Part shown: positions 1 through 64,000 of the stretch, one piece after another
How the letters are laid out: the number at the start of each line of letters is the position of its first letter
How positions within the stretch are numbered: position 1 is the first letter of the stretch
Origin: Rhizobium sp. Q54
Lineage (GTDB): Bacteria > Pseudomonadota > Alphaproteobacteria > Micropepsales > Micropepsaceae
Direction of reading: 5' to 3'
Length of the DNA stretch: 64,000 nt
Assembly (NCBI GenBank): GCA_945860165.1
Contig: CAMAPL010000002.1
Location: 124,001 to 188,000 of the forward strand
Position numbers and translations under genes: made by a program
Notes under the pieces: generated by a model
Databases searched by the model: none
Told to the model about the DNA's origin: nothing
What the model saw: only the letters and a program-made list of their open reading frames with translations

Positions 1-499
1 TCAGGTTGACGCGTTCCTTCTCGGCGCGGATGCCGGCGAAGCTCATCTTGGTGCCGGGAATGTAGATCGCCGGCGACTTGAGGAACTTGAACAGTTCGTC
101 ATAGGTCCAGGCGCCGGGCTTGCCTTTTATGGCGGCGGAATAGGCGTAGCCGGCGTGGCTGGCGCGCGGATGGTCCACGATGCCGAACAGGTTGGGTCCG
201 ATCTTGTTCGGGCCGCCCTTGGTGAAGTCATGGCAGGTGGCGCATTTGGCGGTCGAGGCCTGGCCCGCGGCCACGTCGGCGCTGGCCAGTACTGTGCCCC
301 AGTCGGGTATGGCTTCGGCAACCGGCGCAGTGGCCGCAGCCCCGCCGGCCGGAGTCTCGATCACGCCTTCGACGACATAACCGGGCTTTTCAGGATGCTC
401 GGGCTCGTAAACATGCTCGGCCACGATGCGGACGACGAAGATAAAAACCGCCGTGCCCAGCACCGCGCCGATGATCTTGTTCCACTCGAAGGAATCCAT
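1..499 (-). CDS. Membrane-anchored cytochrome c, 3' end cut by window edge
   Basis: The reading frame starts at an ATG (complement 497-499) and runs off the window, so the last residues are missing. The N-terminus has one hydrophobic segment of about 16 residues (IIGAVLGTAVFIFVV) that would anchor the protein in the inner membrane. An acidic, Pro/Ala-rich spacer follows, then a class I cytochrome c domain with the heme motif CATCH. The downstream pattern GPNLFGIVDHPRASHAGYAY and a later PGTKMSF carrying the axial Met are typical of alphaproteobacterial CycM/c552-type electron carriers between the bc1 complex and oxidases. It is transcribed away from kdsB across a gap of about 180 bp with no obvious feature. 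The family is clear; the exact redox partner is not. Confidence 0.9.
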   Translation of the reverse strand, partial: MDSFEWNKIIGAVLGTAVFIFVVRIVAEHVYEPEHPEKPGYVVEGVIETPAGGAAATAPVAEAIPDWGTVLASADVAAGQASTAKCATCHDFTKGGPNKIGPNLFGIVDHPRASHAGYAYSAAIKGKPGAWTYDELFKFLKSPAIYIPGTKMSFAGIRAEKERVNL

Positions 500-682
500 A
501 CCAGCAAGCTCCCCAAAGCCGGGCGTAGCCGGCAAAATACGGCGCGACATTACCCGTCGCCGCCCCCGCGTCATTGCGGCGAAGCGTCGCATAAATTGTA
601 AGCGGTATCTGGCCTTAGCGCCAATCCCGGCCTAAACAGGCGGCCCGTGGAACCTCGTAAACGGTGCCACCGCGTGAGGCCC

Positions 683-1411
683 ATGAATCCCGTCCTTTTG
701 ATCCCAGCTCGCATGGCATCGACCCGGCTTCCCGCCAAGCCGCTGGCTGATATCGGCGGTGTTTCGATGATCGTAAGGGTCTGGGCCCGCGCCATGGCCG
801 CCGGGCTGGGGCCGGTGGTGGTGGCGGCCGGGGAGGCCGAGATCGTGACCGCGATCGAAAATGCCGGGGGACGGGCAATTCTGACCGACCCCGGCCTGCC
901 GTCGGGCTCCGACCGTATCTGGGCCGCGCTTCAGGTGCTGGACCCGGACGGCAGGCATGACGTGGTGGTCAATCTGCAGGGCGACCTGCCGGCCCTGGAC
1001 CCCGAGCAATTGAAATCCGTGGTTGCTGCGCTCCAGCATTCCGGCGCCGACATCGCCACCCTGGCGGCCCCCATCGACAATGAAGCTGACAAGGCCAATC
1101 CCGCGGTGGTCAAGGCGGTGGTGGCCTGGGACGCCAGCAGTAAGCTGGGTCGTGCGCTGTATTTCACACGAAGCCTAGCGCCCAGCGGCGAGGGCGAGCT
1201 GTTTCACCATGTCGGACTTTACGCCTATCGCCGCGAGGCACTGGAAAGTTTTGTCGCCCTGCCGCCCTCAAAGCTGGAACAGCGCGAGAAGCTGGAACAG
1301 CTGAGGGCGCTGGAAGCGGGCATGAGCATTGCGGTAGCGCGTGTGGACGAGGCGCCCCTGTCTGTTGATACTCAAGCCGATCTCGAACGCGCCCGAAAAT
1401 TACTGTCATGA
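683..1411 (+). CDS. kdsB: 3-deoxy-manno-octulosonate cytidylyltransferase
   Basis: This enzyme activates KDO with CTP to CMP-KDO for lipid A/LPS inner-core synthesis in the cytoplasm. The protein is 243 residues. It opens with the nucleotidyltransferase signature VLLIPARMASTRLPAKPLAD, followed by SGSDRIWAAL, the VNLQGDLP metal/nucleotide loop, HHVGLYAYRREAL and a C-terminal DTQADLERAR. The ATG at 683 is chosen because it lies directly before the conserved strand and has a GTGAGG-type ribosome site just upstream; the frame is open 12 codons further. Its stop overlaps the start of pheA by 4 bp (ATGA), so the two are translationally coupled. Confidence 0.95.
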   Translation: MNPVLLIPARMASTRLPAKPLADIGGVSMIVRVWARAMAAGLGPVVVAAGEAEIVTAIENAGGRAILTDPGLPSGSDRIWAALQVLDPDGRHDVVVNLQGDLPALDPEQLKSVVAALQHSGADIATLAAPIDNEADKANPAVVKAVVAWDASSKLGRALYFTRSLAPSGEGELFHHVGLYAYRREALESFVALPPSKLEQREKLEQLRALEAGMSIAVARVDEAPLSVDTQADLERARKLLS

Positions 1412-2265
1412 TAAAAGCCGTCACCCATGCCAAACGCGTCGCCTTTCAGGGCGAACCGGGTGCCTATGCCAATCTGGCGGCGCGCGAAGCGGTGCCCCAT
1501 GCGAGCGCCATCCCCAAGCCAACCTTTGAAGACGCCATCGAGGCGGCGAAATCCGGCGACTGCGATCTGTGCATAATTCCGGTCGAGAATTCGCTCATCG
1601 GCCGCATCGCCGACATTCATCACCTGTTGCCCGATTCCGGCCTGCATATCGTGGGCGAACATTTCCTGCCCATCCGCCACCAATTGCTGGGCCTGAAGAC
1701 AGCCACCCTGAAAGACATCACCAGCGTTTACAGTCAGGCGCCGGCGCTGGCCCAGTGCCGCACGATTTTGCGGGATCGCAAGCTGGCGGCCCACAACTGG
1801 TATGACACGGCCGGTTCGGCCAAGCATGTCGCCGAACTGGGCGACAGACGCGTGGCCGCCATCGCCTCCACCCTGGCGGCGGAATTCTACGGCCTCAAGG
1901 TCCTGAAAGCCGATGTGGAGGATGAGCATCACAACGCCACCCGCTTCTTGATCATGTCGCGGGACGCCGAGCGCGCGCCCGACAGCGGCAAGGTGGTGAC
2001 CAGCTTCGTCTTCCAGGTGAAGAATGTGCCGGCGGCGCTGTACAAGGCGATGGGCGGTTTTGCCACCAATGGCGTGAACATGACCAAGCTGGAAAGCTAT
2101 CAGCTGGGCGGTTCCTTCAATGCCACCCGCTTTTATGTCGACATCCAGGGCCATCCCAACCAGCCGCATGTCGCGCGCGCCTTGGAAGAATTGGCGTTTC
2201 ATACCGCTGATCACACCATCATGGGCGTGTATCCGGCACATCCTTTTCGCGAGGATATGCCCTAG
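1408..2265 (+). CDS. pheA: Prephenate dehydratase
   Basis: It converts prephenate to phenylpyruvate in phenylalanine synthesis. It is a monofunctional 285-residue enzyme without a chorismate mutase domain. The N-terminal half shows FQGEPGAYANLAARE and the ENSLIGRI segment, and the catalytic TRF triplet is at residues 178-180 (HNATRFLIM). Residues about 200-275 form an ACT domain, with the KLESYQLGG segment corresponding to the ESRP-type phenylalanine-binding region, so feedback inhibition by Phe is expected. It overlaps kdsB by 4 bp and lies tail-to-tail with nudC. Confidence 0.95.
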   Translation: MIKAVTHAKRVAFQGEPGAYANLAAREAVPHASAIPKPTFEDAIEAAKSGDCDLCIIPVENSLIGRIADIHHLLPDSGLHIVGEHFLPIRHQLLGLKTATLKDITSVYSQAPALAQCRTILRDRKLAAHNWYDTAGSAKHVAELGDRRVAAIASTLAAEFYGLKVLKADVEDEHHNATRFLIMSRDAERAPDSGKVVTSFVFQVKNVPAALYKAMGGFATNGVNMTKLESYQLGGSFNATRFYVDIQGHPNQPHVARALEELAFHTADHTIMGVYPAHPFREDMP

Positions 2266-2271
2266 CCACTC

Positions 2272-3159
2272 TCAGTCTTTCGCCCAGTCTTTTATGAGAT
2301 GATGAGCGATGGCGATGGACGCCGGCAGGGTCATCTCGTTTTCGATCTCTTTCGCCAACCGCTTGCGAACCTCGTCCTTGGTCAGCCAGCGGGCGTCCGC
2401 GATCTCGTTTCCGTCGATTTTGAAATCGTGGTCCAGCGCCTGGGCGTAACAGCCCAGCATCAGGGATGAGGGGAACGGCCAGGGTTGGCTGGCGTGATAG
2501 GTGACTGCGCCGACCCGCAGGCCGGCCTCTTCGCGCAATTCGCGCCGCACCGCGTCCTCCATGCCTTCACCCGGCTCCACAAAGCCGGCAAAGGCGGAAT
2601 ACAGCCCGCCGACAAAGCGCGCATTGCGTCCCACCAGGCAGACGTCTTCGAAAACCGGCAGCATGATCACCACCGGATCGGTGCGGGGAAAATGCTCCGC
2701 GGCACAGTCCGGGCAAAGGCGGCGATAGCCGCCGTCGCACAAGTCGGTTGGTGCGCCGCAATTGGGACAGAAGCCGTGCCGCCTATGCCAGTCGATCAGG
2801 GCCTTGGCTTGCCCGGCAATGGCGGTGTCGCGCGCCGGCAGCACAAAGGCGCTGGTGCGCATCTCGGAAAACGCGCCGCCTTCCAGCGATGGCTCAGTCT
2901 CTCCCGCGACATCGACTGCGAATAACGGCTGGGTACCATCAAGCCCGAGAAACACGCTGATGCCGTCCTGCCATGACGCACGCCAGGGCAGGAAGCCGGC
3001 CCGGCCTACCGTGACGAAGGGCTTGTTCTGCCAGAAGGGCAAAAAGAGCCCGTGTCCGCGCTGAGCTGCCAGCCAGGCCGGGTCGCTGCGCCGGTCGCTG
3101 GCCCTGTCCAGCGGGTTCCCGCAAAAGGCCATCATGGGTACGGTTTCGTGCGTTATCAT
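2272..3159 (-). CDS. nudC: NAD(+)/NADH diphosphatase (NudC-type Nudix hydrolase)
   Basis: The 295-residue protein hydrolyses NAD(H) to NMN(H) and AMP; bacterial NudC also removes NAD caps from RNA. Four Cys at about 131, 134, 149 and 152 form the zinc ribbon (CPNCG...CPDC). The Nudix box follows at 192-214 (GFVEPGEGMEDAVRRELREE). The family-specific SQPWPFP motif, which separates NudC from other Nudix enzymes, is at 224-230. It is convergent with pheA and divergent from the disrupted sensor kinase. Length and domain order are standard. Confidence 0.95.
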   Translation of the reverse strand: MITHETVPMMAFCGNPLDRASDRRSDPAWLAAQRGHGLFLPFWQNKPFVTVGRAGFLPWRASWQDGISVFLGLDGTQPLFAVDVAGETEPSLEGGAFSEMRTSAFVLPARDTAIAGQAKALIDWHRRHGFCPNCGAPTDLCDGGYRRLCPDCAAEHFPRTDPVVIMLPVFEDVCLVGRNARFVGGLYSAFAGFVEPGEGMEDAVRRELREEAGLRVGAVTYHASQPWPFPSSLMLGCYAQALDHDFKIDGNEIADARWLTKDEVRKRLAKEIENEMTLPASIAIAHHLIKDWAKD

Positions 3160-3239
3160 TTGAGCATACCCGGCATTATTCCCATTCCGGCACAGCTTTC
3201 TGAGCCGCTAGTTTACAACAGTAATGAAGTATTAGCGGC

Positions 3240-4779
3240 ATGATCCGCGTGCTGGAATATATTTTTGAACAGCATGACCTGCGGCTGGTTCTTTTGGCTG
3301 TGGGACTGTGCGTGCTCGCCTGCACCACTGCTCTGACCATGACCACCCGCGCCCGCGCCTGTTGTGGCTGGGGAGCGCGGGCGCGGTGGCGGGCAGCGGT
3401 ATCTGGGCAACCCATTTTGTCGCCATGCTGGCCTACAGCACCGGCATGCCCATCGCCTTTGATCCAGGCCTCACCGTGCTGTCGGTGGCCATAGCCATGG
3501 GTCTGCGCTGCCTGGGCTTCGCGACGGCCCTTGCGTTCGGCGGCGCCGTGGGCGGCATGATCGCCGGCTTTGCTATCGCCGCCATGCGTTACACCGGCAT
3601 GGCTGCGTTGCAGCTTCCCGCCCGCGCGGTATGGGATTTCTCCTATGTCTTGGCCTCAATCCTGATCGGCGTGTCCCTGCCAGGCCTGGCGCTGCATTTT
3701 GCGCTGCGCGGCAGGATTCGCCGCGATTGCGCGCTGGGCGCCGGCCTGTTCACCCTGGCGATTGTCGGGACGCATTTCACGGGCATGTCGGCGGTGCGCT
3801 TCGTTCCGGAAGCGGGCTACAAATTCTCCAGCATGGTGATGGCCCCTTTCGTGCTCGCCATTGTGGTGGCCGCGAGTGCTGCCTTCATTGTTGGCCAGGG
3901 GCTGATCGTGGCCATGGTGGACCGCTATCTGGCGCGGCGCGCACAAGGCGAGTCGTTGCGGATGCGCGACTATATCGCCGAACTGGAAACCACCCAGAAA
4001 GCACTGAAGAAAGCCGGCAACGACCTGACCGTGGCGCTGGGCGTCGCGGCCGAGGCCAGTCACACCAAGTCGAACTTCCTCGCCTACATGAGCCATGAGC
4101 TGCGCACGCCGCTCAACGCCATTGTCAGATTTTCCGACACCATGACGAAGGAAGTGTTCGGGCCGCTGAGCGAGCGTTACCAGAGCTATGCCGCCGACAT
4201 CCATCACAGTGGCGAACATCTTCTGGCGCTGATCAACGATGTGCTGGACCTGTCGCGCCCGGATGCCGGCCATGCCGACCTGCGCGAAGAAGAGTTTGGT
4301 CCGGCGGAACTGATCGCGGAAAGCCTGCGCATGATTGTCGGCCAGGCCGCCAAGGCGCAGATCGGGCTTTCCACCCATATTGCGGCGGACCTGCCCTAGG
4401 TGAAGGCCGACAAGCGCCGCATCAAGCAGATCCTGATCAGCCTGATGTACAATGCCCTGAAATTCACCCCCACGGGTGGGCAGGTGCGGGTCAGCGCCCA
4501 GCTGGTGCCTGCTGGCCTGGCGCTGGCGGTGTCGGATTCCGGGATCGGAATCGGGCCGGAAGACCTGCCCAAGGTGATGGAACGCTTCGGCGTGGTGGAT
4601 TTGTCCCTGTCGCGCAAACATGAAGGCAACGGGCTGGGCCTGCCCTTGTCCAAGCAGCTGGCGGAACTGCATGGCGGCACCCTGATGCTGGAAAGCACCG
4701 TCGATGTCGGACCGCGGCCACCGTCACCCTGCCCAGAGAGCGCCTGGTGAGCCAGGATGCTGCCATTGCCACCGCCTGA
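3240..4779 (+). pseudogene. MHYT-domain sensor histidine kinase, disrupted
   Basis: The reading frame begins at 3240 (MIRVLEYIFEQHDLRLV) and matches a seven-helix MHYT sensor, with its three repeats visible as ATHFVAML, MRYTGM and THFTGM. A HisKA domain follows with the phosphoacceptor box SHELRTPLNAI, then an HATPase domain with NALKFTP, DSGIGIG and GNGLGLPLSKQL. Three lesions break it: a frame change near 3350, an in-frame TAG at 4397-4399 between HisKA and HATPase, and a one-base frame change near 4711 that cuts off the last strand (TVTLPRERLV continues in the next frame to 4779). The kinase would have sensed a membrane-proximal ligand, possibly a diatomic gas or metal. Sequencing error could explain single indels but hardly all three. 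Confidence 0.85.
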
Positions 4780-4825
4780 GGGGCCAGACTCGCAATTTTT
4801 CGCCTGAATCTCTATATCCCGCCCC

Positions 4826-4911
4826 GGAAGTCGGCGGGCGTAGCACTCGCTAACCTGGTCAGGTCGGGAACGAAGCAGCCATACCGAATCTGCTGCGGGT
4901 CGCCGGCTTCC
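4826..4911 (+). ncRNA. ffs: Signal recognition particle RNA, small bacterial type
   Basis: A closed hairpin of about 86 nt: the ends GGAAGTCGGCG (4826) and CGCCGGCTTCC (to 4911) pair with one G-U. The apical part carries the universally conserved SRP domain IV sequence GGTCAGGTC, a GGAA tetraloop and GAAGCAGCC (about 4857-4880), the binding site for the Ffh M domain. It lies 65 bp upstream of dnaX, a common arrangement in Proteobacteria. It guides co-translational insertion of inner membrane proteins. Confidence 0.93.
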
Positions 4912-4976
4912 ACCTTCTCCCCAGAAATCCGCCAAATTCGCGCTCCCTTTCCGGGGCGGCTTGCTATAGTCCCGCC

Positions 4977-6692
4977 ATGGCCAAAACCTCTGCGCCCGCC
5001 CAGCCCTATCGCGTTCTGGCGCGCAAATACCGTCCAACCGATTTCACCGGCCTGATCGGGCAGGAGGCGCTAGTGCGCACCCTGTCCAGCGCCTTCGCCA
5101 CGGGGCGCATCGCCCACGCCTTCATGCTCAGCGGAGTGCGCGGGGTGGGCAAGACCACCACCGCCCGCATCATCGCCCGCGCCCTGAACTGCATCGGCGC
5201 CGATGGCAAAGGCATGGCCCCGACCATCCAGCCTTGTGGCGTCTGCGAGCCCTGCACCTCGATTTCCGAGTCGCGCAATGTCGATGTGCAGGAAATGGAC
5301 GCCGCCAGCCGCACCGGCATCGATGACATCCGCGAGATCATCGAAGGCGTGCGCTATGCCCCGGTCGCGGCGCGCTACAAAGTCTATATCATCGACGAAG
5401 TGCACATGCTGTCCAAGCAGGCCTTCAACGGTCTGCTCAAGACGCTGGAAGAACCGCCGCCGCATGTGAAATTCATTTTCGCAACCACCGAAATCCGCAA
5501 GGTGCCGGTGACGGTGCTGTCGCGCTGCCAGCGCTTCGACCTGCGCCGCATCGACAGCGCCGAGCTGGCCGCCTATCTGGCGACCCTGGCCGAAAAGGAA
5601 AAGGTCAAGATCGAGGAAGATGCGCTGGCGTTGATCGCCCGCGCCGCCGAAGGCTCGGCCCGCGACGGGCTGTCGCTGCTGGACCAGGCAATCGCGCATG
5701 GTGAGGGTGATATGATCACCGCCGATACGGTGCGCCAGATGCTGGGCCTGGCCGATCGCGGCCGTGTGCTGGATATTTTCGAAAATCTGATGGGCGGCAA
5801 GCTCGCCGAAGCGCTCACCGATCTGGGCGGGCTGTATGGCGCCGGCGCCGATCCGTTGGCTGTGACGCAGGACCTGCTGGAAACCACCCATTTCCTGACG
5901 CGGGTGAAAGTGGCACCTGCCGCGCAAGGTTTCTTTGATGGTGGTTCGGGCGAAGCCAAACGCGCCGCCGAACTGGCCGCCAAACTGTCGGTCGCCTCGC
6001 TGACCCGCGCCTGGCAGATTCTGCTCAAGGGCCTGTTCGAGGTGCGCGATGCCACGCGCCCCATCTCGGCTTGCGAGATGGTGCTGATCCGCCTGGCCCA
6101 TGCCGCCGAACTGCCGCCCACCGACAAGTTGGTGAAAGACTTAATGGAAAGCGGTTCGATTCCTGCGCCACGTGGCGGTGGCGGAGCGCCCGCGCCATCT
6201 TCGTCTTCACGCGTGCCGGTTGCATCCGGCGCTGCCATGCTGGCGCGCGCGCCGATGCCCGCCCCCTCCTTGAATGGATCCGCCCCCACCGCCGCCATCC
6301 GCACCCTGGAAGACATTGTCGCCTTGTGCGAGCCACGGTCGGAGCTGCGCGTCAATCTGGAGCACAATGTCCATCTGGTGCACTTGGAGCCGGGGCGCAT
6401 CGAAATACGTCCTAATTCCCGCGCCCCGCGCACCCTGGCCAATGACCTGCAGCAGAAACTGCGCGGCGTCACCGGCGAGCGCTGGACTGTCTCCATCGCC
6501 AGCCAGGGCGGCGCCCCGACCCTGTCGGAACAGAAACAGGCCGTGAAAAGCGCCCGTTTCGAAGCGGTGGCGCAGGAACCGATGGTGCGCGCCGTGCTGG
6601 ACCGCTTCCCCGGCGCGGAAATCGTGGCGGTGCGCGACACCATCGCGCCCGATGTTGCCGCGCCCATGCCGGAAAGCGATTCAGAGTCCTGA
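4977..6692 (+). CDS. dnaX: DNA polymerase III subunit tau/gamma
   Basis: Clamp-loader ATPase of the replicative polymerase, 571 residues. The N-terminus shows [10 protein letters not shown] and the Walker [10 protein letters not shown] at about 53-61. A four-Cys zinc module begins at CGVCEPC, followed by the DEVHML Walker B box, the arginine-finger SRC motif ([14 protein letters not shown]), and domain III to about 370. A low-complexity Pro/Ala/Ser linker precedes the C-terminal tau domain of about 150 residues. The ATG at 4977 is the first in frame. The stop shares one base with recR (TGATG). The ybaB/ebfC gene that usually sits between dnaX and recR is absent. Confidence 0.96.
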
Positions 6693-7297
6693 TGGCCGCC
6701 ATCGGGTCTGAAATCGAGCGCCTGATCCAGCTACTCGCCAAATTGCCCGGGCTGGGGCCGCGTTCGGCCCGCCGGGCGGCGCTGTCGCTGCTGAAAAAGC
6801 GCGACACTTTGCTGGAGCCGCTGACCGCCGCCTTGCGCGAAGCGGCCGATGCCATTCTCAGCTGCGAAGTCTGCGGCAATCTCGATACCGCCAGCCCTTG
6901 CGCCATCTGCAACGATCCGCGGCGCGACCCGCATCTGCTTTGCGTGGTGGAGGATGTCGCCGATCTCTGGGCGCTGGAACGCGCCTGCGTGTTTCGCGGC
7001 CGCTATCATGTGCTGGGCGGTGCCTTGTCGGCGCTGGACGGGATCACGCCGGAACGGCTTAATGTCACTGGCCTTTTGGTGCGCGTCTCCAATAATGGAA
7101 GTGGGCAGAATGTGGACGAAGTGATCCTGGCGATGAACGCCACGGTCGAAGGGCAGACCACGGCGCATTATCTGATGGACCTGCTGGGCGACATGAAAGT
7201 GACGCGGCTGGCCCATGGTGTGCCGGTGGGCGGCGAACTCGATTACTTGGACGAAGGCACTTTGAGCGCGGCGTTCAAGGCGCGGCGGTCTATTTAG
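6692..7297 (+). CDS. recR: Recombination mediator RecR
   Basis: The 201-residue partner of RecO/RecF loads RecA on gapped DNA. It contains the helix-hairpin-helix [17 protein letters not shown], a C4 zinc finger (CEVCGN...CAIC), the Toprim segment [15 protein letters not shown], and the C-terminal THYL-like TTAHYL and [16 protein letters not shown]. Its ATG shares one base with the dnaX stop, so translation is coupled. It is followed by the convergent rmuC. Confidence 0.96.
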
Positions 7298-7306
7298 ATA
7301 AGCTTC

Positions 7307-8335
7307 TTAAATAAGCGCTTGGGGGATTTCCGGCGGCGCCAGTTCCACCTTCTCGATCTTCTCGGCGCGGCTGGTGATCTTGCCGGTGGAGATCAGGATA
7401 TTTTTGATATCCGCGTCGGCCTGGTTGAAGTGGGATTGCAGCTTGGACACCCGGTCCGCCAGCAGCCGCACATCGTTCAGCATGACACCGACTTCCTGGC
7501 GGATCAGGTCGGCCTGTTCGCGCATCCGCGCATCCTTCATCACGGTCTGTATGGTGCTGATCGCCAGCATCAGGATATTGGGTGACACCACAATCACATT
7601 GGCGCGATGGGCTTTCTGAATCACATCCGCGAAGCTGTCATGCAGATCGGCGTATATAGATTCCGACGGCACGAACAGGATGGCCGGGGTCTGCACCTCG
7701 CCGGGGATCAGATATTTTTCCGAGATGTCGCTGACATGCTTGTTCACCGCAGCGCGCACCTGCGCCAAAGCGATTTTCTTTTCGTCGTCGGTCGCGGCGC
7801 AGCGCAGCAGCTCGAATCCTTCCAGCGGAAATTTGGAATCGATCACCAGCAGCGCCTTGTTGCCGGGAATGCGGATGATGCAGTCGGGCCGGTTGCGGTT
7901 GGAAAGGGTGAACTGGAAATCGTAAAGCGACGGCGGCAGGCCATCGCGCACGATCTCCTCCATCTGGACCTGTCCGAAGGCGCCGCGCGCCTGCTTGTTG
8001 GACAGGACCTGCTGCAGCGACACGACCTGCCCTGACAAGGCCGAGATGTTCTTCTGCGCCTCGTCGATCACGGTCAGGCGCGCCCCGATGCCGCCTAGGG
8101 TCTCAGCCGTTTTGGTGGCGCTTTCGCTCAGGGACTCGCCCAGCCGCGTCTTGAGCGCCTCAACCTGGCTGCTGGTCTGGCGAAACTGTTCGGCGATGGC
8201 CCCCTGGCCACGGATGACCTCGTCCAGCCGGGGGTCTGGCGCCACAGGTTCCGCCGCCGGCTTGCGCAGGGCAAAGGCCAGGATCGCGGCGCCCGCAATC
8301 ACGGCAATCGCCAATACTATCAATGCTAATTCCAT
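7307..8335 (-). CDS. rmuC: DNA recombination protein RmuC homolog
   Basis: The 342-residue protein has one N-terminal transmembrane helix (LALIVLAIAVIAGAAILAF), a coiled-coil stretch to about residue 110, and then the RmuC nuclease-like core. Recognisable blocks are MEEIVRDGLPPSLYDFQF, LLVIDSKFPLEGFE, and AILFVPSESIYADLHD, close to the family consensus. RmuC limits inversions between inverted repeats; its enzymatic activity is inferred from the restriction-endonuclease fold. The start is supported by AAGGA on the complement just before the ATG. It is convergent with recR and divergent from def. Confidence 0.93.
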   Translation of the reverse strand: MELALIVLAIAVIAGAAILAFALRKPAAEPVAPDPRLDEVIRGQGAIAEQFRQTSSQVEALKTRLGESLSESATKTAETLGGIGARLTVIDEAQKNISALSGQVVSLQQVLSNKQARGAFGQVQMEEIVRDGLPPSLYDFQFTLSNRNRPDCIIRIPGNKALLVIDSKFPLEGFELLRCAATDDEKKIALAQVRAAVNKHVSDISEKYLIPGEVQTPAILFVPSESIYADLHDSFADVIQKAHRANVIVVSPNILMLAISTIQTVMKDARMREQADLIRQEVGVMLNDVRLLADRVSKLQSHFNQADADIKNILISTGKITSRAEKIEKVELAPPEIPQALI

Positions 8336-8376
8336 GAATCCTTGACCCTGTGGCGGAGCAGCCTTATTTCACATCC

Positions 8377-8895
8377 ATGACCGTTCGCCCCATTCTAACC
8401 GCCCCCGATCCGCGCCTCCAAGCGATCTCGATGGATGTCGAGACGGTGGATGCCGAAATCCGCACACTGGTCGAGGACATGGCCCAAAGCATGTACGCGG
8501 CCGAGGGCATCGGCCTGGCGGCGGTACAGATCGGCGTCGCCAAGCGGGTGATCGTGATCGACCTTGACCAGAAAGAGGGCAAGAAAAATCCACGCGCCTT
8601 CATCAATCCCAAGATCGTCTGGGCGTCCGACGAGATGGCGGTGTTCGAGGAAGGCTGCCTGTCGGTGCCGGAAATCTGGGACGATGTTGAACGCCCCGCC
8701 CGCATCCGTTGCGAGTATCTCGATGGCGACGGCAAGAAGCAGACCCTGGAAGCCGACGGGCTGCTGGCGATCTGCCTGCAGCATGAGATGGATCATCTGA
8801 ACGGGGTGCTGTTCATCGATCACCTCTCGCGCCTGAAGAAAAACATGGCGGTCAAGAAGCTTGCCAAGGCCAAGAAGCTTCAGGCGGTGGGCTAG
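8377..8895 (+). CDS. def: Peptide deformylase
   Basis: Removes the formyl group from nascent proteins. The 172-residue protein has the three family motifs: GIGLAAVQIG, EEGCLSVP (metal-binding Cys), and QHEMDHLNGVLF (HEMDH metal site and catalytic Glu). The start at 8377 gives the usual N-terminus (TVRPILTAPDPRL); a GTG nine codons upstream at 8350 is possible but adds residues not seen in the family. It is followed after 1 bp by fmt, and truA then overlaps fmt by one base, so this is a def-fmt-truA operon. Confidence 0.95.
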   Translation: MTVRPILTAPDPRLQAISMDVETVDAEIRTLVEDMAQSMYAAEGIGLAAVQIGVAKRVIVIDLDQKEGKKNPRAFINPKIVWASDEMAVFEEGCLSVPEIWDDVERPARIRCEYLDGDGKKQTLEADGLLAICLQHEMDHLNGVLFIDHLSRLKKNMAVKKLAKAKKLQAVG

Positions 8896-8896
8896 G

Positions 8897-9814
8897 GTGA
8901 CGCTGCGGCTGGCGTTCATGGGCACGCCGGACTTCGCGGTGCCCACCCTTGCCGAACTGATCGCCCAGGGCCACGACATCGCAGCCGTCTATTCCCAGCC
9001 GCCCCGGCCCAAGGGCCGCGGCATGGCGCTGGAAAAAACCGCCGTCCACACATTCGCCGAATCCGCCAAATTGCCGGTGCGCACGCCTGTGTCGCTGAAG
9101 GACGCGCAGGCGCAGGCGGATTTTGCCGCGCTGAACTTGGATGCCGCCATCGTGGTGGCTTACGGTTTGTTGCTGCCCAAAGCCATTCTGGAAGCGGCCC
9201 GCATGGGTTGTTTCAACCTGCATGGTTCGCTGCTGCCGCGCTGGCGCGGCGCCGCGCCCATCCAGCGCGCGGTGATGGCGGGCGATGCCCAGACCGGAGT
9301 GATGGTGATGCAGATGGACGAAGGCCTGGACACCGGCCCGGTGCTGATGGCCGAGCGCGTGCCGGTGGGCCGCAAGACCAGCGGCGATCTCACCACCGAA
9401 CTGTCGCGTCTGGGCGCCGACCTGATGGTGCGGGCGCTGGGGGCGCTGGAACGAGGCGCCGTCACGCCGCAGCCGCAAGCGCAGGACGGCGTCACTTATG
9501 CCAGGAAGATTCTCAAGGACGAAGCCCGCATAGACTGGCGCAAGAGCGCCGTCGAGATCGATGGCCTCATTCGCGGTCTGTCGCCATTTCCGGGCGCCTT
9601 CACCGAGGTCCATGGCGAGCGGCTGAAAATTCTGGTCGCGGAACCTGTAGGCGGGAACGGCAGGCCCGGCGAAGTGATCGGCGACGATCTCACCATTTTC
9701 TGCGGCGATGGCGCTCTCAAATTGCTGAAAGTGCAGCGCGCGGGTAAATCGGCTATGACGGCGGCGGAACTGCTCAAGGGCTTTGCCCTGCCGCGCGGCA
9801 CATTGCTGACCTGA
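8897..9814 (+). CDS. fmt: Methionyl-tRNA formyltransferase
   Basis: Formylates initiator Met-tRNA using 10-formyl-tetrahydrofolate. With a GTG start at 8897, one base after the def stop, the protein is 305 residues, the usual length. It opens with [16 protein letters not shown]. The catalytic region includes [19 protein letters not shown] (the conserved Asn-X-His). The C-terminal OB domain starts near YARKI. A longer reading overlapping def is less likely because no family member extends there. Paired with def, it completes the formylation/deformylation cycle. Confidence 0.95.
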
Positions 9815-10551
9815 TGCCGCGCTACCGCCTTTCCATCGAATATGACGGCGGGCCTTTTGTCGGCTGGCAGCGTCAGTCCGAAGGCGCCTCGGTGCAGGGC
9901 GCACTGGAAGACGCCATCGAGAAATTGTCCGGTGAGCGTGTCACCGTCACCGGCGCGGGCCGCACCGATGCCGGCGTTCATGCCCTGGGGCAGGTGGCGC
10001 ATTTTGATCTGGTGAAGGAATTCGAAGCGGGCAAGGTGCGCGATGCCCTCAATCACTATCTGCGCCCCGCGCTGGTTTCGGTGCTGGAGGCGGTGGCGGT
10101 TAACGGCGAATTCCACGCCCGATTTTCGGCCAAATCGCGGTATTACCTGTTCCGCATTCTCAACCGCCGCGCCCCGCCGGCGCTGGAGGGGGGGCGGGTC
10201 TGGCATGTCAGCCCGAAACTGGATGCGGAGGCCATGCATGTCGCGGCGCAGGCGCTGGTCGGCCAGCACGACTTCACCACTTTCCGCGCCGCCGAATGCC
10301 AGTCGGCCTCGCCGGTCAAGACCCTTGATCGCCTTGATATATCGCGCCGCGCCGATGAAATCCATATTGAGGCTTCGGCGCGGTCCTTCCTGCATCATCA
10401 GATCCGTTCTTTTGCCGGGACCTTGAAGCTGGTGGGCGAAGGCAAGTGGAAACCGCGCGATGTCGCGGATGCTTTGGCGGCGAAGGATCGCGCCCGCTGC
10501 GGCCCTGTATCGCCGCCGGACGGCCTCTATCTCGTCAGGGTTGATTACTAA
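9814..10551 (+). CDS. truA: tRNA pseudouridine(38-40) synthase
   Basis: Modifies U38-U40 of the tRNA anticodon arm. The 245-residue protein has the catalytic-Asp motif [18 protein letters not shown] and the downstream [14 protein letters not shown] region. Its ATG shares a base with the fmt stop, so it is translationally coupled to that gene. It is convergent with murI, overlapping by 4 bp. Confidence 0.96.
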
Positions 10552-11372
10552 AGGTCGACCAGGGTCACGGCGCCGGGATCAATCGGCTCCCCTAAGAAGA
10601 TTTCACCCAGATGGGCAAAGCGCCCCGGCGCGTCAGTCGCCAGGAAGCGCGATTGCATCATGACGCCTGTATGCAGCAGATCCCGTTCCTGCAGAATCTT
10701 TTCTACCGTCGCCGCGGTGGTCTCGGCACTGTCGACCAGCGCCACATCAGGCCCCGCGATCCTGGCAATCGTGTCTTTCAGCATCGGGAAATGGGTGCAG
10801 CCCAGCACCAGCCCGCGCGGCCGCGGCATAGTTGCCAGCAACGGATCGAGATAGTGATGCGCCGCCAGTTCGGCGATGGGCCCGTCGCGCATGCCTTCCT
10901 CCGCCAGCGCCACGAACAGCGGACAGGCCTGCTGCACCACCGGCATATGCGGCGCGATGGCCTGAATGGCGCGAACATAAGCGCCGCCCTTGACCGTGCC
11001 TTCGGTGGCGATCACCGCGATGGGGCCGTCCGGCGCGGCGGCGACCGCAGCTTCGGCGCCTGGCTCGATCACCCCCACCACCGGCAGGGGCGCGAGAGTC
11101 TGCAACAGGGTCGGCAAAGCGGCGGCGCTGGCGGTGTTGCAGGCCACTACCAGCAGCTTGATATCGTAGCGCATCAGCGCGGCGCTGGCCTGCACGGCAT
11201 AGCGCGTCACCGTGTCGGCGCTCTTGGTACCATAGGGCAGCCGCGCGGTATCGCCCAGATAGACAAAACATTCATTGGGAAGCCGAGCCTTCAGCGCCCG
11301 CATCACGGTCAGCCCGCCCATGCCGGAATCGAAAATTCCGATGGGCCGACTTGAAGATTCGAGACTGCTCAA
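10548..11372 (-). CDS. murI: Glutamate racemase
   Basis: Supplies D-glutamate for peptidoglycan. The 274-residue protein shows [16 protein letters not shown], the first catalytic Cys in [13 protein letters not shown], and the second in [16 protein letters not shown] is also conserved. Its start overlaps the dapE stop by 4 bp. The murI-dapE-dapD string joins D-Glu and diaminopimelate synthesis, both needed for the same peptide stem. Confidence 0.95.
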
Positions 11373-12535
11373 ATCGGCGGCTTCGCGAAATAGGCGGTGA
11401 TCAGCGCGGCATAGATGTCGGTCAGTGCCGCGATCTCAGCTACCGCCACGCATTCATCAGCCTGGTGCATGGTGGTACCCGCCAACCCCAGTTCCACCAC
11501 CGGGCAGAAATCCTTGATGAAGCGCGCATCCGAAGTTCCGCCGCTGGTGGAGAAGAAGGGCGACTGGCCGGTGACGCCGGACACCGTGTCGCTGACCAGC
11601 TGGGTGAATTTTCCTGGCGCGGTCAGGAACGATACACCGCTGGTCTGGGAGGTGACCTCGATGGTGCAGCCCGACTGGCGGGCGACCTGGGCGATGCGGT
11701 CGTTCGCCCAGTTGATCAGGCTGTCGGGTGTGTGCTTGTCGTTGAACCGGATATTGAAAGCGGCGCGCGCCTCGCCCGGAATAACATTGGTGGTGTCATT
11801 ACCCACATCGAGCGTGGTGAAAGCCAGGGTCGAGGGATCGAAATGATCGTTGCCCTTGTCCAGCTTGTGCGACGCCAGCTGGGTCACCAGTTCGGCCAGC
11901 ACCGGGATCGGATTCTTCGCCTTCTGGGGATAGCCGACATGGCCCTGTACACCCACGACCTTGAGCTTGAAATTGATCGAGCCGCGACGCCCGATTTTCA
12001 ACGTGTCGCCGGTCCGCGCCACGCTGGTGGGCTCGCCCACCACGCAATGGTCGATCTGTTCGCCGCGCGCCTTCAGCCATTCCAGCAGCTTGACGGTGCC
12101 GTTGACCGCCACGCCTTCCTCGTCACCGGTGATCAAGAGGCTGATGGAGCCCCCGTTTTTTCCAATAGCGTGTGTTCCGGTCCTGGCCACGGCGGCGACG
12201 AAGGCAGCAATGGCCGATTTCATGTCGGCGGCGCCGCGGCCATACAGCATGCCGTCCTTGACCTCGGCGGCGAACGGCTCCTGCTGCCAGCCTTCGCCGA
12301 CCGGCACCACATCGGTATGGCCGGCAAAGCAGAAATGAGGACTGGCATCGCCCAGCCGGGCATAGAGATTGTCGACATCGCCAAACGGCAAGCGGTGCGT
12401 GGTAAAGCCCAACTGCTTCAGCACGGCTTCCAGCACGTCGAGGGCGCCGGCATCTTTCGGCGTCACCGATGGGCGGCGGATCAGTGCCTGGGCCAGGGCG
12501 AGGGCGTCAATGTCGGTATTGCTGGAAGTGGGCAT
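11369..12535 (-). CDS. dapE: Succinyl-diaminopimelate desuccinylase
   Basis: M20-family dizinc hydrolase of lysine/mDAP synthesis, 388 residues. Metal and catalytic motifs are [11 protein letters not shown] (His-X-Asp), [16 protein letters not shown] (bridging Asp), [10 protein letters not shown] (the catalytic Glu-Glu pair) and a C-terminal His in GTTMHQADE. The ATG at 12535 overlaps the dapD stop by one base. Confidence 0.95.
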
Positions 12536-13392
12536 CAGTCGCGCAGCAATTCGTTGATGGAGGTTTTGGCGCGGGTCTTTTCGTCCACCCGTTTGACGAT
12601 CACGGCGCAGTAAAGGTTTGGGGACATTTTATTTTGGCCTCCGTCTTCGCTGCGGCTCTTGTTGCTTGGCAGCGAGCCGGACACCACCACCGAATAAGGC
12701 GGCACCTTGCCCATATGCACTTCGCCGGTGGCGCGGTCGATGATCTTGGTGGATGCCGACAGATACAGGCCCATGCTGAGCACGCTGCCTTCGCCTACAA
12801 TAACCCCTTCGGCAACTTCGGCGCGGGCGCCGATGAAGCAATTGTCCTCGATGATGGTGGGGGCCGCCTGCAACGGTTCCAGCACCCCGCCCAGGCCCGC
12901 GCCGCCGGAGATATGGCAATGCGATCCCACCTGCGCGCAGGAGCCGACCGTGGCCCAGGTATCGATCATGGTGCCTTCGCCGACCCGGGCGCCGACATTG
13001 ACGAAGCTGGGCAGCAGCACCGCGCCTTTTGCGATAAAAGCAGACCGGCGCACGATGGCGCCTGGCACGGCGCGGAAGCCGGCGGCGCGAAATCTGGCTT
13101 CGTCCCAGCCGGCGAACTTGGAATCCACCTTGTCCCACCACACCGCTTCACCCGGCGCGCCGGAGATCAGCTTCATGTCGTTGAGGCGGAAGGACAGCAG
13201 CACGGCTTTCTTGAGCCATTCATGCACTTTCCACGCGCCGTCGATCTTTTCGGCCACGCGCAAGCTGCCATTATCCAAAGCGTCGAGGGCGGCTTCCACA
13301 GCGTCGCGCTCCGCGCCTTTGCTGGTGACGCCCAGCGTGTCGCGCTTGTCCCAGGCGGCTTCGATGGCTTGGCTCAACTCGCTCATGGTCAA
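12535..13392 (-). CDS. dapD: 2,3,4,5-tetrahydropyridine-2,6-dicarboxylate N-succinyltransferase
   Basis: Succinylates tetrahydrodipicolinate. The 285-residue protein shows the hexapeptide left-handed beta-helix repeats (for example [20 protein letters not shown] and [20 protein letters not shown]). It has the family N-terminus ending in [20 protein letters not shown]. It overlaps dapE by one base and the HAD gene by 4 bp; the whole set is one operon transcribed leftwards. Confidence 0.95.
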
Positions 13393-14108
13393 ATCCTGAT
13401 GCTCTGCAGAAACTGGGTGAGATTTTCGGTCTCATGGTCGATATCGCCGGCGGACACATCCATCAGCGGGCCGTGCTTGCCCCAGGGCGCATCGGTTTTC
13501 AACCATATCGTGGTCATGCCAAGGGTGCGCGCCGGAATCAGGTTGCGGGGAATATCGTCGAACATGGCGGATTCGCCCGCTACAACGCCGCCCGCTGCCA
13601 CCACGCTGCTATAGGCCAGCGCCTGCGGCTTGGGGGAAAAGTCCATGGTGCGTATGTCCCATACCGCATCGAACAGATGCGCCATATCCAGCCGGTCCAG
13701 GATGCGCGCGGCATGATCGCGGCAGCCATTGGTGAAGACAAAACGCTTGCCCGGCAGCGCGACAAGCGCCGCCGTCAGTTCGGGATCGGCGCAAAGGTTG
13801 CCCAGGTCGATGTCATGGACAAAGCGCAGGTAATCCTCGGCGTCGCATTCATGTTCGCGCATCAGCCCGTTCAGGGTGGTGCCGTATTGCCGGTAGAGAT
13901 CTTTTTGACGGACGCGGGCTTGCTCTCGCGGGAGCTTCAGCAAGCGCACCACATAATCGGTCATGCGTGATTCAATCTGCGCAAAAATGCCGTTGTCGGC
14001 GCGGTACAGCGTGTTGTCGAGGTCGAAAATCCAGCTTTTCACATGCCGGAAGTCGGGCTGCTGATCAGCTGATTTCCGGTCTTTTTCCGCGGTGGCCGAG
14101 CTTTTCAT
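13389..14108 (-). CDS. HAD-family pyrimidine 5'-nucleotidase
   Basis: The 239-residue HAD hydrolase has motif [18 protein letters not shown] (nucleophile Asp in DLDNTLY). This matches the alphaproteobacterial pyrimidine 5'-nucleotidase/SDT1-like group found next to dapD in many genomes. Motif II is [14 protein letters not shown], the motif III Lys is in FSPKPQAL, and motif IV is MFDDIPRNL. Substrate specificity is from family resemblance only. The first 20 or so residues are charged and poorly conserved, so an internal start is possible. It leads the dapD-dapE-murI operon; a 135-bp gap with nothing recognisable separates it from the DUF2336 remnant. Confidence 0.85.
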
Positions 14109-14243
14109 GGGCGGAACATGGCTTGGGCGGCGCGGCCGCGCAAGGATCGTTAACGCCTGTCCACCATGCCTCTTTAGCGGCTCTTAAAGCGCTGCCGTCA
14201 CAATGGTCCGCAAGGGGCAAAAAGAGGGATTATAGGTCAGTAA

Positions 14244-15474
14244 ATGCCGCCGTCCGCCGGGATCGCCAAGCCGGGTCTCGACCCGCGCGATGCCCAGGAT
14301 ATTCTGGAAATCAGCACCCAGCAACCGGGCGGCGCCATCCAGCTGGCGGCGTGCACCGATGACGGCGCCGATTGCAGTATCTTGCCACCCATGGCGCGCC
14401 GTCGACGCGCCCCGCCTTGGCGGCCAACCATAGCGCGCCCGCCGCCACCAACCGGCTGCTGGCCGGAGATGACAATGAGGATGTGCGCGCGGAACTAGCG
14501 GTGAAAATCGCGCGCCAGATGCTGGGCCTGTCGGAACGCGAAAGCTCCCACACTTTCGCCCTCACAATCGAAACCCTGGAATTCCTGGCGCGGGACGCCG
14601 CCGTGCGCGTGCGCACCATCCTGGCCGAGGAGCTCAAGTCCATGGATTGCCTGCCGCGCGATCTCCATGCCATCGTGGCGGCGCCTGCCCTGCAATATTC
14701 CCCGCTGCTGTCAGATTCCGGCCTGATCGAAGTGATCGCCTGCGACTAGGTTCAGCAAGTGCTGACCGCTATCGCTAGCCGCAAGCCGCTGGGCGAAAAC
14801 GTCAGCGACAAGCTGGCGCAGTCGCTGAATGTCCCGGCGGTGGCGGCGCTGCTCGTCAATCGCGACGCCAAAATCCGCAAGGGCGATGGAACGCATTGTC
14901 GAGCAGGCCTAGGAGGTCAATGCCTGGCACATGCCGCTGGCGCTGCGCGCCGATCTGGCGGCTCGTGCCATCCGTCGCATCGGCAGCCTCGTGGGTGCCT
15001 CCATCCTGGAACGGCTGGCGGCGTGCAACGATCTTTCCGAGGCCACACGAAGCCATCTCAACCGCGAATTGTGCGCCCGGCTAGCGGAAAGCTCCGCTTC
15101 CACAGCGGGCGATGCCACGGCGCCGCAATTGGTGCGGATGCCGTCGCGGCGGCGCGCAAGGACGGCCAACTGGACGGATTTTTCGTAGAACAGGCGGCGC
15201 AGGCGGACCGGCGCGAAGTGGTGATCGCGGCACTGGCGGTGCTGGCCAACGTCACCGGCCAGACCGTGAAAAAATCCTGTCTTTGGGCAACGCCAAGCCA
15301 GTGATTATGCTGGCCTTGCATGCGCATTTGTCGATGCGCGTCGCCTTCAAAATTCAGACCTTCATCATGAAGTTGCCGTCATCGGCCATCATGCTGCCGC
15401 GGGGTGGTATCGGCTTTCCGCTCAGCAAGGAAGAGATGCGCTGGCATCTCAACTATTTCAATATTCCTGCTTAG
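14244..15474 (+). pseudogene. DUF2336 protein, heavily frameshifted remnant
   Basis: Pieces in three frames line up with a DUF2336 (HEAT-like helical) protein. Recognisable blocks are NRLLAGDDNEDVRAELAVKI with LARDAAVRVRTILAEEL (about 14443-14746), then SRKPLGENVSDKLAQ, MERIVEQA, LALRADLAARAIRRIG, FFVEQAAQADRREVVIAAL and the C-terminal LSKEEMRWHLNYFNIPA ending at TAG 15472. I count in-frame TAGs at 14747 and 14910, and frame changes near 14400, 14885, 15120 and 15275. DUF2336 proteins are associated with stress and two-component regulation in Alphaproteobacteria; function is not established. The decay is too extensive to be sequencing noise. Confidence 0.85.
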
Positions 15475-16479
15475 CTACTTCGTCACCAAGCCAAAAACGC
15501 TGATGCGGGCGACATAGCCGTTCAGGCCTTTTGTCTGGGTGAGCGCGAAGCCTTCTTCCGCAAGCCCGCGCGCCTTGCAATTACCCGCGCCCTGAATTTC
15601 GAACGCCGCCGCCGTGATGCAGAAACGCTGCGGGCCGGTAACGATGCTGGCGCCGGACTTGCGCTGGGCCAAAAGGTAAACCGCGTCGCTGGCCAAGGAA
15701 TTGGTGATGGTCTTGGCGCAGACGCCCGGATGCACCATCCACCAGCCGCGTGACACCGGCTTGCCGCCGTCACGCTGGGCCAGCGCTACCAGCATTGCCT
15801 CCCTGCTATCGTTGCAGACGGTATAGCCGGCCGGCGCGATGGTCTTGCGTGCCTCGCGTTCCAGGGCGTTGAACAGCTCGACATTGCCGTCGGTGGGCGT
15901 GAATCGCATTTTTTTGCGGAAATCGGCCAGCGCGGCGCCGGTGGTCTTGTCGGGCGCGCCGTTGATGCGTGCGATCTTGTAGCCATTGTCCTGCAGGAGG
16001 CGCTTGACCCCCGCCAGTTGCGCCTGGGTCTTGTTCATCGCGGGCTTCTCGTCGAAATTCATCGTCCAGACCGAACGCCCACGATTGTCCAGCGGCGCGA
16101 AGGGCAGGGCAAAGGTATCGTCGGTGGTGCAGTAGGACTGGGCCACGTCCTGGCGGGTGGCGAAATTGGCATCCTTGACGCAGACGGGATAATTGCCGCC
16201 CCAGGCGCGCGCCGGCCCTGAATGGGCGAGGGATGAGCGGGCATGGACCAGATAGGTCTCCGCGGTCAGCGGCTCCTTGCGCGTCAGATTGCAGTCGCCG
16301 GGCGCGATGCGGGCCCAGCCCTGGGTCTCGCTGCGTGGACTCTGGATCGCCGAAGTCGTGGCATAGAGAATATAGCTGGTGCGATTGCACAGGGTCAGTG
16401 CCGCCTGGGCAGGCGCCCACAGACCCGGCGCCGTGATGCCCGCCAGCACCAGCAGCACCAACCACAAGCCGCGCGTCAT
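15475..16479 (-). CDS. Secreted protein with two DUF1036 domains
   Basis: The 334-residue protein has a Sec signal peptide ([22 protein letters not shown]). It then has two copies of the DUF1036 module: [17 protein letters not shown] at residues about 27-130 and [17 protein letters not shown] at about 218-330. Each copy carries W-X-X-X-X-P-G-X-C and conserved Cys. Residues about 150-205 between them ([19 protein letters not shown]...[11 protein letters not shown]) look like a peptidoglycan-binding-like helical repeat. Its role is unknown; a periplasmic or envelope protein is inferred. Its start overlaps the argB stop by 4 bp, so it ends the rpmH-argB run. Confidence 0.8.
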
Positions 16480-17405
16480 TCCTGGGTGATCAGCGTGCCG
16501 GCGCCATGCTCGGTGAAAAGTTCGAGCAGCAGCACGTGGGGAATGCGTCCGTCCAGGATGACAGCCGCATTGACGCCGCCCTCCACCGCATCGATAGCGG
16601 TCTGGATTTTTGGAATCATGCCGCCGGAAATCGTGCCGTCGGCGATCAGGGCGCGCGCTTCGCGCACGCTGAGCTTGGGAATCAGCTTCTTGTCCTGGTC
16701 CAGCACGCCTTCTACATCGGTGAGCAGGATCAGGCGCTCGGCCTTCAGGGCGCAGCTGACCGCGCCCGCCACCGTGTCGGCATTGATGTTGAACGTCTCG
16801 CCCTTGCGGCCGACGCCGATGGGCGCGATCACCGGAATGGTTTCCGATTTCATGATCGAATGCAGGACTTCGGGATTGATCGTATCGGGCTCGCCGACAA
16901 AGCCCAAATCCACCGCGACCTTCACGCCGGTCTTGGGATCGGTCCGGGTCATCGCCACCTTGCGCGCGATCACCAGGTTGCCGTCTTTGCCCGAAAGCCC
17001 GACGGCGCGGCCGCCCGCGGCATTGATACCGGTTACGATCTGCTTGTTGATCGAGCCGGTCAACACCATCTCGACAATCTCGACGGCGGCCTGATCGGTG
17101 ACGCGCAGCCCGTCAATGAAAGTCGACTCAATGTTCAGCCGTTTGAGCATGGCGCCGATCTGGGGGCCGCCGCCATGCACCACCACCGGATCGATGCCGG
17201 TCTGCTTCATCAGCACGATGTCCTGGGCGAAGTCGTCGGTGCCGGTGCCAGTCATGGCGTTGCCGCCATATTTCACCACGATGGTCTTCTGGTCGTATTT
17301 GAGGATATAGGGCAGCGCCTCGACCAGGACCCGGCCGGTCTGGCGCCAACGCGCCATCACCCGCAGGGTGCGGTCTTCAGGCGTGTCGTCGGAGGATCCG
17401 GCCAT
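16476..17405 (-). CDS. argB: Acetylglutamate kinase
   Basis: Second step of arginine synthesis. The 309-residue protein has the amino-acid-kinase signatures [41 protein letters not shown], and the late LTDVEGVLD and GGMIPKI. The start could be the ATG at 17405 or the internal Met at residue 17; the conserved core begins near residue 25 either way. In alphaproteobacteria argB often follows engB as here. Confidence 0.95.
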
Positions 17406-17462
17406 GGCGTCGCCCGCTTGAAAGCGGCGCGTTATAGCGCGCCAAATCCCGCGTTTCTATGG

Positions 17463-18092
17463 TTATTGCGCCAGGGTGGCCAGATGGGTGCGCAAAGCGG
17501 CTATGCCGTCGCCCTTGAAGGAAGAGGTTAACTGAACCTCCGCCAGCGCGGCGGTGTGCTTGGTGGCCTCGGCGCGTGCCGCCTCCAGCGCCGGCTCGCA
17601 TTCGGCCAGTTTGAGCTCGTCGCCCTTGGTCAGCACCAGGCCATAGGAGATGGCGGTCTTGTCCAGCAGCTCCATCACTTGGCGGTCGCTGTCCATCACC
17701 CCGCGCCGCGCATCGATCAGGAGCACGATGCGCCGCAGGCGCGCCCGGCGGCGCAGATAGGAAAAGATCATCTTCTGCCAGGCTTCGGATTCGGTCTTGG
17801 ATCGCTTGGCGAAGCCGTAACCGGGCAGGTCCACCAGCATCAGCCGGTCGGCCAGATTAAAGAAATTGATCTGGCGGGTGGCGCCCGGGGTCTGCGATAC
17901 CCGCGCCAGCGATTTGCGCCCGGTCAGGGCGTTGACCAAGCTGGACTTGCCGGCGTTGGAGCGCCCGACAAAGGCGACCTCGTTGAGCTTATCCGGCGGC
18001 AGCTGTTCGGCGCTGGTCGAGCCCCAGATAAAATCGCACGGTCCCGCGAACAGCTTGCGGGCGGCTTCGTCGGGGCTGTCTGCCTCAGTCAT
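17463..18092 (-). CDS. engB: Ribosome biogenesis GTP-binding protein EngB/YsxC
   Basis: Essential GTPase for large ribosomal subunit assembly, 209 residues. G motifs: GRSNAGKSSLVN (G1), TPGATRQINF (G2), VDLPGYGFA (G3), TKGDEL (G4; family TKxD) and a late SSFKGDG (G5). Its start overlaps the yidC stop by 8 bp, so it is coupled to yidC. Confidence 0.95.
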   Translation of the reverse strand: MTEADSPDEAARKLFAGPCDFIWGSTSAEQLPPDKLNEVAFVGRSNAGKSSLVNALTGRKSLARVSQTPGATRQINFFNLADRLMLVDLPGYGFAKRSKTESEAWQKMIFSYLRRRARLRRIVLLIDARRGVMDSDRQVMELLDKTAISYGLVLTKGDELKLAECEPALEAARAEATKHTAALAEVQLTSSFKGDGIAALRTHLATLAQ

Positions 18093-19917
18093 TGGCCGCT
18101 TTGAGCTTGGGCGCCTTCTTCTTGTCGAAGAAAGCGACGTCGGCGCCTTCGCGCTTCATGATGTACCACTGCTGCGCCACCGACAGGATGTTATTCCAAG
18201 CGTAATAGATCACCAGCCCCGCCGGGAAGGTGGCGAACATGAAGGTGAAGATGATCGGCATCATGGCGAACATCTTGGCCTGGATCGGATCCGGCGGCGG
18301 CGGATTGAGCTTGGTCTGCATCCATTGGGTGACGCCATAGATGATCGGCCAGACTCCGATGGAGATGTAGCTCAGGATAGCCGGTAGCGCCGTGTGCGGG
18401 TTGTAGGGGATCAGGCCGAACAGGTTGAGGATCGAGGTCGGGTCCTGGGCCGACAGGTCGTGAATCCAGCCATAGAAGGGCGCGTGCCGCATTTCGATGG
18501 TGACGAACAGCACTTTGTAGAGCGCGAAGAACACCGGAATCGTCAGCAGGATGGGCAGGCAGCCCGAGATCGGGTTGGCCTTTTCCCGGCGGTACAATTC
18601 CATCATCTGCTGTTGCAGCTTTTGCGGATCGTCCTTGTGCGCCGTCTTCAGCTCCTCCATCTGGGGCTGCAGCTTCTTCATCTTGCCCATGGCGCGGTAG
18701 GAGGCGCTGGCCAGCGGGAAGAACACCAGTTTGACCACCACGGTCAGCGCCAGGATGGCGAGACCGAAATTGCCCAAGAGCTTGTTGAAGAAATCCAGCA
18801 GCCAGAAGAAGGGGCGGGTGAGGAACCAGAACCAGCCCCAGTCCACCGCATAGTCGAGCTTCGGAATGGCTTGGTTGTCCTGATAGTGCTGCAGGATGTC
18901 CACCACCTTGGCGCCGGCGAACAGGCGGTGGGTGACGGTGGCGGACGAACCCGGCGCGATGGTGCGCTGGTTCAGGCGATAATTGGCCTGATAGGCGTGG
19001 GCGCCGCTGGCGGTCTGGGTGCCCAGATACTGGCCGTTGAAATTCTCACCTTGGGGCGGGATGACCGCGGCCATCCAGTATTTGTCGGTGATGCCGACCC
19101 AGCCGCCGGTCGAGGTGAAGGCCTGGGGCGGTGTGCCGGCGTCCTCGAAGTCGCTGTACTTGGCATCCTTCTGGCTGCCATTGGCGACGCCGACAAAACC
19201 CTCATGCAGGATGAAGAAGTCGATCACGCCCTTGGGACGGTTCTGCCGCGCGACATAGCCATAAGGATACAGGTTGGCCGCCGCACCGGTCTTGTTGGCG
19301 ACGCTGTCGGCCACGGTGAACATGTATTTGTCGTCGATGGCGATGACGCGGGTGAAGAGCAGGCCCTTGCCATTGTCCCAGGACAGGGTCACCGGCTTGC
19401 CGGGGGCGAGTGTGCCGCCGCTGGTCTGGGTCCAGTTGCTGTTCTCGGTCGGCATAACTTGATTATTGGAAGAGGAGCCGCTGACCCAGCCGAATTCCGC
19501 ATAATAGGGATAGTCGGTGCTCTTGGGCGCCAGCAGCACGATCTCTGGGCTCTTGGGATCGACGGTCTCGCGGTATTTCTTCAGGCGAAGATCGTCCAGC
19601 CGCGCGCCTTTCAGCAGGATCGAGCCGTCCACCATCGGGGTGTCGATCTTCACCCGCGCCCCACCCACCTTCAGCGCCGCACTGCGGGTCATGTGCGCCG
19701 TGCTGCTGGCAACGCCGGGAAGGCCGGGGCCTGCAGTGGCGGTGGCAGCATTGTTGGTGGAGGGGTTGCTGGGCTTGCTGGCGCCGGTCTGCTTGGCCAG
19801 ATGCTCCTGGCGCGCCTGTTCGGCCTTCATCGACGGCGTGGCGACGAAAAACTGCCAGAGGAACAGCACGGCGGCCGAAAGCGCGATGGCGAGAAGGACA
19901 TTCTTGTTCGTGTTCAT
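18085..19917 (-). CDS. yidC: Membrane protein insertase YidC
   Basis: Inserts and folds inner-membrane proteins, alone or with SecYEG. The 610-residue form of Gram-negatives has TM1 near the N-terminus (NVLLAIALSAAVLFLWQFF) and a large periplasmic beta domain (about 60-360). The conserved core follows, with the hydrophilic-groove Arg in ASYRAMGKMKKLQPQ, then GCLPILLTIPVFFALYKVL and the last helices up to residue 595. An Ala/Pro/Thr-rich spacer follows TM1. It sits between yidD and engB in the usual order. Confidence 0.96.
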   Translation of the reverse strand: MNTNKNVLLAIALSAAVLFLWQFFVATPSMKAEQARQEHLAKQTGASKPSNPSTNNAATATAGPGLPGVASSTAHMTRSAALKVGGARVKIDTPMVDGSILLKGARLDDLRLKKYRETVDPKSPEIVLLAPKSTDYPYYAEFGWVSGSSSNNQVMPTENSNWTQTSGGTLAPGKPVTLSWDNGKGLLFTRVIAIDDKYMFTVADSVANKTGAAANLYPYGYVARQNRPKGVIDFFILHEGFVGVANGSQKDAKYSDFEDAGTPPQAFTSTGGWVGITDKYWMAAVIPPQGENFNGQYLGTQTASGAHAYQANYRLNQRTIAPGSSATVTHRLFAGAKVVDILQHYQDNQAIPKLDYAVDWGWFWFLTRPFFWLLDFFNKLLGNFGLAILALTVVVKLVFFPLASASYRAMGKMKKLQPQMEELKTAHKDDPQKLQQQMMELYRREKANPISGCLPILLTIPVFFALYKVLFVTIEMRHAPFYGWIHDLSAQDPTSILNLFGLIPYNPHTALPAILSYISIGVWPIIYGVTQWMQTKLNPPPPDPIQAKMFAMMPIIFTFMFATFPAGLVIYYAWNNILSVAQQWYIMKREGADVAFFDKKKAPKLKAAND

Positions 19918-19923
19918 GGTCGC

Positions 19924-20169
19924 CTAGTGTTTCGGATGGGGAACAGGATCAAGGCCCGACGAACCGCCGAGCCAGGAAATGGGATGGCAGCGCGCCAGTC
20001 TCTTTGCAGTAAGCCACAGGCCTTTGACGGGGCCGTGAAGCTCCAGCGCCTCCAGAGCATAGGCCGAGCAGTTGGGCGTGAAGCGGCAGGACTGCGGCAA
20101 CAGCGGCGACAGCAGCGTACGGTAGGCGTGAATGGGCGCGGACAAAAGTGCGATTCCGATCCTGCGCAT
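19924..20169 (-). CDS. yidD: Membrane protein insertion efficiency factor YidD
   Basis: The small protein of 81 residues carries the family pattern [28 protein letters not shown] with conserved Cys, then [27 protein letters not shown]. It is an amphipathic membrane-surface protein that helps YidC. It lies 6 bp before yidC and 3 bp after rnpA, the classical order. Confidence 0.93.
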
Positions 20170-20172
20170 GGC

Positions 20173-20550
20173 TCAACCCTCTCCCGCTTTCGCGTCCAGC
20201 TTGCGGTGCGCCGATTTCAGGGCCGTGGTGATGTCGGACAAAAGGGCCGGAAACAGGCGCGCCCCGGTGGTGCCGCGCGCGACCAGAACATAGTCATGGC
20301 GTGGGCGTCCCAAAAGGGGCAGCAGCTGTTGTGCCGCGGCGCGTAGCCGGCGCTTGGCGTGGTTGCGGGCCACGGCATTGCCGATCTTCTTGCTGGCGGT
20401 GAAGCCGATGCGCAGGCGGCCGGGCGCGGCATCGCCCTCTGGTGTGGCGCAGGTTTCCAGGGTGATGGCGCCTTCGACACGGCGGATTCCCTGCGCTGCC
20501 CTTAAAAAGTCAGCCCGTTTTTTCAGACGGTCCACGATGGCTTTATCCAT
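20173..20550 (-). CDS. rnpA: Ribonuclease P protein component
   Basis: Protein cofactor of RNase P, 125 residues. The ATG at 20550 gives MDKAIVDRLKKRADFLRA, the usual beginning; the frame is open further upstream over the rpmH region but that reading has no family support. It contains the RNR-type signature ARNHAKRRLRAA (residues about 61-72), which binds P RNA, and the DYVLVARGTT strand. Confidence 0.94.
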   Translation of the reverse strand: MDKAIVDRLKKRADFLRAAQGIRRVEGAITLETCATPEGDAAPGRLRIGFTASKKIGNAVARNHAKRRLRAAAQQLLPLLGRPRHDYVLVARGTTGARLFPALLSDITTALKSAHRKLDAKAGEG

Positions 20551-20603
20551 TGGTCGCGCGATCGTATCGCGCTCCGAGGGCGTCCCTGAGGCGCCGCTTA
20601 GGC

Positions 20604-20738
20604 TCAGGCCGAGAGTTTCCTGCGGCCGCTGGAGCGGCGGCGATTCAGAATCTTGCGGCCGCCGGGCGTGGCCATGCGCGAACGAAAGCCATGGCGGCGC
20701 TTGCGCACGAGTTTGCTCGGCTGATAGGTGCGCTTCAT
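20604..20738 (-). CDS. rpmH: 50S ribosomal protein L34
   Basis: The 44-residue protein begins [20 protein letters not shown] and has the usual [11 protein letters not shown] and basic C-terminus. It is too short for many gene callers but fully conserved. It heads the rpmH-rnpA-yidD-yidC-engB-argB run; 53 bp separate it from rnpA. A perfect AT-rich palindrome lies 93 bp upstream of its start. Confidence 0.97.
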
Positions 20739-20830
20739 GGTCGTCAGGCTCCGAAAAGGCCGATAATGGCCGCAAAGAGCGGGGTTTTTAGGCGGCAGGC
20801 CCGTCCCTGTCAACGACCGGTGCTAGGCCC

Positions 20831-20857
20831 CCATATTGAAATATTATTTCAATATGG
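20831..20857. promoter_or_regulatory. Perfect 12-bp AT-rich palindrome between ggt and rpmH
   Basis: CCATATTGAAAT (20831-20842), 3-nt spacer ATT, and its exact reverse complement (20846-20857). It stands out as an AT island in a GC-rich genome. A second small inverted repeat, GCTAC-AGC-GTAGC, follows at 20861-20873. Both ggt and rpmH are on the complement. The element is 46 bp after the ggt stop and 93 bp before rpmH, so it could be an operator for the rpmH operon or the ggt terminator (no U-run is visible). Confidence 0.5.
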
Positions 20858-20903
20858 CTAGCTACAGCGTAGCATCGCCGCGATAGCGGGGCCTATTCCA
20901 AGC

Positions 20904-22628
20904 TTAGTCCCCGATAACCACCCCATCCCGCCGCGGGTCGGCCCCGCCAATATAGCCGCCTTTGACCTTCTTGATGCCGTGCAGGCCGCTGCCTTCGCCC
21001 ATCACCACGGTCACGCTATGGCCCATGGCGGTCAGGAGGGGGGCCAGGGCGTCGTTGACGGTCGATTTTTCCAGCCTTGTGGGGCTGTTGAGGTTGAGCT
21101 GGCGGGGCTGGGCAATGGCGTCGGACGGGATCAGCCCCCCGTCCAGCATGGCGACCACGGTCTGGGCGACATAGCCAATAATGGCCGGGCCGCCCGGCGA
21201 CCCTACCGATAAAAGAAAATCGCCGTCCTTGTCGAATACGATGGTGGGCGACATGGCGCTCAGGGGGCGCTTGCTAGGTGCGGCGGCATTGGCCACCGGC
21301 AGGCCGTTCAGCACCGGATCGAGTGAGAAATCCGTTAGCGTGTTGTTGAGGAAGAAGCCTTTGACCATGATATTGGAACCGAACACCGACTCCACCGACG
21401 TTGTCATGGCGATGACCTGGCCCGACTTGTCGACGATGGTCATGTGGCTGGTGCCGTGCATCACCGGCGATTTTTGCGGCGACAGGGCGGCGTGTTTCTC
21501 CGGCGGATTGCCGGCGGTGGCGGTGCCCATGTCTTTTTCCGGATCGATCAGCGCCGCGCGGCTGTCGATATAGCCTGGGTCCAGCAGACCCTTGATCGGC
21601 ACTTTTACAAAAGCGGGATCGCCGACGAACTTGGCACGGTCGGCATAGGCCAGGCGGCTGGCCTGGGCGCGCAGGTGAACCTCGCTCAAGCTGCCGGGCT
21701 GGAGCTGCGCGGAGGGAAAACGCTGCAGCATGCCCAGGATCTGCACAATGGCAATGCCGCCCGAACTGGGCGGCCCCATGGAGCACAGGCGCCAGAGGCG
21801 ATAGGGGCCGCAGACCGGTTCGCGCTCCAGCGCCGCGAAGTTCGCCAGGTCCGCCAGCGTCATGCCGCCCTGATTGACCGGCGCGCCCTGCACCTTGTCG
21901 ACGATCGCCTGGGCGATCTCGCCAGTATAGAAAGCTTTGCTGCCGCCGCTCGCGATCCGCTTGAGCGTGGCGGCATAGTCCGTGTTTTTGGTAATCTCGC
22001 CTTGCGCCAGTGGCGTGCCGTCGGCGTGGTAAAAACGCGCCTTGATGTCGGGCATGTTGGCGCCGCGTTTGAAATTCGCAATCGTGCGCGCCAGCTTGGG
22101 GCCGATCGGAAAGCCGTTCTCGGCCAGCGCAATCGCGGGCTGGAACAGTCGCGCCCAGGGCAGCTTGCCATGCTTCTTGTGCGCCATTTCCAGCATGGCG
22201 ACGACGCCGGGAATACCGACCGACAAGCCGCCGGGAATCGCGTCGGGCTTGGTGCGCGGCTTGCCGCCCGCGTCCAGGAACATGCCGGGCCGCGCCGAGG
22301 CGGGGGCCGCTTCGCGGCCGTCAAAGCTGGTGGTTTTCCTTGTTGCGGGATTGAACAGAAGCATGAAGGCGCCGCCGCCGATGCCCGATGATTCCGGCTC
22401 GACCAGACCCAGCACCATCTGCACGGCAATGGCCGCATCCACCGCGCTGCCGCCCGCGCGTAATATTTCCAGTCCGGCATCAGCCGCCAGAGGATTGGCG
22501 GCGGCGACCATCTGCTGCTTGGCGAAGGGGTGAACGAAGCCTGGTGCGGTCTGGGCAATGGCGTGCAGCGGCAGCGACACTGCAAGAACAAGTGCGAGAA
22601 AAAGGCGGGCACTTCGCATCAAACACAT
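20904..22628 (-). CDS. ggt: Gamma-glutamyltransferase
   Basis: Periplasmic Ntn hydrolase that cleaves or transfers gamma-glutamyl groups of glutathione and related peptides. The 574-residue precursor has a signal peptide (LFLALVLAVSLPLHAIAQ). Autoprocessing and the catalytic nucleophile fall at Thr393 in HGTSHMTIVD, separating large and small subunits. Also conserved are GGGAFMLL with SFDGREAAP in the large subunit, and the SSMSPT-like LSAMSPTIV and SPGGPAIIG loops in the small subunit. It is a stand-alone unit after the lipoprotein gene. Confidence 0.94.
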   Translation of the reverse strand: MCLMRSARLFLALVLAVSLPLHAIAQTAPGFVHPFAKQQMVAAANPLAADAGLEILRAGGSAVDAAIAVQMVLGLVEPESSGIGGGAFMLLFNPATRKTTSFDGREAAPASARPGMFLDAGGKPRTKPDAIPGGLSVGIPGVVAMLEMAHKKHGKLPWARLFQPAIALAENGFPIGPKLARTIANFKRGANMPDIKARFYHADGTPLAQGEITKNTDYAATLKRIASGGSKAFYTGEIAQAIVDKVQGAPVNQGGMTLADLANFAALEREPVCGPYRLWRLCSMGPPSSGGIAIVQILGMLQRFPSAQLQPGSLSEVHLRAQASRLAYADRAKFVGDPAFVKVPIKGLLDPGYIDSRAALIDPEKDMGTATAGNPPEKHAALSPQKSPVMHGTSHMTIVDKSGQVIAMTTSVESVFGSNIMVKGFFLNNTLTDFSLDPVLNGLPVANAAAPSKRPLSAMSPTIVFDKDGDFLLSVGSPGGPAIIGYVAQTVVAMLDGGLIPSDAIAQPRQLNLNSPTRLEKSTVNDALAPLLTAMGHSVTVVMGEGSGLHGIKKVKGGYIGGADPRRDGVVIGD

Positions 22629-22676
22629 CAGTCAGACAGCCGCACCGCATCGTAGAAGCGCCAGCGGTGAGGGCAA

Positions 22677-22704
22677 CAAAAAAACTCCGCCGGTGAAGGC
22701 GGGG
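22677..22704 (-). terminator. Rho-independent terminator of the lipoprotein gene
   Basis: On the complement: a GC stem (CCGCC/GGCGG core, extended by a wobble and one more pair), loop of 6 nt, followed by seven T residues (A run at 22678-22684 on the plus strand). It is 30 bp beyond the stop at 22734. Confidence 0.85.
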
Positions 22705-22733
22705 CTTTGTTGCAATGTTGCGATTGCCTGAAT

Positions 22734-23873
22734 TTAGCGCACGAAGACGCGCACTTCGCTGGCGGTGGCGCCCGGATCGGTGGTGGAGGCCACGTTCAGC
22801 CGCGTCGCGGGCACGCCCATGTCGGTCATGGAGCGCATGACATCCTGAGCGTGACGGCGGGCGGTGGACTGGGCAATCTGCACCGAAGCGGCGGTGCCGC
22901 GGGTGGGCGAAACCGCGACTACCTGGAAGCCGGCGCTGGGACGGTTTTGCAGCGCCTGGTTCAGCGCCGCATAGAGGGCCTGCTGATAGTCGACGCCGGG
23001 GCGATCGAACTTGATCACCACCAGCGGGCTGCCGCCGGATACCAGCTGCACGCCGCCGACGCCGCTCATCGAAACGCCCATGCCGCCGCCATACAGCTCG
23101 CCGCTCTTGATCGAGGCGGACAGCACGGTGAGGTTGGCGCGTTCGGTGGCCGCATAAGCGGTGGAGCGCTGGACGTTGTCGGAAATCTCCTTCAGCAGGC
23201 GGTCGACCATCACGATGGTCTGCGCGGTCTGGTCTTCCAGCAGGCGCAGCTGGCGATGATCTTCATCCACGGCGCCCGAGACGGCGAAGGTGGCGCTGAT
23301 CTGGTTCTGCGCATAATGGGCGGTCGAGGAGTCGTTATTGGCGTCGGTGCCCAGCACATTCAGTGAGTTGATGTTGGCCGACAGCGCGTCCAGCTGGGAT
23401 TGCGCCACATTCCATTGTGCCACCAGCTCGGGATTGCCGCGGGTAGTGCCCACCTGCAGGCGGGTGGTGATACGGGCCTTGGCATCCTGGTATCCACCGG
23501 CGGCGGCGGCGCCGGCATTGCGCAGGTCGGCCAGGCGGGCGGAATTGGTGGACAGCTTCTGTTGCAGGCCGGCGACCTGGGCGCGCAGGGACTGGATGGT
23601 CCGGTTGACCTGGGTGCCGGTATCGGGGCCGGCATCAATCGCGACTTGGGTGATGGTGGCGACTGGGGCGGCGCCCGGAACCGGGTTGAACGGCACGCCC
23701 ATGGGCGGCGCGCCGGCGTCGGCAGCGGTCGGCGCGTCATAGGCCGCCATTTCGCTTTCGTCGCTGAACAGGCTGTCGATGTCAGAACAGGCCGCTAGGC
23801 TCAGCCCGACTGCCACCGCAAAAGCGAAAAACAGGCCCTTTTTGAGCCCGTGCTTTGCTGGAATTCCCCTCAT
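22734..23873 (-). CDS. Outer-membrane-type lipoprotein with OmpA-like C-terminal region
   Basis: The ATG at 23873, with GGAGAG upstream, gives a 379-residue lipoprotein: signal peptide with lipobox LSLAAC, then a low-complexity Ala/Pro segment. A coiled-coil region follows with QSLRAQVAGLQQKLSTNSARLADL, and another helix-rich part at ETDQTAQ-like LLEDQTAQTIVMVDRLL. The last 120 residues (LVVIKFDRPGVDYQQALYAA ... AQSTARRHAQDVMRSMTDMGVPATRL) resemble the peptidoglycan-contacting OmpA-C fold in layout, though I cannot prove that. I do not recognise a named family. It is a single-gene unit with its own terminator. The 260 bp between this gene and the tRNA contain nothing I can identify. Confidence 0.7.
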   Translation of the reverse strand: MRGIPAKHGLKKGLFFAFAVAVGLSLAACSDIDSLFSDESEMAAYDAPTAADAGAPPMGVPFNPVPGAAPVATITQVAIDAGPDTGTQVNRTIQSLRAQVAGLQQKLSTNSARLADLRNAGAAAAGGYQDAKARITTRLQVGTTRGNPELVAQWNVAQSQLDALSANINSLNVLGTDANNDSSTAHYAQNQISATFAVSGAVDEDHRQLRLLEDQTAQTIVMVDRLLKEISDNVQRSTAYAATERANLTVLSASIKSGELYGGGMGVSMSGVGGVQLVSGGSPLVVIKFDRPGVDYQQALYAALNQALQNRPSAGFQVVAVSPTRGTAASVQIAQSTARRHAQDVMRSMTDMGVPATRLNVASTTDPGATASEVRVFVR

Positions 23874-24134
23874 TATGCTCTCCGCTGCCTGGCGCGCATG
23901 CCCGACGAAACAAAAGCCGACGCCAAAACCCAACCCCATCCCGCACAAGCGGGCGGACCCTCGGTCCAAGTCTTAACCAGAGGGACGGTGGTGGACAAGG
24001 GAGCAGGACGCCGCTTTGCCCGAAATCGTCACGTTTTCACTGGGACTTGGGGGGTGGTGCTGCCTATGTCTCAGGCTGGGCAGGGTTGTTCTTGCCTTTG
24101 GGGAGGGTCCTGAATAGGTTCGCGCCTCCAAAAC

Positions 24135-24211
24135 GCACCCGTAGCTCAGCTGGATAGAGCACCAGACTACGAATCTGGGGGCCGGAGGTTCGAATCCTTC
24201 CGGGTGCGCCA
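24135..24211 (+). tRNA. tRNA-Arg (anticodon ACG)
   Basis: A full cloverleaf of 77 nt with encoded CCA. Acceptor GCACCCG pairs with CGGGTGC; the D arm is CTCAGCTGGATAGAG. The anticodon stem CCAGA/TCTGG carries loop CTACGAA, so the anticodon is ACG (read as ICG after deamination). The T arm is CCGGAGGTTCGAATCCTTCCGG. The T-run ATTTTTTTCTT at 24211-24221 directly after the CCA is a likely terminator. Confidence 0.96.
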
Positions 24212-24255
24212 TTTTTTTCTTAGCGAGCAAAGCGAGCTTAGAAGAAAAAGTGAGC

Positions 24256-24312
24256 GCCGCTTCGAGCGGCAAAGCCGCGAAGGCGGCCGCCAGCCGAGCC
24301 CGCTTGGCGGGC
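24256..24312. repeat. Three tandem perfect hairpins downstream of tRNA-Arg
   Basis: GCCGCT-TCG-AGCGGC (24256-24270), GCCGC-GAAG-GCGGC (24274-24287) and GCCCGC-TTG-GCGGGC (24298-24312) follow each other closely in the gap between the tRNA and the glycosyltransferase. A short direct repeat AGCGAGC-AA-AGCGAGC precedes them (about 24223). No reading frame of the region resembles a protein. It may be a REP-like element or part of the tRNA 3' trailer. Confidence 0.45.
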
Positions 24313-24380
24313 GAGGACCGTTGGGCGAGCGCATCACCAAACACCCACAAAACCTAGTTATCTGCTAGTTTGCGCCCCGT

Positions 24381-25109
24381 ATGACGAATGTCACAATCAT
24401 CTGTGCGGTGTGGAGCAAGGATGCGCGGCGGCTGGAATTGCTGCGCGCCCACCGCGAAAATCTGCGCCGGCAATCGCTGGCGGTTCACGCCCTCTATGTT
24501 TTCGATGGCGCCGATCAGCCGCCGGACTGGCTGGACGCCGAAACCATCACCTCCAGCCAGGACCTCACCATCTACCAGGCGTGGAATCTGGCTTTGGCGC
24601 GCGTCACCACGCCCCTGGTCATGAATCTCAACCTTGATGACCGGCTGGCGCCTGATGCGGCGGAAAAGCTGGCGCAACAGATCGAAAGCAGCGGCGCGCA
24701 GCTTGCCGGCGGCGACTGGCGCATCTGCTATTCCCAGGACGAGACAGACGCGGTGGTGCCCTGTTATCCCGCGCAGGAGCTGGTTTTTTCCGGCGATTGC
24801 CCGCCTAGGATCGAGCCATGCCGGCGGCTGGGCAGCGGAACGGGCGAGCGCCTGACTTTTGGGCCGGCGGTGATGTGGAAAATGGCGGCCCACATCCAGG
24901 TGCCGCGCTATCCTTGGCGGCTGAACGACGGCACGCTGATCAAAACCGTCGCAGACGGCGCCTTTTGGTCCATTCTTTCGCACCTGGGCGCACCGTTGTC
25001 GCGGTTGCCGCTGGTGATCGGCAATTATCACTTCCACCCCGCCGAACAGGCGGAGTACCGCCATCCCGAAGACCTGGGAAAAATCCTTCCCAACATTCTC
25101 AAGATCTGA
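24381..25109 (+). CDS. GT-A fold glycosyltransferase (family 2-like)
   Basis: The 242-residue protein starts NVTIICAVWSKDARRLELL, the first beta strand of a family 2 glycosyltransferase. It has the metal-binding DXD-type motif in MNLNLDDRLAPDAA, and a C-terminal part with a conserved-looking KTVADGAFWS and GNYHFHPAEQAEYRH. It has no membrane helix. The sugar donor and acceptor are unknown. It is a lone gene, 170 bp after the tRNA. Some members of this group modify surface polysaccharides; that is an inference here. Confidence 0.7.
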   Translation: MTNVTIICAVWSKDARRLELLRAHRENLRRQSLAVHALYVFDGADQPPDWLDAETITSSQDLTIYQAWNLALARVTTPLVMNLNLDDRLAPDAAEKLAQQIESSGAQLAGGDWRICYSQDETDAVVPCYPAQELVFSGDCPPRIEPCRRLGSGTGERLTFGPAVMWKMAAHIQVPRYPWRLNDGTLIKTVADGAFWSILSHLGAPLSRLPLVIGNYHFHPAEQAEYRHPEDLGKILPNILKI

Positions 25110-25241
25110 GCGCCACGGCCTTAGTTTTGACACCTGCCGGACAGTATTGAACACTCAAGAAACAGCGGGCATTCGCCGCGAGCAAAAACCCGCATGCGAT
25201 CAACCGCACAACCATTTTCAACGATAAGGACATAAGCCGCC

Positions 25242-26147
25242 ATGAGTAGCCCCTGGGGTGCGCAGCCGCCGAAGCTGCCAAACATAGATCTGAATTTCGG
25301 CAATTTGCCCAAAGGTGCGGTGCACGCCGGCATCGGCGCCGTCGTCGTTTTGTTCATTCTTTTCTCCAGCGCCTACACGATCGATGAAGGCGAGCGCGGC
25401 GTGATCCTGCGGTTGGGAAGAATCGTCGGCGAAGCCGGCCCGGGACTGCATTTCAAGCTGCCTATCATCAACACCGTCGAAAAGATTTCCGTGCAGATCC
25501 AGAAAGAAGCTTTCGAGAAGACGGATGTCGGCGACACCAGGCTGCAAACCTATTCGCGCGACCAGCAGCCGGCGACCATCGCCATGGCGGTCAACTATCA
25601 TGTCACCGATGCTTCCGCCGTCTATGCGCAATACGGCTCGCTGACCAACATGAAGTCGCGCGTTATCAATAGCCGCGCCTATGAGCAGCTGAAAACCGTC
25701 TTCGGCCAGTTCGACGCCGCCGACGCCATCCAGAAGCGCACCCTGCTGAATGCTCAGGTCTTTGCCGCGATCCGCCAGGCCGTGCGCGGACCGGTAGTGA
25801 TCGACAGCGTGCAGATCGAGGATATTACCTTCTCGAACCAATATGAAACCGCGGTCGAACTGCGCATGCAGGCCATCGTCAAGCAGCAGCAGGCCGAAGC
25901 CGACAAGCAGAAGCGCATCATCGACGCCGACGCGTTATCCTATGAAGTGAAGGCCGCCGCCGACGCCAAGGCGCACCAGATAGACGTACAGGGCAAGGCG
26001 GAAGCCGGCGCCATCCAGGCCCGCGGGGATGCCTTGCGCAACAATCCCGCTTTGCCGACCCTGGTTGCATCCGAGAAGTGGAACGGCGTGCTGCCGACCA
26101 CCATGGTGCCGGGCAACGCGCTGCCCTTCCTGAACCTCAACAGGTAG
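25242..26147 (+). CDS. Prohibitin-like SPFH-domain membrane protein
   Basis: The 301-residue protein has an N-terminal membrane anchor (VHAGIGAVVVLFILFSSAYT), then the SPFH/Band 7 domain (TIDEGERGVILRLGRI ... GPGLHFKLPIINTVEKISVQ, to about residue 220). A C-terminal alpha-helical, Gln/Glu/Lys/Ala-rich coiled coil (KQQQAEADKQKRIIDAD) follows. This matches bacterial prohibitins, which form large membrane rings with FtsH-like proteases. AAGGA lies before the ATG. No protease gene is adjacent. Confidence 0.88.
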   Translation: MSSPWGAQPPKLPNIDLNFGNLPKGAVHAGIGAVVVLFILFSSAYTIDEGERGVILRLGRIVGEAGPGLHFKLPIINTVEKISVQIQKEAFEKTDVGDTRLQTYSRDQQPATIAMAVNYHVTDASAVYAQYGSLTNMKSRVINSRAYEQLKTVFGQFDAADAIQKRTLLNAQVFAAIRQAVRGPVVIDSVQIEDITFSNQYETAVELRMQAIVKQQQAEADKQKRIIDADALSYEVKAAADAKAHQIDVQGKAEAGAIQARGDALRNNPALPTLVASEKWNGVLPTTMVPGNALPFLNLNR

Positions 26148-26165
26148 GCCCCAAAATACAGGATA

Positions 26166-26192
26166 CGCCCGGCGGGTTTGCTCTGCCGGGCG
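26166..26192 (+). terminator. GC hairpin after the SPFH gene
   Basis: CGCCCGGC (26166-26173) pairs perfectly with GCCGGGCG (26185-26192) around an 11-nt loop, about 20 bp after the stop. There is no U-run, so it may be a weak or Rho-assisted terminator or an mRNA 3' stabiliser. Confidence 0.45.
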
Positions 26193-26252
26193 CCTTGACA
26201 GGTCTCGCATTGGTTCCTTTGCTACGCGGCAAAAGCGTGACGGAGGATCCTC

Positions 26253-27119
26253 ATGTGCGACGAGTTCATTCACCCGGGCCTGGTTGAAGATTTGCGGCTT
26301 TCGCGGCGCAGTTTCGGCTTGTTGACTGTGGCCGGCGCGGGCGTTGCCGCCGCGCCGGCGCTGGCCCAGTCCAACGTCACCGAGAAGGACGTCGAGATAA
26401 AGACTGCCGACGGCGCCTGCGACGCGGTGCTGTTCACGCCCACCGGCACTGGTACCTGGCCGGCGGTGCTGGTATGGCCCGATATCATGGGCCTGCGGCC
26501 CACCTTCCGCGACCTGGGTCGCCGCCTGGCAGGCCAGGGCCATGTCGTGCTGGTGCCCAATCCCTTCTACCGCTCCGCCAAGGCGCCGGTGATCGACGAC
26601 AAGTTCGATTTCAGCAACCCTGAACAGCGCGCGCGCCTGATGGGCTATCGCGGCGCCATGAGCGACGACGGCGTGGACCGTGATGCCGTGACGCATCTCG
26701 CGTTCCTGGATGCCCAGGCCCAGACCAACAAGGTGCGCAAGGCCGGCGTGCAGGGCTATTGCATGGGCGGCACTTTGTCGTTCCGTACCGCCGCCGCTGT
26801 TCCGAACCGAATCGCCGCCGTCGGCAGCTTCCATGGCGGCAACGGTTTGTTCAGCAAGAATCCGAACAGTCCGCACCAGCTGATCCCCAAGACCAATGCC
26901 AGCTTCCTGATCGCCCACGCCCAGAATGATGACGCGCAGAATGTGCAGATGAAGGAAGGCCTCAAGGCGGCCTTTGCCGCTGCCAATCGCCTGGCGACGG
27001 TCGAGGTCTATGCGGCCAACCATGGGTGGTGTGTCAAAGGCAGCGCCGTTTATAACGAAGCGGAAGCCGAGCGGGCCTGGGCCGCGCTGAGCGCGATGTA
27101 CAAGAAGCAGCTGGCCTAA
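26253..27119 (+). CDS. Exported dienelactone hydrolase family protein
   Basis: The 288-residue alpha/beta hydrolase has a Tat signal near the N-terminus (LSRRSFGLLTVAGAGVAAAPALAQ). After it come the DLH-type GYCMGG nucleophile elbow (Cys at about 170), a late acidic region with NDDAQNVQ, and the His of ANHGWC. A Cys nucleophile with Tat export matches bacterial secreted DLH-like esterases. The ATG at 26253 follows a clear GGAGG. Substrate unknown. Confidence 0.85.
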   Translation: MCDEFIHPGLVEDLRLSRRSFGLLTVAGAGVAAAPALAQSNVTEKDVEIKTADGACDAVLFTPTGTGTWPAVLVWPDIMGLRPTFRDLGRRLAGQGHVVLVPNPFYRSAKAPVIDDKFDFSNPEQRARLMGYRGAMSDDGVDRDAVTHLAFLDAQAQTNKVRKAGVQGYCMGGTLSFRTAAAVPNRIAAVGSFHGGNGLFSKNPNSPHQLIPKTNASFLIAHAQNDDAQNVQMKEGLKAAFAAANRLATVEVYAANHGWCVKGSAVYNEAEAERAWAALSAMYKKQLA

Positions 27120-27129
27120 AGCGTTTCGA

Positions 27130-28329
27130 CTAGGGCGCCGGTTCGCCCGTGGATGCGATCAGTAAGCGAACGAACTCCTTCATCTTGGGGCCGTCGATCC
27201 AGCGCACCACCGCCACGATGTCGTGCTGATAGTCGATGAAGATGATATTGGCGCCGTCGCCGTTGAAGGACAGGCTGTCGGCGCGCGCCGCCGGATAAAG
27301 TTTCTTGCCGGTGTTCAGGTACCAGTTGCAAAAGCCGTAGCCGGGATTGGGGCCGGTGGGCGTTGACGCCATCGTCACCCACTTTTCCGACAATATGGTC
27401 TTGCCGTTCCACTTGCCCTTGGCCAGGCCCAACAGGCCCAGCCGGGCCTGGTCGCGTGCCGACAGGAACATGCCGCCGCCCCAATGGCCGCCGCCGCTCA
27501 CCACCTTGGTGCGTTTGCCGTCGATCATGGTCCAGCTGTTTTCATAGCCTTCCCAGTGCCAGGTGTCGGACATGCCGATGGGGTCGGCGATGTTTTCCTT
27601 CATCACCTCGGGCAGCGGACGCCTCCACAGATGGGTCAGCGCCAGCGCGAGCGCATTGACCCGCACGTCATTGTATTTCCAGGCCTTTCCCACCGGAGGC
27701 GGGCCCTTGGCCAACTCGCTCCACGGCTTGCCGGGGTCGGGGCGATCTGCCCACCATGGCTTGCCCCACAGGGTGCCGATCCAGCCTGATTGCTGGCGTA
27801 GCATGTCGTTCCAGGTGACGGGCTGGTTGTGCGCCAGCATGTAGTCGGGTGTGGGGCGGACATAATCGATGACGCGGTCATTGACGTTCTTGATCATGCC
27901 ACGGTCGAAGGCGACGCCCGCCACCGAGGATACGAAGGTCTTGGTGACCGAGAAGGTCATGTCGACTTCGCGCGTCTTGCCCCATTCGGCAACGATGTAG
28001 CCACCCTTGATAATGATGCCGTTGGCGGGGGCATGCGCTTTCAAAGGCCCGATGGGCGAACTGAAAGCTTCGCCATTCGCGGCGTATTTCAGCGGGATCG
28101 AGACGCGCAGGTCGCGGATGTCCACGGCCTTGGCCATGTCCGGAGGGTATGTCTGTTCGGCGGAAATCGCGAAATCGATCGCCGCCTTGAGCTTGACGGG
28201 ATCGAGTTTGGCCTGCGCCGGGGTGCGGGTGGCCCAGCCATCACCTTTGGCGGGAAAATATTCGACCGCAAAGGCTGGCGAGCTCAGCAGAGCCGCGCCC
28301 AGCAGGGCGCCAATCCATCTGGTCTTCAT
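27130..28329 (-). CDS. Exported serine hydrolase, class C beta-lactamase/DD-peptidase fold
   Basis: The start at 28329 gives a signal peptide (RWIGALLGAALLSSPAFA) and a 399-residue protein; the frame is open further upstream but that stretch lacks family resemblance. Active-site motifs: SXXK as SVTK (TFSVTKTFVSS) and the YXN-like YNDVRVNALA, with GGGHWGGGMFLSARDQARLG typical of the beta-lactamase-related serine hydrolase family (EstB/6-aminohexanoate-dimer hydrolase-like). It may be an esterase, amidase or D-aminopeptidase; resistance function is unlikely from the motifs. It is downstream of the ceramidase-like gene on the same strand (153 bp apart), where it could hydrolyse the same kind of amides. 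Confidence 0.85.
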   Translation of the reverse strand: MKTRWIGALLGAALLSSPAFAVEYFPAKGDGWATRTPAQAKLDPVKLKAAIDFAISAEQTYPPDMAKAVDIRDLRVSIPLKYAANGEAFSSPIGPLKAHAPANGIIIKGGYIVAEWGKTREVDMTFSVTKTFVSSVAGVAFDRGMIKNVNDRVIDYVRPTPDYMLAHNQPVTWNDMLRQQSGWIGTLWGKPWWADRPDPGKPWSELAKGPPPVGKAWKYNDVRVNALALALTHLWRRPLPEVMKENIADPIGMSDTWHWEGYENSWTMIDGKRTKVVSGGGHWGGGMFLSARDQARLGLLGLAKGKWNGKTILSEKWVTMASTPTGPNPGYGFCNWYLNTGKKLYPAARADSLSFNGDGANIIFIDYQHDIVAVVRWIDGPKMKEFVRLLIASTGEPAP

Positions 28330-28482
28330 GCGCCCCACCCCTATTCTTGGAGAAATTCTAGGAGCGGACCAAAGGGAATACAAGCGGCGCGAAATAGGCT
28401 GGAGAAGCGCAAAACAACAAGGGTATTCGGCTGTAGATGCCGTCTGTGTCGTACCGGTGCGCCCGACATTAAGGCGCCGCAA

Positions 28483-29934
28483 TCATTGGAGCAGCAGCTT
28501 GCGAACTCCGTCCATGATCACCTTTTCCGCTGCCAGCGTGGTCTGAGAGACCGTGATCTCATAGCCGCCCTCGCCATAGGCGCGTTCGTGCCCGATATAG
28601 CCAAGACCTTCGGCATAGGCCGCCACGGCGACGAAATCGTTTGGGCGGATTGCCTGCGCGCCGAGCTGGTATTGGACGAAGGCCTCACCCGGGATGTGCA
28701 CCGAATAGGCTTTCCCCAGTCGCAGTGCGACGAGCGTAGTGCCCTCTTCAAGCGCTTGCGCCCGCGTATATTTGCTGATCGCCGCAAGCCGCTCATTCCC
28801 CGGGCGTGCCGTGTCGGCGGCGACCGCGCGCGCTTCGTCCTTGAAGGCGCCGTATTTGGCGGGCAGCGAGATGTCGGTGGTGCGCCACTCCACATCCGCC
28901 GGTGTAAGCGCGGAACGATCGGTTGCGGTCCATGCGCGCGCCATGGCGTCCTGCAACCGTCCGGCAAATTCTTCGCGGGCGCGCGGGGTGCCGTCATTGT
29001 ATTTGCCCAAGGTGATGTTGCCGCCCGCGCCGGTGAAATAGACCTGGAACACGCCGGTCTCCTTCTGGAGCCGCTCGCGCGCCGTCCCCGGGAAATCGCT
29101 GGTGGGGATGCCCTTGCCGAACCACACCTGCGGATGGGACGCGTAATAGGTGAGCGCGGCCAGCGGGCGATTGTCGTTCCAGAAGCTGATGGTGCGCACG
29201 GCGGGATCGATCAGCCCTTCGGGAGCGGCCTTGGCTTCCTCCGGATGGAAGATGCTCAGGCGATGGCCGTCCACATCGGCGTCCACCTTGATCTGCGCGG
29301 CGACCTCCGCCGGATACACATTGGTGTAGGTCGATTGACGGTGAAACGCCACGCGCCCGTTGGTGCCCATGAGGCGCCGGTTCGCACCGAGCCGTTCCGC
29401 ATTCGCCTTGCCGGTGCCGACATGGGTAACCGGCTGGGCCTGGCGCAGCGCCCTGGTCAGCGCCGCTGCGGAATTTTCCATCACCGAGCGCGCCCACAGG
29501 CGCTTGTCCGGCACGCCGGCCGGGACAGCTTCCGGCAGGCCAAGCCTGGCCCGTTCGTCGTAGGCGAAGAAGGCGGCACCCGGCGCGTCATGCTGATGGA
29601 GAGTGTGGACCGAGACCCGGTCCGGCGTGGTGCCCGCCGCTTTTGCCAGCAGCGCGTGCCACTCGTCGCGTGCCCGACCATCGACCCCGCCCCAGTCGAC
29701 CGCCAGCATGACGAAGGGTTTTCCCGCGCCGGTGATCACCACGCCTTTGGCCAGCAGCCGTTCGCGGATTTCCTTCACCACCGAATAGCCCATGTCGTAG
29801 CCGACCGGTGGCGTCGCATCGGTCTGGAAGGTGGCGATCCGCAAGCCCTCAGCCGCAAAGGCTGGCTGGACAAGCGCGGCGCAGAGCAACCAAAGCCCGG
29901 TCATCAGCGCGAACTTGTTTTTGAGATTGGCCAT
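28483..29934 (-). CDS. Exported neutral/alkaline ceramidase-like amidase
   Basis: The 483-residue protein has a signal peptide (FALMTGLWLLCAALVQPAFA). It then has a neutral ceramidase N-terminal domain fold: TDATPPVGYDMGY, VDWGG, SVHTLHQHDAPG (metal His pair), YYASHPQVWFGKGIPTSDFPG (His plus catalytic region), and GGNITLGKYNDGT. Neutral ceramidases cleave the N-acyl amide of ceramide with a zinc ion. The C-terminal immunoglobulin-like domain of true ceramidases is absent or reduced, so the substrate may be another N-acyl amide. It is a neighbour of a serine hydrolase, an Lrp regulator and the M81/ABC operon. Confidence 0.85.
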   Translation of the reverse strand: MANLKNKFALMTGLWLLCAALVQPAFAAEGLRIATFQTDATPPVGYDMGYSVVKEIRERLLAKGVVITGAGKPFVMLAVDWGGVDGRARDEWHALLAKAAGTTPDRVSVHTLHQHDAPGAAFFAYDERARLGLPEAVPAGVPDKRLWARSVMENSAAALTRALRQAQPVTHVGTGKANAERLGANRRLMGTNGRVAFHRQSTYTNVYPAEVAAQIKVDADVDGHRLSIFHPEEAKAAPEGLIDPAVRTISFWNDNRPLAALTYYASHPQVWFGKGIPTSDFPGTARERLQKETGVFQVYFTGAGGNITLGKYNDGTPRAREEFAGRLQDAMARAWTATDRSALTPADVEWRTTDISLPAKYGAFKDEARAVAADTARPGNERLAAISKYTRAQALEEGTTLVALRLGKAYSVHIPGEAFVQYQLGAQAIRPNDFVAVAAYAEGLGYIGHERAYGEGGYEITVSQTTLAAEKVIMDGVRKLLLQ

Positions 29935-30093
29935 GATGTTCCCCTTATGCGCAGGTCGGGGCGGTCGCCCCGGATATCCTTATGGCAATAGTGTCCCTGG
30001 ATCGGCGGTTTTTTCTGCCGCAAATCGGGAGGAATGGTCCATTCGGCGGAATAAAACCGGCGTGGGACCATCAAAGGTGACGGAAATCTCCGC

Positions 30094-30588
30094 TTACAGC
30101 GGCAGGCCCACCCGGTTCAGGACCGACCGCAGCACCAGATTGGAAGAAAATCGCGCGACGCCGGGCAAGCGGCGCAGCACAGTCGCATACAATCTTTCCA
30201 GCCCTTCAAGGTCCGCGACGGAGACGCGAAGCAGGTAATCCGGCGTTCCGGTCATCAGGTGGCATTCCAGGACTTCCGGGATTTTTGCCACGGCTTTTTC
30301 GAATTTCACCACTTCATCGTCCGACTGGTTCGCCAGGCCTATCGAAACGATGGCGGTCAGGCTGAGGCCCACGGCTGCCGGCTTGATGCGCACGGTGTAG
30401 TTTTCGATGACGCCGCGTTCTTCCAACTTCTTCAGGCGGCGAAAGCAGGCCGATTCCGACATGACCGCCGCGGCAGCCAATTCCGCATTTGTGGCCCGCC
30501 CGTTGCGCAGCAATTCGCGCAGAATGGCCCGGTCGCTGGGCTCAAGTTGGTGCGGAGAATTATTCCGGATTGGGGTTCTTTTTGCCAT
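30094..30588 (-). CDS. Lrp/AsnC family transcriptional regulator
   Basis: The start at 30588 is preceded by GGAAG at good spacing and gives a 164-residue protein of standard size. An N-terminal winged HTH (LEPSDRAILRELLRNGRATNAELAAAAVMSES) precedes a C-terminal RAM ligand domain (VSIGLANQSDDEVVKFEKAV ... PEVLECHLMTGTPDYLLRV). It is divergent from the aminotransferase gene (107 bp apart), the usual arrangement for an Lrp regulator and its target. The ligand is probably an amino acid. Confidence 0.92.
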   Translation of the reverse strand: MAKRTPIRNNSPHQLEPSDRAILRELLRNGRATNAELAAAAVMSESACFRRLKKLEERGVIENYTVRIKPAAVGLSLTAIVSIGLANQSDDEVVKFEKAVAKIPEVLECHLMTGTPDYLLRVSVADLEGLERLYATVLRRLPGVARFSSNLVLRSVLNRVGLPL

Positions 30589-30621
30589 TATTCTTCCGGC
30601 CACCGGCGGTTCGTGCTCAGT

Positions 30622-30647
30622 TTGAGGCGAGAAAACGCAATTCTCAA
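30622..30647. promoter_or_regulatory. Possible Lrp-type operator in the divergent promoter
   Basis: TTGAG (30622-30626) and its inverted copy CTCAA (30643-30647) have centres 21 bp apart, two helical turns. They lie midway between the Lrp gene and the aminotransferase start. Lrp-family dimers bind such spaced half-sites; this is only a suggestion from pattern. Confidence 0.3.
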
Positions 30648-30695
30648 GGGGTAATGTTGTCTCCATCGCCTGCCTCAAGGTCGCAAAGGATCAAA

Positions 30696-32003
30696 ATGAC
30701 CGGTTCACATGCTGAGATGTCGTTCGCGCGTTCGGCGCAGTTGGTGGCTGAAAGCGCCAAACATATTGCGGGCGGGATCAACAGCAATTTCCGCATCGGC
30801 ATGGCCGGCGGGCCGCTTGTGTTCCAGCGCGGCGAAGGCGCCTATCTGATCGATGTCGGTGGCAACCGGCTGATCGATTACTACTGCGGCATGGGCGCGA
30901 TGGTCCTGGGCCACACACCCAAGGGCGTGCAGGAAGCCGTGAAGGCGCAGGTCGAAAAAGGCATCCTGTATGCCGGCCAGTCGGAAATCGAATTCGAAGC
31001 GGCGCAGATTCTGTGCGAACGCATTCCCAGCGCCGAGCGTATCCGCTTCGGCTCCTCGGGTTCGGAAGTGGCGCAGGCCGCGTTCCGGCTGGCGCGCGCC
31101 GCCACTGGCAAGCGCATCATCCTGAAATTCGAAGGCCATTATCATGGCTGGTTCGACAATATCCTGTGGTCCACCGCGCCGGGCGAGAATGCGGCCGGCC
31201 CGGAAGACGCGCCGGTGCTGGTGGCGGGCAGCAAGGGCCAGGACCTGATCGATGCCGCAGGGCTCGATGTGATCGGCTGGAACGATCTTTCCAAGCTGGA
31301 AGCGCGGCTGGCCAGGGGCGATGTCGCGGGCGTGATCATGGAGCCCGCCATGTGCAACCAGGGCGCGATCCCTCCCGCTGCGAGTTATCTTGAAGGGGCG
31401 CAGGCGCTGTGCCGCAAGCATGGCGCGATCCTGATTTTCGACGAAGTGATCACCGGTTTCCGCCTGGGAAGAAACAGCGCGCAGGGCCGCTTTGGCGTGA
31501 CGCCCGACCTGTCGCTCTTCGCCAAGGCTATCGCCAATGGTTTTCCGGTGGCGGCGATCGTCGGCCGCGCCGATCTGCTCGACATGTTCGTGAAGGATGG
31601 CGTGCTGCATGGCGGCACCTTCAATGCCCAGCCGGTGACGATGGCGGCGATGGTAGCGACACAAAAGGCGCTGACACCGGAACATTATGAACAAAGCTTC
31701 AAGCGCGGCGTGCGGCTGCGCGATGGCATTGCGGCGATGCTGCAGGAAAATGGCATCAAGGCGCAGGTGACCGGCTTTGAGCTGATGTTCCATGTCGGTT
31801 TTGGGCTGGACGCGCCGGCGAAGAACTATCGCGACCTGCTGAAAAGCGACAAGGCGCGGTATGTGAAGTTCGCCCATGCGCTGCTCAAGCGCGGTGTGCG
31901 GGTGCTGGAACGCGGCGCCTGGTTCGTTTCGTCCGAACACAATGACGTAGTGGTGGATGCCACGCTGGAAGCGGTGCGCGGCGCTGCGAAGGAAATCGCC
32001 TAG
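30696..32003 (+). CDS. Class III PLP-dependent aminotransferase (GSA-aminotransferase-like)
   Basis: The 435-residue enzyme begins at an ATG with AAGGA upstream. It shows the class III architecture: YLIDVGGNRLIDYYCGMGAMVLGH, FGSSGSEVAQAAFRLARAATG, GHYHGW, IFDEVITGFRLG (cofactor Asp), the PLP Lys in SLFAKAIANGFP and GTFNAQPV. It is most similar in layout to glutamate-1-semialdehyde 2,1-aminomutase. However, alphaproteobacteria make 5-aminolevulinate by ALA synthase, and the gene has no heme neighbours, so a catabolic or amino-acid aminotransferase role is more likely. It is divergent from an Lrp gene, its probable regulator. Confidence 0.85.
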   Translation: MTGSHAEMSFARSAQLVAESAKHIAGGINSNFRIGMAGGPLVFQRGEGAYLIDVGGNRLIDYYCGMGAMVLGHTPKGVQEAVKAQVEKGILYAGQSEIEFEAAQILCERIPSAERIRFGSSGSEVAQAAFRLARAATGKRIILKFEGHYHGWFDNILWSTAPGENAAGPEDAPVLVAGSKGQDLIDAAGLDVIGWNDLSKLEARLARGDVAGVIMEPAMCNQGAIPPAASYLEGAQALCRKHGAILIFDEVITGFRLGRNSAQGRFGVTPDLSLFAKAIANGFPVAAIVGRADLLDMFVKDGVLHGGTFNAQPVTMAAMVATQKALTPEHYEQSFKRGVRLRDGIAAMLQENGIKAQVTGFELMFHVGFGLDAPAKNYRDLLKSDKARYVKFAHALLKRGVRVLERGAWFVSSEHNDVVVDATLEAVRGAAKEIA

Positions 32004-32761
32004 GCCTTCTTGTTCTTGAACAGAAGGTATGTGAGGGCGTGGGCGGTGGAAGACGCCACCAGCGCCAGGCCGAAGGCTGCCCACATGCCGGTATTGGGCA
32101 GGAGCATATACAGCACGAAGCAAAAGGCGCCGATGGAGGCGATACCCATCGACATGCCGGCCACGGCCTCCTGCACGGCGCGTGGACCGTATTGGATGTG
32201 GTTGGACACCGCGATCACCGACCCCAGCATGGGGAAGGTGGAAAACATGCCCGACCAGCGCGAGCCCAGGCCTTCGGAGAATTGCGTCACCACCACCGTC
32301 AGCACCGCACCTGCCAGCATCCGCGCCGGAAGGCCCCACCAGACATGCTCGCGCTGCTCGTCGGAAGCCTCGCCGCGCGGGTAGGACAGCAGCGCCACGA
32401 TGAAGGCCGCAACCGGCAAAAGCTCCGTCCAGACAGAGAATTGCTGGGCTTCCAGCATCACCAGAGCCATCACGGTCCAGACGGCGAAGCTGATCACGAT
32501 GCACCAAAACCAGTTCAGGTGGCGCGAGCACCAGGAATAGGTCATGGCGAAGCTGAGCCAGGCCACCAGCCCGTACCAGGCGCCCAGGGCGCTGGCGCTG
32601 CCGAAGTCTCCGCCATGATCGAGGGTCACGAACAGCAGCAGCGGGAAGGCCACCACCGGGAATCCCGACAGCCAGCCGGCCACCCGCGGGCCGTGCAGCC
32701 ACTCCATGATGCCCAGCGCCAGGACCGCCAGCGGGATGAGGGTTATTTTGAGCAGCAGCAC
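32000..32761 (-). CDS. Multi-pass inner-membrane protein of unknown function
   Basis: With the GTG start at 32761 the protein has about 253 residues and eight or so hydrophobic segments (for example ITLIPLAVLALGIM, VVAFPLLLFVTL, FSAMTY-like SFAMTYSW, FWCIVISFAVWTVMALVML, LLPVAAFIVALL, AFCFVLYMLLP). I do not recognise a named family; a related gene in other proteobacteria is described only as hypothetical. A longer reading to 32845 is possible but adds a basic, non-membrane segment that overlaps the divergent promoter. It is convergent with the aminotransferase (4-bp overlap). Confidence 0.6.
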   Translation of the reverse strand: MLLLKITLIPLAVLALGIMEWLHGPRVAGWLSGFPVVAFPLLLFVTLDHGGDFGSASALGAWYGLVAWLSFAMTYSWCSRHLNWFWCIVISFAVWTVMALVMLEAQQFSVWTELLPVAAFIVALLSYPRGEASDEQREHVWWGLPARMLAGAVLTVVVTQFSEGLGSRWSGMFSTFPMLGSVIAVSNHIQYGPRAVQEAVAGMSMGIASIGAFCFVLYMLLPNTGMWAAFGLALVASSTAHALTYLLFKNKKA

Positions 32762-32889
32762 GGGACGATCCGTTCGGGTGGATCTTTCTAAGCCGGTTCG
32801 TGCAGGCGCACCAATGCTGCGCCGCCATGGGTGCCATGCTTGCAAGGACTTGGAAAAACCGGGAGAGTTTCAAAAAACAAGGGGCTGTC

Positions 32890-34374
32890 ATGACCAAGGT
32901 TTTCATTGCCGGGATTTTTCACGAGACCCATTCCTTTTCGGGTGAAACCACCGGGTTGGAGGGTTTCGAAATCCATCGCCGCACGGAAATCACCAGCCGG
33001 GTGGGCGATGCCTCCCAGATCGACGGCTTCCTGAGCGTCGCGGCCAAGAAAGGCTGGGAGGTGGTGCCGAGCGTGATCTATACCGGCGGCGCTTCCGGCA
33101 CGGTCGACCATGCCGTGTTTGAGACATTCTGGGGCGAAGTGAAGCCGATCCTGGAAAAGGCGCTGGCCGAGGGCTTGGACGCCATCCACCTGTCGCTGCA
33201 CGGCGCCATGGTCACCAGCGGCTGCGACGATCCGGAAGGCGAGTTGATGGCGCGTATCCGCGCAACGCCGGGCGCCGAGAACCTACCGATGTATTGCGTC
33301 GGTGATTTGCACGCGACATTAACGCCGCGGATGGGCGCGCTGTCGGATTGCATGATCTTCTATCGCGAATGCCCGCACACCGATGCCTATGACAGCGCCG
33401 TGCTGACCACCGAACTGCTGGCGCGCTGTCTCAAGACCGGCGTGCGGCCCAGGCATCTGGTGCTGGTGACGCCGATTATCTGGCCGCCCACCGGCACCGG
33501 CACCAAGGACGGGCCGATGCGGGCGCTGGAAGACGCTGCCCGCCGTCTGGAAAAGGATGTTCCCGGTGTACTGGCGGTGAATATTGTCGGCGGCTACGCT
33601 TTTTCCGATGTGCCCCATGCGGGCGTCGCCTTCAGCATTATCACCGAAGGCGACGAGGCGGCGGCGCAGGAAGGCCTGCGCGAACTGGCGCAGATCGCCT
33701 GGGACATGCGCGAAGGCGGCATTCCGCCCGAGCATGATCTAGACACGGTGGTGCGCGAATTCAAGCCGGCGGGCAAAGGCCCGATTTTGCTGGTGGAGCC
33801 AGCCGACAATATCGGCGGCGGCGCGCCGGGCGATGGCACCGACGTGCTGCGGGCACTGCTAAAATACAATGTGCAGGGCGCCGGCGTGGCGCTGGCCAAT
33901 GCCAAGAACGTGGCGGCGCTGCAGGATATTCCCATCGGCGGCAAGACCACCCTGTCCATCGGCGGCAGTTCGCCGCTCGATCCCGGGCCGGTGACGCTGG
34001 AAGTCGAACTGCTTTCCAAAAGCGATGGCGTGTTCGAGCTGGAAGACAAGAATTCCCATCTGGTGGGATCGCTGGGCAAGATCATCCGCATGGGACCGTG
34101 CGCGGTGGTCAAGCATAAAGGCCTGACCATTCTGCTCACCAGCAAGGCGCTGCCGCCTTTCGATCTGGGCCAGTGGCGCAGCCAGGGCGTCAATCCCGAA
34201 GACCTCACCATGATCGGCGTCAAGGCGGCGGTGGGTCACCGCGTCGCCTATGGCAAGATCGCCGCGGGCGAATTTACCGTCAGCACAAGTGGGCCTTGCA
34301 CCTCCGATATCACGCGGCTGCCTTACACCAAGCTGCGGCGGCCGGTTTTCCCGTTGGATCACCTGGAGGCGTGA
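32890..34374 (+). CDS. M81-family zinc metallopeptidase (MlrC-like), first copy
   Basis: The 494-residue protein starts MTKVFIAGIFHETHSFSG, the MlrC N-terminal domain. Likely metal or catalytic residues are Glu12, His104 (SLHGAMV), Asp139 and His141 (GDLHATLTPRMG) and His163 (CPHTDAYD). The C-terminal MlrC domain runs from about residue 300 (NIGGGAPGDGTDVLRALL). MlrC is the last hydrolase in microcystin breakdown, but most M81 members act on other peptides or amides. Its stop overlaps the substrate-binding protein gene by 1 bp. It is the first gene of a six-gene operon that ends with a second M81 gene. Confidence 0.9.
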   Translation: MTKVFIAGIFHETHSFSGETTGLEGFEIHRRTEITSRVGDASQIDGFLSVAAKKGWEVVPSVIYTGGASGTVDHAVFETFWGEVKPILEKALAEGLDAIHLSLHGAMVTSGCDDPEGELMARIRATPGAENLPMYCVGDLHATLTPRMGALSDCMIFYRECPHTDAYDSAVLTTELLARCLKTGVRPRHLVLVTPIIWPPTGTGTKDGPMRALEDAARRLEKDVPGVLAVNIVGGYAFSDVPHAGVAFSIITEGDEAAAQEGLRELAQIAWDMREGGIPPEHDLDTVVREFKPAGKGPILLVEPADNIGGGAPGDGTDVLRALLKYNVQGAGVALANAKNVAALQDIPIGGKTTLSIGGSSPLDPGPVTLEVELLSKSDGVFELEDKNSHLVGSLGKIIRMGPCAVVKHKGLTILLTSKALPPFDLGQWRSQGVNPEDLTMIGVKAAVGHRVAYGKIAAGEFTVSTSGPCTSDITRLPYTKLRRPVFPLDHLEA

Positions 34375-35963
34375 TGGACTGGGACCGCCGCGCGATGCTG
34401 GGCGCCGCGGCGGCGGGTGTGCTGGCACATCCGGCATGGGCGCAGCGTTCCGGCACCACGGCGCGCCAGCGCACCATCAACGCCATGATGACGGATGAAC
34501 CGGCGCATCTGAACTATCCGCTGTTCAACACAAGAATCATGCAGGAGATCTGCGGCAACATAAATGAATCGCTGTTGCAGGTCGACTGGCAATTCAAGCC
34601 GCAGCCCAACCTGGCGCGTGACTTTGAGATGTCGCCGGATGGGATGCGCTATACCTTCCACCTGCGCCCCGATGTGACCTGGCATGATGGCATGCCCTTC
34701 ACCGCCCGCGATGTGGCGTTCAGCTGCGGCGTGATGCTGCCCCAGCTCAATCCGCGCAGCCGCGGCGCTTTCAGCCATATCCGCGAGATCAAGGCGGTCG
34801 ACCGCTATACCGTGCGGTTCGAGATGAAGGAGCCGTTCAATGCCTTTCTGCTGTCGCTGGTGGCGTCCAGCGCCCCGATGATGCCGGCGCACATCTATGA
34901 AGGCACCGATTTCCGTACCAATCCTTACAATTTCAAACCCGTCGGCACCGGCCCATTCAAATTCAACCGCTGGGCGCGGGGACAGTTCATTCACCTGACG
35001 CGCAACGCGCGTTACTGGCAGCCCGGCCGGCCCGGCATGGACGGCATCTATTATCGCGTCTGCCCAACGCCAGAGCAGCGCCTAGTAGCGATGGAGTCGG
35101 GCGCGGTAGATCTTGCCATGGCTGATGACATCGACACGGTGGTCAATTTACGGATGGTGGCCAACCCTTCCATCGTGGCGCGCGCCGACGCTTTCAACGG
35201 CACCGGCGAAATCTCGGTGATGGAAATGAACCAGCGCCGCTGGCCGTTCAACGACCGCCGTTTCCGAGCCGCCTTCATGCATGCCATTGACCGCGAATTT
35301 CTGGTCAAGGCGATCAATTTCGGGCTTGGGAAAGTGGCACACAGCCCTATCCCGTCGGACTTGCCCTATTATGACGACAAGGCGGTGACCAAGTACCATC
35401 ACGATCCGGCACGCGCCCGCGCCCTGCTGGACGAAATGGGATTGAAACCGGGCAAGGGCGGTGTGCGGCACCGCTTCAGCATCATGATGATCCCCGATGG
35501 CGGCGGCACCTGGACGCGCGGCGTGCACTATATCAAGCAGGCGCTGTCGGAAGTGGGTCTGGAGGTCAAGCTCGAATCCACTGACTGGCCGACCTTCAGC
35601 CGCCGCAGCGGCAACTGGGAATTCGACGTCGACTGCAATTCCTATGGCCAGTATGGTGATCCCGCCATCGGCACCTCGCGCTTCTTTCTGACCTCGAACA
35701 TCCGCAAGGGCGTGCCGCAGACCAACCTGCAGGGCTACAGCAATCCGGAAGTCGATGCGCTGTTTGCCAAGGCGGCGGTGGCGGTCGAACCGGCGGAAGC
35801 CCAGCGCCATTACAGCCGGCTGCAGCAGGTTCTGACTCACGATGTTGCAATGGTCTGGCTGTATGAGCGCAAGCCGATGTTCTTCTACAACAAGCGGCTG
35901 AAGAATGTGATCATGGGCCCCAACGGGCCGGCCGACGGATTTGGCGCGGTGACCTTGGCATGA
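34374..35963 (+). CDS. ABC transporter substrate-binding protein, peptide type (family 5)
   Basis: The 529-residue family 5 (Opp/Dpp) solute-binding protein has a twin-arginine leader (WDRRAMLGAAAAGVLAHPAWAQ). It has the usual pattern of long lobes: YTFHLRPDVTWHDGMPFTARDV, TGPFKFNRWARGQFIHL, RRFRAAFMHAIDREFLVKAI and a final YERKPMFFYNKRL. Family 5 members bind di- and oligopeptides and related amides in the periplasm. Tat export of such a protein is uncommon but known. It is coupled to M81 upstream and to the permeases downstream (4-bp overlap). Confidence 0.9.
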   Translation: MDWDRRAMLGAAAAGVLAHPAWAQRSGTTARQRTINAMMTDEPAHLNYPLFNTRIMQEICGNINESLLQVDWQFKPQPNLARDFEMSPDGMRYTFHLRPDVTWHDGMPFTARDVAFSCGVMLPQLNPRSRGAFSHIREIKAVDRYTVRFEMKEPFNAFLLSLVASSAPMMPAHIYEGTDFRTNPYNFKPVGTGPFKFNRWARGQFIHLTRNARYWQPGRPGMDGIYYRVCPTPEQRLVAMESGAVDLAMADDIDTVVNLRMVANPSIVARADAFNGTGEISVMEMNQRRWPFNDRRFRAAFMHAIDREFLVKAINFGLGKVAHSPIPSDLPYYDDKAVTKYHHDPARARALLDEMGLKPGKGGVRHRFSIMMIPDGGGTWTRGVHYIKQALSEVGLEVKLESTDWPTFSRRSGNWEFDVDCNSYGQYGDPAIGTSRFFLTSNIRKGVPQTNLQGYSNPEVDALFAKAAVAVEPAEAQRHYSRLQQVLTHDVAMVWLYERKPMFFYNKRLKNVIMGPNGPADGFGAVTLA

Positions 35964-36937
35964 ACCGTCTCTCTTATATTGGCGCGCGCCTGGTCAAGAC
36001 GGTGCTCATCACCGTCGCGGTGGTGCTGCTGAGTTTCTTCCTGATCCGCCTGGCGCCAGGCGATACCGCCACGGTGATGGCGGGCCAGGCCGGCTTTGCC
36101 GACGAAGCCTTCATGAAAAGCCTGCGCGCCGAGTATGGGCTGGACCAGCCCGTGCCGGTGCAATTGTGGAAATATCTGACTGCGGTGGCGCAGGGCGACC
36201 TAGGCATGTCTTTCGTGCGGCGCCAGCCCGTGCTCGATGTGATTCTGGAACGCCTGCCCAACACCATGCTGCTGAATGCTTTCGCGCTGCTGGTGGCGAT
36301 CGGGGGTGGCGTGCTTTTTGGCATGTTTGCAGCGCGGCGGCCCGGTTCGGCAGGCGATGCTTCGGTGACGGTGCTGAGCATGCTGTTCTATGCGGTGCCG
36401 CAATTCTGGCTTGGCATGATGGCGATGCTGGTTTTTTCGGTCTGGCTGGGCTGGCTGCCGCCTTTCGGCATCGAGACCATGGGCGCCGATTATACCGGCC
36501 TGGCGCGCATCGCGGATATCGCGGTCCATATGATCCTGCCGGGTGTCACTTTGGCGTTGTACTTCATGGCCAGTTACGCGCGGCTGACGCGCACCGCCAT
36601 GATCGAGGTCGCCGATCAGGATTTCGTCAAGACCGCGCGGGCCAAAGGGATAAGCGAAGGCCAGGTGGCCCACCGCCACATCCTGCGCAATGCCCTGATC
36701 CCGCTGGTCACCTTTGCCGGCCTGCAGGCCGCGATCCTGGTGGGTGGCAGCGTGCTGGTGGAAAATGTCTTCAGCTGGCCCGGCGTCGGCACCCTCGCCT
36801 ATGAAGCGGTGACGACCCGCGACAATCCCCTGCTGCTGGGCATCTTCATAGTCACCGCCGTTCTGGTCAGCCTGTTCAACCTGGCCACCGACATCGCCTA
36901 TTCCATCGCCGATCCTAGGGTGGAGCTGGGCCGATGA
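35960..36937 (+). CDS. ABC transporter permease, DppB/OppB type
   Basis: The 325-residue permease with six TM segments has the family N-terminus (IGARLVKTVLITVAVVLLSFFLIRLAPGD). The EAA loop shows as ARAKGISEGQVAHRHILRNALIPL, followed by the last GGSVLVENVFSWPGVGTLAYEAV. It overlaps the binding protein and the second permease by 4 bp each. Confidence 0.94.
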   Translation: MNRLSYIGARLVKTVLITVAVVLLSFFLIRLAPGDTATVMAGQAGFADEAFMKSLRAEYGLDQPVPVQLWKYLTAVAQGDLGMSFVRRQPVLDVILERLPNTMLLNAFALLVAIGGGVLFGMFAARRPGSAGDASVTVLSMLFYAVPQFWLGMMAMLVFSVWLGWLPPFGIETMGADYTGLARIADIAVHMILPGVTLALYFMASYARLTRTAMIEVADQDFVKTARAKGISEGQVAHRHILRNALIPLVTFAGLQAAILVGGSVLVENVFSWPGVGTLAYEAVTTRDNPLLLGIFIVTAVLVSLFNLATDIAYSIADPRVELGR

Positions 36938-37761
36938 GAGATTTCCTGCGGGTGTTTTTCTCAAGGCCAATCTCGCTTATCGGGCTAGTGATTTTCGCGG
37001 CGATTGTGGTGATCGCGCTGCTGGCGCCGTTTCTGTTCGTGCGCGGTCCCTTCACCATTGTCGGCATGCCGCTGTTGCCGCCGGGTGCGCCGGGCCTGCT
37101 GGCGGGCAGCGATGTGCTGGGCCGCGACATGGTGGTGGGTCTGGCCTATGGCGCGCGCATTTCCCTGCTGGTCGGCATCACCTCGACCTTGTGCGCGCTG
37201 GGCATCGGCATGCTGCTGGGCGCGGTCGCCGGCTATTATGGCGGCTGGCTGGACGATCTGCTGATGCGTGTGACCGAGTTCTTCCAGATCATTCCCAGTT
37301 TTGTGCTGCTGATGGTGCTGGTGGCGTTCCTCCAGCCCAGCCTGAGCTCGACCGTGATCGGCATCGCCCTGGTCACCTGGCCGCAGGTGGCGCGGGTGGT
37401 GCGCGGAGAGTTTCTGTCCCTGCGCAGCCGAGAATTCGTCCAGGCGGCGCGGACATTGGGCATGGGTGACGCCCGCATTATTGTTACTCAGATTCTCCCC
37501 AATGCGCTTCCCCCGATCATCGTGGTCAGTTCCATGATGGTGGGCAGCGCCATTCTCACCGAGTCGGCACTGAGCTTTCTGGGGCTGGGCGATCCCAATT
37601 TGCTCAGCTGGGGCAGCATGATCGGCGGATCGCGCTCGGCCATGTGGGTGGCCTGGTGGACCACGGTGCTGCCGGGCGTGGCCATCATGCTCACGGTGCT
37701 GGCGCTGAATTTCATCGGCGACGGGTTGAACGACGCGCTGAACCCGCGGCGGAGGCGGTGA
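36934..37761 (+). CDS. ABC transporter permease, DppC/OppC type
   Basis: The 275-residue second permease starts with FSRPISLIGLVIFAAIVVIALLAP. The linker GSDVLGRDMVVGLAYGARISL is typical of DppC. The EAA loop appears as RTLGMGDARIIVTQILPNALPPIIV, and the last segment SALSFLGLGDPNLLSWGSMI. It shares one base with the ATPase gene. Confidence 0.94.
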   Translation: MRDFLRVFFSRPISLIGLVIFAAIVVIALLAPFLFVRGPFTIVGMPLLPPGAPGLLAGSDVLGRDMVVGLAYGARISLLVGITSTLCALGIGMLLGAVAGYYGGWLDDLLMRVTEFFQIIPSFVLLMVLVAFLQPSLSSTVIGIALVTWPQVARVVRGEFLSLRSREFVQAARTLGMGDARIIVTQILPNALPPIIVVSSMMVGSAILTESALSFLGLGDPNLLSWGSMIGGSRSAMWVAWWTTVLPGVAIMLTVLALNFIGDGLNDALNPRRRR

Positions 37762-39371
37762 TGGCAGAGGCTCTGATCTCCATCCGCGACCTGACCGTGG
37801 CCTTGCCGCCGGGTGCCGACCGCGCCCATGCGGTGGACGGCGTCAGCCTGGACATACCGCGCAACGAAATCCTCTGCATCGTGGGCGAATCAGGTTCCGG
37901 CAAGTCGCTGACGGCGCACGCCGTGATGGGCCTTCTGCCGCGTGGGGTGACGGCGAGCGGCGGCCAGATCCTGTTCGGCGGCGCGGATCTGCTGCGCCAG
38001 CGCCCCGAAGCGATGCGCAAGCTGCGCGGCCGCGACATCGCCATGATCTTCCAGGACCCTATGGCGGCGCTCAATCCGGTGGTGAATATCGGCCAGCAGA
38101 TCACCGAGCAGATTCGCGCACATCGCGGAATTGGCGAAAAAGAGGCGTTGCAGCAGGCCGCGGGATTGCTGGCCGAGATGGGTCTGAAGGACACCAAAAG
38201 CCTTCTCAAATCCTTTCCGCATCAATTGTCGGGCGGCCAGCGCCAGAGGGTGATGATCGCCATGGCGTTGTCGCTGTCGCCCAAGCTGTTGGTCGCCGAC
38301 GAGCCGACCACGGCGCTGGATGTCACCACCCAGGCGCAGATCCTGAAACTGATTAAGCGCATCCAGTCCGAGCGCGAGATGAGCGTGCTATTCATCACCC
38401 ATGATTTCGGCGTGGTGGCGGACATGGCCGACCGGGTGGCGGTGATGCGCCAAGGCCGGGTGGTGGAAAGCGGCACCACCACGGAGGTGCTGAGCAATCC
38501 TACCCATTCCTATACCCGCGCCCTGATCGCCGCTGTTCCCACCGGCGAATGCGACTTGCCGCCGCCACCGCCGGACGCGGTGCCGCTGATGGCGGTAACC
38601 CGTCTCAGCAAGCGTTTCCGCCGCGGCGGGTTTTTCTCCGGCGCCTCCGCGATTGCGGCGGTGGACAATGTCTCCCTGACCCTGAGCAGGGGCGAAACCC
38701 TAGGGATTGTGGGCGAGTCCGGTTCGGGCAAATCCACCCTGGCACGCTGCGTGATCCGTCTGCTGGACCCCGATGAGGGCGAGATATTGTTCGACGGCGC
38801 CGACATCGCCCGCATGGGCGCGCGCGGCCTGCGCCCGTTGCGCCGCCGCATCCAGATGGTGTTCCAGGACCCTTTTTCGTCGCTCAATCCGCGCGAGACG
38901 GTGGGTGACATCATCATCGCTGGACCGCGCGCCTATGGCGAGGATATGCGCGAGGCTAGCCGCCGCGCCGCCGACATCATGCGGCTGGTGGGTCTCAATC
39001 CGGAAACCATGAAGCGTTTCCCGCACGAATTTTCCGGCGGCCAGCGCCAGCGCATCGGCCTGGCCCGCGCCCTGATGCTGAAACCCGACGTTCTGATCGC
39101 AGATGAACCGGTTTCGGCGCTGGACGTTACGGTGCAGGCGCAGGTGCTTAAGCTGCTGGATGATGTGCGCCAGCAGATGAATCTCGCCATGCTGTTCATC
39201 ACCCATGACATGCGGGTGGCCGCCCAGGTCTGTCACCGGGTGATGGTGATGCGCCACGGCCAGGTGGTGGAATCGGGGCCGACGCGCGAAATCTTCGCCG
39301 CCCCGTCCAGCGACTATACCCGCGCCTTGCTGGCCGCCATTCCCGGGCGTGGCCTACTGGCAGCGGTTTGA
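37761..39371 (+). CDS. Fused double ABC ATPase, DppD-DppF type
   Basis: One 536-residue chain carries both ATPases of a peptide importer. The first half has Walker [10 protein letters not shown], signature LSGGQRQR, Walker [13 protein letters not shown]; the second has [29 protein letters not shown]. The junction is about residue 265. The first half has the Dpp/Opp C-terminal extension, ending near [15 protein letters not shown]. Fusion makes a compact five-component cassette with only four transport genes. Confidence 0.95.
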
Positions 39372-39382
39372 AGGAGAGTGCC

Positions 39383-40855
39383 ATGCGCATCGCCATTGCG
39401 GAATTCAAGCAGGAGACCAACAGTTTCGTGCCCTTCACCACCACGGTGAAGACCTTCGAGGACCAGTATCTGTATCGCGGCGCGGATATTCTCACCGCCT
39501 TTGGCAGCGCGCGGCTGGAAGTTCCGGGCGCGCTGGATGCCTGCCGGGAAGCCGGCGCAACGCCCCTGCCGCTGCTGGCCACCATGGCGATGGCGTCGGG
39601 CACGGTGGAGCGCGCCAGTTTTGACATTCTGATGAACGAGATTGTCGAGCGCCTGCGCGCCGTCCTGCCGGTGGACGGGGTGTTTCTGGCCCTGCATGGC
39701 GCCATGATCCTGGAAGACGAACCCGATGCCGAGGCCGAAATCGTGCGCCGGGTGCGCGCCGAACTCAAGCCCGGCACACCCATCACCGTGTCGCTTGATC
39801 TTCATGGCCATATCACCGCCGCCATGCTGCAGCCCAACGTCGCCTATATCGGCTATCGCGAATTTCCCCATATCGACATGTATGAGACCGGCCATCGCGC
39901 CACCTGCCTGCTGATCGACTGGATTGCCGGCAAGGTGAAGCCGGTGATGGCGCTGTCCAAGCGCCACATGGTATTCAGCCCGGATTCGGCGCGCACCACC
40001 ACCCCGCCGCTCAGCGATATCGTCGCCGAAGGCCGCGCCATGGAAGCGCGGGGCGAAGTGCTCCATGTCTCGCTGTTTCCAGTGCAGCCCTGGATCGATA
40101 CGCCCGATCTGGGTTTCGCGGCCTTGGTCTGCGGCGAAGATCAGGAACAGGCGCAAGCCTGCGCCGATAGGTTGGCCAAGATGGCCTGGGACCGGCGCAC
40201 TGAGTTCGAGCCTGACGTCACGCCGCTGGACGAAATCATCCGCATCGGCCTGTCATCGCCCGGCCTGACCGTGGCCAGCGATTCCGGCGACACGCCCAGT
40301 GGCGGAGCGGCGGCGGATTCCACCGCCGTGCTGGCGGCGCTTCTGCATGCTGGGGCCGACCGCGCCGACCGGATCAGCATCTGCACCCTGTGCGATGCCG
40401 AAGCGGCGGCCCTAGCCGCGAAGGCAGGTGTGGGCAAGACCATCACTCTGGCGGTGGGCCACAAGCGTTCGGGATTGGGCGATCCGCTCACCGTCACCGG
40501 CAAGGTCAAGGCCATCAGCGATGGCCAGTATGTTCTGGAAGGGCCGGGCGGCAACGGCATGGTAGGCGAGATGGGCCTGACTGTGGTGCTGGCGATCGGC
40601 GCGATCCGGCTCAACCTGCGCTCCATTCCCCATTTCGAATGGGACCTGGGGATTCACAAATCGGTGGGACTGGACCCGGCCCGCGCGGCGCTGATCTTCG
40701 TGCGCTCGCCGTCGCATTTCCGCGTCTCGTATACGCCTATCGCGGAACGCATCTTCCTGGCCGATACGCCGGGTCCGACCTGCGTGAACATGCGGCGCAT
40801 CCCCTTCACCAAGGTGACGCGGCCCTTCTATCCCCTGGACCTGGTGAACGACTAA
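39383..40855 (+). CDS. M81-family zinc metallopeptidase (MlrC-like), second copy
   Basis: The 490-residue paralogue has the same key positions: Glu11 (FKQETNSF), His105 (ALHGAMI), Asp139 and His141 (SLDLHGHITAAMLQ), and His163 (FPHIDMYE). The C-terminal domain includes SGDTPSGGAAADSTAVLAAL. Sequence divergence from the first copy is large, so they are old duplicates and probably have different preferences. The ATG at 39383 follows AAGGAGAG 11 bp after the ATPase stop. It is the last operon gene; its stop overlaps the convergent Nudix gene by 4 bp. Confidence 0.9.
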   Translation: MRIAIAEFKQETNSFVPFTTTVKTFEDQYLYRGADILTAFGSARLEVPGALDACREAGATPLPLLATMAMASGTVERASFDILMNEIVERLRAVLPVDGVFLALHGAMILEDEPDAEAEIVRRVRAELKPGTPITVSLDLHGHITAAMLQPNVAYIGYREFPHIDMYETGHRATCLLIDWIAGKVKPVMALSKRHMVFSPDSARTTTPPLSDIVAEGRAMEARGEVLHVSLFPVQPWIDTPDLGFAALVCGEDQEQAQACADRLAKMAWDRRTEFEPDVTPLDEIIRIGLSSPGLTVASDSGDTPSGGAAADSTAVLAALLHAGADRADRISICTLCDAEAAALAAKAGVGKTITLAVGHKRSGLGDPLTVTGKVKAISDGQYVLEGPGGNGMVGEMGLTVVLAIGAIRLNLRSIPHFEWDLGIHKSVGLDPARAALIFVRSPSHFRVSYTPIAERIFLADTPGPTCVNMRRIPFTKVTRPFYPLDLVND

Positions 40856-41244
40856 ACGGCGCGCTTCGCCGCCGCCGGCTGTTTGTGCTGCCTGGAAAAA
40901 CCCTGCAGCAGCTGGCGCAGGCCGGGTTCGGAGACAAGCGCCGCCGCCGCGTCCGGCGGCTGCCAGGTGATTTCGCGGGTGCCTTTTTCCGGCCAGTCGG
41001 CCAGCTGTTCGGTGACTTCCAGCGCGAAGACATCGACGCTGCAGGGCGCGCCGCAGCCGTCCTTCTTCACTTTCAGGTATTGATAGCTGCCCACCGGATC
41101 GCCTGCGATGGCGCCGGTGACGCCGGCTTCCTCGAAGGCCTCCCGGGCGGCGGTCTCGGTCAGGGTCATGTCCGGCATCAGCCAGCCCTTGGGGAGGATC
41201 CAGCGCCTTGTGTTGAGCGAGGTGATCAGCAGCACTTCAAACAC
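40852..41244 (-). CDS. Nudix hydrolase, N-terminus uncertain or truncated
   Basis: The 130-residue reading has the Nudix box GWLMPDMTLTETAAREAFEEAG, with the fold continuing to EVTEQLADWPEKGTREITW. It resembles diadenosine-polyphosphate/nucleotide Nudix enzymes of alphaproteobacteria. Homologous-looking sequence (FREHWKQVAALCWRAKP) continues in frame upstream of the only start (GTG at 41244) but reaches a TAA without an ATG, GTG or TTG in frame. The gene is therefore either frameshifted at its 5' end or begins at a non-standard codon. It borders the decayed pit region. Confidence 0.6.
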   Translation of the reverse strand: MFEVLLITSLNTRRWILPKGWLMPDMTLTETAAREAFEEAGVTGAIAGDPVGSYQYLKVKKDGCGAPCSVDVFALEVTEQLADWPEKGTREITWQPPDAAAALVSEPGLRQLLQGFSRQHKQPAAAKRAV

Positions 41245-41381
41245 GGGTTTTGCGCGCCAGCACAGCGCGGCGACCTGCTTCCAATGCTCACGAAAAAGTG
41301 GATCGCCCAGAGCCGGCCTCGCGTGATTCGCACCGGCATTTTACGATCATCCGCCTGCGGCCCAAAATGCGTGCCGGCGGC

Positions 41382-42305
41382 CTATGTCATGTCGAAGGCG
41401 CCGCCGAGATAGCAGAAGACGGCGGCGATCGGGCCCGAGGCCGGCATGGTGACGACCCAGGCCGTGACGATGTTCTTGGTCACGCTCCAGCGCGCCGCCG
41501 GCACCCGACGCGCCGCGCCGACGCCGATAATGGCGCCGGTGATGGTGTGGGTGGTGGATACGGGAATGCCGGGTCAGGTCGCCCCAAAAAGGATGATGGA
41601 GCCGGCGGTTTCCGCGCAGTTGCACTGCACCGGGGTGAGATGGGTGATGCGCGATCCCATGGTACGCACGATGTGCCAGCCGCCGAACAGGGTGCCAAGG
41701 CCCATGGCCGCCTGGCAGGTAATTACCACCCAGAACGGTACATGGAAGGTGCCGCCGCTCATGCCATGGGCGAACAGCAGCGTGGCGATGATGCCCATGG
41801 TCTTTTGCGCGTCATTGCCGCCATGGCCCAGGCTGTAGGCGGAGGCCGAAACAAACTGTCCGTAGCGGAACAGCTTGTCGGTCTTGTAGCGCAAGGTCTT
41901 GAAGAAGGTCTAGGACACGAACAGCACCAGCAGCAGCGACAGGAAAAATCCCGTCGCGGGTGACAGCACGATGGCGCCGAAGGTCTTTGCCAGGCCTTTG
42001 ACAACCACGGCTTCAAAGCTAGTCTTGCAGATGCCCGCGCCCACCAGCCCGCCCATCTTCGCCCCGAAGATCACTTGGTCAGAAATCACGCTGGGCGAAA
42101 CGATGCGGGTGACGACCGTGGTGGCGACATGCAGGCCGAACACGGCGAAGGCGATGAAATTGAAGAAGGCCGCCCAGGCGACCGCATATTTCGGGCTCAG
42201 CACCCGGGTGGAGACGGTGGTGGCGATGGAATTGGCGGCGTCGTGCAGGCCGTTGAGAAAATCGAAGAGCAGCGCGACGGCGATCAGGATGATGAGCAGA
42301 GTCAT
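41382..42305 (-). pseudogene. pit: Low-affinity phosphate permease Pit, two in-frame stops
   Basis: The frame from ATG 42305 to TAG 41382 would give 307 residues and reads as a Pit/PiT transporter throughout: FDFLNGLHDAANSIATTVSTRVLSP, GICKTSFEAVVVKGLAKT, AMGLGTLFGGWHIVRTMGSR, IPVSTTHTITGAIIGV. It is interrupted in the same frame by TAG (41910-41912) and TGA (41574-41576), with no frame change. Either stop codon alone would remove the conserved C-terminal half. Phosphate uptake must rely on another system. Readthrough is possible in principle but other local genes are clearly dead. Confidence 0.9.
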
Positions 42306-42310
42306 AAGAC

Positions 42311-42867
42311 CTATACCTGCTCGATCACAATGCCCCTGATGCGATTGGCGACACCTTCGAAGCGATCCACCACCTTTTCCAGGTGATCGTAAATCTCGTT
42401 GCCGACAATGAAGGCCATGGCGTTGCCGTCGCGGCTCTTCAGGAACAGCGCGTTGATGTCCTGATCGTTCAGGCCATCGGCCTGCTCTTTCAGGCGGGTG
42501 ATTGCCTCGGTGATGGCGTTGACGCGCCCATAATTTTCGCGCATCGAGCCCATCAGGCCGACCGATTCCAACGTCAGTTCGGCGCAGCGCAGGATGATGT
42601 TGGCCATCTGGCGCATGTGAATCTCGAAGCTCGGCACTTCAAACAGGGTGATCGCCTTGGCGGTCTTCTGCATCTGATCGATGGAATCGTCCAGATGGCC
42701 GATCAGGTCCTTGATGTCGCCGCGGTCAAAGGGCGTGATTAAGGAGCGGCGGACGCTGAGCATGACATCGTGGGCGAAGCGCCGTCTACCAAGATGCGGG
42801 CATGGGCGTTGAAAAGGCCGAAGAATTTTTCCTCGCGCGGAATCGTGGCCTGGAAAAAGTGCAGCAC
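42311..42867 (-). pseudogene. DUF47 (PhoU-like) Pit partner, internal deletion
   Basis: The start is GTG at 42867 with GGGGG upstream (LHFFQATIPREEKFFGLFNAH). This N-terminal reading stops aligning near 42777, where the next block FAHDVMLSVRRSLITPFDRGDIKDL continues in another frame. About 35 family residues in between (normally the helix with the LEHEAD-type motif) are missing, so a deletion with frame change has removed them. DUF47 proteins accompany Pit transporters and likely gate or regulate them. Both genes of this two-gene unit are dead. Confidence 0.85.
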
Positions 42868-42888
42868 GGAGAACCCCCGATGTTTTGT

Positions 42889-42910
42889 CGGCCATTGCTT
42901 GCAATGGCCG
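42889..42910. promoter_or_regulatory. Perfect 10-bp palindrome upstream of the DUF47-pit unit
   Basis: CGGCCATTGC-TT-GCAATGGCCG is a 22-bp perfect inverted repeat, 22 bp before the GTG of the DUF47 gene. It could be an operator for a dimeric repressor or a 5' hairpin. It is intact although the genes it may have controlled are broken. Confidence 0.4.
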
Positions 42911-42953
42911 CTCCCACCACCGCGTCAACGGGGCATAAAATGCCTTTGATTAC

Positions 42954-42990
42954 AAAAGGGCAGGGGCGCGGATCGCTCCGCGCCCCTGCC
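42954..42990 (-). terminator. Terminator after the PQQ-type dehydrogenase gene
   Basis: A perfect 14-bp GC stem (GGCAGGGGCGCGGA / TCCGCGCCCCTGCC, 42959-42990) with a 4-nt loop; on the complement it is followed by CTTTTG. It lies 20 bp past the dehydrogenase stop and probably also separates it from the DUF47-pit unit. Confidence 0.75.
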
Positions 42991-43010
42991 ACAATGGTTG
43001 GCTTTATGCG

Positions 43011-45293
43011 TCAGTCCGGCAAGCCGAACACGAACAGGTTGTAGCCATTGGCCGGGCGGCGCACTTCCCGCAGCAGGGTGGCGGGCTTGTTCTGCGGGCT
43101 GCCGCCGCCAAGGCCGGTGGTGACGGCAATGTATTGCTTGCCGCCGACGCTGAAGCTGACTGGATAGCCCTGTACCGTGGTGCCCAGGCGCGAGGTCCAC
43201 AGGGTTTTGCCGTTGCGGGTATCCACCGCGCGGAAGACGCGGTCGAAATCGCCGACAAAGGCCAGGTTGCCCGCCGTTGAGACCACGCCGGTCAGGAAGG
43301 GCGAGCGCTGCTGGAACGACCAGAGCGGCTTGAGATCGCTGGCGCGGTAAGCCGAGAGGCGGCCATTGTTACCATTGGTGCCGGGCATCTCGAAGTAGGT
43401 CTGCGAGCCGTTGCCGAGCATGAAGACGCAGGACTGCGACAGTGGAATGATCAGCGCATCGCTGGGCTGATGATAGCTGGTCGCCTGCCAGTCATGACCG
43501 CCCTGCGGGCCGGGGCAGGACGACAGCCACTGATCCACCTTCTGGTTATGAATGTCCTTGCGATAGACGACCTTGCCGGTCTTCTCGTCAAAGTTTTCAT
43601 AGACGTTCTGAAACACCGTCTGCTTGGCGGCCAGGAACTTGCCGGTGTTGGCATCCAGCTTCCACAGGATGCCCGGCTTGCCAATGGTGAGCACCGACTT
43701 CTGATTTTCGTGCGTCACGATCACGCGCTCGAACACTTCGTCGAGATCGAGGGATTCGCCCGGCGCATGGTTGTACGCCCACTTCAGCTTGCCGGTATCG
43801 GCATCCAGCGCGATGGTCGAGTTGGCATAGTCGGTGGCGCCAGCGCCCGAGCCGCGCAGGTCGCGCCGCCAGGGCTTGGCTTGCGCCGTGCCCCAATAGG
43901 TCGTGTTGCTTTCCGGATCGTAGGTGCCCGCTATCCAGGTTTCGCCGCCCTTGCGTTCATTGTCGGGCAGCCCACCCCAGCTGTCGCCGCCCTTCTGGCT
44001 TTTCAGCGCGACGGTGGTGAACTTCCAGTCGCGCTTGCCGGTCCTGGCGTCATAGGCGCTGATGTAACAGTGATTGTCGTCGCCCTTGCGGCCGCAATTG
44101 GTCATGCCGACCAGCACACGGCCATTGACGATGATGATGCCGCCGGTGGAGCCGCCGACCATGCCGCTGTTGTTGGCGAACATTTTCTCGTCGGTGATGT
44201 GGGACTTCCACACCTGCTTGCCGGTGCGCGCGTCCAGGGCATAGACATAACCCTGGGGCGTGTTGACATAGATGTTGTTGCCCCAGAGGCCCATGGAGCG
44301 GGTTTCCTCGGTGGAGGGGCCGGGACCGGGACGGCGCGGCGCTGGACCCAGGCGGTTTTCCCACAGCAGTTCGCCGCTCTTGGCATCCAGCGCCTGGATG
44401 GTGTTGCTGGTGCCCCAGATGAAGAGAACGCCGCTATGGATCAGCGGTGTGATTTCCAGGGTGCCGTTTTCCGGCAGCGACCACATCCATTTCAGCTGCA
44501 GCGACCCGACATTCTGGGTGTTGATCTGGTCCAGCGGACTGTAGCTCCAGCCCTGGTAATTGCGCCGGTACATCAGCCAGTCGCTGTCCGCCGGCTTGCG
44601 CAGCATCTCATCGGTGACCGGCACGTAATTCTGGATATTGCCTTCGACGATCAGGCCGAACTGGGTCGGCAGGCCGAAACCGCCCGGATCGGGCACGCGA
44701 AAGCCCGCCATGGCACGCGCGAAAAGGCTTTGGCCGGCAGCTGCCGGGGCATTGCTGGTGCCGGAGGCCGGCGGCGGCGTGGATGCTGCGCGCGCGGCAC
44801 CGGAATCGGGCTCTTCCGTGCTGCCAGCCTGCGCGGTCATGGCGGGGCGATTTGCCGGCACGCGGCCGCTCGCAATGGTATCGATCTGAACCGCGGTGGC
44901 CGGGGTGAAGGCCGCGCCGCCGGCGCGCGCGCCATTGCGCTCCAGAATATAGGCGGTGATATCGGTATACTGCTTTTCGCTCAGGGTGCCGCCGCCGCCC
45001 AGCGGCATGGTCGCGTGAATCTTGCTGTAAAGCTGCGCCGTACTGCGCTTGCCCCAGGCGCCGATGAAGGCAGTGCCCCCTAGCGCCGGCGCATCATTGG
45101 TGCCGCTCAGGTCGGGTAGGTGGCAGCCGGCGCAAGCATTGTCATACATTGCGTGTCCGTCATTTGCCTGTGCCGCGGTGAAGGGACCGGCGGCGCCCTG
45201 ACCCATGGCAGAGGGGCCAAAAGCTGTGGCGCCGAGCGCGCCCATCGCGATCGTGGCAGCCGCACCCAGAAACAATCCAGTTTTCTTACGCAT
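43011..45293 (-). CDS. Cytochrome c - PQQ-type beta-propeller dehydrogenase, exported
   Basis: The ATG at 45293 follows GAGGA and gives 760 residues with a signal peptide. A cytochrome c domain comes first, with heme motif CAGCH (Cys54, Cys57, His58). A Pro/Ala/Thr-rich linker (about 145-185) follows, then an eight-bladed propeller with tryptophan-docking repeats such as ALDAKSGELLW, ALDARTGKQVW, AYDARTGKRDW, ALDADTGKLKW and AVDTRNGKTLW. The vicinal Cys-Cys typical of quinoprotein alcohol dehydrogenases is not visible. The heme domain is N-terminal, whereas classical quinohaemoprotein alcohol dehydrogenases have it C-terminal. Substrate is unknown (alcohol or sugar). It forms a unit with the CHRD gene upstream. 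Confidence 0.9.
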   Translation of the reverse strand: MRKKTGLFLGAAATIAMGALGATAFGPSAMGQGAAGPFTAAQANDGHAMYDNACAGCHLPDLSGTNDAPALGGTAFIGAWGKRSTAQLYSKIHATMPLGGGGTLSEKQYTDITAYILERNGARAGGAAFTPATAVQIDTIASGRVPANRPAMTAQAGSTEEPDSGAARAASTPPPASGTSNAPAAAGQSLFARAMAGFRVPDPGGFGLPTQFGLIVEGNIQNYVPVTDEMLRKPADSDWLMYRRNYQGWSYSPLDQINTQNVGSLQLKWMWSLPENGTLEITPLIHSGVLFIWGTSNTIQALDAKSGELLWENRLGPAPRRPGPGPSTEETRSMGLWGNNIYVNTPQGYVYALDARTGKQVWKSHITDEKMFANNSGMVGGSTGGIIIVNGRVLVGMTNCGRKGDDNHCYISAYDARTGKRDWKFTTVALKSQKGGDSWGGLPDNERKGGETWIAGTYDPESNTTYWGTAQAKPWRRDLRGSGAGATDYANSTIALDADTGKLKWAYNHAPGESLDLDEVFERVIVTHENQKSVLTIGKPGILWKLDANTGKFLAAKQTVFQNVYENFDEKTGKVVYRKDIHNQKVDQWLSSCPGPQGGHDWQATSYHQPSDALIIPLSQSCVFMLGNGSQTYFEMPGTNGNNGRLSAYRASDLKPLWSFQQRSPFLTGVVSTAGNLAFVGDFDRVFRAVDTRNGKTLWTSRLGTTVQGYPVSFSVGGKQYIAVTTGLGGGSPQNKPATLLREVRRPANGYNLFVFGLPD

Positions 45294-45353
45294 TTTATAC
45301 GTCCTCAAATTTAGTTGGCGCGCCTGATCTTGTTAGCGCGAAGGCCAAATCTG

Positions 45354-45884
45354 TTAGCGCGAAGATATGTCGAGTTGGGGAATGAACCAGTGATCCTGCT
45401 GCGGTATATTCGGGCCCACGGTTTCGTGTGCCGGGAACAGCCAGCCCCACAGCGTGCCTTTGGGACCCCAGGGATATTCGGCCGGCGCCTTTTCGGAATT
45501 GATCTGGATATAGAGTTTGCCGGTGCGCAGCGCCCGCGTCTGAGCGGCGGTCAGGCTGAAGCTGCCCGAAATTGTGCCGCTGGTGGCCTTGGTAACGTCC
45601 AGGTCCAGGATCTTCGGGCCGGGCATGCCCGCCACCTGAGAGGTGAAGACGTGCGCCGTGGTGGCGTTGGAGGGAAGGCCACGGAAGTCGCCATTCACGA
45701 CAAAGGTCTTGCCGTCATAGCTGGCGGTGGCATCGCCACGGCCGGCGATGACCGCCTTGGTCTCGTCGTCCAGCGGCATCGGACCCAGGTTGGTCTGGTA
45801 ATCCGCCGAAAAAACAGGCGCGCCAAAAATTGATGATGCGGCCAGCGCCACTAGCAGCGCCGGGGCAAACAGTTTGAAAATCAC
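45354..45884 (-). CDS. Exported CHRD-domain protein
   Basis: The 176-residue protein has a signal peptide (LFAPALLVALAASSIFGAP) and a CHRD domain with GDFRGLPSNATTAHVFTS, GSFSLTAAQTRALRTGKLYI and the QINSEKAP segment. CHRD modules are small secreted all-beta domains of unknown function. It lies 60 bp upstream of the PQQ-type dehydrogenase on the same strand, so the two may be co-expressed. The 290 bp upstream of it (45885-46178) hold no gene; a 12-bp palindrome ATGGTGCACCAT is at 45939-45950. Confidence 0.85.
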   Translation of the reverse strand: MIFKLFAPALLVALAASSIFGAPVFSADYQTNLGPMPLDDETKAVIAGRGDATASYDGKTFVVNGDFRGLPSNATTAHVFTSQVAGMPGPKILDLDVTKATSGTISGSFSLTAAQTRALRTGKLYIQINSEKAPAEYPWGPKGTLWGWLFPAHETVGPNIPQQDHWFIPQLDISSR

Positions 45885-46178
45885 GTTTCGGACTCCTTAC
45901 GGTTGATTGCCACCGCCGCCGGCCAGCCTGGCCCGGTGATGGTGCACCATTCCTCCCAAACCTCGTTGGCTGAGGCATTTTTTATGGCGGGCACACTAGC
46001 AGCGGGCGCAGGCTTGAGCCAGCGCCGCCATGGTACGGAAATCGCGGAAATTGTCGCAAAATCCCGCAGAACCGGTGCGGCGCGGCATGGCCATATTTAA
46101 GGCATTTCCGCCATGCTATAGGAGATACAGGGGCCACCAAAAGACCGCGCAGCGGTCTCACGGCCAAGGACATCTTCG

Positions 46179-46784
46179 ATGAATCGCAGGCATCTCCTGC
46201 TCGCTGGTATGGCGGGCGCATTGGGCTTTGCATTTGTGCTGCCCGCATCGGCGGCAAACACGGCGGAAGACTTTGTCTCCGGCAATATCCAGCAGGGTTT
46301 CGACATCCTCAATGATCGCGGCACCAGCGCGGCACACCGCAAGGCGCGCTTCGCCACCTTTATTGTCGGGCTCACCGATGTGAAGCGCGTCGCCGTGTTT
46401 CTGCTGGGCCGTTACGCGAACGCGGCCGCGCCCGCCGACATGGATGCTTATGTCGCGGCCTATCAGGATTATGTGCTGGGCGTATATCAATCCTACTTTG
46501 CGCAGTATGCCGGCCAGAGCCTGCGCATCATCGGTTCACGCGAACGCGCAACGAATGATTTTGTCGTGCTCACCAACATGACCGGCAACAGTGCCACGCC
46601 GATCGAGATTGATTTTCGTGTACGCACCGATGGTGCAAAGCCCGTGCTGGTGGATTTGGGTGTTGCCGGCGTGTGGCTGGCGCTGGCGCAACGCGATCAG
46701 TTCACCGCCGTGCTCGGTCAGAATAACGGCGACATCAAAGCGTTGACCGCGCATCTGCGCAGCACAGAAAAACTCTATTGCTAG
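46179..46784 (+). CDS. MlaC/Ttg2D-like phospholipid-binding protein
   Basis: The 201-residue protein has a leader with an Arg-Arg pair (NRRHLLLAGMAGALGFAFVLPASA) that could use Tat. Conserved MlaC features follow: FILNDRG-like FDILNDRGTS, RFATFIVGLTDVKRVAVFLLGRY, YVAAYQDYVLGVYQSYFAQYAGQSLRI and late ARSTEK-like LRSTEKLYC. MlaC shuttles phospholipids between outer and inner membrane. The rest of the mla operon is not here, so this is an orphan copy. Confidence 0.88.
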   Translation: MNRRHLLLAGMAGALGFAFVLPASAANTAEDFVSGNIQQGFDILNDRGTSAAHRKARFATFIVGLTDVKRVAVFLLGRYANAAAPADMDAYVAAYQDYVLGVYQSYFAQYAGQSLRIIGSRERATNDFVVLTNMTGNSATPIEIDFRVRTDGAKPVLVDLGVAGVWLALAQRDQFTAVLGQNNGDIKALTAHLRSTEKLYC

Positions 46785-46965
46785 GAACTTTTGTTCCCAC
46801 GAGTTGCAACTTGAATTTTGCGCAGCGCACAGGTATGTCCGTACCGCTGGGGTGCAACACGCGCGAGACTGTTTGGTTCCGCGCATCGACTGAAAAATTT
46901 TGACGCGCCCGTAAGTTCCTCACGTTCCATCAGTTCCCACAAGCGACCCCTTCAATGGAGCCACT

Positions 46966-47817
46966 GTGTCCAATGCTGAACCTTTTGCCCTGGGGATGAA
47001 GCCTTGCCTGTGCGGTTTTGCGTACGCCCTGTTGCTGGGTAGACTTTTCGCCGTGGCGGCGATGACGATGCAGAGAACCGATTTCAACACCCATGGCGAT
47101 AATGGCCATGGCAATCGTTCCATTCTGTTGCAGACCGTGAACGAATCCGCGCCGCAGGAGATCTCGGCCTATCATTATGAAAGGCGACTGACCTCGAACC
47201 AGTTGCTCAATCGCTGGGACACGCTGATCACGGAAGCCTCGCAGCGTTTCCATGTTCCCAAGCCGTGGATTCGCGCTGTGATGCGCCAGGGAAAAGGTTG
47301 TCGTACTATTCTGGGCTATGACCGTCCCATCGTCAGCCGCGCCGGCGCCATCGGCCTGATGCAGGTGATGCCTGCGACCTATGACGAGCTGGCCGAGCAG
47401 CACAGACTGGGCGACGATCCCTTCGACGCGCGCAACAATATCCTGGCCGGCACCGCTTACTTGCGCTGGCTGCATAAGCTCTACATCTTTCCCAAGATGT
47501 TCACCGCCTACAATGCCGGCCCCGGCCGCGTCGAGCGGGGCGGGCGGCTTCCGGCCGAAACCCGCGCCTATGTCGGCGGCATCACCAAGATCTTGCGCAC
47601 CCGCACCGCCTCCCTGGAGCTTGTGAAGCTGACCCGTCCCAATGGCGCGGCTGTCAAGATCGATCCGGGCAAGATCACCGACATCCGTCCGGCGCTGCCG
47701 AGCGAATACGCCCCCAGCGTGAAGACGGTGGTCACCATAGGCCGCCTCCAGCAGGGAATTCGCGAGAATGTCACTGTCGCCATCAATGCGATCCGGGCGA
47801 CCGGCGGACTGCTCTAG
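46966..47817 (+). CDS. Lytic transglycosylase-like protein lacking the catalytic Glu
   Basis: A 283-residue protein with an SLT domain (WIRAVMR at about 101, GAIGLMQVMPATY at about 127, AYNAGPG at about 181). In active members the sequence after AVMRQ is ESGG with the catalytic Glu; here it is GKGC (Gly109 in its place). The downstream substrate-cleft motifs are intact. The enzyme is therefore probably inactive and may only bind peptidoglycan. The start is GTG 46966 or ATG 46996; no strong ribosome site is seen for either. The 180 bp before it hold no recognisable feature. Confidence 0.8.
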   Translation: MSNAEPFALGMKPCLCGFAYALLLGRLFAVAAMTMQRTDFNTHGDNGHGNRSILLQTVNESAPQEISAYHYERRLTSNQLLNRWDTLITEASQRFHVPKPWIRAVMRQGKGCRTILGYDRPIVSRAGAIGLMQVMPATYDELAEQHRLGDDPFDARNNILAGTAYLRWLHKLYIFPKMFTAYNAGPGRVERGGRLPAETRAYVGGITKILRTRTASLELVKLTRPNGAAVKIDPGKITDIRPALPSEYAPSVKTVVTIGRLQQGIRENVTVAINAIRATGGLL

Positions 47818-47868
47818 CGTCCGCGGTTTTGGCGGGTAATATCGGTACCTAAAATTTTGGGGCCGTCC

Positions 47869-49986
47869 ATGAAACACACCCTATATATAAGTGCGCTTGC
47901 AGTGCTACTGGCGGGTCCAGCCCTTGCCCAGCCCAACCCCTTCGCCAGCCCCAGCACCTTGCCCTACCAGGCGCCGCGTTTCGACCTGATTAAGGACAGA
48001 GACTTCCAGCCCGCCTTCGTTGCCGGGATGAAGCAGCATATCGGCGAGATCAACGCCATCGCGAACAGTTCCGCCGCGCCCAGCTTCGATAACACTATTG
48101 TGGCACTGGAGCGTTCGGGACGGATGCTGGAGCGGGTCGGCAATGTCTTCTTCGCAGTGGCGCAGGCCAACTCGAATCCTGCGCTGGAAAAGGTAGAGAC
48201 GGCAATGGCGCCCAGGCTGGCTGCCCATACCGACGCCATCTACCTCAATCCCAAACTGTTCCTGCGGGTGAAGGCGCTGTACGAAAAGCGCCAGGCACTT
48301 AAGCTGGACGCCGAGGCGCTGCAAACCCTCTCCATCTATTTCAAGCAATTCGTCCATGCCGGCGCCAACCTGAATGAGGCGGGCAAGGCGCGGCTGAAGG
48401 CGATTAACCAGCAGGCCGCCTCGCTGGAGACATCCTTCCAGCAGAAACTGCTGGCGGGCACCAAGGCCGGCGGACTGGTGCTGGACAGCAAGGCCCAGCT
48501 GGCAGGGCTGACAGAGGCCGAGATCGCCTCTGCCGCCGATGCCGCCAAGGCGCGCGGGCTAAAGGGAAAATATATTTTGCCGCTGCAGAACACCACGCAG
48601 CAGCCGCTGCTGACATCGCTGGCCGACCGCGGTGTGCGCGAAAAGCTGTTTCAGGCCAGCTGGACACGATCCGAGAAAGGCGACGCCAACGACACCCGCG
48701 CCATCATCGCGCAACTGGTGATGCTACGGATCGAAAAGGCTAAGCTGCTAGGCTATGCGAACTATTCGGCCTACGTGCTTTATGATCAGATGGCAGGGTC
48801 GGCGCAGGCGGTGGAGAAGTTCATCGGGCAGCTGGTGCCGGCGACCCGTGCCAAGGCGGCGGAAGAAGCCAGGCTTATTCAGTCCGCGATCGACAAGGAC
48901 GGCGGCAAATTCCAGCTGAGGCCCTGGGACTGGCAGCGCTATGCGGAGAAAGTGCGCAAGGCGCGGTACGATCTGGATGAAGCCGCGCTCAAGCCCTATT
49001 TCGAGATTAACAAGGTGCTGACGGACGGCGTGCTGTATTCAGCCACCCGGCTATACGGCATCACCTTCAAGCGCCGCACCGACATCCCCGTCTATCATCC
49101 CGATGTGATGGTCTATGAGGTGTTCGAGGAAAATGGCCGCCCGCTAGGGCTGATGTATTTCGATCTGTGGAAGCGCGACAACAAGCGTGGCGGCGCCTGG
49201 ATGAGCAATTATGTCGGCCAGGCCAAGCTCTTCGGCACCAGGCCAGTGATTTATAATGTTGCCAATTTCACCAAGCCGGCGGCCAGCCAGCCTGCCCTTG
49301 TCAGCTTCGATGACGTGGGCACCATGTTCCACGAATTCGGCCATGCGCTACACGGACTGTTCGCCAACCAGACCTATCCGCTTTTGTCGGGCACCAATGT
49401 GGCGCGCGACTTTGTGGAATTCCCTTCCCAGTTCAACGAGCATTGGGCGCTGCATCCCGATATCCTGAAGCGCTATGCGGTGCATTACAAAACTGGCATT
49501 CCGATTCCGCAGGCGCTGGTGGACCGCATCAAGAAATCCCAGAGCTGGGGCCAGGGTTATGCCCTGGGTGAATTGCTGTCGGCATCGCAGCTCGACATGC
49601 AGTGGCACGCTTTGCCGCCCGGTTCGCCAAAACCGGATGTGAGTGCCTTCGAGACCAAGGCGCTCAAGGCCACCGGCACCGATTTCCCCAATGTGCCGCC
49701 GCGCTATCGCTCCAGCTATTTCCTGCACATCTGGGCCAACGGTTATGCCAGCAGTTATTATGCCTATCAGTGGACGATGATGCTGGATACCAACGCCTAT
49801 GCCTTGTTCAACGCCAATGGCGGGATGACCCGGACCAACGGCCAGCGCTTCCGTGACCTGATACTGTCCAAGGGTCACACCATGAATTACGGCCCGATGT
49901 TCCGGGCGTTTTACGGCAAGGACCCCGAGATTGGCCCGATGCTGGAGCATCGCGGGCTAGTGCTGCCAAATGCCGGCGCCAAATAA
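47869..49986 (+). CDS. dcp: M3-family metallopeptidase, dipeptidyl carboxypeptidase type
   Basis: The ATG at 47869 with GGGG upstream gives 705 residues, with a signal peptide (HTLYISALAVLLAGPALAQ). The thermolysin-like HEXXH motif is in GTMFHEFGHALHGLF with the third ligand Glu in VEFPSQFNEHW. The region SYFLHIWANGYASSYYAYQW and the C-terminal GREFRD-like GQRFRDLILSKG are family features. Dcp removes C-terminal dipeptides in the periplasm. Confidence 0.93.
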   Translation: MKHTLYISALAVLLAGPALAQPNPFASPSTLPYQAPRFDLIKDRDFQPAFVAGMKQHIGEINAIANSSAAPSFDNTIVALERSGRMLERVGNVFFAVAQANSNPALEKVETAMAPRLAAHTDAIYLNPKLFLRVKALYEKRQALKLDAEALQTLSIYFKQFVHAGANLNEAGKARLKAINQQAASLETSFQQKLLAGTKAGGLVLDSKAQLAGLTEAEIASAADAAKARGLKGKYILPLQNTTQQPLLTSLADRGVREKLFQASWTRSEKGDANDTRAIIAQLVMLRIEKAKLLGYANYSAYVLYDQMAGSAQAVEKFIGQLVPATRAKAAEEARLIQSAIDKDGGKFQLRPWDWQRYAEKVRKARYDLDEAALKPYFEINKVLTDGVLYSATRLYGITFKRRTDIPVYHPDVMVYEVFEENGRPLGLMYFDLWKRDNKRGGAWMSNYVGQAKLFGTRPVIYNVANFTKPAASQPALVSFDDVGTMFHEFGHALHGLFANQTYPLLSGTNVARDFVEFPSQFNEHWALHPDILKRYAVHYKTGIPIPQALVDRIKKSQSWGQGYALGELLSASQLDMQWHALPPGSPKPDVSAFETKALKATGTDFPNVPPRYRSSYFLHIWANGYASSYYAYQWTMMLDTNAYALFNANGGMTRTNGQRFRDLILSKGHTMNYGPMFRAFYGKDPEIGPMLEHRGLVLPNAGAK

Positions 49987-49987
49987 A

Positions 49988-50185
49988 AATGGCGTGGAAG
50001 CCCTCGAACTGCTGAAACCCAATCCCGAGATCGCGCTGCTGGTCTCGGACGTCAATATGCTGCGCATGGATGGCTATGCCCAGGATCTGCCGCCCCAATT
50101 CCTCAAGGCGTGGGACATCCAGATTTTGCACAAGTCCTTCAACCTGGAAAAGCTTTGCACCCTGGCGGTGGAGATGGTGGCCTAG
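49988..50185 (+). pseudogene. Response-regulator receiver-domain remnant
   Basis: The reading, directly after the Dcp stop, matches the second half of a receiver domain: NGVEALELLKPNPEIALLV, SDVNMLRMDGYA (phosphoacceptor Asp in SDV), then AQDLPPQFLKAWDIQILHK and NLEKLCTLAVEMV. In intact family members about 20 residues lie between the phosphoacceptor and the AQDLPP stretch. Here they are gone, and both flanking segments contain Gly-Tyr-Ala, as if recombination joined two GYA repeats. The N-terminal strand and helix are missing too. Confidence 0.75.
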
Positions 50186-50242
50186 TGTCTATTCGAAGTC
50201 CCCCGGTCGACAAGCGGCAAGCCCGCGTATAGAAAAATACTC

Positions 50243-51160
50243 ATGAGCGAACCTGCCTTTATTGCCGGCGACTGGGGCACCAGCCGCTTGCGGCTTTATC
50301 TCTGCGACCCGTCTGGCCATGTGCTGGCGCGCGCCGAAGGCGAGGGTGCGGCGGTGCCCGATTGTGCCGGGCGTTTCGCCGCTGCGGTGGCCCCTTGGGA
50401 CAAAGCGCATGGCAAGTTGCCCGCGCTGCTGGGCGGCATGGTGGGTTCCACCATCGGCTGGCACGAAGTGCCTTATCTCAGCTGCCCGGCGCGGCCTGAA
50501 GCGATTGCCGCCGCTGCCCTGCGGTTCGAAGACGACGACCGCGCCATTGCCATCGTGCCGGGCCTGAAATGCGTCAGCCGGACCGGGGCGCCCGATGTGA
50601 TGCGCGGCGAGGAGGTACAGATATTGGGCGCGCTGCGGCTGTATCCCGAACTGGCCAAGGGGCGCCGCATCATCTGTATGCCCGGCACCCATGCCAAATG
50701 GGTGGCGGTGGAAGACGGTGCGGTGATGGAATTCCAGACCGCGCTGTCGGGTGAACTGTTCGATCTGCTGCGCAAGCATAGCGTGTTGGCGCGCGACGGC
50801 GGCGAGGTGCGTGCCGACAGCCATGCCTTCACGCAGGGCCTGGATTTCTTCCGCCGCAATGCCCAGGCCGATCTGTTGTATCTGCTGTTCAGCACCCGCA
50901 GCCGGGTGGTGACGGGCGAGATGCCCAAGGCTGATGGCGCGTCCTATCTGTCGGGTCTGGTGCTGGGCGCGGATGTAGATACAGCGGCGTCGCTGTTCGA
51001 TCTTTCGCCGGAAGATGCGGTGCATTTGATCTGCACCCCAGCGCTGGCGGCGCTTTATGGCAAGGCCCTGGCGCAGTATGGTCTGAAAATAAATGTACTG
51101 GACGGCGATGCCTGTGCGCTGGCTGGACTGGTGCGGATTCACACGGAAGTTTTTTCATGA
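50243..51160 (+). CDS. dgoK: 2-dehydro-3-deoxygalactonokinase
   Basis: Phosphorylates 2-keto-3-deoxygalactonate to the 6-phosphate in D-galactonate breakdown. The 305-residue protein has the DgoK N-terminus (FIAGDWGTSRLRLYLCDPSG), the MCGMVGS-like LLGGMVGSTIGWHEVPYL and late PGTHAKWVAVEDGAVMEFQT and FSTRSRVVTGEM. Its stop overlaps the dgoA start by 4 bp. The pathway step fits its neighbours. Confidence 0.92.
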   Translation: MSEPAFIAGDWGTSRLRLYLCDPSGHVLARAEGEGAAVPDCAGRFAAAVAPWDKAHGKLPALLGGMVGSTIGWHEVPYLSCPARPEAIAAAALRFEDDDRAIAIVPGLKCVSRTGAPDVMRGEEVQILGALRLYPELAKGRRIICMPGTHAKWVAVEDGAVMEFQTALSGELFDLLRKHSVLARDGGEVRADSHAFTQGLDFFRRNAQADLLYLLFSTRSRVVTGEMPKADGASYLSGLVLGADVDTAASLFDLSPEDAVHLICTPALAALYGKALAQYGLKINVLDGDACALAGLVRIHTEVFS

Positions 51161-51774
51161 GCGATTTTCTGGCCGAACTTCCCCTTGTCGCCATCCTGCG
51201 CGGCGTCACGCCTGACAGGATTGAGGGCGTGGCCGGGGCGCTGTTTGACGCGGGCTTTCGCGCCATCGAGGTGCCGCTGAATTCGCCGCAAGCCTTCAAG
51301 AGCATCGAGATTCTCGCTAAGGCGTTTGGTGATCGCTGCCTGACCGGCGCCGGCACGGTGTTGACGGTCGAGAATGTGGATCGGGTGGCGGATGTGGGTG
51401 GCACTCTGCTGGTGACGCCCAACATCAACCCGGCGGTTATCTCGCACGGCGTGTCAAAAGGCATGACGGTGATGCCGGGCTTCTTCACCCCCAGCGAAGG
51501 CTTTGCCGCCATCGCGGCGGGTGCGCGCACGCTCAAGCTGTTTCCCGCCTCCACTGGCGGCACCGACCACATGAAGGCGATGCTGGCGGTACTGCCCAAG
51601 GATGTGCCGGTTTATGCGGTGGGCGGGGTCGGCGCCGCCAACATGAAAGAGTGGCGCAGGTGCGGCGCCGCTGGCTTTGGCCTGGGCTCGGACTTGTTCA
51701 AGCCTGATTTCAGCGATGAAGAGATTGGCGCCCGCGCGCGCAAGTGTGTCGAAGCGTTTAAGGCAGCGGTTTAA
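51157..51774 (+). CDS. dgoA: 2-dehydro-3-deoxy-6-phosphogalactonate aldolase
   Basis: Splits KDPGal into pyruvate and glyceraldehyde 3-phosphate. The 205-residue KDPG/KDPGal aldolase has PLVAILRGVTPDRIEGVAGAL, GAGTVLTVENVDRVADVG and the Schiff-base Lys in ARTLKLFPASTGG, then YAVGGVGAANM. It is translationally coupled to dgoK. It is convergent with the dehydratase-like gene across a palindromic repeat. Confidence 0.93.
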   Translation: MSDFLAELPLVAILRGVTPDRIEGVAGALFDAGFRAIEVPLNSPQAFKSIEILAKAFGDRCLTGAGTVLTVENVDRVADVGGTLLVTPNINPAVISHGVSKGMTVMPGFFTPSEGFAAIAAGARTLKLFPASTGGTDHMKAMLAVLPKDVPVYAVGGVGAANMKEWRRCGAAGFGLGSDLFKPDFSDEEIGARARKCVEAFKAAV

Positions 51775-51785
51775 ACGCCCTCCTG

Positions 51786-51835
51786 CTTCGACAGGCTCAG
51801 CATGAGGACTACTCCTCACCCTGAGCTTGTCGAAG
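51786..51835. repeat. REP-like inverted repeat between dgoA and the dehydratase gene
   Basis: Left arm CTTCGACAGGCTCAGCATGAGG (51786-51807) and right arm (51814-51835) pair with three mismatches around a 6-nt loop. The TTCGACAAGCTCAGGGTGAGG pattern is a palindrome that recurs in many alphaproteobacterial genomes. It lies between two convergent genes, where it may work as a bidirectional terminator. Confidence 0.75.
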
Positions 51836-51843
51836 GGTGAGCC

Positions 51844-53088
51844 TTACCAGTTGGTGAAGCTGCCATCCGGCCGGTGGTTGATCGGAATGGGCGCATAAGC
51901 CTCCATCCAGTCGCCGATCAACTGCAACTTGCTGGTGTCCAAGGTCACACCCAGACCTGGGCGTTCGTTCGGCCACAGCTTGCCGCTCTTGAAGTCATAA
52001 CATTCCGGCAAATACGGCCAGGGCTGGCGGCCCGAGGCGGTCATTTCCATCAGCGCCTTGACCGAGGTGGCAGTGAGGCAATGCACCAGCGCGGTTTCGC
52101 CTATGGGTCCGGTGAAGTGCGGGATCATGCCGACATAATGGGTTTCGGCTATGGCGCAGATCTTCATGTATTCGGTAATGCCGCCGACATTGGGCACGGT
52201 GCAGCGGGCATAGTCGATCAGCTGCTGCTCGATCAGCATGTTGGTGTCCCACTTGGCGCCGTATATTTCGCCGACCGCGATCGGTACGCGCAGGCGCGGG
52301 CGGATGGTCTTGTAGATTTCGATATTCTCGCCGCGCACCAGATCTTCCACGAAATAGGGACGCAGCGGCTCGATCAGGGTGGCCAGGTTGATGGCGTCTT
52401 CCTGGTCCAGCACGCCATGGAAGTCGATCGCCCAGCCGCCATCCTTGCCCGCGCCCTTGCGCAGCAGCTTGCAGGCTTCATAGGAGTCGGGCACGGCCTG
52501 GAAACGGTCGAACTCCCGCCCGCCCAGTGTACCGATGCGAATGGCGCGATAGCCTTCAGCGATGCAGTTGCGCGCCGCGTCTTCCAGGGTGCCGCCCTTG
52601 GGCGTGGGATAGGAGGTGGCATAGCATTCGATATGGTCGCGTGCCTTGCCGCCCAGCAGTTGCCACACCGGCACGCCCAGCGTCTTGCCCTTCAGATCCC
52701 ATAGCGCCAGATCGAGGCCGCCCAGCGAATGCGTCTTCTCGCGGCCCGCCGGGTAGAAATAGGAGCGATACATGCGCTGCCACAGATGCTCGATGCGGAA
52801 CGGGTCCTGGCCGATCAGAAGGCCGGCGCACTGCTGCATGGACGAGGGCTCGCCGCCTTCGCCAATGCCGATAAGCCCGCCTTCGGTCTCGATGGTGACG
52901 ACATTGGTGGACTGGTTGAAGGTCGGCTGCTGCACATTGGGACGGCCCGCCGCATCGGTGGGTGTCTTGTAATAGCGGATGCGCTTGATCTTGTCCTTGG
53001 GCAGCCCCAGCGCGAAGGCATCGGGCGGTGTCCATAGCGAGGCCGCAGCCGTACCCAGCATGCCCGTCATCAATGTGCGGCGATCCAT
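51844..53088 (-). CDS. Tat-exported galactonate-dehydratase-like enolase-superfamily enzyme
   Basis: ATG at 53088 with GGAGGGG upstream; 414 residues. The leader MDRRTLMTGMLGTAAASLWT has the twin Arg and Tat-like hydrophobic core. The enolase-superfamily core has metal ligands Asp222 (DFHG, with His224), Glu248 (YFVEDL) and Glu274 (AVGEIYG), then His324 (IPHFTGPIGE) and Glu331. The DFHG/His pair at these positions matches D-galactonate dehydratases. Such dehydratases are normally cytoplasmic. It is read together with the beta-propeller gene upstream (29 bp apart) and faces dgoK-dgoA. I infer that it dehydrates an aldonate in the periplasm. Confidence 0.85.
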   Translation of the reverse strand: MDRRTLMTGMLGTAAASLWTPPDAFALGLPKDKIKRIRYYKTPTDAAGRPNVQQPTFNQSTNVVTIETEGGLIGIGEGGEPSSMQQCAGLLIGQDPFRIEHLWQRMYRSYFYPAGREKTHSLGGLDLALWDLKGKTLGVPVWQLLGGKARDHIECYATSYPTPKGGTLEDAARNCIAEGYRAIRIGTLGGREFDRFQAVPDSYEACKLLRKGAGKDGGWAIDFHGVLDQEDAINLATLIEPLRPYFVEDLVRGENIEIYKTIRPRLRVPIAVGEIYGAKWDTNMLIEQQLIDYARCTVPNVGGITEYMKICAIAETHYVGMIPHFTGPIGETALVHCLTATSVKALMEMTASGRQPWPYLPECYDFKSGKLWPNERPGLGVTLDTSKLQLIGDWMEAYAPIPINHRPDGSFTNW

Positions 53089-53117
53089 ATTCCCCTCCAT
53101 ATATGTTTTTGTAATTC

Positions 53118-53963
53118 TTACGTCAGGCTGCAGATCCAGCCTTCGGCGGCGTCGCAATACCACAGCACGCCGTCCTTGATGTCCAGCCCATGCAGCGACG
53201 GGTCGGCCTTCTTGTCCAGCACGATCTTGGCGACGATGCCGCCGTCCGACATGCGCAGCTTGTAGATTTCCGCTTCATCGCTGCCGGTGCACCAGATGTA
53301 ATCGCCTTCCAGCGCGATGCCATGGGTGCGGATGGTGGGCGCCTGGATGCTGCGCGCCACGGTGCCTTCCTCGGCATTGATCAGATAGAGTTTGCCGCCG
53401 GCCGGCGTGGCCAGCCAGTACTGCCCATTGCCAGCCCATTTGACGCCATGACCGCCGGATTCCAGCGGCAGGTCGCCAGGCTGGCGCGTGCGGGTGAGAT
53501 AGGAGCCATAGATGCCCCAGCCCGGCGTTTCCCACTTCTTCAGCGTCTTGCCGGTTTTGGGATCAACCTTGAGCGTGGAGGGATTGCCGGTCGCTACCTT
53601 GGTGGAAGCGATGAACCAGGCGCCATTGCCGTAAGTGATGCCGCTGCCATGCAGGGATTCGGTTTCGATGCTGGAGATCACCGCGCCGGTTTTCGGATTG
53701 ACGGTGAAAACCTTGTTGGGATTTTTCTGGTCCAGAATCCACAGATCGCCATTGGCGGCGAATTGCAGATCGTTGGGCTGATCGATCGTCGGCTTGGTGT
53801 TGAACAGCTGGTTTACTTTTTTAGCGATCACAGGCGCGTTCTGGCGCGCGGCGATGGTGGCTTCGGGAATGACGGGATTGGCGGCGAAGGCGAGGCTGGG
53901 GATCAGCGTGCCGCATGCTGCGAGCCCGCTTGTTGCCAGAAGTTGGCGGCGCGTAATTTCCAT
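53118..53963 (-). CDS. Tat-exported beta-propeller protein, possible sugar lactonase
   Basis: The 281-residue protein has a strong Tat leader (EITRRQLLATSGLAACGTLIPSLAFA). It is followed by six or so repeats of an SMP-30/YncE-like propeller (DLQFAANGDLWILDQ, KVFTVNPKTGAVIS, LKVDPKTGKTLKKW, HGVKWAGNGQYWLATPAGGKLYLI, HGIALEGDYIWCTG, HGLDIKDGVLWYCD). SMP-30 relatives are calcium-dependent aldonolactonases. The position directly upstream of the dehydratase gene suggests a role in opening a lactone or in sugar binding; this is an inference. Confidence 0.75.
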   Translation of the reverse strand: MEITRRQLLATSGLAACGTLIPSLAFAANPVIPEATIAARQNAPVIAKKVNQLFNTKPTIDQPNDLQFAANGDLWILDQKNPNKVFTVNPKTGAVISSIETESLHGSGITYGNGAWFIASTKVATGNPSTLKVDPKTGKTLKKWETPGWGIYGSYLTRTRQPGDLPLESGGHGVKWAGNGQYWLATPAGGKLYLINAEEGTVARSIQAPTIRTHGIALEGDYIWCTGSDEAEIYKLRMSDGGIVAKIVLDKKADPSLHGLDIKDGVLWYCDAAEGWICSLT

Positions 53964-54209
53964 CTGACCGAAGTCCTTTTTTTATGGTTTTTACTTGCGG
54001 CAAAATAGGCGAGTTTCGTGATCAGGGCAAAACCACCGCAGTGCAGCATGACTGTTTCGCGCGGTGTGAAAACGCGGACAGCGTTTGTTTTCGCTGACAT
54101 CTTGTTGTATCGTCTTGTCAGCCGCCACAACATAAGAAGCGGCATAAAATGCTAGATGGCGCAGACCATCGGCTGGGTTGAGGGAAAGAACTCAAAAATC
54201 AACGAATTA

Positions 54210-54332
54210 TCGGCGAAAGCCGAATGGTCGCGATTGGTCAGTCGATTCCGCTGCCTGACGGAATGCAAAACATAACGCGGGATCAACCCGCGAAATTGGT
54301 GCCGCCTTCCAACGGAGGGCGGCACTTTTTTT
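54210..54332 (+). ncRNA. Candidate structured RNA or leader: four hairpins ending in a terminator
   Basis: In the 620-bp gap before the amidohydrolase, four stem-loops follow each other: TCGGC-GAAA-GCCGA (54210-54223), ATTCCG-8 nt-CGGAAT (54245-54264), CGCGGG-ATCAA-CCCGCG (54276-54292) and the 12-bp terminator stem (54299-54325) with seven T. The first has a GNRA tetraloop. No coding reading covers it, and I do not recognise a known riboswitch or 6S RNA. Its promoter could lie around 54110-54200. It could be a stand-alone small RNA or a leader that attenuates the amidohydrolase-MFS transcript, whose start codon is 252 bp further on. Confidence 0.5.
54299..54332 (+). terminator. Strong intrinsic terminator in the 54-kb gap
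   Basis: Stem GTGCCGCC...GGCGGCAC (8 perfect pairs) plus four further pairs TTCC/GGAG (one wobble) and a 3-nt loop, then seven T (54326-54332). No gene ends near it on this strand, so it must end a non-coding or leader transcript. Confidence 0.82.
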
Positions 54333-54584
54333 CGTCGTGCGATGCGGGCAGCCGCCGCCGAGGGATCGTTATATCGCAGTGCAGCGTAAATTCTTGCAGC
54401 TTTTTTTTCGAGAGGGCCTGCCCTAAGGTCCGCCAGGGTATTTTCCGGTTCAACCAACAGAAATTCCTGCGGGAATTAAACCGGACAGGGAAGCAAAACA
54501 CGCGGGTCCATTGCTTCGATCCAAAGTCCGGCCGAGGCAGGCCGAGCCAAGCATATAAGTGCAGAACACAAATGGGAGTTGTAA

Positions 54585-56018
54585 ATGCGTAATGTGAAAT
54601 TCGGCGTTGCCACGGCGGCCCTGCTGGCCGCCACCCTGACGGCCGCACCCGCTGGCGCCGAAACCACGGTGTTGAGCAATGCCACGGTGATCGACGGCAC
54701 CGGCAAGCCGGCCATGCCGGGTTCGGCCATTGTGATGACCGACGGCAAGATTTCCTGGGTCGGCCCGATGGCGCAGCTCAAGGCCCCGAAGGGCGCCAAT
54801 ACCGTGGACCTGAGCGGTAAGTATGTGATGCCGGGCATTATCGACGGCCATGTCCATGTCGGCATGATGAAGGATGTGGCGCAGGACGTTAAGTTTTATG
54901 ACCGCGCCAATGTCGAATCCGATCTGAAGGTCTATGCCGCCTATGGCGTTACCACGGTGGTGGTGGCGGGCACCGACAAGGACGTCATCATCGACATCCG
55001 CAACGACCTGCGCAAAACCCGCCCCAGCATGGCGCGGGTGTACACCAGCGGCCAGGGCTTGGTGCAAAAGGGTGGTTATGGCGGTCTGTACGGCCTGAAC
55101 GTGCCGATCAGCACCCCGGAAGAAGCGCGCAAGGCGGTGGCCGCCGAGGCCGCCAAGGGCGTGGACCTGATCAAGCTCTGGGTCGATGACGAGCGCGAGA
55201 TGATCCCGGTCAAAATGCCTTACACGGTCACCAAGGCGGCGATCGATGAAGCGCACAAGCATAAATTGAAGGTCTGGGCGCACGTCTATTATCTGGATGA
55301 CGCCAAGGAATTGGCGCGCCAGGGCGTAGACGGTTTCGCCCATATCGTGCGCGACAAGGCGGTGGACAAGGAACTGATCGACCTGATGAAGGCCAAGGGC
55401 ACCTGGCAGGCCTCCTCGACCCTCAGCCGCGAGATCGTCTACTCCATGGCGGTGATGCCCTGGATCAACGATCCCTTCTTCACCCGCGGCGTCACGCCCG
55501 GCACCCTGACTGCGCTGCGCAGCCCGGAACGCGAGAAGAATGTAATGCTGGGCTACCTCCGCGTTCCAGGCCTGCCGTATGAGAAGAAGCTGTTCTACGA
55601 TATGGGCCGCACCGTTGTGCAGGCGATGGACAATTACACGGCGCTGGTCCAGGCCGGCGTCAAGACTGGCATGGGCACCGACAGCGGCCCCAATGGCCGG
55701 TTCCCCGGCTTTAATGCGCATGAGGAACTGCAGATGGAAGTGATGGCGGGCCGCACCCCGCTGGACGCCATCAAGTCCGCCACCAGCGATAATGCCGCCT
55801 GGCTGGGCGACAAGACCGTTGGCAGCATCGAGGCCGGCAAGTGGGCCGACCTGCTGGTGCTGGACGCCGATCCCCTGGCCGACATCCGCAACACCAAGTC
55901 GATCTCGGCGGTGTATGTGGCGGGCAATTCCGTGCCCACCATCTGGCAGACCTGCCGTGACCGTCCCTCCAATGCCTGCACCGGTGGCTGGAAAGACCGC
56001 TCGCCGACCCCGTACTGA
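54585..56018 (+). CDS. Exported metal-dependent amidohydrolase
   Basis: The 477-residue amidohydrolase-superfamily enzyme has a signal peptide (FGVATAALLAATLTAAPAGA). The metal motifs are all there: HXH in DGHVHVG, the bridging Lys in DLIKLWVDD, His in KVWAHVYY, His in DGFAHIVRD, and catalytic Asp in GMGTDSGPNG. The closest type is the imidazolonepropionase/prolidase-like group. It could cleave an amide, a lactone or a cyclic compound. A hairpin lies between it and the MFS gene 66 bp later; both probably belong to one transcript. Confidence 0.85.
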   Translation: MRNVKFGVATAALLAATLTAAPAGAETTVLSNATVIDGTGKPAMPGSAIVMTDGKISWVGPMAQLKAPKGANTVDLSGKYVMPGIIDGHVHVGMMKDVAQDVKFYDRANVESDLKVYAAYGVTTVVVAGTDKDVIIDIRNDLRKTRPSMARVYTSGQGLVQKGGYGGLYGLNVPISTPEEARKAVAAEAAKGVDLIKLWVDDEREMIPVKMPYTVTKAAIDEAHKHKLKVWAHVYYLDDAKELARQGVDGFAHIVRDKAVDKELIDLMKAKGTWQASSTLSREIVYSMAVMPWINDPFFTRGVTPGTLTALRSPEREKNVMLGYLRVPGLPYEKKLFYDMGRTVVQAMDNYTALVQAGVKTGMGTDSGPNGRFPGFNAHEELQMEVMAGRTPLDAIKSATSDNAAWLGDKTVGSIEAGKWADLLVLDADPLADIRNTKSISAVYVAGNSVPTIWQTCRDRPSNACTGGWKDRSPTPY

Positions 56019-56036
56019 GCTGACTGAACTGTGTTC

Positions 56037-56064
56037 CGGCGCGGATGGATTTCCATCCGCGCCG
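56037..56064 (+). terminator. Perfect 12-bp hairpin between amidohydrolase and MFS genes
   Basis: CGGCGCGGATGG / CCATCCGCGCCG with loop ATTT. It is followed by TTTG only, so it may reduce rather than stop transcription into the MFS gene, or protect the mRNA 3' end. Confidence 0.55.
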
Positions 56065-56084
56065 TTTGCCTGAAGGAAATTTCG

Positions 56085-57371
56085 ATGTCGTCAATCGCCG
56101 CCCGGCCGACCCGCGTCCGTCACACCGTCCTGTGGCTGACCGTGCTGCTCTACATGGTGACTTACTTCGACCGGGTGATGATCTCGACCGCCATGCCGTC
56201 GATCCAGCAGGAATTCGGCTTCTCGACCGTGACGGTCGGCTGGATTTTCGCTGCCTTCCAGATCAGCTATGCGCTGTTCCAGATTCCCGGCGGCTGGCTG
56301 GGCGACTATATCGGTCCGCGCAAGATGCTGACCTACATCGTGCTGTGGTGGTCGGCCTTCACCGCTCTCACCGCCCTGTCCTGGTCGCTCACCTCGATGA
56401 TCGTGTTCCGCTTCCTGTTCGGTATGGGCGAAGCGGGCGCCTTCCCCAACGCCACCCGTTCACTGTCGCGCTGGATGCTGCCGTCCGAGCGCGGCTGGGC
56501 CCAGGGCATCACCCATGCCGGCGCGCGCCTGGGCGCGGCGATTACGCCGGTGATGGTGGCGTTCCTGATCCTGCATTTCGGCTGGCGCTTCCCCTTCTTC
56601 GTCTTCGCGCTGGTCGGCGTGGTATGGGCGGGCGTGTGGTACTGGTATTACCGCGACAATCCCGCCGAACATAAGAGCACCAACGAAGCCGAACAGCAGC
56701 TCATTCATTCGGCGCTGGGATCGGCGCCCAAGCGCCGGACCATTCCGTGGGGTGCGATCCTCTCCAGCCCGCAGATGTGGGTGCTGGCGGCGACGTATTT
56801 CTGCTACGGCTATGCGCTCAACATGTTCCTGGCCTGGTTCCCGAAATACCTGGAAGCGGCTCGCGGCATGAGCCTGACGCAGATGGGCATCTTCGCCAGC
56901 GTGCCGCTCGCGGCGGGCGTGCTCGGCGATATCGCCGGTGGGTGGTTCTCGGACGAAATCATCAAGAAGACCGGCCGCATCAAGTTCGCCCGCAAGGTGG
57001 TGGCGGTGACCGGCTTCTTCATCGCGGCTGTCGTCTGCCCCTTCGCGGTGCTGGAGCCCAACCCCTATATCAGCATCGCGTTGTTCGGCCTGGCGGTGTT
57101 CAGCCTGGAACTGGTGGTGGGCAATGCCTGGGCGGTGTCGCTGGACATCGGCGGCAATTTCGCTGGCTCGGTGTCCTCGGTGATGAACACGCTGGGCAAT
57201 ATCGGCGGTACCATCATGGCGGTGGCCACCGGCTATATCGTGGCGTCCTATGGCTGGAACATGTCCTTCTATGTGGTGGCGGCGCTGGCGGCGATCGGCG
57301 GGATACTGTTCCTGTTCGTGGATGCGAGCCGGCAAATCTATGTCGAGCCGCCGACCACGCCGGCGGTCTGA
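56085..57371 (+). CDS. MFS transporter, ACS family (sugar-acid symporter type)
   Basis: The ATG at 56085 with GAAGGA upstream gives 428 residues and 12 TM segments. Family marks are [56 protein letters not shown] and a C-terminal [15 protein letters not shown]. These are typical of the anion:cation symporter family, which includes the galactonate transporter DgoT, the hexuronate transporter ExuT and GudP. With dgoK-dgoA and the exported dehydratase close by, a sugar acid or its keto-deoxy product is the likely cargo. Confidence 0.88.
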
Positions 57372-57390
57372 CCAGGGCCTGATTGACGCG

Positions 57391-57416
57391 AAAAACCCGC
57401 CGAAAGGCGGGTTTTT
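57391..57416 (+). terminator. Terminator after the MFS gene
   Basis: AACCCGCC-GAAA-GGCGGGTT hairpin (57394-57413) followed by T residues (TTTTTT to 57417), flanked by A residues on the left; it may work in both directions. It separates the MFS unit from leuD. Confidence 0.88.
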
Positions 57417-57471
57417 TGCCAAAAAAAGCATAGTTCACTTTTGCCGGAAATTGGCTATGGTCCCGCCCGCC

Positions 57472-58077
57472 ATGGAACCATTCAAAAAACTCGAAGGGGT
57501 CGCTGCCCCGCTCAACATGATTAATGTCGACACCGACATGATCATCCCCAAGCAATATCTGAAAACCATCCACCGCACCGGGCTGGGCAAGGCGCTGTTC
57601 GACGAGATGCGCCACAACCAGGACGGCAGCGAGAAGCTGGACTTTGTCCTGAACAAGCCCGCTTATCGCAATGCCAAGATTCTGGTGGCGGGCGACAATT
57701 TCGGCTGCGGTTCAAGCCGCGAACACGCGCCTTGGGCGCTGCTGGATTTCGGCATCCGCTGCGTTATCGCGCCCAGTTTTGCTGACATCTTTTATGGCAA
57801 CTGTTTCAAGAACGGCATCCTGCCCATCAAGCTGCCGCAGGAAATGGTCGACAAATTAATGGACGATGCCAGCCGCGGCGCCAATGCCATCATCTCCATC
57901 GATCTTGAGGCGCAGGAAATCCGCGGCCCCGATGGCGGCATGATAAAGTTCGAAGTCGATGAATTCCGCAAACAGTGCCTGCTGAATGGCTGGGACGATA
58001 TCGGCCTGACCATGCGCAACGAGGACAAGATCACGTCCTTTGAAAAGCAGCAGCACACCCAGGCCCCCTGGCTTTAA
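57472..58077 (+). CDS. leuD: 3-isopropylmalate dehydratase small subunit
   Basis: Small subunit of isopropylmalate isomerase, 201 residues. The start at 57472 gives [14 protein letters not shown]; upstream frame is open but unlike the family. It has [34 protein letters not shown] and [18 protein letters not shown]. leuC is not adjacent in this window. It is 58 bp before leuB. Confidence 0.95.
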
Positions 58078-58135
58078 AGCCACGGCGTGTCGGCAGCGCC
58101 GGCGTGACCACTTAAACTAGCCTTTCGAGGACACC

Positions 58136-59239
58136 ATGAACGAATACAAGCTGCTTCTGCTGCCGGGTGACGGCATCGGTCCCGAAGTTCTGGATGCCAC
58201 CATGCGCGTAGTGGGCTGGTATGGGCAGAAGGGTCTTCCCTACAAGACCGAGGAAGCGCTGCTGGGCGGCGCGGCGATCGATGCTACCGGCCGGCCCGAT
58301 CCCGACGAGACCTTCGTGAAGGCGATTGCCGCCGATGCGGTGCTTATGGGTTCGGTGGGCGGTCCCAAATGGGATGGTCTGCCATTTGAAAAGCGCGCCG
58401 AACGCGGGCTGCTCCGGGTGCGTAAGGACATGGGCGTGTATGCCAATCTGCGCCCGGCGCTGTGCTTCGACGCTCTCAAGGATGCCTCCACCCTGAAGCC
58501 GGAAATCGTTGCTGGCCTGGATATCCTGATCGTGCGCGAGCTGATGGGCGGTGTCTATTTCGGCGAGCCCAAGGAAACCACTACTTTGCCGGACGGCCAG
58601 AAGCGGGCCGTCGATACCGGCGTCTATACCACCAGCGAGATCGAGCGAGTCTGCCGGGTCGCGTTCGAAATGGCGCGGCTGCGCGGCAACAAGGTGCACA
58701 GCGCCGAAAAGTCGAATGTGATGGTCACCGGCGTGTTGTGGAAGCAAGTCGTCACCGCCCTGCACAAGCGCGATTACAGTGATGTCGAACTGCACCATAT
58801 TCTGGCCGACAACGCCGCCATGCAGCTGGTGCGCAATCCAAAGCAGTTCGACGTGCTGGTCACCGACAATCTGTTCGGCGACGTGCTGTCGGACGAAGCT
58901 GCCCAGCTGACCGGCTCCATCGGCATGCTGCCGAGCGCGTCGCTGGGCGACAAGAAGGCCAACGGACTGCCGTCGGCGCTGTATGAGCCGATCCATGGTA
59001 GCGCGCCCGATATCGCCGGCCAGGGCCTGGCCAATCCCATCGCCTCGATCCTCTCTTTTGCCATGTGCCTGCGTTATTCCTTCGGCATGAAGGATGAAGC
59101 GACACGGCTTGAAAAGGCGGTCGACAAGGTTTTGGCCGACGGCTATCGCACCAGCGACATCATGCAGCCGGGCATGACCAAGCTGGGAACCACCGCCATG
59201 ACCGATGCCATTCTGAAGGCCCTGGATACGTCGGCTTAA
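58136..59239 (+). CDS. leuB: 3-isopropylmalate dehydrogenase
   Basis: Oxidative decarboxylation step of leucine synthesis. The 367-residue protein has [46 protein letters not shown] (substrate Arg cluster), REL(M)GGVYFGEP (Tyr), [19 protein letters not shown] (metal Asp) and [19 protein letters not shown] (NAD site). It follows leuD in the same direction. Confidence 0.96.
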
Positions 59240-59247
59240 GCAACTCT

Positions 59248-59330
59248 CCATGGCCGGCCTTGAGCCGGCCATCCAGAGCCGCAATCACAGTGCATGTTGC
59301 CCTGGATGGCCGGGTCAAGCCCGCCCATGG
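59248..59330. repeat. Large palindromic REP-like repeat between leuB and glcB
   Basis: Two 29-nt arms (59248-59276 and 59302-59330) are inverted copies with three mismatches; each also contains a smaller internal palindrome (GGCCGGC...GCCGGCC in the left arm). The ATGGCCGGGTCAAGCCCG-type sequence is a familiar alphaproteobacterial intergenic repeat. It lies between two convergent genes and may end both transcripts. Confidence 0.75.
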
Positions 59331-59340
59331 TGATAAAGAA

Positions 59341-61476
59341 TCAATCGCCCTTCAAATCGCGCCGCGCCTGGTGCAGCAGCGGTTCGGTGTAGCCAGACGG
59401 CTGCGCCTTGCCCTTGAACACCAGGTCGCACGCCGCCTTGAAAGCGATGCCATCAAAGCCAGGCGCCATGGGCTGGTAGAGCGCATCGCCCGCATTCTGC
59501 TGGTCCACGATCGCCGCCATGCGCTTGAGGCTTTCCATCGCCTGGCTTTCTTGGACGATGCCGTGTTCCAGCCAGTTGGCGATATGCTGGCTGGAAATGC
59601 GCAAGGTGGCGCGGTCTTCCATCAGGCCGACATTGTGGATGTCGGGCACCTTGGAACAGCCCACGCCCTGATCAACCCAGCGCACCACATAGCCCAGGAT
59701 TCCCTGGGCATTATTGTCCAGTTCCTGCTGCACCTCGTTGCTGCTCCAGTTGGGCCGGTCGGCCAGCGGGATGGTGAGAATGTCCGATAGCTTGGCGCGC
59801 GGGCGTGATTTCAGCTCGTCCTGCCGCGCCTTCACGCTGACCTGGTGATAATGCAGCGCGTGCAACGTCGCGGCGGTGGGTGACGGCACCCAGGCGCAGG
59901 ATGCGCCCGATTTGGGGTGGCCGATCTTGACCTTCAGCATTTCGGCCATGCGGTCAGGCATCGCCCACATACCCTTGCCGATCTGCGCCTTGCCCTGGAA
60001 GCCGCAGGCCAGGCCGATATCCACATTCTGGTCTTCATAGGCGGCCAGCCATTTGCTGGTTTTCATCTCACCCTTGCGGATCATGGCGCCGGCATACATC
60101 GAGGTGTGCATCTCGTCACCGGTGCGGTCGAGGAAGCCGGTATTGATGAAGACGATGCGGTCCTTGGCGGCGCGGATACATTCCTTGAGATTGACGGAGG
60201 TGCGGCGTTCCTCGTCCATCACGCCCATCTTGATGGTGTTGCGCGCCAATCCGCAGATATCTTCGATGCCATCAAAGAGCGTGTTGGTGAAGGCGACTTC
60301 GACAGGGCCGTGCATCTTGGGCTTGACGATATAGATCGAGCCCTTGCGGCTGTTGCGGCGCTGGCCCTTGATGTCGTGCAATGCGATGAGGCTGGAAATG
60401 ACCCCATCCATCAAGCCTTCGCCGATCTCGCTGCCATCGGGCAGCAGGATCGCATCACTGGTCATCAGGTGACCGACGTTGCGGATGAACAAAAGGCTGC
60501 GGCCGGGCAGGGTCAGCTTGCTTCCATCCGGCGCGGTGTAGCCGCGGTCGGGATTGGCGGCGCGGTCCATCGTCTTGCCGCTTTTTTCGAACTTGGCGGT
60601 CAGGCTGCCATTCATCAGGCCTAGCCAGTTGCGATAGGCGGCGATCTTGTCCTGGGCGTCCACCGCAGCGATGGAATCCTCGCAGTCCATGATGGTGGTG
60701 ATGGCCGCTTCCAGCACGACATCGCTGATGCCCACCTTGTCGGTCTTGCCGATGGGCGTCGCGCGGTCGAGATGGATTTCGATATGCAGGCCGTTCTGTT
60801 CCAGCAGCACCAGCCTGGGCGCGGCGGGATCGCCGACATAGCCCTTGAACAGCGATGGGTCTTTGAGCGCCGGTTCCAGAGTGCCGTTCTTCACCGCAAG
60901 GGCGGCCGCGTCCTTCCATGATCCGCTGGCCAGGGGCGCGGCCTGGTCCAGGGCTTCGCGCGCCAGGGCGATGACCTTCTCGCCGCGCTTTTCGTTGTAA
61001 CCCTTGCCCGGCGCCAGCTCGCCGTCCTGCGCAATCGCATCGGTGCCATACAGCGCGTCATACAGGCTGCCCCAGCGGGCATTGACCGCGTTCAGGGCAA
61101 AGCGGGCATTGGTCAGCGGCACCACCAGTTGCGGTCCGGCCATGGTGGCAATTTCGGGGTCGACATTCTGGGTGCCGATATGGAAATCGGCGCCTTCCGG
61201 CACGAGATAGCCGATCTCCCGCAGGAAGGCGGTATAGTCCAGCGCGTCGATGGGGCGTTCAGGATTTTCTCTGTGCCAGGTGTCAATCGCTGCCTGTAGA
61301 TGGTCGCGATGGGCAAGAAGCGCGCGGTTCTGCGGCATCAATGTGACCGCCAGGGCGGCGAAGCCGGACCAGAATTTTTCGGCCTCGACGCCGCTGTCGG
61401 GCAGGACGTCGTGCACGACGAAATCATGCAATTCGCGCGCGACCTGCAGGCCGTGGACCAGGACTTTATCCGTCAT
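59341..61476 (-). CDS. glcB: Malate synthase G
   Basis: Condenses glyoxylate and acetyl-CoA to malate. The 711-residue single-chain G form has [22 protein letters not shown]-like [53 protein letters not shown] and the late [16 protein letters not shown]. Malate synthase allows growth on C2 compounds or glycolate through the glyoxylate bypass. No isocitrate lyase is in this window. Next to it is a lactate permease that also carries glycolate in some bacteria. Confidence 0.96.
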
Positions 61477-61538
61477 GACACTCTTCTTTTGTGAGGGTTG
61501 CCCCCAGCCTAAAACGCCCGCGCTGCGGGGTCAAAACG

Positions 61539-61568
61539 AAAAGGCCGGACCTTTCGGTCCGGCCTTTT
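61539..61568 (-). terminator. Terminator after the lactate permease gene
   Basis: AAAAGGCCGGACC-TTTC-GGTCCGGCCTTTT, a perfect 13-bp stem with A/T ends, 25 bp beyond the permease stop; it can act in both directions. Confidence 0.88.
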
Positions 61569-61593
61569 ATCAGGCAATCGCCGTTTTTGGCGA

Positions 61594-63207
61594 CTAGTGC
61601 GGCGGGATCATCCAGGGGAACACGAACTGCTGTAACCAGACCAGGATGCTCAGCATCGCCGTGAAGACGAGGGAGTGGATGAAGGTGCGCCGGAAGATGC
61701 TGGCCTCCTGGCCCTGCAATCCGCTGATCGCCACGCCCGTCGCGATGTTCTGCGGCGAGATCATCTTGGCGAAGCAGCCGCCCGATGAGTTGGTGGCCGC
61801 CATCAGCACCGGGCTGAGGGGCGGTACCGACTGGTTGGCCGCCACGACCTGCAGGTTACCGAACAGGGCGTTGCCGGAGGAGTCGCTGCCCGACAGGAAC
61901 ACCGCGACCCAGCCCAGAAAAGCCGACAGCAGCGGGAAGAATATCCCCGTGGTGGCGACCGCCTTGCCCAGCGTGTAGGTCAGGCCGGAATAGTTCATCA
62001 GATAGGCCAGACCCACTATCGCCGTCACCGTGAGCGCCGGCAGCAGGATCTGCTTCCAGGCGGTGGTAATGGCTTCCAAGAACTTGGAGATGCCCACGCC
62101 TGTCGCCAGCGCCGTCAGGATCGCCGTCACCAGGACAGCGGTGCCGGTGGCGAAGGGCTGCCAGTTCCAGACCGCCGCATAGGGCCTGTCATACAAAGTG
62201 ATGAAGACCTGGTTGTGCAGGCCCGGCCACTGGATCGGCTGGGCGAAGAAGGTCGCGACCTTGAAGTGGGTCCAGACCATGACCACGGCGATCATGATCA
62301 GCCAAGGTAGCCAGCCCTGCCAGGTCGGAATGTTGCGATGGACCGAGGTGGGGTCTTCCGCCGGCACCACAAGGGCGAATTCCGGATCGGGGGCCGGCTG
62401 CCATACGCGCAGGAACAGCACGGTAGCGATCAGCGAAGAGCCCGCCGAGATCACGTCGGTCAGTTCGTAGCTCAGAAAGTTCGCGCTCAGGAACTGGCCC
62501 GTGGCGAAGGCGCCGCCGGCCACCAGAATCACCGGCCACAGCGCCTTGACCGAGCGCATGCCGCCAAACATAGCGATGACATAGAAGGGCAGCAGCAGGG
62601 CAAAGAAGGGCAGCTGACGGCCCACCATCGCGCCCAACGTGGCGGCGGGAAGATCGGTGACGCCGGCCAGGGTGGTGATCGGAATGCCCAGCGAGCCGAA
62701 GGCGACCGGGGCGGTGTTGAAGATCAGGGCATAGACCACCGCGTCGATCGGTTTGAAGCCCAGCATGATCAGCAGCGAGGCGGTGATGGCGACGGGGGCG
62801 CCGAAGCCCGACACGCCTTCCAGCAGCGAGCCGAAGCCATAGCCGATCACGATCAGCACGATGCGCTTGTCCTGGGGCAGGTGCGCCAGAACCCAGCGGC
62901 GGAAGGCGTCGAAACGGCCCGACAGGACGGCGGTATTATAGAGAATGAGGGCGGCGAACACGATCCACATGATCGGCCACAGCGCGAAGGCAACGCCAGC
63001 GGCGGTGCTGGAAAGGGCAAGGTTGACGGGCATCTGCCAGACGCTGATGGCGATGATCATCGCCACGGTCAGGCCGGCCAGCGAGGCTTGCCAGGCGGGC
63101 CGCCGAAGCACGCCCAGCATCACCAGCACCACGATGATCGGGATGGTCGCGACCAGGAAGGACAGGAGCAGGCTGTCGCCCACGGGTGTCAGTAGCTGAG
63201 TGAACAT
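61594..63207 (-). CDS. lctP: L-lactate permease (LctP family)
   Basis: The start at 63207 has GGGAGAAG upstream. The 537-residue protein has 12 or more TM segments with the LctP blocks GYGFGSLLEGVSGFGAPVAI, PVAFGSLGIPI, LAYLMNYSGLTYTLG, FLGWVAVFLSGSDSSGNALFGNLQV and SPVLMAATNSSGGCFAKMISPQNIA. It imports L-lactate or related hydroxyacids such as glycolate by proton symport. It lies before malate synthase on the same strand, so glycolate is a plausible cargo. Confidence 0.93.
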   Translation of the reverse strand: MFTQLLTPVGDSLLLSFLVATIPIIVVLVMLGVLRRPAWQASLAGLTVAMIIAISVWQMPVNLALSSTAAGVAFALWPIMWIVFAALILYNTAVLSGRFDAFRRWVLAHLPQDKRIVLIVIGYGFGSLLEGVSGFGAPVAITASLLIMLGFKPIDAVVYALIFNTAPVAFGSLGIPITTLAGVTDLPAATLGAMVGRQLPFFALLLPFYVIAMFGGMRSVKALWPVILVAGGAFATGQFLSANFLSYELTDVISAGSSLIATVLFLRVWQPAPDPEFALVVPAEDPTSVHRNIPTWQGWLPWLIMIAVVMVWTHFKVATFFAQPIQWPGLHNQVFITLYDRPYAAVWNWQPFATGTAVLVTAILTALATGVGISKFLEAITTAWKQILLPALTVTAIVGLAYLMNYSGLTYTLGKAVATTGIFFPLLSAFLGWVAVFLSGSDSSGNALFGNLQVVAANQSVPPLSPVLMAATNSSGGCFAKMISPQNIATGVAISGLQGQEASIFRRTFIHSLVFTAMLSILVWLQQFVFPWMIPPH

Positions 63208-63388
63208 ATTTCTTCTCCCTATCGTGGCGTTGACGCGCCGCTTTCCCACCAGCCACGCTTTACCGGCGTGGCGCTTATCATTCGTTCGAGGTGCCGGGAT
63301 TGGTGCGCGGACGAGAAGCCGACGATCTCGGCTTTCGCAACGTCCGACTTCCCCTTTAGGTCCCCGCTCTTATTGGAACCTTTAGAGC

Positions 63389-63422
63389 AAAAAAAAGCCT
63401 TTAAGCCAAGGCGTTTAAGGCT
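63389..63422 (-). terminator. Terminator after the YkgJ gene
   Basis: On the complement: AGCCTTAAA, 9-nt loop region, TTAAAGGCT (one mismatch), then eight T. It lies 48 bp after the YkgJ stop. Between it and the lactate permease start (63208-63388) is the permease promoter region, in which I see no further feature. Confidence 0.8.
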
Positions 63423-63469
63423 GTGCAGTGCAGCAATCGCCGTCCGCCGCTGTCACACAGGACGCAGCT

Positions 63470-63832
63470 CTAGACGTTCCAGGTCGAGGCGATGTGGTCT
63501 TTGTCTTCCTGGGTATTCCGCTCGGACATCAGGAAACCGTAATAGCCGCAGCCGCCGCCGGGATACTCGCGGCATATGGTGGGCCGGGCAGTATAGATGG
63601 TGCAGCAACGCTTGTCGGTATCGAAGAACTGGCAGATCTTGCCGAAATGCTTGTCGGGCTTGCGGCGCATGGCATATTTCGCTTCTTCATCCACCTTGGT
63701 GAACTTCTTGCGCGCCGCTTCAAAGGTCAGCTTGAAGTGCTTGGCCAGACGCTCGACGTCGCGCTTGTTGAGCGGGATCAGGGGATAAGAGCAGCAATAG
63801 CCCGGGCACTTCGCGCAATTATAGAGTCCCAC
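63470..63832 (-). CDS. YkgJ-family cysteine-cluster protein
   Basis: The 120-residue protein has the CXXCXGXCC cluster near its start (NCAKCPGYCCSYP), further Cys in KICQFF and CCTIY, and RPTICREYPGGGCGYYGFL, the UPF0153/YkgJ pattern. These Cys probably bind zinc or an iron-sulfur cluster; function unknown. It has its own terminator. The 168 bp after it (63833-64000) hold no gene I can support. Confidence 0.9.
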   Translation of the reverse strand: MGLYNCAKCPGYCCSYPLIPLNKRDVERLAKHFKLTFEAARKKFTKVDEEAKYAMRRKPDKHFGKICQFFDTDKRCCTIYTARPTICREYPGGGCGYYGFLMSERNTQEDKDHIASTWNV

Positions 63833-64000
63833 GAGATACCGCCTGAATCACTGCCAAGCCTGTGATTTAGCATGAACGCCTCACAAGGTTAGATCATCCA
63901 TAGGTGACTTGATGCCGCGCCTCTTTCAAGAGGGAACTTTCAAGCCAGTCGGGGCCATTGTATCAAAAGACTATAGTCCAACAGCCCGTCACTGCCTCAG

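Follow-up and report, generated by a model that had tools for sequence, protein, structure and literature searches.

A predicted sugar-acid dehydratase family with a conserved twin-arginine leader and its linkage to dgoK and dgoA in Alphaproteobacteria and Bacteroidota

Dehydration of sugar acids is treated as a cytoplasmic step. A locus in Rhizobium sp. Q54 raises the question of whether this step can take place outside the cytoplasm, on which substrate, and whether its product would enter a kinase and aldolase of the galactonate type. The locus lies in a stretch of 64,000 nucleotides, hereafter the window, in which dgoK, encoding 2-keto-3-deoxygalactonokinase (50243–51160, plus strand; PF05035, 280.2 bits, cut-off 25), overlaps by four bases with dgoA, encoding 2-keto-3-deoxy-6-phosphogalactonate aldolase (51157–51774, plus strand; NF006600, 281.9 bits, cut-off 207). 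Both genes pass curated family cut-offs, and dgoK is present as a single copy in the host genome. Convergent with this pair on the opposite strand, and not in one operon with it, is a gene for a predicted exported sugar-acid dehydratase of the mandelate racemase subgroup of the enolase superfamily (51844–53088, minus strand; 414 amino acids; PF13378 and PF02746). A first-pass annotation had placed dgoK and dgoA beside an enolase-superfamily enzyme, which the family cut-offs and coordinates bear out.

The open reading frame of the dehydratase is listed as 51844–53163; its actual start is the ATG at 53088, set there because of a strong ribosome-binding site (GGAGGGG, 53092–53098, minus strand), 4–10 bases upstream, and because no other start occurs between the leader and codon 52. 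That codon, a GTG, is the first in-frame start past the leader and falls within the domain, so that the search for a downstream start that would remove the leader, a possibility raised with the first-pass annotation, yielded none that is plausible. The leader itself (MDRRTLMTGMLGTAAASLWTPPDAFA, 53011–53088, minus strand) has 26 residues with a twin-arginine motif, a hydrophobic stretch and an AxA cleavage motif, is followed by the residues LGLP and precedes the conserved first strand KIKRIRYY; residues 1–20 have low pLDDT in the AF2 model. It is kept in all homologues of the host's genus. An alignment-based search of bacterial and archaeal genomes returned 80 loci of the family, distributed over Alphaproteobacteria, Acidobacteriota, Bacteroidota, Verrucomicrobiota and two other phyla. 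Leaders were called from their motifs in the 80 family members whose N-terminus could be read (79 of the loci plus the window enzyme): 78 of them have a twin-arginine leader with the RR motif and 64 have AxA near the start of the domain, while the leader reads RRNFLK, the textbook motif, in many Bacteroidota copies. The twin-arginine leader is absent only from one copy of Anaerolineae and one of Armatimonadota. Conservation throughout the genus and in all but two of these 80 sequences indicates that the leader, which the first-pass annotation had recognized, is not there by chance and, together with the presence of TatC in the host genome (239 bits), supports the predicted export of the dehydratase via Tat.

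Both the N- and C-terminal MR_MLE domains of the enzyme score above their Pfam cut-offs (135.8 and 61.3 bits, respectively). The metal ligands Asp222, Glu248 and Glu274 and the acid/base residues His224 and His324 align with Asp183, Glu209, Glu235, His185 and His285 of E. coli DgoD, and all five are invariant across the family members checked. In the AF2 model (pLDDT 84), the nearest folds are those of dehydratases (Z about 40–43), and fold and sequence together support a predicted sugar-acid dehydratase of the mandelate racemase subgroup. The same five residues had been reported previously, exactly as found here, and taken as marks of a galactonate dehydratase; they are equally those of mannonate dehydratase and mark the dehydratase group, not DgoD.

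The proposed identity as galactonate dehydratase had to be abandoned on three grounds. The enzyme scores 206.8 bits against NF010624, the cut-off of which is 311; where E. coli DgoD has Asp258, the partner of the catalytic His285, it has Thr, this position being Thr or Ser in its clade; and the phylogenetic tree places it outside the DgoD group (99/97), in a separate clade of 21 rows (100/100). This clade groups nearer to ManD than to DgoD. The D-mannonate/D-gluconate dehydratases (ManD and RspA-like enzymes; 3vcn, 2qjm and 3tw9) form the sister clade and share the fold (Z about 40, 28–34% identity), the metal and acid/base residues and the Thr at the DgoD Asp258 position. Assignment to ManD was nevertheless rejected: the window enzyme reaches 198.9 bits against NF043051, with a cut-off of 550, and an alignment gap shows that it is missing the loop that carries the catalytic Tyr in ManD. 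Its predicted export is a further difference. In the curated profile search, the enzyme was below every equivalog cut-off.

The gene upstream of the dehydratase on the same strand, separated from it by a gap of 30 bases, encodes a DUF6923-like β-propeller (53118–53963, minus strand; PF21959, 32 bits) with a twin-arginine leader (MEITRRQLL...), in agreement with the first reading. The role of lactone opening that this reading had given it found no support: the propeller matches neither PF08450 nor PF10282, DUF6923 being the sole profile matched, and the best fold match of its AF2 model (pLDDT 87) is glutaminyl cyclase 3nol (Z 23.1, rmsd 2.3, 209 residues aligned), with glutaminyl cyclases at Z 21–23 versus 15.2 for an SMP-30-like entry. 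The propeller is missing in one genome (G039). Divergent from it are an amidohydrolase with an N-terminal Sec-type signal (54585–56018, plus strand; PF01979, 84.6 bits), which was absent from the earlier gene list, and an MFS transporter of the ACS family (56085–57371, plus strand; PF07690, 220.6 bits; start of the listed frame, 56031). The amidohydrolase gene is flanked by the propeller and MFS genes, the latter of which it adjoins throughout the host's genus. The carrier, which had been correctly placed in the ACS family, resembles TIGR00893 (292.8 bits) but stays below the cut-off of this model (395), which served as the test for DgoT; it is 28% identical to E. coli DgoT. A search for RNA elements in the intergenic region 54100–54340 gave no match to any Rfam family that came close to the gathering score.

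Within the host's order, dgoK is present in all 21 genomes that have the enzyme and in 13 of the 75 that do not (Fisher p about 1e-12, kinship ignored). In 16 genomes, dgoKA is located beside the enzyme at a locus of the window type, a linkage that, in the genus, is partly a matter of shared ancestry of the whole region. A second type of locus, with dgoKA and the enzyme next to thyA, is found in G043 and G078, and in G072 and G076 dgoKA is located away from the enzyme. Among genus members that do not have the enzyme, dgoKA adjoins a leaderless DgoD in two (G033 and G074) and an IlvD/EDD-like dehydratase, named by eye, in two others (G049 and G067). Eight of the 21 genomes with the enzyme and dgoK are without a DgoD orthologue at E 1e-100, including G075, which is 100% complete, and G078 (98%), where just two proteins match DgoD at E 1e-20, both of them predicted exported members of this family.

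The linkage recurs in Bacteroidota, where clusters of the enzyme, dgoK, dgoA and an MFS gene on one strand occur in Spirosoma panaciterrae, Segetibacter aerophilus, Runella aurantiaca, Larkinella terrae and L. knui. The arrangement in Bacteroidota is either enzyme-dgoK-dgoA-MFS or a longer operon that adds LacI, SusCD, a DgoD-like enzyme with a Tat leader and a PQQ dehydrogenase (loci L174, L184, L186, L189 and L193). In the Runella cluster, LacI is followed by the enzyme, by a second Tat-leader enzyme scoring 440 bits, above the galactonate-dehydratase cut-off, by a glucose-type PQQ dehydrogenase that includes a cytochrome c domain, and then by dgoK, dgoA and the MFS gene; upstream of it are SusC-like and SusD genes and a third Tat-leader member of the enolase superfamily. 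In a further search of 14 Bacteroidota genomes, a single dgoK was found 8–16 kb downstream of the enzyme on the same strand in ten, and no dgoK in four. Acidobacteriota loci showed no dgoKA near the enzyme in the stretches examined. Since the Runella DgoK, DgoA and MFS proteins share only 28, 31 and 26% identity with those of the window, the association of the enzyme with dgoKA was probably built more than once, and descent of these clusters as a single block is improbable. Four of eight genomes (Runella aurantiaca, Larkinella knui, Spirosoma terrae and S. panaciterrae) had no leaderless DgoD-like match at E 1e-30; together with the Bacteroidota operons, this supports dehydration in the periplasm followed by import. 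The best test genomes do not, however, qualify as devoid of any cytoplasmic dehydratase: DgoD is absent from them, but an arabinonate-type enzyme is present. A sugar-acid dehydratase of the IlvD/EDD family (arabinonate/xylonate type) is encoded in the host, in G078 and in every Bacteroidota genome checked, so that the keto acid might also be produced in the cytoplasm in all of them.

From the leader, fold, residues and gene linkage we infer export, substrate, transport and flux through DgoK and DgoA as follows. The dehydratase would fold in the cytoplasm and then be exported by Tat to the periplasm, where it would act on an aldonic acid that is formed or set free in that compartment. Water would be lost across C2–C3 by the Mg2+-enediolate chemistry usual for the mandelate racemase subgroup, and the resulting 2-keto-3-deoxy-aldonate would be imported by an ACS-family MFS carrier, phosphorylated by cytoplasmic DgoK and split by DgoA into pyruvate and glyceraldehyde 3-phosphate. 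The host genome contains about 13 enolase-superfamily loci, seven with twin-arginine leaders; two of the predicted exported paralogues, at 359 and 325 bits, exceed the galactonate-dehydratase cut-off, though both have Glu as the first metal ligand. On another contig, it encodes a leaderless DgoD (679 bits) adjoining a DgoT that is 55% identical to E. coli DgoT. With this complete cytoplasmic DgoT-DgoD pair, galactonate needs no periplasmic route here, contrary to the first proposal, and dgoKA does not require the exported enzyme. D-galactonate would probably be handled by this separate pair, and the exported enzyme, therefore, more likely handles another aldonate that gives the same keto acid; by stereochemistry, that keto acid arises from D-talonate, D-gulonate or D-idonate. 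We consider it modestly probable that the window encodes periplasmic dehydration, more likely of an aldonate other than galactonate, with import of the product by an MFS carrier and its degradation by DgoK and DgoA. This retains from the first-pass annotation the predicted exported dehydration feeding DgoK and DgoA after import, a linkage found again in Bacteroidota, where the kinase, aldolase and MFS proteins are divergent, and drops galactonate, the propeller lactonase and the need for such a route in the host.

The main competing explanation is that the neighbours are functionally unrelated, with dgoKA serving the DgoT-DgoD pair, the exported dehydratase acting on a different sugar acid, its product going elsewhere (to another kinase or aldolase, or being released), and the adjacency being historical. 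The presence of DgoD and DgoT in the host, the convergent arrangement that precludes a single operon, and the displaced dgoKA in G072 and G076 all speak for it; we nevertheless find it rather unlikely, given that the linkage is repeated at the thyA-type locus, that the Bacteroidota operons are co-directional and contain divergent dgoK and dgoA, and that eight genomes combine the enzyme and dgoK without a DgoD orthologue at the threshold used. The initial proposal in its full form, in which the propeller opens galactonolactone, the enzyme dehydrates galactonate, both in the periplasm, and the MFS protein at 56085–57371 performs the import, agrees with the gene order, with the shared strand and 30-base gap of propeller and dehydratase and with the ACS-family membership of the carrier. 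It appears very improbable in view of the cut-off, Asp258 position and tree that separate the enzyme from DgoD, a propeller that is closest to glutaminyl cyclase, matches no lactonase profile and is missing in G039, the availability of DgoT-DgoD for galactonate, and the pairing of the MFS gene with the amidohydrolase gene.

It is also conceivable, if quite improbable, that the exported enzyme is a racemase or cycloisomerase that uses the same superfamily chemistry to open or epimerise a periplasmic sugar acid, for example. Zobellia DauB, which belongs to the same superfamily and is among the PDB matches (5olc), is a 3,6-anhydro-D-galactonate cycloisomerase, the product of which, 2-keto-3-deoxy-D-galactonate, is upstream of a DgoK-type kinase and an aldolase (PMC5698469). 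The nearest folds and sequences are dehydratases, His224 after Asp222 together with His324 match the dehydratase acid/base pair, and no carrageenan genes were seen around the enzyme, all of which favours dehydration.

Genes for oxidation, lactone opening and dehydration, all with leaders, are adjacent in relatives from the host's genus, not in the window: G072 (L050) combines a PQQ dehydrogenase and a seven-bladed lactonase with the enzyme, and G056 (L053) a PQQ dehydrogenase and an SMP-30 protein. The sole nearby PQQ-type gene in the window is a distant one that encodes an exported cytochrome c/PQQ-type dehydrogenase (43011–45308, minus strand; PF01011 and PF13442). Homologues of it lie within 20 kb of dehydratase homologues at two other kinds of locus (L051 and L058), and it is a possible source of periplasmic aldonates, the link being weak. 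Synthesis of PQQ in situ found no support, as PqqE gave no match above the cut-off in the four genus members searched; PQQ, therefore, would have to be scavenged. Tentatively, and as a possibility that falls somewhat short of probable, we propose that in Alphaproteobacteria, Acidobacteriota and Spirosomataceae a whole branch of sugar-acid catabolism is extracytoplasmic, comprising periplasmic PQQ-dependent oxidation, lactone opening and Tat-exported dehydration, in which 2-keto-3-deoxy acids would be imported instead of sugars or aldonates.

Comparison with known systems helps to place these observations. The De Ley-Doudoroff (dgo) pathway of E. coli (DgoT, DgoD, DgoK and DgoA) employs the same kinase and aldolase families, an enolase-superfamily dehydratase and a carrier of the same broad ACS group; it differs in that the window dehydratase is predicted to be exported by Tat and is not DgoD by cut-off or tree, the window carrier is only distantly related to DgoT, and the true DgoD and DgoT of the host are on another contig. 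E. coli K-12 reportedly uses external 2-keto-3-deoxygalactonate, to judge by the title of a 1978 paper by Cooper that PMC12076931 lists among its references. In the carrageenan pathway of Zobellia galactanivorans, a member of Bacteroidota, the DauA-DauD cluster likewise passes 2-keto-3-deoxy-D-galactonate from an enolase-superfamily enzyme to a kinase and an aldolase, whereas the substrate is 3,6-anhydro-D-galactonate, oxidation is NAD+-dependent, anhydrogalactose is taken up, and no Tat leader is reported in the accessible part of the paper (PMC5698469). Oxidation of sugars outside the cytoplasm by membrane dehydrogenases is described for Gcd and in acetic acid bacteria (PMC9171043). PQQ dehydrogenases similarly adjoin homologues of the enzyme (L050, L053 and L186); the exported steps in those systems are oxidations, and here dehydration by an enolase-superfamily enzyme would be added. 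A literature search, most subscription journals lying outside its range, found no exported enolase-superfamily dehydratase.

The predicted exported dehydratase is a conserved feature that crosses phyla, forming a defined enzyme clade apart from DgoD and ManD with culturable hosts in Runella, Larkinella, Spirosoma and Dyadobacter. As far as can be judged from sequences, the conserved leader and the repeated linkage suggest that the digestion of sugar acids may begin outside the cell interior in these bacteria. If dehydration is indeed periplasmic, the imported compound would be a 2-keto-3-deoxy acid, and the uptake, cross-feeding and genome-based metabolic models of these soil and freshwater bacteria would read differently.

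Besides the dehydratase that faces dgoK-dgoA in the window, six enolase-superfamily proteins of the same genome carry twin-arginine leaders (L061:15670-17022, L064:8716-10155, L065:8258-9694, L067:9221-10507, L068:9124-10458 and L070:9243-10526). Two of the six exceed the galactonate-dehydratase cut-off, and in both the first metal ligand is Glu. A full DgoD and DgoT pair of the cytoplasmic type is encoded in this genome at L063:7798-10234, apart from dgoKA. On contig C11, the leader-bearing protein at L070 lies close to two other exported proteins, identified by eye within L070 9243-16318 as PQQ/cytochrome c dehydrogenase-like and as a lactonase-like propeller; this gene group is possibly a second exported oxidation cluster.

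Genes for PQQ-type dehydrogenases are present in this genome (G000) and in three genus relatives (G078, G072, G056), and no PqqE above the cut-off was found in these four genomes, so that either PQQ would need to be scavenged or the dehydrogenases are PQQ-free.

Within the window, the intergenic stretch between the propeller and amidohydrolase genes (54100-54340) contains a terminator-like inverted repeat with a T run (approximately 54300-54335) and matches no Rfam family close to threshold. At another place in the window, two MlrC-type peptidase-like proteins (32800-34374 and 39368-40855) flank apparent peptide ABC transporter genes, all recognized by eye only.

Among the genus loci L051 and L054-L060, dehydratase homologues adjoin genes for exported GH51 arabinofuranosidases, metallo-beta-lactamase-fold proteins and PQQ sugar dehydrogenases, neighbours which hint at a source in sugars of the plant cell wall.
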